Below, piece after piece: positions 1 to 21,859 of a DNA stretch of 21,859 bases. The stretch is from a virus. The translations under genes were made by a program, and so were the position numbers. The number at the start of each line of letters is the position of its first letter. Positions within the stretch are counted from its first letter, which is position 1. The stretch covers positions 1 through 21,859 of IMG/VR virus record IMGVR_UViG_3300047550_000814. The stretch is one strand, 5' to 3'. The notes beneath the pieces were generated by a model. That model did no database searches. It had not been told where the DNA came from and worked only from the letters and a program-made list of their open reading frames with translations.

Positions 1-11
1 CAAATTATTTG

Positions 12-19
12 TATTTTTG
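12..19 (+). promoter_or_regulatory. Possible Bacteroidota-type -7 promoter element before the small terminase gene
   Basis: TATTTTTG at 12-19 fits the Bacteroidota -7 consensus TAnnTTTG exactly and lies 20 nt before the ATG at 40. The -33 TTTG partner would fall off the left edge of the window, so the promoter cannot be confirmed. Such AT-rich octamers also arise by chance. Confidence 0.3.
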
Positions 20-39
20 TGGTAAATAGCGTAAAAAAA

Positions 40-510
40 ATGAGAGGCAGACCAAAATTACCGACCGAATTAAAAAAATTAAAAGGCACAGAGGACAAAC
101 GCTGGTTAGTCGAGAATGAAATGAAGGTGCTACCTATGGACGAGTTACCACCAGCGCCAGAGGGTTTTAGTCACGAATCTATAAAAATCTGGGACACGGT
201 TTGCCGCGAACTTAAACGCAATGGTTTGCTGGCTAGTTGTGACTTAGAACTGCTGCACGGCTACTGTGAACTTTTAACGCATTACCAAAACGCTTGCACT
301 AAGTTAAAAAAAGAAGGCACAGTTATTTTAAGCAGGCATGGTGACAAAATAATTAACCCGTGGTTTCAAGTACAGAGCCAAGCGCTTAAGCAAGCAACCC
401 AGTTAGGCCAACTGTTTGGAATTACGCCAAGCGCTCGCAGCAGAATTAGCGCAGCGGTTACAAAGCCAGTAAGTAAATTAGACTCACTTAAAAAACCAAA
501 GACAGCATGA
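40..510 (+). CDS. terS: Terminase small subunit, P27 family
   Basis: Small terminase subunits recognise the phage DNA packaging site and load the large subunit ATPase. The 156-residue product starts MRGRPKLPTELKKLKGT, the usual P27-family opening (a GRP and Pro/Lys-rich segment). A helical middle follows, and the C-terminal third reads NPWFQVQSQALKQA, then LGITPSAR-like residues, as is typical of the family. I chose the ATG at 40 over an in-frame GTG at 19 because family members start at MRGRP and because GTG at 19 overlaps the possible -7 element. The stop overlaps the next gene (ATGA at 507), and the large subunit follows after two inserted genes. Family assignment is strong; the packaging site is not visible. 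Confidence 0.92.
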   Translation: MRGRPKLPTELKKLKGTEDKRWLVENEMKVLPMDELPPAPEGFSHESIKIWDTVCRELKRNGLLASCDLELLHGYCELLTHYQNACTKLKKEGTVILSRHGDKIINPWFQVQSQALKQATQLGQLFGITPSARSRISAAVTKPVSKLDSLKKPKTA

Positions 511-1133
511 GCCCAAAAGTTCAGAATATAGACTGCTTGGAATTTATGAAACAATTTCCAGACAATTATTTTGAGTTGGCTATTGTGGACCCGCCTTATG
601 GGATTGGTAGGGATGGTAGTATAAAATCAACTTCAAAGCATGGAGGTAGAAAAGCACACACATTTAAAGGTTGGGACAATTCAATACCTGACATTGATTA
701 TTTTAATGAATTATTTAGAGTTTCACAAAATCAAATTATATGGGGTGCGAATTATTTTACTGAATACTTACCAAGTTCAATGGGCTGGGTATTTTGGGAT
801 AAAGGCCAAAGGATTTGTAATTCAGATGGCGAACTTGCTTTTACTTCTTTTCAAAAAGCATTGAGAGTTGTAACTATGAATAGAGTTCAATTACAAGTAG
901 AAGGCCAAACTTTTCACCCAACACAGAAGCCAATAAAACTTTACCGCTGGTTATTACAGAATTACGCAAAGCAAGGCGACAAAATACTTGACACCCATTT
1001 AGGCAGTGGCAGTTCACGAATTGCGGCGGACATGGAGGGCTTTGACTTTTACGCGTGCGAATTAGACGCGGACTATTTTACTGCTAGTTGCAAAAGGTTT
1101 GACGATTACAAAAAACAAATTAAACTATTATGA
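507..1133 (+). CDS. Orphan DNA adenine-type (N6/N4) methyltransferase
   Basis: This is a probable S-adenosylmethionine-dependent DNA amino-methyltransferase of 208 residues. The catalytic motif IV is DPPYG at residues 28-32. HPTQKP lies at 137-142, and the cofactor-binding motif I region, DTHLGSGSS, at 162-170. Motif IV before motif I is the beta-class arrangement of the N4/N6 methylase family. DPPY usually indicates adenine-N6, but N4-cytosine cannot be excluded. No restriction enzyme lies next to it, so it probably protects phage DNA or marks it in some other way. It sits between the two terminase genes, overlapping both neighbours by 4 nt. The middle of the gene (about 590-910) is AT-richer and has several GAT codons, while flanking DNA has almost none, suggesting recombination. 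The target sequence cannot be read from the protein. Confidence 0.9.
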   Translation: MSPKVQNIDCLEFMKQFPDNYFELAIVDPPYGIGRDGSIKSTSKHGGRKAHTFKGWDNSIPDIDYFNELFRVSQNQIIWGANYFTEYLPSSMGWVFWDKGQRICNSDGELAFTSFQKALRVVTMNRVQLQVEGQTFHPTQKPIKLYRWLLQNYAKQGDKILDTHLGSGSSRIAADMEGFDFYACELDADYFTASCKRFDDYKKQIKLL

Positions 1134-1369
1134 AAAAGACTATAACAAAGTCCGTACATACCAAAGCGTTTGAAACGGCGACTATTAAAATGGAAGCGCC
1201 AGCGTTTTACACTATTTGCGCAGTAGGCCAAAGCTACACAGTAGAGCGCAACGGTGCACCATGTGACAAACAAGGAAAAGAAGCCGAAACAATTAACGAG
1301 GTATTTTTTTACCGCAATGCACAAATAGCGCAAGAGGTTGCAGACTATTTTAACAAGTGCAAAAAGTAA
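1130..1369 (+). CDS. Small protein of unknown function
   Basis: This 79-residue protein, MKKTITKSVHTKAFE..., matches no family I recognise. It has no signal peptide or membrane segment and is mixed in charge, with Lys at both ends (ending NKCKK). Its ATG overlaps the methyltransferase stop (ATGA), and its last 13 nt overlap the GTG start of the large terminase gene, so it is almost certainly translated as part of the same transcript. Its codon use (TTTAAC, GCG, GAC) is like the phage core. It may be a packaging accessory or simply a small inserted gene; nothing in the sequence decides. Confidence 0.75.
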   Translation: MKKTITKSVHTKAFETATIKMEAPAFYTICAVGQSYTVERNGAPCDKQGKEAETINEVFFYRNAQIAQEVADYFNKCKK

Positions 1370-2985
1370 AGCAATATATTGACTCCGTTAAGTCTGGCAA
1401 AGTTCAAACCTGCCAGCATGTGCTCAACGCAGTTAAGCGTTACGAAAAAGACTTAGCGTCTGGCACTTGGAATTTTAGCGAAGAGTTGGCCGAGCATGCG
1501 GTTAACTTTATAGAGAACCTAGTGCACACGACTGGCGACTATGCAGGCAAAAACTTTACGCTAGAACCTTGGCAGGCGTTTATTGTTTATAACCTGTTTG
1601 GGTTTTTAAACGAGGATGGCAGTAGGCGCTTTACGCGTGCCTATATAGAAGTCCCACGAAAAAACGGCAAGTCTACTTTTTCTAGTGCAGTAATGCTTTA
1701 CGGCTTAATTGCTGACGACGAGCCAGCAGCGCAGATTTACAGCGCGGCGACCAAGTTGGACCAAGCCATGATGGTTTTTGGGGAGAGCGTCCGCGTGTGT
1801 CAGAACTTGCCTTGGTTAAACGAAGAGTTAACTGTTAACAACTCTGTTAATAACCGCCGCATTGTTTACGGCCAAAGTTTATATAAGCCCCTAGAGTGGA
1901 ACCCAAACAAGCAGGACGGACTTAACACACACTTCGCCTGCATTGACGAATACCACGCGCACCCCAATGACGAGCTTTATAATGTTATTCGCAACTCCAT
2001 GGGGGCAAGGAGGCAGCCTCTTCTTTTCACAATTACCACGGCAGGATTTAACCGAGAAGCGCCATGCTATAAGCACCGCCAGTACTGCGCCAATGTTTTA
2101 AACGGCGCTATAAAGGACGAGGCGCTATTCTCAGTTATTTACACTTTGGACGAGGGCGACGACTGGACAGACCCAGCCGTATGGGCTAAGGCTAACCCTA
2201 ACTGGGGCGTAAGCGTTTACCCAAGACAATTAGAGCAGGCACTAACCGAGGCTAAAGAATTTGTGCACAAAGAAGTTGAGTTTAAAACAAAGTTGTTAAA
2301 TGTTTGGACAGACACGGCCCAGACTTGGATTAGTGACAGCATGTGGAAAGCATGCGACGGCGACGACGAACTAGAGGGCGAGGTTTGCTATGGTGGCTTA
2401 GACTTGGCAAGCACTGGCGACTTTTGCGCATTCTCTTTATACTTTCCTAGCCTGCACGCCGTGCGCACTTGGTACTGGCTACCTAGTGAGACTGCGTTTA
2501 AGCGTAAGGACGCTGCTGGGGCTTCTATACGCCAATGGGCCACCGATGGCTTTATAGAATTAACCGAGGGCAATGTTACAGACTATGCTTTTATTAAGTC
2601 GCGCGTTATTCAATTAGCGCAGCAATACGACATTAAGGACATAGCCTTCGACCGCTTTAACGCAAGCCAGTTGGTAATTGAACTACAAAATGAAGGGCTG
2701 CAAATGTTTCCTTTTGGACAGGGGTTTGTGTCAATGAGCGCACCGACTAAAGAACTAGAACGACTTGTTAAAGACAAAATGCTAAGACATGCTGGCAACC
2801 CAGTTACGCGCTGGATGATGTCTAACATATTGCTCACACAAGACCCAGCAGGCAATATAAAAATAAACAAGGCCAAGAGCGGCGACAAAGTCGACGGGCC
2901 AGTAAGTATAGTAATGGCTCTAGGCACTTGCATGCAGGACGCCGCCAAGGAGCAAACAACAGATTTTTGGTTTGTAAGCTTATGA
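1357..2985 (+). CDS. terL: Terminase large subunit (ATPase and nuclease)
   Basis: The packaging motor pumps DNA into the prohead and cuts the concatemer. The 542-residue product has the Terminase_1 (HK97-like) architecture. The Walker A region is PRKNGKST at residues 100-107. Walker B is ACIDE at about 194-198, with D197 and E198, and a TITTAG coupling motif lies near 225-230. The RNase H-like nuclease half begins at GGLDLAST (D349) and continues with D355, D432 and DKVDGP around 510-514, which supply candidate metal-binding acidic residues. The start is a GTG at 1357: the next in-frame ATG lies downstream of Walker A and would destroy the ATPase, and the N-terminal helix from GTG matches the family. 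It overlaps the preceding small gene by 13 nt and the following gene by 4 nt. Confidence 0.97.
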   Translation: MQKVKQYIDSVKSGKVQTCQHVLNAVKRYEKDLASGTWNFSEELAEHAVNFIENLVHTTGDYAGKNFTLEPWQAFIVYNLFGFLNEDGSRRFTRAYIEVPRKNGKSTFSSAVMLYGLIADDEPAAQIYSAATKLDQAMMVFGESVRVCQNLPWLNEELTVNNSVNNRRIVYGQSLYKPLEWNPNKQDGLNTHFACIDEYHAHPNDELYNVIRNSMGARRQPLLFTITTAGFNREAPCYKHRQYCANVLNGAIKDEALFSVIYTLDEGDDWTDPAVWAKANPNWGVSVYPRQLEQALTEAKEFVHKEVEFKTKLLNVWTDTAQTWISDSMWKACDGDDELEGEVCYGGLDLASTGDFCAFSLYFPSLHAVRTWYWLPSETAFKRKDAAGASIRQWATDGFIELTEGNVTDYAFIKSRVIQLAQQYDIKDIAFDRFNASQLVIELQNEGLQMFPFGQGFVSMSAPTKELERLVKDKMLRHAGNPVTRWMMSNILLTQDPAGNIKINKAKSGDKVDGPVSIVMALGTCMQDAAKEQTTDFWFVSL

Positions 2986-3170
2986 AATTTTTAGACGACT
3001 ACATGCAGGAGTATTACAACAACCTGCCAAAGTATAGGACATACGAAGACGCCTATAACGCAACCGAGCAAAAATACTTTGGTAAATTTGGCGTAAAGCG
3101 TTACAAGTCTTACGATGTTTTTAGGGCCGCCTTAAGCCGCTGGCTAGCACAAGGCCGAAACAAATGTTAA
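2982..3170 (+). CDS. Small protein of unknown function after the large terminase
   Basis: This 62-residue protein starts MKFLDDYMQEYYNNLPKY and is rich in Tyr and aromatic residues, with a basic C-terminal half. I chose the ATG at 2982 because it overlaps the terminase stop as ATGA, the coupling pattern used throughout this block. An upstream in-frame start at 2928 would run 55 nt into terminase. No membrane segment or known domain is visible. The Tyr/Lys pattern and 'FRAALSRWL' near the end suggest a small helical, possibly nucleic-acid-binding protein, but that is a guess. Confidence 0.7.
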   Translation: MKFLDDYMQEYYNNLPKYRTYEDAYNATEQKYFGKFGVKRYKSYDVFRAALSRWLAQGRNKC

Positions 3171-3205
3171 CACAACTATTTTAACACGGTTGTAATTTGC
3201 GCCCA

Positions 3206-4477
3206 ATGAATCTAAAATTTTGGCAGCCACGAAAGGAAAAGCGTACAAGTTTGTCGCAGCCTGCCGACTGGTTTATTAATACCCTTAACAACGTTTTCGG
3301 CTACCAAACCAGAAGCGGGCAAGCCGTTAATGACAGAACCGCGCTCTCTATTGCCAGCGTTCACGCTTGCGTTAGAGTTATTGCGGACGGTATAGCGGGC
3401 TTGTCTCTTAAACTTTATAAGGACGACGGAACCAGTCGCGAGCAAGTTGTAATCCATTACGCTACTGCGCTGGTTAACGAGCCAAACGCCTACCAAACTA
3501 AATACGACTTTACTAAGTACATGGTTAGCCACTTGGCGCTAAAGGGCAACGCTTACGCTTTTATTAATCGCGATGTGCGTTTTTTGGGTGTAGAGTTGCA
3601 TCCCATTGCCCCAGACTATGTAACCCCAGTAATGCAGGACGGGCAACTATTTTATAAAATTAATTTAAAAGGCTTTCCAAACATAGTGCCAGCCAGTGAC
3701 ATGCTGCACTTTAAAGGGCTTTGTGGTGATGACCCGCTAGTCGGCTTGTCGCCTATTGTTGTGCATGCTGAAACCTTGGGTATTGACTTGGCAGCCATTA
3801 GCCAAAGCGCTGGCGTTTATAAAAACGGAGTGCTTAAGTTTTTGCTTACCAGTGACGCGCAAATAAAGCCAGAGCAGGCTGTGCCTTTAAAGAAGTCGCT
3901 AGACGATGTAATAGACGGGGCTAGCCGCTCTACTGTTTTGCCGAATGGTATTAAAATGGAAAAGCTCAGCCTTAGCCCTGAGGAGGCCCAATACCTAGAA
4001 ACTCGAAAGTTTAGTGCTGAGGAAATAGCCCGTATTTTTGGGGTGCCCGCCTCAATGATTGGGGCAAAGGATGGCATTAAGTCTAGCGTAGAGCAAGAGT
4101 ACCAAGACTTTTACGCTCGCACTTTGGCGAGTTATGCGATTAACATAGAGCAGGAACTGGCGCGCAAGTTGTTAACGGAGACAGACAAATTAACTTATTA
4201 TTTTAAGTTTAACTTTAACTCCTTGCTGAGAGCCAGCGCCAACGAGCGAGCAGACTACTATAATAAGGGCATCCGCGGCGGCTGGCTTTCGCGTAACGAG
4301 GCGCGTATGTTTGAGGACGCTAACGGCTTTACTGGAGGCGACGAGTATTTAATTGAAAGTAATTTAATGCCGTCGTCCAAAATTGACGAATACATGGACG
4401 CCAAAATTGCGCAGCTGATGAGCACAGCAGACAAAAACAATAACCCAGAAGGGGTAAATAATAACGAAGTAATTTAA
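3206..4477 (+). CDS. Portal protein, HK97 family
   Basis: The portal is the twelve-subunit ring at the capsid vertex through which DNA enters and leaves and to which the tail attaches. The 423-residue protein has the HK97-type portal pattern. Near the N-terminus is a segment with ALSIASVHACVRVIADG, where phages of this family carry a conserved V-x-x-CV-x-x-IA. There is an 'LKGNAYAFINRD' strand at about 116-127, and a late 'IARIFGVPASMIG' signature in the stem/wing region that is highly typical of the family. The C-terminus is Asn-rich and probably disordered. I chose the ATG at 3206; an in-frame TTG at 3197 adds only three residues. Protease and capsid genes follow directly, the standard head-gene order. 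Confidence 0.96.
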   Translation: MNLKFWQPRKEKRTSLSQPADWFINTLNNVFGYQTRSGQAVNDRTALSIASVHACVRVIADGIAGLSLKLYKDDGTSREQVVIHYATALVNEPNAYQTKYDFTKYMVSHLALKGNAYAFINRDVRFLGVELHPIAPDYVTPVMQDGQLFYKINLKGFPNIVPASDMLHFKGLCGDDPLVGLSPIVVHAETLGIDLAAISQSAGVYKNGVLKFLLTSDAQIKPEQAVPLKKSLDDVIDGASRSTVLPNGIKMEKLSLSPEEAQYLETRKFSAEEIARIFGVPASMIGAKDGIKSSVEQEYQDFYARTLASYAINIEQELARKLLTETDKLTYYFKFNFNSLLRASANERADYYNKGIRGGWLSRNEARMFEDANGFTGGDEYLIESNLMPSSKIDEYMDAKIAQLMSTADKNNNPEGVNNNEVI

Positions 4478-4479
4478 AC

Positions 4480-5091
4480 ATGAAACAGGAAAAGCGCATA
4501 TTTACGGGCACCGTAATTGCCAGAGCAGAAGGCGGGGCCATGCCTACCGAAATTGGAGGCATTGCGGCCGTTATTAATTCAGTTACCGACTTGGGTTATT
4601 TCGAGGAGGTTATAGAACGCGGTGCCTTTGACTACGCATTAAGCAAAGACTATGACATTCGCTGCCTGTTTAATCATGAGGCCGAGTTAATTCTAGGCCG
4701 CACTAAAGCAGACACCTGCAAAGTGTTTGTAAACGCAGACGGAAACCTTGAGTATACTTGGGTCCCCGACTACGAGAACCCTACTCATGTTAGTGTTGTG
4801 CGGTCAATTATGCGCGGCGACATTACCCAGAGCAGTTTTGCTTTTACAATTAAGGAGCAGAAGTGGAGCGAATCCACTAAATACGGAACTATGGGCAAGC
4901 GCACCATTATGGTTATTGAGGACCTTTACGATGTAAGCCCAGTAACTTACCCCGCATATGCAGAAACAGAGGCAGACGCTCGCAGCATTGCGGCTATGCG
5001 TGACGAAGAGCAGCAACTAGAAGAGGCAAAAAGAAGTCAAGCCGCTGCCGACATTTTAAAACTAGCGCTATTGCGTTACGAAAATTTATAA
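4480..5091 (+). CDS. Prohead maturation protease, HK97 gp4-like (S78 family)
   Basis: This serine protease is packaged in the prohead and removes the scaffold domain of the capsid protein. It has 203 residues, the usual size. Candidate catalytic residues are His66 in FNHE, Ser118/Ser119 in the QSSFAF segment, and Glu147 in the IEDLYDVSPVTYPAY segment. The conserved ERGAF and the DVSPVTYPAY signature are both characteristic. The C-terminal tail (about 165-200) is charged and helical and may target the protein into the shell. It begins 3 nt after the portal stop and ends 17 nt before the capsid gene, matching the portal-protease-capsid order in HK97. Confidence 0.95.
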   Translation: MKQEKRIFTGTVIARAEGGAMPTEIGGIAAVINSVTDLGYFEEVIERGAFDYALSKDYDIRCLFNHEAELILGRTKADTCKVFVNADGNLEYTWVPDYENPTHVSVVRSIMRGDITQSSFAFTIKEQKWSESTKYGTMGKRTIMVIEDLYDVSPVTYPAYAETEADARSIAAMRDEEQQLEEAKRSQAAADILKLALLRYENL

Positions 5092-5108
5092 AACAAAAAA
5101 CAAAAACC

Positions 5109-6422
5109 ATGAATAAAATTAAAGCATTAAAAGAAGAGCGTGGACGCTTGCTCGGCGAGTTGTCTACCTTGCAAACAACCATTGAAAAGGAAGCCCGCTC
5201 AATGGCTGACAGTGAAACCAACCGCTTGGCTGAAATTGAGGCTCGTTTGAGCGCTATTAAAGCCGAAGTTGAAACCTTGGAAAAGTTGCAAAACTTGGCA
5301 GCACAAGCCGCTGGCCATGTTGCTAGCCGCAGCGAGGAAAAAGAAAAGGAAAACATGAAGGAGCAGTACAGCTTTAAGCGTGCCATGGAAATGGCTATTA
5401 CTGGCCGTCGCGATGGTGTAGAAGCCGAGTTTAACTCTATGGCTGCTGCTGAGTTTCAGCGCTCTGGTGTTTCTGTTTCTGCTCACTCTATGAAAGTGCC
5501 TAGCGAAGTTTTCAAGCGTGACATGTCAGTAACTGGCGGAACTTCTGGAAGCGAAGGTGGTGTGAACGTTCAAACAAACGTTGGCTCTATCATCGATGTG
5601 TTGTTGCCTAAGACTGTTTTGCGCGGTTTGGGTGTGCAGCAGTTGTCTGGCTTGGTTGGTAACTTGGACATGCCTACTGCTAGCACTGTGCCTTCTGCTG
5701 GTTGGAATACTGAGAACGGAAGCGCTACCGAAAAGAGCCCTGCCTTCTCTAAAATCACATTTAGCCCTAAGCGTTTGGCTGCTTACATTCAAGTTTCTAA
5801 TCAGTTAATGCTTCAGTCTTCAAACAGCATCGACGCTTATGTTCGTAACTGGCTCTTGAATGCTATGGCTCAGTCTTTGGAAACTGCTGCTATTAAGGGC
5901 GGCGGTTCTAACGAGCCTACTGGTATTATTGCCAATGCTTCTGTAAATGTTACCTACGCTGGTGGCGCTACTTCAAACGCAACCAATGCTAACGGTATTG
6001 CTCCAGTTTGGGCTGACGTTGTAAACTTGATGAAGGCCGTAGAAAACGCTAACGGCGAAGGTGTTGCTTACTTGACTAACCCTAAAGTTAAAGCCGCTTT
6101 GCAAACTATTCCTCGCCAGTCTTCTGGTGTAGAGGGTAATTTCATTTGGCCTGCTGGTGGAATGGACTTGAACGGCTACCCAGTTGCTACCTCTACTTTG
6201 GTACCTTCTAACTTGAGCAAAGGTTCTAGCAGCACTTTGTCTGCTATGATTTTTGGAGATTTCTCTAAAATGGCTATTGCTTCTTGGGGCGGTATGGAGT
6301 TGACAGTTGACCCTTATAGCGGTGCTACTGCTGGCTTGACTAATGTAGTTCTTAACGCGTACTTGGATTGCAACTTGTTGCAGCCTACTGCCTTCGCGGT
6401 TTGTAAGGACATTGTAGCCTAA
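5109..6422 (+). CDS. Major capsid protein, HK97 gp5-like
   Basis: This 437-residue protein forms the icosahedral shell. Residues 1 to about 80 form a Lys/Glu-rich coiled coil (MNKIKALKEERGRLLGEL...), the delta scaffold domain expected to be cut off by the upstream protease. The rest has the HK97 fold pattern, with the VLLPKTVLRGLGVQQLSG N-arm region, a segment around YIQVSNQLMLQSS, and 'EPTGIIAN' before the A-domain. The exact cleavage site is unclear. Codon use differs sharply from its neighbours (TTG Leu, GCT Ala, TCT Ser, CGT Arg), as expected for the most highly expressed gene. The leader just before ATG is A-rich (AAAACAAAAAACAAAAACC) and lacks a Shine-Dalgarno sequence, a strong translation context in Bacteroidota. 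Confidence 0.96.
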   Translation: MNKIKALKEERGRLLGELSTLQTTIEKEARSMADSETNRLAEIEARLSAIKAEVETLEKLQNLAAQAAGHVASRSEEKEKENMKEQYSFKRAMEMAITGRRDGVEAEFNSMAAAEFQRSGVSVSAHSMKVPSEVFKRDMSVTGGTSGSEGGVNVQTNVGSIIDVLLPKTVLRGLGVQQLSGLVGNLDMPTASTVPSAGWNTENGSATEKSPAFSKITFSPKRLAAYIQVSNQLMLQSSNSIDAYVRNWLLNAMAQSLETAAIKGGGSNEPTGIIANASVNVTYAGGATSNATNANGIAPVWADVVNLMKAVENANGEGVAYLTNPKVKAALQTIPRQSSGVEGNFIWPAGGMDLNGYPVATSTLVPSNLSKGSSSTLSAMIFGDFSKMAIASWGGMELTVDPYSGATAGLTNVVLNAYLDCNLLQPTAFAVCKDIVA

Positions 6423-6433
6423 TAATTTGCCTG

Positions 6434-6488
6434 CTTGGAGGCGTTAAAGTCCAAGTGCCTAGGGTGCTCTTGAGTGCAGCGCCCTAGG
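6434..6488 (+). promoter_or_regulatory. Two RNA hairpins between the capsid gene and the next gene
   Basis: The first hairpin pairs CTTGGA (6434-6439) with TCCAAG (6450-6455) around a 10-nt loop. The second is stronger: CCTAGGGTGC (6458-6467) pairs with GCGCCCTAGG (6479-6488), ten pairs including one G-U, around an 11-nt loop. No U tract follows, so this is not a standard intrinsic terminator. It may protect the 3' end of capsid mRNA, act as a processing site, or reduce readthrough. Because the second hairpin ends only 6 nt before the next ATG (6495), it may also limit initiation of that gene. Confidence 0.6.
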
Positions 6489-6494
6489 GCCAAT

Positions 6495-6698
6495 ATGAAA
6501 ATTAAGTTTGTTGCAAACCCAACAGGACAATTTAACCTTAGCTACAATGCTGGCGATGAGGTAATAATGGAAACTAAGCAAGCCATGCTTTTAATAGAGG
6601 CAGGCTATGCCGTAGAAATTCCAGCACTTACCTCTAGTGCTAAACCAACCAAAAAGGTAAAACCAATAAACCCAGAAATCGAACTAGACGCCGAGTAA
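6495..6698 (+). CDS. Small post-capsid protein
   Basis: This 67-residue protein starts MKIKFVANPTGQFNLSYNAGDE and has the outline of small proteins often found between capsid and connector genes in tailed phages: a short beta region with 'G-F-N-L-Y-N-GD', then 'KQAMLLIEAGYA', then a Lys/Pro/Glu-rich tail. Its function is not known to me; a head or connector accessory role is inferred from position. I chose the ATG at 6495 over an in-frame GTG at 6474, which lies inside the hairpin arm. It ends 1 nt before the connector gene, suggesting translational coupling. Confidence 0.75.
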   Translation: MKIKFVANPTGQFNLSYNAGDEVIMETKQAMLLIEAGYAVEIPALTSSAKPTKKVKPINPEIELDAE

Positions 6699-6699
6699 T

Positions 6700-7359
6700 A
6701 TGTTTGTCTCACGCCATTACACCGCATACGCTAACGCCGCTACTGACTATGTAAGTCTTAACGAGGCTAAGCAGCATTTACGCGTTACTAGTAGCGCGGA
6801 CGACTCTTATATAAGCGGTTTAATTTCTATGGCTGTGGAGGCTTGCAGTAATTACCTTGGCTTCTCAGTTAGAAAAGCGACGGCGCGCTATGGCTTTGAC
6901 GGCTTTACAGGGCAGCCAGCGCTCGTTAACCCGCTTAATGGTACCAATATACCTAGCGGCAATTACTTGCGTTTAAATACGCGCTGTTTGGCTGTGACAA
7001 ATGTTTACTATATTAGTGACGCTAACGCCATTACCGCTTACGACCCAGCCGACTGGATTGCTAGCCCAGAACCTATGGGACTATATAGCCGTAACATTTT
7101 TATAGAGACTGCCCCAACGCTGGTAACAGACGACGGAATTAAGTACATTGTGGAAGTTACAGAAGGCTTTAACCCTGTTGGCACAACCAGCGTAGACCCA
7201 GACACTATTTGCCCAGCAACTGTAAAGCATGCTGCACTTTTGTTAATTGCTCAGTATTACGACAATAGGCAGGCTATTGTTACTGGTACTATCCAGAGTA
7301 GTATGGAGTTAGGATTTCACTATTTGTTGGACCCTTATAAAATCCAAGTATTAAGCTAA
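6700..7359 (+). CDS. Head-tail connector protein, gp6-like
   Basis: This is the probable adaptor ring that binds under the portal. The 219-residue product has the gp6/connector signature near the N-terminus, 'VSLNEAKQHLRV' followed by 'DDSYISGLISMAVEACSNYLG', a helical bundle of the HK97 gp6 type. A longer beta-rich insert follows (about 75-165) and then 'PATVKHAALLLIAQYYDNRQ', the conserved C-terminal helix. Position after capsid and before head closure agrees. Its stop overlaps the next start by one base (TAATG at 7357-7361). I am confident of the family; the insert makes it longer than the shortest members. Confidence 0.9.
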   Translation: MFVSRHYTAYANAATDYVSLNEAKQHLRVTSSADDSYISGLISMAVEACSNYLGFSVRKATARYGFDGFTGQPALVNPLNGTNIPSGNYLRLNTRCLAVTNVYYISDANAITAYDPADWIASPEPMGLYSRNIFIETAPTLVTDDGIKYIVEVTEGFNPVGTTSVDPDTICPATVKHAALLLIAQYYDNRQAIVTGTIQSSMELGFHYLLDPYKIQVLS

Positions 7360-7679
7360 TGAATGCTGGCTTAATGGACGTGCTCGTAAGTTTACAGAGT
7401 TACACCGAAACGGTGGACTCTAACACTGGCGAAAAGTTACAAACTTGGAGCGAGTACGCTACGGCATGGGCAAGGCGTCAAGAGGCAGAAAGTGGGCAAG
7501 AGAATGTAAACGCTGACAGGCGAGAGCATAAGCAATATGTTGTTTATACTATTCGCTATAATGGCGATGTAAGCGTAAAGCATAGAGTAGTTGAGGGAGG
7601 CATAGCCCACAACATTGTTAACATAGCCAACTTAGAGCGCAACCTATATTTGAAATTACAAACCGAAGTAACTTTATAA
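7359..7679 (+). CDS. Head closure (head-tail joining) protein
   Basis: This 106-residue protein matches the size and pattern of the SPP1 gp16 / HK97 gp7-like head-tail joining family. There is an N-terminal 'L-V-S-L-Q-S-Y-T' strand, 'DSNTGEKLQTWSEYATAWARRQ' with the typical W-A-R step, and a later 'HRVVEGG' followed by 'I-N-I-x-N-L-E-R-N', the usual end pattern. It seals the DNA-filled head and presents the surface for tail docking. It overlaps both neighbours by one base (TAATG), so the three neck genes are probably translated together. Confidence 0.85.
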   Translation: MNAGLMDVLVSLQSYTETVDSNTGEKLQTWSEYATAWARRQEAESGQENVNADRREHKQYVVYTIRYNGDVSVKHRVVEGGIAHNIVNIANLERNLYLKLQTEVTL

Positions 7680-8131
7680 TGGCTAAGACTACTAACATAC
7701 AAGGCATGGGCGAAATTATAAACGCTTTAGAGTCTTTGGGCGTGGATGTCAAAAGCCAAAAGCTGCAAAAGGTTTTAAAGAAAAGCGCGAGCAAAATTAT
7801 AAGCACGGCCAAAAGTATGGCACCTATTGACAGCGGAGACTTACGCGACTCTATTGGGTTTATTACTGACAAAGACAGCAGCAATTACGACAAAGCCTTA
7901 ATAGGATTGCGTAAAGAATACTATAACAATTATTTGGGCGTCATGTTTGAATATGGCACAGCGGGCCGCATACAGTCTTCGACTGGGCGCTATACTGGCG
8001 TTATTGCTCCGAGGCCATTCATGAGACCAGCACTAGACAGAAACGCTAGCGCTGTAACTGACGAAGTAATAAAAGGCGTAGACGGAATACTGCGCGACTT
8101 AGCAAAAAAGAAAAATTTAATATATAAATAA
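7679..8131 (+). CDS. Neck/tail completion protein, HK97 gp10-like
   Basis: This 150-residue protein has the HK97 gp10 family pattern: an N-terminal helix ending in 'LKKSASKIISTAKSMAP', the signature 'MAPIDSGDLRDSI', and the C-terminal 'APRPFMRPALD' motif followed by a basic helix. These proteins help complete the neck or tail in siphophages. It overlaps the head closure gene by one base and ends 2 nt before the major tail gene. It is rich in Lys near the C-terminus (AKKKNLIYK). Confidence 0.9.
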   Translation: MAKTTNIQGMGEIINALESLGVDVKSQKLQKVLKKSASKIISTAKSMAPIDSGDLRDSIGFITDKDSSNYDKALIGLRKEYYNNYLGVMFEYGTAGRIQSSTGRYTGVIAPRPFMRPALDRNASAVTDEVIKGVDGILRDLAKKKNLIYK

Positions 8132-8133
8132 CC

Positions 8134-8571
8134 ATGGCAACTACTGGACCAGTAAACGGCACGCTTATTAGCATCTATAAGGATGTAAGCGGCACACTAA
8201 CTAAAATCGCAAACGCGACCTCGCACAGCATTGACTTTACTAAGGACATGATTGATGTAACTAACAAAGACAGCGCAGGTGCTAAGGAATTTATTGCGGG
8301 CGAGTATGGCTACACTTTGAGTGTAGAGGGAATTTTTGAAAACGAAGCAAGCGTAAGCGCAAGCGGTTTGTCTTTTAAAGACATTTTGACCGACTGCCTA
8401 GCAGGTACTTCTGTAACTGTTGTGTTTACTACAAATGTAACAGGAGACGACAAATGGACTGGCTCGGCTTTCTTTAGCGCTTTGTCTTTGACAGCTCCAA
8501 ATAATGACAAGGCTACCTTTACAGGAACCTTGCAAGGAACTGGCGCTATTACCGCAGGTACTGTTTCATAA
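8134..8571 (+). CDS. Major tail (tube) protein
   Basis: This is the likely tail-tube subunit, 145 residues. 'GTLISIYKDVSGTLTKIANATSHSI' at the start and 'MIDVTNKDSAGAKEFIAGEYGYTLSVEG' in the middle are typical of the TP901-1-type major tail family, in which the protein asks whether a sample is 'D-V-T-x-K-D-S'. The end, 'TGTLQGTGAITAGTVS', is the usual beta strand. Position immediately before the chaperone frameshift pair and the tape measure agrees with this. It uses more T-ending codons than the neck genes, though less markedly than the capsid gene, as expected for an abundant protein. Confidence 0.9.
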   Translation: MATTGPVNGTLISIYKDVSGTLTKIANATSHSIDFTKDMIDVTNKDSAGAKEFIAGEYGYTLSVEGIFENEASVSASGLSFKDILTDCLAGTSVTVVFTTNVTGDDKWTGSAFFSALSLTAPNNDKATFTGTLQGTGAITAGTVS

Positions 8572-8582
8572 TTTATTTAGTT

Positions 8583-8590
8583 TATATTTG
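8583..8590 (+). promoter_or_regulatory. Possible -7 promoter element before the tail chaperone gene
   Basis: TATATTTG at 8583-8590 fits TAnnTTTG exactly and ends 4 nt before the ATG at 8595, which would give a leaderless or nearly leaderless transcript. No TTTG is present at the expected -33 position, about 20 nt upstream, so the match may be by chance. The 23-nt gap here is one of the longer breaks in the late block. Confidence 0.25.
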
Positions 8591-8594
8591 TGCT

Positions 8595-8924
8595 ATGAGC
8601 ACAGAAATTAAAATCGGGGGTGCTAGTCACCCCCTTTTGTTTAACATGAATGCGCTGCGCAATGTAATGCAGTTAGCAGGCATGCAAACTTTTGCAGACT
8701 TAAGCATGGAAAAAGACATTGCTAAAAGCATGGACTTTGCTTTAAGTTGTGCATTTTATGGAATACTGGAAGGCTACGAAAGGAATGGCGAAAAGACACC
8801 GTTTAAAAGCGTAGAGGATTTAGGCGCTAGCATTAAACGCTTTACAGAATTGACGCCAGCGCTGGACGCGTTTACGCAAGCAGTTACTGACTTTTTTTCC
8901 AGCGACGAGCCAGAGGGAAAGTAA
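8595..8924 (+). CDS. Tail assembly chaperone, short form (gpG-like)
   Basis: This 109-residue protein is the product of ordinary termination at the TAA at 8922. It has an N-terminal 'EIKIGGASHPLLFNMNALRNV' segment, typical of tail chaperones, then helices, and an acidic tail SSDEPEGK. In lambda-like siphophages such a protein coats the tape measure with its frameshifted longer form before the tail tube assembles. It lies between the major tail protein and the tape measure, as expected. The last codons read through the slippery heptamer GGGAAAG at 8915-8921, so part of translation continues into the next frame. Its function is inferred from position, size and the frameshift. Confidence 0.88.
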   Translation: MSTEIKIGGASHPLLFNMNALRNVMQLAGMQTFADLSMEKDIAKSMDFALSCAFYGILEGYERNGEKTPFKSVEDLGASIKRFTELTPALDAFTQAVTDFFSSDEPEGK

Positions 8925-9265
8925 AAGCCAAGGGCGACAGCGCCCCGCTTACTTGGCAAAAAATAGAGCGTATAAGTTACGGCGAATTAAATTTAAGCGA
9001 GGCAGAGTTTTGGAAATGCACGCCACGCTTTTGGCGCTTAAAATTAGAAGGCTTAAGAGAGTCCCAGACTATGCAATATAGAAACGACTGGGAACTTATG
9101 CGTTGGGCTGTTGCCACCTCTATGGCGCCGCACCTAAAAAAACCAATAGAGCCGAAACGCTTGTTAACTTTTCCATGGGAGGAGAGCGACTATATTAGTA
9201 TAGAGGACGCCATTAAACTATATTCGCATGTCTTCGACAAATTAACCCCAGACGCTAAAGCATGA
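8595..9265 (+). CDS. Tail assembly chaperone, frameshifted long form (gpGT-like)
   Basis: A -1 shift after the AAG codon at 8919-8921 re-reads base 8921 and continues with no stop to the TGA at 9263-9265. The fusion has 223 residues: 109 shared and 114 from the T-like domain. That domain begins VKAKGDSAPLTWQKIERI, continues with helical, Trp-rich segments (FWKCTPRFWRLKLEG, NDWELMRWAVATSMAP), and ends with a Pro-rich and acidic part. The first ATG in this frame is at 9071, 150 nt into the domain, so the domain is unlikely to be made alone in full. Adding the second domain is what lets the lambda protein recruit the tail tube subunit; the same role is inferred here. Confidence 0.88.
8915..8957 (+). 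promoter_or_regulatory. Programmed -1 ribosomal frameshift site: slippery heptamer plus hairpin
   Basis: The heptamer GGGAAAG (8915-8921) is in the proper X XXY YYZ phase relative to the short chaperone, and it is the same heptamer that lambda uses for G/GT. A 5-nt spacer (8922-8926, which contains the TAA) precedes a bulged hairpin. GCCAAG (8927-8932) pairs with CTTGGC (8952-8957), and GGCG (8933-8936) pairs with CGCC (8941-8944) around loop ACAG, with CCGCTTA as a one-sided bulge. Both stems are perfect. All parts have the spacing expected of a stimulator. Confidence 0.9.
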
Positions 9266-9669
9266 GCAGCCCAATAAAAATAGCCTATAACATACTAAGT
9301 AATTACAGCGCGCTTACTGCTTTAGTAAGCACTCGAATTAACCCGCTTAGAATACCGCAAGAGAGTGCCTTTCCAGCCATAAGTTATAACCTCGTTAGCG
9401 TGGTGGCTAGCCCCACAAACACAAGCCACAGCCGTACAGACTTTGCACGAGTGCAGGTTAATAGTTTTGGAACGAGCTTTGCTAGCGCTACGGCTGTTGC
9501 CGAAAAGGTACGCGCTGCGTTTGAGGCCGCTACATACCCAGCAACTTTTAACGGAGTCTATTGCCAAGCCATAGAGTTTGACAGTGAGGTACAGTTAACG
9601 GACGACGAGGCGGGGTTTGCTGGTATTTACCAAGTGAGCCAAGACTTTATAATTAATTATATTCGGTAA
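9262..9669 (+). CDS. Tail terminator/completion protein, DUF3168-like
   Basis: This 135-residue protein resembles the DUF3168 family, whose members cap or complete the tail tube at the head-proximal end. Visible hallmarks are 'NYSALTALVSTRINPLRIPQESAFPAISYNLV' at the start, the 'DFARVQVNSFGTSFASATAVAEKVRAAFE' central segment, and a late 'GIYQVSQDFIINY' strand. The order is unusual: such genes usually precede the major tail gene, but here it follows the chaperones and directly precedes the tape measure. It overlaps the long chaperone stop (ATGA at 9262) and shares one base with the tape measure start. Confidence 0.85.
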   Translation: MSSPIKIAYNILSNYSALTALVSTRINPLRIPQESAFPAISYNLVSVVASPTNTSHSRTDFARVQVNSFGTSFASATAVAEKVRAAFEAATYPATFNGVYCQAIEFDSEVQLTDDEAGFAGIYQVSQDFIINYIR

Positions 9670-11555
9670 TGGCAAGGAGTTTAAATATAGTAATAGGCGC
9701 GGACATTGAAAAACTGCGCAAAGGTTTAGCAGACGCTGTAACTGCCATTCAGGAAAGCGGTGCTAAAATGTCTGCCGACACTGCTAAAAGTGCTAAGTCA
9801 ATACAAGACAAACTAGCGGAAATAGCAACTAAAAACCCAACGGCTGGAACGGTTAGGCAGTTAACTAACTTAGCCATGCAAACGCGTGCGCTAGGCCCAG
9901 AGTTTGCTGGTATGGCTAGCCAAATTATTCGAGAGGCTGGTAGAATAAAAGACAGCATAGGCGACGCTCGCGCTGAGGTGAGTTACTTTGCTAGTGACAC
10001 TCGCAGACTAGACGCCGTGCTAGGTGGAGTTAATGCTATTGCTGGGGCTTTTGGCGCAGTAGAAGGCGCGCTAGCAATTACTGGAGTACAGAGTGAGGAC
10101 TTACAGAAAACTATGGTAAAGCTCCAAGGAGCAATAGCGTTAGTTAATGGAGTTACAGCAATACAGGCAGCATTACAACAAGAGAGCGCTGTGGCCCAAG
10201 GGGTGCTAGCAGCGGCTACACAATTACAAGCGTATGTAATGGGCCAAGCAACACTAGCAGCCCGCGCTTATTCTGCTGCGTTAATTGCAACGGGGGCAGG
10301 TGCTGTTATTGTGGCTATTGGCTTAGTAATTACTTTGTTTCAAAAGAGCGCTAAAGCAATAGACGAGGCAAAGGAAAGGCTAGCAGCATTAGAGCAACAG
10401 CAAGAGCGTGGGCTTACATTGGGCCAGCGCAGAATTAAAGCAGAAGAGCGCGCACTTGAGTTAGCAATAAGCCGAGCAAAAGCAGAAGGTAAGAGCGAGC
10501 AGGAAATTTACAACATAAAGAAAGCCAGTCTAGACAAGCAAAAAGCCATTTATACACAATATGGCAAGGAGGCTTTAGAGCGTTTGTATGCACAACGCCG
10601 CGAAGAAATGTACCTAGCAAATAAAGACGGCAAAAAAATTGCCGAAATTTCTGCTAAGTACACGCAACTAGAAGCCGACTTAAGGTATTCAATTAATGAG
10701 GAATACCAAGGCAAAGTAGAGCAATTAGAAATTGACAAAAACGAAAACATTGCCAACCAACGCAAACAAGGGCTAAAGGATTTAAAGAAAAATTTAGACG
10801 AAGAGGTAAGCGCCGAAGAATTAGCGGCGTTAAAAATTGCCTATATAAAAGGGCAAGGCATTACAACTAAAATAGAAAATAAAGAAAGGCAAGGTTTAAA
10901 GCCTTTTAACATTGCGCCAGTTGACCCGAAAGCGCCGAAACAATTAGAATATACTTTTAAGCAAATTGATTACGCCTTTTTAAACCAACTAGAAAAGCAA
11001 CAGGAATACGAGGAAAGGTTTACTAGTGCCATGGAAGGAGTTAACCAAGCCTTCAATAGTTTGACAGCAGAGGGCTTAGAAAGTTTTGGGGATTTAATAG
11101 GCGGCGTCATGACTGGGCAAATAGACAGCGTCGACCAGTTCGGTAAAGCCATGCTGCAAAGTGTCGCTAAATTTATGCGGGCTTTTGGTAGCGCATTGGT
11201 TACAACAGCCACGGCCTCTAAAGCGTTTAAAGAGTTAATACTCAAAAACCCAATGGCGGCAGCTGCTGCGGGTGTTGCGCTTATTGCTGGCTCGGCAGTC
11301 ATAACTGGCATGCTAAACAAAGGACCACAGCCCAAGGCTTTTGCAGAGGGCGGTATAGTTAGCGGCCCAACTTTAGGACTGGTTGGAGAATACCCCAACG
11401 CTAGAACAAACCCAGAAGTTATAGCGCCTTTGGACAAATTGCGCGGCATGTTAAAAACAAACGACTCTAGTGGTTACATTGCTAGCACTAGCATAAACGG
11501 CAGGGACTTGGCAATAGTTTTAGAACGGTATAATAAAGACAGCAAACGCGGCTAA
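9669..11555 (+). CDS. Tail tape measure protein
   Basis: The tape measure fixes tail length and later helps DNA pass into the cell. It is the longest helical protein in the window at 628 residues. The N-terminal 200 residues are Ala/Gln-rich helix. A hydrophobic stretch lies at about 203-224 (IATGAGAVIVAIGLVITLF). A long, charged coiled-coil region spans about 228-390. Another Ala/Gly-rich hydrophobic segment (MAAAAAGVALIAGSAVI) lies near 550. The end has the family's recurring 'FAEGGIVSGPTLGLVGE' and 'NPEVIAPLDKL' pattern. Compared with long-tailed phages it is short; at about 0.15 nm per residue it would set a tail of roughly 95 nm. No peptidase domain is apparent. Confidence 0.93.
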   Translation: MARSLNIVIGADIEKLRKGLADAVTAIQESGAKMSADTAKSAKSIQDKLAEIATKNPTAGTVRQLTNLAMQTRALGPEFAGMASQIIREAGRIKDSIGDARAEVSYFASDTRRLDAVLGGVNAIAGAFGAVEGALAITGVQSEDLQKTMVKLQGAIALVNGVTAIQAALQQESAVAQGVLAAATQLQAYVMGQATLAARAYSAALIATGAGAVIVAIGLVITLFQKSAKAIDEAKERLAALEQQQERGLTLGQRRIKAEERALELAISRAKAEGKSEQEIYNIKKASLDKQKAIYTQYGKEALERLYAQRREEMYLANKDGKKIAEISAKYTQLEADLRYSINEEYQGKVEQLEIDKNENIANQRKQGLKDLKKNLDEEVSAEELAALKIAYIKGQGITTKIENKERQGLKPFNIAPVDPKAPKQLEYTFKQIDYAFLNQLEKQQEYEERFTSAMEGVNQAFNSLTAEGLESFGDLIGGVMTGQIDSVDQFGKAMLQSVAKFMRAFGSALVTTATASKAFKELILKNPMAAAAAGVALIAGSAVITGMLNKGPQPKAFAEGGIVSGPTLGLVGEYPNARTNPEVIAPLDKLRGMLKTNDSSGYIASTSINGRDLAIVLERYNKDSKRG

Positions 11556-14056
11556 TGGCACGGAAGTATTACGGCTCCTTTTTGAGCATTGAAAATATAG
11601 AGTACAGGGTTGAACTCTGGGACGGGGCTACTGGCTCAAGTGCTAACAACTACGCTAGCCGTTATGCTAGCAGAGTAACAGCAGCAGGAGGCTACCAAGA
11701 GGGCGAGACTTGTTTACTTAATGCTTTGCTGGAATTAGAGGACGCCACAGAGTTAACGCTCGCAGGCAATGGCTTTACAGTTGAAAGGCAAGGAGAGGGC
11801 GACACTTATTACCAAAACTATGTAAGGCCCAGCCGTATTACAACGAGTTGGCTTATGCCTAGCGACACGGTGCGCAATGCATTTATAGCCATAGCAAACA
11901 GTGAAGAGAACCGCTACGCTATTATAGTTTATAGAGCAGAGGCGCTTTATTATGTTGGGCGAGTTATTGCGGACCAAGCCGACTATTTGCGCGAGAGCAT
12001 TAACGGCGCTCCAGTGTTTGACTTGGTGGCTGTTGACTCTCTTAATTTGCTTGAGGGTTTTTATGTTAACCCCGACTGGTTTACAGACTCATTGGCTACT
12101 GGCTTAGACATTATACGCAAGTCGCTAGAATACTGTGGGCTGGACGACTACTGGACAGCATTGGGCGAGAGCACCTACTTGCGTGACGGTGTTACTATGT
12201 ACGACACTGCGCAGGCTTCTTATAAAGGGCTTGTAAATACTAAATTTAATTTGCTGAGTTTTTACCAAAGCTTTGACCCATTTAGCGATGTGCAATTTAT
12301 TGACACTACGGACCCATTTGAAGCAACTACTAACATAGACTTGCTAACATGCAAGCAGGCAATAGAGCAAATACTTAGTATTTATGGCAGCCGTATTACA
12401 CTGGAAAGCGGAGCGTTTTGGATTTTACCAGACGACGCTTATAGTGCAGTTAATTTAACGACGCGTATTTATAACACAGCAGGCACCTACCAAAGCACAG
12501 GCACAACTTTACACGCGGTTAGCCTTGCTGCAAATGAGCGTCCGCAATGGCAAGCAAAGCCGACGCTAACCTACCAGCCACCAGTTAGGGCCATTGATGT
12601 AATAGAGCAAAGACAAAACGCAATTTTTGTATTACGCACCGAGCCCGATGTCAATAGTATAGAATTGTCCATAGTTGACAAAACAATAGCAGAAAGCAAA
12701 CCCACACGGGTGCGCATGCTCTGCAAATGGTTTGACGATTCTTATGTAGCATTGAGCACAAGCAGCGCTAAAAAATACCAGCGTTATTTATTCTATTACC
12801 GCATTTATGTAGAAAACTCAGTGGGCACTATTTCACAATATAGCCCTATTACAAACTCTTATAATACCTTGGCATTGCCATTATACCAAACTCAAGAGTT
12901 AACCGTTACAAACACGCGCAACAGCTATAACACGCATGTTATGGATTTTGTCATGCCTCCAGTACCTAGCGGCTATACGCGTTTATTTGTTGACTATTAC
13001 ATTGAGGCGGAGCAAGGTATGTTTGTAGCGCCTAACAACTGGGCCAGCAGTAGTTCTAACCAAATTGCTTTTTGGGGAACTATTACAGCAGCACAGCCTT
13101 GGGGCACTATTGAAAACCCAGACTTTGCGCACACAACTAAGCAAACAATTAGCGTAACTGGGGCCAGCGGCAATAGCCAACTTATAGAATTAGAGCCAGC
13201 GTACTATGACGACGAAGGGCTTTACGGCTTTGGTTCTATTTATGTATATAACGGCAGCGCATGGGTATTAAGTTCTGACTGGTACAGCGGTTATGCTTCT
13301 GCTATTCATAGCGAACTAGGCACCATATTAGGCAAACGCATTGGCGGAATGTATAATAAATTTGTGCCAGTTGTGCAAGGTACTTGGCACGACGCTGGTA
13401 CTTTGTCGGCTATTAAGTCTTTAAGTTTTGACTCGCTTAAGTGGTTATTTAACGGAGGTACCTTTTACCCGCGCTCGGAAAGTTGGCAATGCGAATGGCT
13501 TGGACTTGCGCCAGACTATACGCAAGCAACTGGCGGCGGTGGTGTTGACTGGAACCCTAGAAGCGGCGAGCGCATTATAACAAACCGCTTAAATTACCAC
13601 GAGTTTGCAATAAGCAAGTTAAACACTGAAACTAGCGCAATACCAGACAGACTTGTAGAGCACCTAGTGAACTACGCAGACGGCGCGCCAACATCACAGC
13701 CTACGCTTAATACACGCTGGGAAGTCATGCTAAAATATGACGACAGCACCGAGGTGTTAGACTGGCATATACAAGAGCACAACGCTTCTGTAACTTATAC
13801 AGCAGGCACTCACACAATAACAAACGGCTACGAGTTAATTCTGTGCGACTCTAGCGGGGGCACGGTTACAGTTAACTTGCCAGACGTCACCGAGAGTAAG
13901 GGTAAAAAATACTATTTTAAAAAAATAGCCTCTTCTCACACAGTTATAATAGCAGGCACTGGCCAAGACATTGACGGCTCACCTACTAAAGTATTAAATA
14001 GCAATTACGAAACTTGCACTATTATTTCTAATGGCGTGCAGTGGTGGCTCATTTAA
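11555..14056 (+). CDS. Tail-tip / baseplate protein with C-terminal appendage domain
   Basis: This 833-residue protein follows the tape measure with a one-base overlap and is the only large gene where distal-tail and tail-associated proteins would be. The first 180 residues show a pattern I associate with Bacteroidota phage tail-tip proteins: 'YRVELWDG', then 'GFTVERQGEGDTYYQ', 'RYAIIVYR...LYYVGRVIAD' and 'FDLVAVDSLNLLEGF'. Residues about 32-58 carry an extra segment with SRVTAAGGYQEGETCLL, also found in the 14382-14540 gene. The last 90 residues look like a compact beta domain ending 'IISNGVQWWLI', common at the tips of phage appendages. It probably joins tube to fibre and may contact the host. 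Exact subunit role is inferred. Confidence 0.75.
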   Translation: MARKYYGSFLSIENIEYRVELWDGATGSSANNYASRYASRVTAAGGYQEGETCLLNALLELEDATELTLAGNGFTVERQGEGDTYYQNYVRPSRITTSWLMPSDTVRNAFIAIANSEENRYAIIVYRAEALYYVGRVIADQADYLRESINGAPVFDLVAVDSLNLLEGFYVNPDWFTDSLATGLDIIRKSLEYCGLDDYWTALGESTYLRDGVTMYDTAQASYKGLVNTKFNLLSFYQSFDPFSDVQFIDTTDPFEATTNIDLLTCKQAIEQILSIYGSRITLESGAFWILPDDAYSAVNLTTRIYNTAGTYQSTGTTLHAVSLAANERPQWQAKPTLTYQPPVRAIDVIEQRQNAIFVLRTEPDVNSIELSIVDKTIAESKPTRVRMLCKWFDDSYVALSTSSAKKYQRYLFYYRIYVENSVGTISQYSPITNSYNTLALPLYQTQELTVTNTRNSYNTHVMDFVMPPVPSGYTRLFVDYYIEAEQGMFVAPNNWASSSSNQIAFWGTITAAQPWGTIENPDFAHTTKQTISVTGASGNSQLIELEPAYYDDEGLYGFGSIYVYNGSAWVLSSDWYSGYASAIHSELGTILGKRIGGMYNKFVPVVQGTWHDAGTLSAIKSLSFDSLKWLFNGGTFYPRSESWQCEWLGLAPDYTQATGGGGVDWNPRSGERIITNRLNYHEFAISKLNTETSAIPDRLVEHLVNYADGAPTSQPTLNTRWEVMLKYDDSTEVLDWHIQEHNASVTYTAGTHTITNGYELILCDSSGGTVTVNLPDVTESKGKKYYFKKIASSHTVIIAGTGQDIDGSPTKVLNSNYETCTIISNGVQWWLI

Positions 14057-14101
14057 TTTGTTAACGCTTTAGCCTTAAGCCTTTGCTATATTGCGGGCAT
14101 T

Positions 14102-14380
14102 ATGGCACAAGCAAGCGCAGACATTATAGCGGGCTCACAGGGTTTTAAATACCACGCGGCCGCCACCGTTACCTCAGTTAGTTACGACGCAGTTGTACCT
14201 ACCGAAGACACAGTTTTTACCTCGTTTACCGTAACCCAAGAGAACGGCACGGCTACCAATGTATTAAGCGCACGCGGAATGAGCGGCGTTACTTTCCAGC
14301 AGGGTGCATATTTGCCAGCGGGTAAGGGTAATAAAATTACTGGTTTTGTAATTAGCACAGGTTCTGTAATCGGTTACTAA
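14102..14380 (+). CDS. Small beta-rich structural protein
   Basis: This 92-residue protein starts MAQASADIIAGSQGFKYHAA. It is Thr/Val/Gly/Ser-rich with very few charged residues, and ends 'GNKITGFVISTGSVIGY'. Many small phage head or tail decoration proteins finish this way, as G-x-F-x-x-SG-V-x-Y, so a structural role is likely. There is no signal peptide or membrane segment. It follows a 45-nt gap after the tail-tip gene and lies directly before two other tail genes. I do not recognise a named family. Confidence 0.7.
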   Translation: MAQASADIIAGSQGFKYHAAATVTSVSYDAVVPTEDTVFTSFTVTQENGTATNVLSARGMSGVTFQQGAYLPAGKGNKITGFVISTGSVIGY

Positions 14381-14381
14381 A

Positions 14382-14540
14382 ATGCTAGTAAGTACTTCAC
14401 TCGGAATTGGCACGCGGGTGACTTCCAACTACAAAGGTCAGGGCTGGGCTCTGGTTAAGTTGTATAAGTCTCGCGTTACTGCTGACGGCGGTTATTACGA
14501 AGGCATTGGTTGCCTACTTAGAAAACTTAACAACTTATAA
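14382..14540 (+). CDS. 52-residue protein sharing a motif with the tail-tip protein
   Basis: An ATG at 14382, 1 nt after the previous stop, opens a 52-residue frame ending with TAA at 14538-14540. It reads MLVSTSLGIGTRVTSNYK then a hydrophobic patch, then SRVTADGGYYEGIGCLLRKL. The last part matches SRVTAAGGYQEGETCLLNAL near residue 40 of the tail-tip protein, with the spacing kept exactly. It is short enough to be missed by most gene finders. Tight spacing on both sides and conserved motif support it being a real gene; a tail-tip or fibre-linking role is inferred. It may also be a trimmed remnant of a larger protein. Confidence 0.65.
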   Translation: MLVSTSLGIGTRVTSNYKGQGWALVKLYKSRVTADGGYYEGIGCLLRKLNNL

Positions 14541-14542
14541 AA

Positions 14543-16153
14543 ATGAGCGACTTATTAAATAGCGCCAGTCTGGTAGTTATACCCTCTGGCTACAAAGAAG
14601 ACACCGTTTACAGCGTAGTTCCGTCTGACGGCAGTGGCGATTTGGCATTCACCCGTGCATCCAACGGAACACGCATCAATAGCGCGGGATTGGTTGAGGT
14701 TTGCCCGTGGAATTTTATGCAACAATCAAACGCATTTTCTACAAGTCCTTGGGCAAAATCAAACACAACTTTAACAAGTGGTCAAAGCGACCCGAACGGA
14801 GGCACAAGCGCTTGGAAGGTTGAATTTGCGGGTGGTGGGAATGCGTATTTAGGTCAATTTGCAATTGGTCAAATCGGAGTTGTTACAATTAGCGCATATT
14901 TTAGGGCGGATTCAACAACAACAATAGGTTTTAATGATGGCAGTGCATATGCAAATAGCATAACAATCGGAACAACTTGGCAACGCTATGAATTTAGTTA
15001 CACGGTGTCGGGGGTTCAATGCAATATGCAGATTGACAATTATTTTGGAGTTAGTCCAAGCGGTCAAGCAAAGACATTTTATATTTACGGCGCACAACTC
15101 AACATCGGCTCAACCGCCAAACCCTATTTCCCCACTACCGACCGATTAAATGTTCCACGCCTAACCTACCAAAATGGCGGGGGCGGGTGTCCGAGTTTGT
15201 TGTTGGAGAAGCAGAGTACGAATATTGTAAAATACAGCGAGCAACTTGACAACACGGGTCAATGGAATACTTTTACAAGTGGAACGGGAAGCGTTACAAT
15301 TACGGCAAATTATGCAACATCGCCCGACGGAACACAAAACGCCGACCGCTTGCAATTAATTGGTGGTAGCGGTTATGCGTTTTTGGGAGCAGATGTCACA
15401 GTAACAAACGGCGCAACTTATACATATTCAGTATGGCTTAAAGCATTAAGCGGAACGCCAAATGTCGCGGTAATTTATGACGGTTCAACAGTTCAAAACG
15501 CAACACTTACAAGTGAGTGGGTGCGTTATACTTTTAACTTTGTAGGAACGGGCGGGGTTACTTATCCTCGCGTAGGTGTTTGGCAAGCGAATTGGGGAAC
15601 TTCATTAAACGCGGATGTATTGGCGTGGGGCGCACAACTCGAAGCGTCAAGTTACCCCACATCCTACATACCAACAACCTCATCAAGTGCCACAAGGGTG
15701 GCGGATGTATGCACAAAAACTGGAATTGGTGCTTTGATTGGTGGAACAAGTGGAACGGTATTTTTTGACATCAAAACAAACCCAACTTTAAGTTCAGCAA
15801 ATTACAAGCAATTTTGTTATTATTTTACTTCGGGAGGCGCTCAAAGTTATATGTTTTTGGATGGGGCTAATAAAATTCAAACCAATAGTAATTGGGGAAG
15901 TTTATTTTATAACACAGCATTCCAACCAAATACACGCTACAAAGTGGCTTTGGTATATGCCCCAAATGATTTTGCTTTATATGTCAATGGTGTGAGTGTT
16001 GCAACGGCATCAAGTGGAACGCCTAACAATAATGTGGATTTACAAATTGGTCAATTTAATGGCTCTGAAAATTGCGAATTTGTATTTAATCAATACACAC
16101 ACTTTCCGTCAAGATTAACAAACGCAGAACTTGCATCCCTAACCACAATTTAA
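14543..16153 (+). CDS. Tail fibre / receptor-binding protein with lectin-like modules
   Basis: This 536-residue protein is probably exposed on the tail and binds host surface sugars. The first 30 residues look like the attachment segment, followed by 'GDLAFTRASNGTRINSAGLVE', a recurring opening of phage adhesins. Two tandem beta-sandwich modules resembling carbohydrate-binding domains follow (about 55-205 and 225-390); each ends with a related segment, 'YGAQLNIGSTAKPYFPTT' and 'WGAQLEASSYPTSYIPTT'. The last 140 residues look like a concanavalin/LamG-type domain, with 'FALYVNGVSVATASSG' and 'RLTNAELASLT' at the end. Codon use changes near codon 28 to a different pattern (more GAT, AAT, CAA, GGA), as if the exposed part was swapped in from another phage. 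Confidence 0.85.
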   Translation: MSDLLNSASLVVIPSGYKEDTVYSVVPSDGSGDLAFTRASNGTRINSAGLVEVCPWNFMQQSNAFSTSPWAKSNTTLTSGQSDPNGGTSAWKVEFAGGGNAYLGQFAIGQIGVVTISAYFRADSTTTIGFNDGSAYANSITIGTTWQRYEFSYTVSGVQCNMQIDNYFGVSPSGQAKTFYIYGAQLNIGSTAKPYFPTTDRLNVPRLTYQNGGGGCPSLLLEKQSTNIVKYSEQLDNTGQWNTFTSGTGSVTITANYATSPDGTQNADRLQLIGGSGYAFLGADVTVTNGATYTYSVWLKALSGTPNVAVIYDGSTVQNATLTSEWVRYTFNFVGTGGVTYPRVGVWQANWGTSLNADVLAWGAQLEASSYPTSYIPTTSSSATRVADVCTKTGIGALIGGTSGTVFFDIKTNPTLSSANYKQFCYYFTSGGAQSYMFLDGANKIQTNSNWGSLFYNTAFQPNTRYKVALVYAPNDFALYVNGVSVATASSGTPNNNVDLQIGQFNGSENCEFVFNQYTHFPSRLTNAELASLTTI

Positions 16154-16157
16154 CACA

Positions 16158-16544
16158 ATGAAAAGTTTCAGAAAATTCGAGTTCACCCCAAGCGAATGGG
16201 CAACACTCCAAAAAGACATACAACAAACCACAACCACCCCAAGCGGGGAAACCGTGACAACTTGGAAAGATTGCGCAGTTGTTGAAATTGGGTTTATTTG
16301 TTTAGAGTGGGGAACGGAAGATGACAAACCCGTATGTACAAAGCAGTCGGAAAAATGGGCGGTCGATATTCTGTTTTATTCAGAACCACCCGCATCATTC
16401 GCCCCGTTTGAGGTTTTCCCAAAGCCGTGCGGTGTGCATACTTTTTCGGGGGATGACAGCCTTTATTTAAAAACTTTCTGCGCGAAGTACCCAGAGAGTG
16501 AATACTGCAAACTTCCAGAGCCACAAATTGAAAGCGTTAAATAA
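16158..16544 (+). CDS. Unknown protein paired with the tail fibre
   Basis: This 128-residue protein starts MKSFRKFEFTPSEWATLQKDIQ and has a Thr/Pro linker, 'CAVVEIGFICLEWG', 'KWAVDILFYSEPPASFAPFEVFPKPCGVHTF' and several Cys residues. It matches no family I can name. It starts 4 nt after the fibre stop and shares the fibre's composition, unlike the genes on either side, so the two may have arrived together. A fibre assembly chaperone or a second appendage subunit is possible. The Trp/Phe/Pro-rich middle suggests a small folded protein rather than a fibre. Its stop overlaps the next start (TAATG). Confidence 0.65.
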   Translation: MKSFRKFEFTPSEWATLQKDIQQTTTTPSGETVTTWKDCAVVEIGFICLEWGTEDDKPVCTKQSEKWAVDILFYSEPPASFAPFEVFPKPCGVHTFSGDDSLYLKTFCAKYPESEYCKLPEPQIESVK

Positions 16545-16744
16545 TGAAACACTTCGAGAATGACACCACAGCGGCCATCGCCACAGCAGTTAGCGGCTCG
16601 TCTGCTGTTATACATTTCACTCAAACTTGGCAGCCAGTTGCTAGTTTTGCTCTGGCTCTTGTCGGTATTATTTCGGGCTTGTTTGCAATTCGTTACTACT
16701 CGAAAAAAATAGACTCTCTAGGCGATGGCAAAAGCGAAGACTAG
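16544..16744 (+). CDS. Small membrane protein, holin-like
   Basis: This 66-residue protein has one clear membrane segment at about 31-50 (PVASFALALVGIISGLFAIR) and a weaker hydrophobic stretch at 9-26. A charged C-terminal tail (YYSKKIDSLGDGKSED) follows. Size, topology and position just before a second membrane protein and a spanin-like pair suggest a holin, which would form the inner-membrane holes that end infection, but small membrane proteins cannot be told apart by sequence alone. The 3' end overlaps the next small gene by 20 nt. Confidence 0.6.
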   Translation: MKHFENDTTAAIATAVSGSSAVIHFTQTWQPVASFALALVGIISGLFAIRYYSKKIDSLGDGKSED

Positions 16745-16847
16745 CACAGCGGCAACCTTTGCGCCTAAGCCTAAAAAGAAACTAAGGCGGCACACAAAGC
16801 ACATGAATAAGCACAAGTCATGCAAACCAACAAGAGGCCAAGGCTAA
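16725..16847 (+). CDS. 40-residue highly basic protein in an overlapping frame
   Basis: An ATG at 16725 opens a 40-residue frame overlapping the end of the holin-like gene by 20 nt and the start of the next gene by 28 nt. It reads MAKAKTSTAATFAPKPKKKL, then RRHTKHMNKHKSCKPTRGQG. Fifteen of the 40 residues are Lys, Arg or His, with no acidic residue. It alone explains the 75-nt stretch between the two holin-like genes. The pattern Lys/Arg/His followed by RGQG suggests RNA or DNA binding, or a membrane-active peptide. Too short for confident gene calling from sequence alone, but the bridging overlaps and lack of acidic residues make it plausible. Confidence 0.6.
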   Translation: MAKAKTSTAATFAPKPKKKLRRHTKHMNKHKSCKPTRGQG

Positions 16848-17035
16848 AGTTTAAAGGCTACTTTGAGCCGACACCTAAGCGCCTTAGAGTTTTAGGGGAC
16901 AGCATAGCAGCTGCTTCTTTGTTTGTTGCTGGGTTAAACATTGAGCACCCTAAACTTATGCTGGCTTGCGGTATTGCTGGGGCAGTAGGCAAGTTTATTA
17001 CTAACTTTTTTACCGATGAAGAAGAGTCTAATTGA
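16820..17035 (+). CDS. Holin-like membrane protein
   Basis: This 71-residue protein has a basic N-terminus (MQTNKRPRLKFKGYFEPTPKRLR), two hydrophobic segments (about 26-41 and 45-63), a short loop, and an acidic tail (TDEEESN). The 'KFKGYFEPTPKRLR-LGD' opening and 'GK-F-I-T-N-F-F' end look like a small membrane protein family I associate with Bacteroidota phages. Two-helix hairpin topology fits a class II holin. With the 66-residue protein just upstream there are two holin candidates; one may be an antiholin. It overlaps the following spanin-like gene by 20 nt. Confidence 0.65.
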   Translation: MQTNKRPRLKFKGYFEPTPKRLRVLGDSIAAASLFVAGLNIEHPKLMLACGIAGAVGKFITNFFTDEEESN

Positions 17036-17330
17036 AATAGCCCTAGAATGTCTAGCCGTCGTGCTGGTATGCTTGTTTGTTTATACTTTTATATTTGGCT
17101 TTAAAGACATTAAACAGCCAGAGCCTAAGTACATATATAGCGAAACTATTTTAAGGCGCACAGACACGCTTAAAATGCTTAAAACTAAATACAAAACTTT
17201 ACGCGACACCGAACAAATTATAAATACCAAATATGAAACGCTTTATTTTAAGTATACTGGTGACACTAGCTGCGCTACCACAAGGCGCTTACTCGCAGTG
17301 CATAGACTCCTCGACTCTAGCGGCAAGTAA
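17016..17330 (+). CDS. Inner-membrane spanin-like protein
   Basis: This 104-residue protein has an N-terminal membrane segment at about 6-28 (IEIALECLAVVLVCLFVYTF) and then a charged helical region rich in Lys, Thr and Tyr (RTDTLKMLKTKYKTLRDTEQ), probably a periplasmic coiled coil. That topology, in a lysis cassette and with another gene overlapping its 3' end in the +1 frame, is that of an i-spanin (Rz-like), which with an outer-membrane partner fuses inner and outer membranes after the cell wall is cut. There is no sequence match to lambda Rz that I can see, so the call rests on topology and position. Confidence 0.6.
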   Translation: MKKSLIEIALECLAVVLVCLFVYTFIFGFKDIKQPEPKYIYSETILRRTDTLKMLKTKYKTLRDTEQIINTKYETLYFKYTGDTSCATTRRLLAVHRLLDSSGK

Positions 17331-17538
17331 TTACTATTTAATTAAAGGCGCTGAGGCTCGCGAGCAGTTAGCGCTATGCCGTGAATACCGTAAAATTGAC
17401 AGCGCGGTTATTGCCGAGCAGGACGCCATCCAGTCTAAGTTATTGGACGAGTTGCAGAAGCGAGACAAATTAATAACGCGCTTTAAAAACCTTTGCAGTA
17501 TTTTAGCGGCGGCTACTATTGTGGCACTCATTTTATGA
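17233..17538 (+). CDS. Exported protein overlapping the spanin-like gene
   Basis: This 101-residue protein starts within the previous gene (98-nt overlap, +1 frame). It has a signal peptide (MKRFILSILVTLAALPQGAYSQC), a charged helical middle (about 35-83) and a hydrophobic C-terminus (about 86-101, LCSILAAATIVALIL). Two readings are possible. As a lipoprotein anchored at Cys23 with a C-terminal membrane helix, it would be a one-protein u-spanin; but the residues before Cys (AYSQ) do not fit a standard lipobox. As an ordinary signal-peptidase substrate cut after AYS, it would be an inner-membrane-anchored periplasmic partner of the upstream gene. Overlap resembles Rz/Rz1 nesting. Confidence 0.6.
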   Translation: MKRFILSILVTLAALPQGAYSQCIDSSTLAASNYYLIKGAEAREQLALCREYRKIDSAVIAEQDAIQSKLLDELQKRDKLITRFKNLCSILAAATIVALIL

Positions 17539-18386
17539 AGACAAACAATGTTTATATAACACGCTTAAGGTTTCAAGAGACTAAGGCGCTGTTAATTAGT
17601 GACTGCCACTGGGACAACCCGCACTGCGACAGAAAACTTTTAGCCAACCATTTACAGCAAGCCGTTGACGGCGGGCACGACATTTTTATTAATGGGGATT
17701 TATTCTGCTTAATGCAAGGTAAATACGACGGGCGTAGAAATAAGTCGGACATACGGCCAGAGCATAACGGCACACGCTATTTAGACTTAGTTATACAAAC
17801 GGCAGTAGAATGGTTTAAGCCTTACGCTAAGAACATTAAATTAATAGGGTATGGCAACCACGAGACTAGCATTTTAAGACACTGCGAAACCGACATAATA
17901 GAGCGCTTTGTTACTTTGCTTAACGCTGCTACTGGCGCTAGCATTCAAGTGGGCGGTTACGGCGGCTGGGTTATTTGGCAGTTTGCTGAATATACAGAAG
18001 TTAACCTAAGTTATAAAATGAAATATTACCACGGCAGCGGAGGCGGTGGCCCAGTTACTAAGGGGGCTATACAGTTTAACCGTATGGCGACTATGGTAGA
18101 AGGCGCGGACTGTGTCTGGATGGGGCACGTACACGAAAGCACCGAATTAACCTATACAGTAGAAAGGTTAGACAGACATAATCAAGTTCAACTAAAAGAC
18201 ATTTTGATGGTTAGAACTCCGAGTTATAAAGAGGAATATAACGAGGGGCAAGGTGGCTGGCATGTAGAACGCGGCGCACCTCCAAAGCCATTAGGCGGTA
18301 GGTGGTTAGTAATTACGCCGAGGCCCATATTAAAAAATGGAAATAGAGCCTACTCAGTAGAGGCTTACACCTATAAAACTAATTAA
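17535..18386 (+). CDS. Calcineurin-like metallophosphoesterase
   Basis: This is a two-metal phosphoesterase of 283 residues. All the family motifs are visible in order: SDCHWD (D23, H25), NGD (about 53-55), GNHE (107-110), an isolated His in YYHGSGG (H166), and GHVHE (197-201). It likely hydrolyses a phosphoester, phosphodiester or nucleotide, but the substrate cannot be deduced. I chose ATG 17535, which overlaps the previous stop as ATGA; an in-frame upstream start at 17493 would overlap the preceding gene by 46 nt. It lies between lysis genes with a 2-nt gap to the next gene, so it is expressed late. No signal peptide or membrane segment is present, suggesting a cytoplasmic or virion role. 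Confidence 0.9.
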   Translation: MKTNNVYITRLRFQETKALLISDCHWDNPHCDRKLLANHLQQAVDGGHDIFINGDLFCLMQGKYDGRRNKSDIRPEHNGTRYLDLVIQTAVEWFKPYAKNIKLIGYGNHETSILRHCETDIIERFVTLLNAATGASIQVGGYGGWVIWQFAEYTEVNLSYKMKYYHGSGGGGPVTKGAIQFNRMATMVEGADCVWMGHVHESTELTYTVERLDRHNQVQLKDILMVRTPSYKEEYNEGQGGWHVERGAPPKPLGGRWLVITPRPILKNGNRAYSVEAYTYKTN

Positions 18387-18388
18387 TC

Positions 18389-18946
18389 ATGTATACAATA
18401 GGACAGTTAAAAAGAACTATTGCGGCGCTGGGTTACAAATGGTTTGAGACTGGCGACTATAACCTAAACATTATAGGAATTAGAAACGCCACAACTGGCT
18501 TAAAAGTTACCAACTCATTCGACGACGAAATAATTATAGCCTATAAGGTTAAAGACAACTGGGAAATAAAAACCTATAAGTTAACAACCGACAACGGGGC
18601 AGGCACAGCCAGACTAAAGGAGGGCCAGTATTTAGGCGCGTATATGTTAGGCTTACACCAAGGTAAATATAAAGCCCTTAGACAATGTGGCCCAGTGGTT
18701 GTGTATAGAGACTTTAAAAATGACGGAATATATGCAGAAGACAGAACCGAGCGCGGTGTGTTTGGTATTAATATACATAAGGCAGGTGTTGACTCTATAC
18801 GCGTGGACCGCTGGAGTGAGGGCTGCCAAGTATTTAAACGCACTCAAGACTTTAATAGGTTTATAGAACTCTGCGAAATTGCTGCTGAAAAGTGGGGTAA
18901 TAAGTTTACCTACACGCTCATTAAGTCTAGCGACTTGCTGCCTTAA
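18389..18946 (+). CDS. Putative endolysin with L,D-transpeptidase-like catalytic motif
   Basis: This 185-residue protein carries the arrangement 'GVFGINIHKAG' (His130) then 'RWSEGCQVF' (Ser143, Gly145, Cys146). That is the His ... S-x-G-C signature of the YkuD-like L,D-transpeptidase/carboxypeptidase fold, with Cys as the likely nucleophile. A phage protein of this type in a lysis cassette probably cuts peptidoglycan cross-links. The first 60 residues look like a small alpha/beta domain of unknown role. No signal peptide is present, so export would depend on the holin. It is the last + strand gene before the convergent minus-strand operon. Activity is inferred. Confidence 0.75.
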   Translation: MYTIGQLKRTIAALGYKWFETGDYNLNIIGIRNATTGLKVTNSFDDEIIIAYKVKDNWEIKTYKLTTDNGAGTARLKEGQYLGAYMLGLHQGKYKALRQCGPVVVYRDFKNDGIYAEDRTERGVFGINIHKAGVDSIRVDRWSEGCQVFKRTQDFNRFIELCEIAAEKWGNKFTYTLIKSSDLLP

Positions 18947-18986
18947 TTGGTATTATAAAGCACAGAAGGTATTTATTTAGTCCTTT

Positions 18987-19340
18987 TTATAACCCTTTAA
19001 GCAATTCTAAAAGAGGCAGCAGAATGCCTTTACTGGTGTTACTGTCGCCGCCTCTTATGTCGTACTCTGTGCCTATGTACTTGCGACAAATAGCCTTAAG
19101 GGCGGGGGTGCTAATTAATATAAACACCCCGCTAACCTCAAAGCAGTAATAGTCTGCTTGCGTAATTGCTAGTCCAGACTTTTTATTTCGGCTCTCGTAT
19201 TCTACAAACACGCGGCCAGTTTTGTGGGCAACCTTGTCGCTTTTAACTTCAATGCGTTTGCCTTGCAGCACCTCTGCTAGTTTCTTTTCGGCCATTTGGC
19301 CTACCACTAAGTCAAAAGCAAATGTGCTGTTAAACTCCAT
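18987..19340 (-). CDS. Small PD-(D/E)XK nuclease-like protein
   Basis: This 117-residue protein has a nuclease-like opening, 'FDLVVGQMAEKKLAEVL' (Asp10, Glu18), then 'IEVKSDK' with the E-x-K of PD-(D/E)XK nucleases (Glu31, Lys33), then 'GRVFVEYESRNKKSGLAITQADYYCF', a segment seen in phage resolvase-like or VRR-type nucleases. Such enzymes process recombination or replication intermediates. It is the last gene of the minus-strand operon, beginning directly where the annealing protein ends (no gap), and converges with the endolysin gene. The C-terminal third is Leu/Lys-rich. I am fairly sure of the fold, not the activity. Confidence 0.75.
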   Translation of the reverse strand: MEFNSTFAFDLVVGQMAEKKLAEVLQGKRIEVKSDKVAHKTGRVFVEYESRNKKSGLAITQADYYCFEVSGVFILISTPALKAICRKYIGTEYDIRGGDSNTSKGILLPLLELLKGL

Positions 19341-19919
19341 TTATTTTTTCAGTGCCTCATTAATTGCAGTAACGGCCCTAGGCTCTTCGTGCTGAATGTC
19401 TATAACCTCTTCTGTGGTGTGCATGCCCATAGTAATTTCTGGAGCATACAAACGGCCAAAAAAAGCAGCTGCACGGTAGCGCATCATTAACTCTGGCATT
19501 GTTTTCCACTTGCTGCCTGCTTTGTCTAGCCAGCCTTCTGCCTTTGCCATTTCCATAGTAACCAGCGGGCCCTCTAAAGTTTCGCCCGTGGCTTTTTCTT
19601 GACAAACCGCCTTGATACCTTTGGCTAAGTCGCCAACAAAGCGCAGGGCAGTGAACTTTCCAGAGCCATTTATAGCCGCTATAATAAACGAACTGCCCCA
19701 ACTTGGGCGCCCGTGTATTATGTTTAAGTTTTGCATAACCATGAGCGGGCTAGCGCCTATTCGGTTTGCAATTTCCAAAGCCACCAAGGTATTAGCTACA
19801 TTGTTTTTGTACTGTTGTGGCACTAGGTCGGAGGCGCTTAGTGCTTTCGCCTGTCTTTGCGCCTGCTCAAACGAAGAGAGCGGGGCGGCTTGTTGTGTTA
19901 GTTCTGTTTTATTTTCCAT
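19341..19919 (-). CDS. recT: Single-strand annealing protein, RecT family
   Basis: This 192-residue protein is a RecT-like recombinase, which binds single-stranded DNA and anneals complementary strands. Visible family features are 'VANTLVALEIANRIGASPLMVMQNLNIIHGRPSWGS', the conserved 'GPLVTMEMAKAEGW', and 'PELMMRYRAAAFFGRLYAPEI' near the end. It is a little shorter than well-studied RecT proteins but keeps the core. It overlaps the exonuclease gene by 11 nt, as expected for a RecE/RecT-style pair, and precedes the small nuclease. The pair is probably used in recombination-dependent replication and repair of the phage genome. Confidence 0.9.
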   Translation of the reverse strand: MENKTELTQQAAPLSSFEQAQRQAKALSASDLVPQQYKNNVANTLVALEIANRIGASPLMVMQNLNIIHGRPSWGSSFIIAAINGSGKFTALRFVGDLAKGIKAVCQEKATGETLEGPLVTMEMAKAEGWLDKAGSKWKTMPELMMRYRAAAFFGRLYAPEITMGMHTTEEVIDIQHEEPRAVTAINEALKK

Positions 19920-20679
19920 AGTTAAAAATGTTTAATTCCTGTACGCCGTCGCCATAGCCGTGCCAGTCGTTTGAATTTAGACAGGCGGTAAATGTTTCTA
20001 TGTCTTTGCGGTATTGCTCACGGCCTCGCTCTATGTCTTCTGCTGTTAAATAATAGACAGCCACCAAGTGAGGCGGCGCTTTTTCAACTGCAATAAAAAA
20101 GAAGCCCTCGCATTCGGTCCCTCTGGATGCTTTAAAGCCGTCCATATAAAACGCCGTTTGCACATGGTAGCGGTATTTTACAACGCTGCGAGCAAAGCCT
20201 TTAGGGCTAGCGTCGTCAGTCGTTTTGATGTCAATTAAAAGCGAATTACTGGTCAGTCTGTCAAAAATACCACGGCAGGGCAGCCCGCTTATTTCGTCTG
20301 TCCAGTTTTCCATTATTTCACTGTCGCCAGCAAGCCCAAGCAAATAACTGGCAGCAGGGTGTTGGTAAATAGCGTGGTTAATGCCCTCTATTATTTCGTC
20401 CTGCTCTTTGGTTAATACTTTTAGACCTTCCGACTGTTGCAAAAAATTCTCCCATTTTTCTTTACCGTCCTTAGTCCGTCTGTCTAATGCTGGTGCAATG
20501 GTAAACCGCTTGCCAAACTCGGCAGGCTCTAAAATGCGGCAGTGTACTGCTTGGCCTAAAATAAGTGCTGGGCTTTCTGTCGCGTCGTCTATGCCGTCTA
20601 TATACTTGCGTTTATAAAGTGCAGGCGCGCGGTTAATTAAGTCGAGTCTCGACTTGCTCAAGATGTGCTGTAATTTCAT
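19909..20679 (-). CDS. RecE-like PD-(D/E)XK exonuclease
   Basis: This 256-residue protein resects DNA ends to give single strands for the annealing protein. All PD-(D/E)XK signatures are in order: the G-x-x-x-H of LGQAVH (Gly42, His46), Glu123, the RGIFD motif (Asp140), the LIDIKT motif (Asp150, Lys152), and the Q-x3-Y of the RecB/RecE group (Gln174, Tyr178). It is similar to DUF3799-type putative exodeoxyribonuclease VIII. I chose the ATG whose first base is 20679 because it lies 4 nt after the promoter -7 element; an upstream in-frame start at 20745 would begin before the promoter. Translation probably starts without a leader. Confidence 0.92.
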   Translation of the reverse strand: MKLQHILSKSRLDLINRAPALYKRKYIDGIDDATESPALILGQAVHCRILEPAEFGKRFTIAPALDRRTKDGKEKWENFLQQSEGLKVLTKEQDEIIEGINHAIYQHPAASYLLGLAGDSEIMENWTDEISGLPCRGIFDRLTSNSLLIDIKTTDDASPKGFARSVVKYRYHVQTAFYMDGFKASRGTECEGFFFIAVEKAPPHLVAVYYLTAEDIERGREQYRKDIETFTACLNSNDWHGYGDGVQELNIFNYGK

Positions 20680-20683
20680 AAAA

Positions 20684-20715
20684 CAAACATAGCCAATAAG
20701 TCCTATATTTGCAAA
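20684..20715 (-). promoter_or_regulatory. Bacteroidota-type promoter for the recombination operon
   Basis: On the minus strand TTTG (20712-20715) is followed by exactly 20 nt and then TATGTTTG (20684-20691), a full match to the Bacteroidota -33 TTTG / -7 TAnnTTTG promoter. The -7 element ends 4 nt before the ATG at 20679, so the transcript would begin at or close to the start codon. This is the best promoter in the window. Confidence 0.7.
20704..20711 (+). promoter_or_regulatory. Possible divergent plus-strand -7 element
   Basis: TATATTTG at 20704-20711 fits TAnnTTTG and lies inside the spacer of the minus-strand promoter, so the two would compete for polymerase. No TTTG is found at the expected -33 position, which makes this weak. 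It is a candidate for driving the + strand genes at 20869 and beyond, with a leader of about 150 nt. Confidence 0.25.
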
Positions 20716-20750
20716 TCGGCTTTGTGTCGGTGTTCTGTATTTCATAGGCG

Positions 20751-20807
20751 GAGCCCTCTATTTTAGGGGGCTCTTCTGTTTTCCACAATTTTTTTTTAAT
20801 TTTTTTT
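20751..20807 (+). terminator. Hairpin followed by T tracts: attenuator or terminator
   Basis: GAGCCCTC (20751-20758) pairs with GGGGGCTC (20766-20773), eight pairs with one G-U, around loop TATTTTA. T runs follow on the + strand at 20789-20797 and 20800-20807, with a 15-nt gap, longer than for a classical intrinsic terminator. It lies between the divergent promoters and the first + strand gene and may act as an attenuator in that leader, or end a short RNA. Confidence 0.4.
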
Positions 20808-20868
20808 ACTTTTTTCTTGCGTATGTCAATAACTTGTGTTTTGTTTGCATACACATAATACAGACACT

Positions 20869-21087
20869 ATGACACTAGACATTATTTACCTAATTATTGC
20901 CACGCCCGTTACCATTGCGGTAATGTACGGCTGGCACTGTTTAAAAAAGGCTTTGCGTAAGCCTAAAGTAGAAACCCCAGAGGCTACGCCCTACCAATTC
21001 GAGCGCGACGAGTTTCGCCCTGAGTTTGAGGAGTTTAGCAAAATGCTTTTAAAGCGCAGAATGTATAAAGGGGAGGCCGAGTTATGA
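20869..21087 (+). CDS. Small membrane-anchored protein
   Basis: This 72-residue protein has an N-terminal membrane segment at about 4-23 (DIIYLIIATPVTIAVMYGWH), a basic stretch (KKALRKPK), then a charged cytoplasmic tail with a Glu/Phe-rich region. I chose ATG 20869 over an in-frame upstream start at 20836, which would place a His/Thr-rich extension in front of the membrane segment. It is the first gene of the rightward group, and its stop overlaps the next start (ATGA). No family recognised. Confidence 0.65.
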   Translation: MTLDIIYLIIATPVTIAVMYGWHCLKKALRKPKVETPEATPYQFERDEFRPEFEEFSKMLLKRRMYKGEAEL

Positions 21088-21374
21088 ATACGCCAATAGA
21101 AAACTTAATACTTGACCTAATAGCGCTAGAGGAAAATAACGACTTTGAAAGGCGACACGGGTTTGACAGAAGCGCTAGCCAAGCCCTGCGCATGGCAATT
21201 ATTTTAGCAGAGCGACGACTACAAGAAGAGGCCGACACTATTGCAGAGGCTTATAATAGTGCTGGAGGTCCTTGCTGGGGTATGCACTACTTTACTGAGT
21301 TATTTAGAAACGGCGAGGACGCTAAAAAGTCCGATGTTGGTTTTGATTACAGAACACTAATAAAAAAACAATAA
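21084..21374 (+). CDS. Small protein of unknown function
   Basis: This 96-residue protein starts MNTPIENLILDLIALEENND. Its first 60 residues are a Glu/Leu/Ala-rich helix (RSASQALRMAIILAERRLQEEADTI is typical), followed by a short Gly/Trp part (GGPCWGMHYFTELF) and a Lys-rich end. No membrane segment is visible. It overlaps the preceding gene as ATGA and is followed by another small gene after 4 nt. Probably an early protein; function unknown. Confidence 0.65.
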   Translation: MNTPIENLILDLIALEENNDFERRHGFDRSASQALRMAIILAERRLQEEADTIAEAYNSAGGPCWGMHYFTELFRNGEDAKKSDVGFDYRTLIKKQ

Positions 21375-21378
21375 AGCC

Positions 21379-21744
21379 ATGATTTATATATTTTACACCG
21401 CACTAACACTGGGCACAGCAATAGCACTGGGCACCATTTACAGCCAAGCGCTCACCATTGAGCGATTAAAACAGCTTTACAAAACAGAAAGCAGGGACTC
21501 TAACAAGTACCATTTAGAACTTTTAAAAGCGCGTGCAGAAATTCGCAGCCTTGAAGAAGTTAGAACATTGTGGGCCAACAAAGCGCACGAATTAAACGAC
21601 GAAATACGCCAGCGTCACATGGAGCACGAAGGTGAAATAGAAATTTTAAAGGGCGCCATTTGGAAAGCCGAAGAGTTCCAGCGTCGAGTTAGAGAGCAAA
21701 AAAGAAATTACATGCGTAAAATTAGAGAGGCTAGAAAAAAATGA
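21379..21744 (+). CDS. Membrane-anchored coiled-coil protein
   Basis: This 121-residue protein has an N-terminal hydrophobic segment at about 2-21 (IYIFYTALTLGTAIALGTIY) and then a long, highly charged helix (about 28-121) that should form a coiled coil. The end is strongly basic (REQKRNYMRKIREARKK). This shape is also that of an i-spanin, but the position far from the lysis genes, in a likely early group, argues against it. It overlaps the next gene as ATGA. Function unknown. Confidence 0.65.
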   Translation: MIYIFYTALTLGTAIALGTIYSQALTIERLKQLYKTESRDSNKYHLELLKARAEIRSLEEVRTLWANKAHELNDEIRQRHMEHEGEIEILKGAIWKAEEFQRRVREQKRNYMRKIREARKK

Positions 21745-21859
21745 GTAACACAGAAATAGACTATATAATACTTTACGGCAAAGCAAGGCGTAAAATAAAA
21801 GCCCTAGAGTTGCAACTGGACAGAATTATAAACCGTCATAACCACGAAATACAGCAGTT
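21741..21859 (+). CDS. Partial small protein cut by the right edge
   Basis: An ATG at 21741, overlapping the previous stop (ATGA), opens a frame with no stop before the window ends. The visible 39 residues, starting MSNTEIDYIILYGKARRKIK, form a basic, Leu/Ile-rich helix (LELQLDRIINRHNHEIQQ) resembling a coiled coil. Only the first part can be seen, so no function is proposed. Confidence 0.55.
   Translation, partial: MSNTEIDYIILYGKARRKIKALELQLDRIINRHNHEIQQ

Follow-up and report, generated by a model that had tools for sequence, protein, structure and literature searches.

The viral DNA analysed here, a stretch of 21,859 nucleotides that we call the window, raises a simple question: how is the second of two overlapping reading frames in its tail region translated? 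All features of the tail region given below lie on the + strand. The zero frame, G (8595..8924), starts with ATG at 8595, encodes 109 residues and ends with GAG GGA AAG TAA, the stop codon occupying 8922-8924. The last codons before this stop form an in-phase slippery heptamer, G_GGA_AAG (8915..8921), which is the sole copy of GGGAAAG within the window and is abutted at its 3' end by the TAA. In the -1 frame the nearest upstream stop is found at 8888-8890, after which the frame is open to a TGA at 9263-9265. A slip of one base at the heptamer would append to G a second domain, T (8921..9265), consisting of 114 codons and then the TGA, and the predicted G-T fusion would have 109 + 114 codons, that is, 223 residues. 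An earlier note on this DNA had read a 109-residue frame ending at TAA 8922 right after GGGAAAG and a -1 frame without a stop to 9265. Both readings follow directly from frame and phase, and the open frame up to the TGA confirms the 223-residue fusion. The note had also proposed that the arrangement is a programmed -1 frameshift yielding a G/GT tail chaperone fusion. In essence this turned out to be right, as it is supported by the relatives of the window, by the pattern of coding changes and by the homology of T.

We therefore regard it as almost certain that the locus is a siphovirus-like tail module producing G and G-T chaperones by programmed -1 ribosomal frameshifting, where the slippage itself, its efficiency and the roles of the chaperones are what we infer. 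According to the proposed mechanism, the majority of ribosomes would translate the 109 amino acids of G and terminate at TAA 8922. A minority, with tRNAs positioned on GGA and AAG, would be held by an RNA structure located 5 nt downstream, slip one base back to GGG and AAA and translate the T domain to 9262, giving the 223-residue G-T. By analogy with phages lambda and TP901-1, G would coat the tape measure protein, and a small proportion of G-T would recruit the tail tube protein via its T domain.

The features of the window by themselves are suggestive, short of conclusive. GGGAAAG is expected 2.2 times by chance in the window, so the heptamer alone is not rare, and a slippery heptamer that is in phase and abuts the stop has a chance of 0.7% in codon-shuffled G genes. 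Chance is excluded by conservation of the shift site and of the open frame downstream of it, together with depletion of synonymous change in the 3' element. Scanning viral contigs with G and T produced 152 distinct junction-spanning sequences, among them the window itself, whose G they match at identities down to about 65%; this number counts sequences, not independent events, and many of them are closely related. All 152 have a shift site followed by TAA at this position: GGGAAAG in 90 of them and GGGGGAG in the remaining 62, which form a sister clade. Counted from the heptamer, the open -1 frame measures exactly 116 codons in 147 sequences; it reaches the contig end in 4 and is interrupted in 1. 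The interrupted sequence comes from the GGGGGAG clade, and owing to a small insertion in the 3' element its -1 frame runs for only 27 codons; it represents either a mutant or an assembly error. Of the observations that the earlier note had named as speaking against a frameshift, relatives without a slippery site are absent among the 152 and a stop between the domains is found just once.

The sister clade locates the shift more precisely. In 61 of its 62 members the overlap between the frames is just 16 nt long, and the shift must therefore occur at GGGGGAG. The codon preceding GGG in this clade may be ACG, GCG, GAG, GTG, CAG or AAG, so that the leading G of the heptamer stays constant under six codons although the encoded amino acid varies. 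Likewise, a tree of 144 sequences places zero changes at 8915-8917, against 5 and 7 at the two bases before them. GGGGGAG departs from the canonical XXXYYYZ heptamer. The closest parallel is the GGGGGAA ('fivetwo') site reported with PRFect for many SEA-PHAGES (actinobacteriophage) chaperones, where G:U re-pairing has been discussed (PMC10885494). The site of the sister clade is similar in being a G-run in which re-pairing in the A site is possible through G:U, but it ends in G instead of A, and the window itself uses GGGAAAG. We found no phage shift site with the sequence GGGGGAG described in the literature searched, coverage of which was partial. The switch between GGGAAAG and GGGGGAG above one retained, nearly unchanged RNA element is the less ordinary trait of this system. 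The sister clade thus amounts to a natural heptamer swap, offering a ready-made comparison of what the site and the stimulator each contribute.

Might T instead be a separate gene overlapping G, initiated at ATG 9071 or another internal start, perhaps by reinitiation after the TAA? The window does have ATG 9071, and among the 89 sequences compared for start codons an ATG occurs in 88 at the position of 9053 and in every one at 9122. Nonetheless, the 88 sequences other than the window have CAA or CAG in place of ATG 9071, and the window is without the ATG at 9053, which makes an independent start of T unlikely and not a shared design; the candidate start at 9071 was rejected on these grounds. 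The -1 frame of the window contains no ATG, GTG or TTG before 9071. The earlier note had remarked that without a shift 8925-9070 looks empty and the second domain lacks a start of its own, and the relatives bear out both points. On the tree of 144, changes per site at -1-frame codon positions 1, 2 and 3 are 2.0, 1.5 and 7.6 over 8925-9070, next to 2.4, 1.0 and 10.7 over 9071-9262; changes in G across the relatives are biased to third positions as well. The third-position bias over 8925-9070 means that this stretch is protein-coding in the -1 frame right after the slip, so the frameshift accounts for it, whereas any of the internal starts would drop at least 46 post-slip codons that evolve as a -1-frame protein. 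Separate initiation also gives no reason for the kept phase of the heptamer, for the TAA or for the 3' element. Taken together, these observations make a separately started T very improbable.

A structure that stimulates a -1 shift is expected at about 5-9 nt 3' of the heptamer, and the predicted 3' hairpin (8927..8957), placed by RNAalifold consensus, pairing and synonymous constraint, begins 5 nt past it. For the window (8922-8957) the minimum free energy is -12.9 kcal/mol, only modestly better than that of dinucleotide shuffles (z -1.6) and of codon-preserving shuffles (p about 0.02). Since a hairpin judged from one sequence is insufficient, we turned to the relatives. Synonymous third positions over 8927-8953 have undergone 18 changes versus 115 expected at matched degeneracy, which is about sixfold depletion (p about 5e-6). 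Over 8957-8971 there are 10 changes versus 66 expected (p 9e-5), and from 8972 on the synonymous rate is back to normal (131 changes versus 139 expected). No ten-codon stretch of T varies less at synonymous sites than the one beginning at 8927, and every ten-codon window of G varies more. This depletion supports a real 3' stimulatory RNA that is under selection and that would take the form of a bulged 10-bp hairpin. The RNAalifold consensus of 21 distinct sequences has a 10-bp stem, in which GCCAAGGGCG pairs with CGCU and, past a 2-nt bulge, with CUUGGC, and a 9-nt loop. The outer stem, GCCAAG/CTTGGC, is essentially invariant, its pairs being kept in at least 99% of relatives. The inner stem can pair in two near-isoenergetic ways: as GGCG/CGCT with the 2-nt bulge in the consensus, or as GGGCG/CGCCC, which the window prefers (-12.9 versus -11.7 kcal/mol). 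This calls for a small correction to the bulged two-part hairpin that the earlier note placed 5 nt downstream of the heptamer: the inner pairing favoured in the window alone differs from the consensus of the relatives. Double (compensatory) changes in the stem were not found among the relatives; the changes are one-sided and mostly preserve pairing, and variation is low, so covariation speaks neither for nor against the hairpin. Rfam gave no match to the element.

The hairpin may extend into an H-type pseudoknot (8940..8971). The loop bases GCGC (8940-8943) can pair with GCGC or GCGU (8968-8971) in every sequence, with one-sided change and no double changes. When the pseudoknot is added, third positions under constraint (0-1 changes) fall on paired bases and the more variable ones (2-8 changes) on unpaired bases; the hairpin without it leaves the constraint at 8941 and 8968 unexplained. 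On the other hand, the model is post hoc, having been picked with the data in view, chance readily supplies a 4-bp match, and several other conserved 4-bp matches are present besides GCGC/GCGY. For the first two of these reasons we give the pseudoknot somewhat less than an even chance. An earlier version, pairing 8946-8949 with 8967-8970, was rejected: it has equal pairing counts, but takes bases of the consensus inner stem, and is itself a 4-bp match of the kind that arises easily by chance.

The same element bears on transcriptional slippage, by which RNA polymerase would stutter on an A- or G-run and mixed mRNAs would restore the frame. The longest run in GGGAAAG is three, and a homopolymer run of three is short for polymerase slippage. 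Moreover, the in-phase pattern and the constrained 3' RNA element suit slippage of the ribosome. What can be counted for the polymerase is the five-G run of the sister clade and the use of slippage on homopolymer runs by some bacterial genes (PMC5009743), and we rate this explanation just as poorly as separate initiation of T. That G and T are truly one frame, split by a sequencing or assembly error or by gene decay, is in effect already refuted by the relatives, for although single metagenome contigs may contain frame errors and one relative appears broken, the arrangement is shared by 152 distinct sequences that stem from many separate metagenome records, and both frames are under purifying selection.

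Programmed frameshifting thus being the preferred reading, the identity of the two products can be considered. T is the better characterized. It matches Pfam family Phage_TAC_6 with an E-value of 1.5e-4 and 22.6 bits, just under the curated cut-off of 23.4, and it is homologous (hhalign probability 96%) to the downstream domain of a Bacillus phage Silence protein annotated as a frameshifted chaperone. T also matches phrog_16333, a family of 'unknown function'. The downstream domain matches this family in the window, Silence, Bacuni_F1 and phi39:1 alike, so phrog_16333 probably represents the T domain of these chaperones. G shows weaker similarity. Seven of ten relatives match the tail protein family phrog_2115 weakly (best E-value 3.2e-4), and the structure model of G is of low confidence (mean pLDDT 63). 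With this low-confidence model the top viral fold match is a tail assembly chaperone (E-value 0.027, probability 0.99), and no match was obtained among PDB folds. The G profile has no significant relation to the G of Bacuni_F1 or phi39:1. Given the weak family matches and the low-confidence model, the assignment of G as the zero-frame tail assembly chaperone rests mainly on its position and fusion.

The gene neighbourhood is that of a tail module. Directly upstream of G lies the gene for the major tail (tube) protein (8134..8571; PF06199, E-value 3e-14; phrog_1407, E-value 2e-25). The -1 frame is followed by a tail terminator/completion gene (9262..9669; PF11367, E-value 5e-12; phrog_347 tail terminator, E-value 4.6e-11) and then by a gene for 628 residues (9669..11555) presumed to encode the tape measure protein from its position and length only, as it has no match to any family named tape measure. 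In lambda the chaperones are encoded in the interval from the major tail protein to the tape measure region, and the earlier note had claimed the same gene position here. The major tail protein gene is directly upstream; the order is not exactly that of lambda, because in the window GT is followed by a tail terminator ahead of the presumed tape measure gene. The stop codon of T and the start codon of the terminator gene overlap as ATGA (9262-9265 in the window) in 147 of 147 sequences, which suggests translational coupling of the terminator to the frameshifted product. If translation of the terminator needs ribosomes arriving from T, only frameshifted ribosomes feed it. It is tempting to speculate that frameshifting also controls how much terminator is made, tying a low-copy protein to the rare G-T, but we consider this unlikely.

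Several experimentally studied or annotated systems resemble the one described here. In lambda, a -1 shift near the end of G at a site of the G_GGA_AAG class likewise gives a short and an extended product; these, gpG and gpGT, are required in a ratio of about 30:1, and the tail tube protein is bound by the T domain (PMC5009743). The earlier note's statement that lambda has the same heptamer agrees with the literature on G_GGA_AAG and TP901-1. The window differs from lambda in having a stop that abuts the heptamer and a 3' RNA element under constraint. Lactococcus phage TP901-1, which belongs to a different phage lineage, has the identical GGGAAAG at the 3' end of the gene for gpG, where it is mutationally required for T of gpGT: mutation of the heptamer abolishes tails, and a permanent G-T fusion leads to non-infectious particles (PMC4493119). 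Bacillus phage Silence (CPT_Silence16/17; KT001912) has the homologous T, annotated as a joined CDS with C_CCA_AAG followed by TAG. Unlike the window, it has a different heptamer and its tape measure gene comes directly after T; the identity between the T domains is only about 33%. Geobacillus phage GBK2 and Bacteroides phage Bacuni_F1 have C_CCA_AAC and A_AAA_AAA, respectively, near the end of the upstream frame, each with a -1 relation. The corresponding regions (1609-2288 in GBK2 and 2169-2821 in Bacuni_F1) are annotated as separate hypothetical proteins whose frames would be joined at in-phase CCCAAAC and AAAAAAA, and the two junctions are probably unannotated chaperone frameshifts. In Cellulophaga phage phi39:1 the G and T frames are related by +1 (or -2) across a run of eight A residues (2447-2460), and the record annotates two genes.

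Frameshifting of this type is itself well known in tailed phages; the window adds an undescribed lineage to those with a lambda-type tail assembly chaperone frameshift. Standard annotation would miss the fusion, as anticipated in the earlier note: an ordinary gene caller reports a protein of 109 aa together with a T that is truncated or missing, and reading the locus as a frameshift corrects the annotation of T. The lineage probably infects Bacteroidota, because relatives of T are found in Cellulophaga and Bacteroides phages and a box resembling the Bacteroidota promoter TAnnTTTG precedes G. A search of bacterial genomes for the host found no relative of T, the only hit being a 27%-identical capsid in a Francisella record, which is uninformative. 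The box in question, TATATTTG (8583-8590), lies 4 nt upstream of the G start codon, and the relatives listed retain it as TATNTTTG within a few bases of the ATG. It may serve as an internal promoter, in which case the leader of G would be very short or absent. Elsewhere in the window, a DNA methyltransferase gene (507-1133) is situated between the small and large terminase genes, and genes for a RecT-like annealing protein and exonuclease VIII (19341-20745, - strand) are encoded on the strand opposite to the structural genes.
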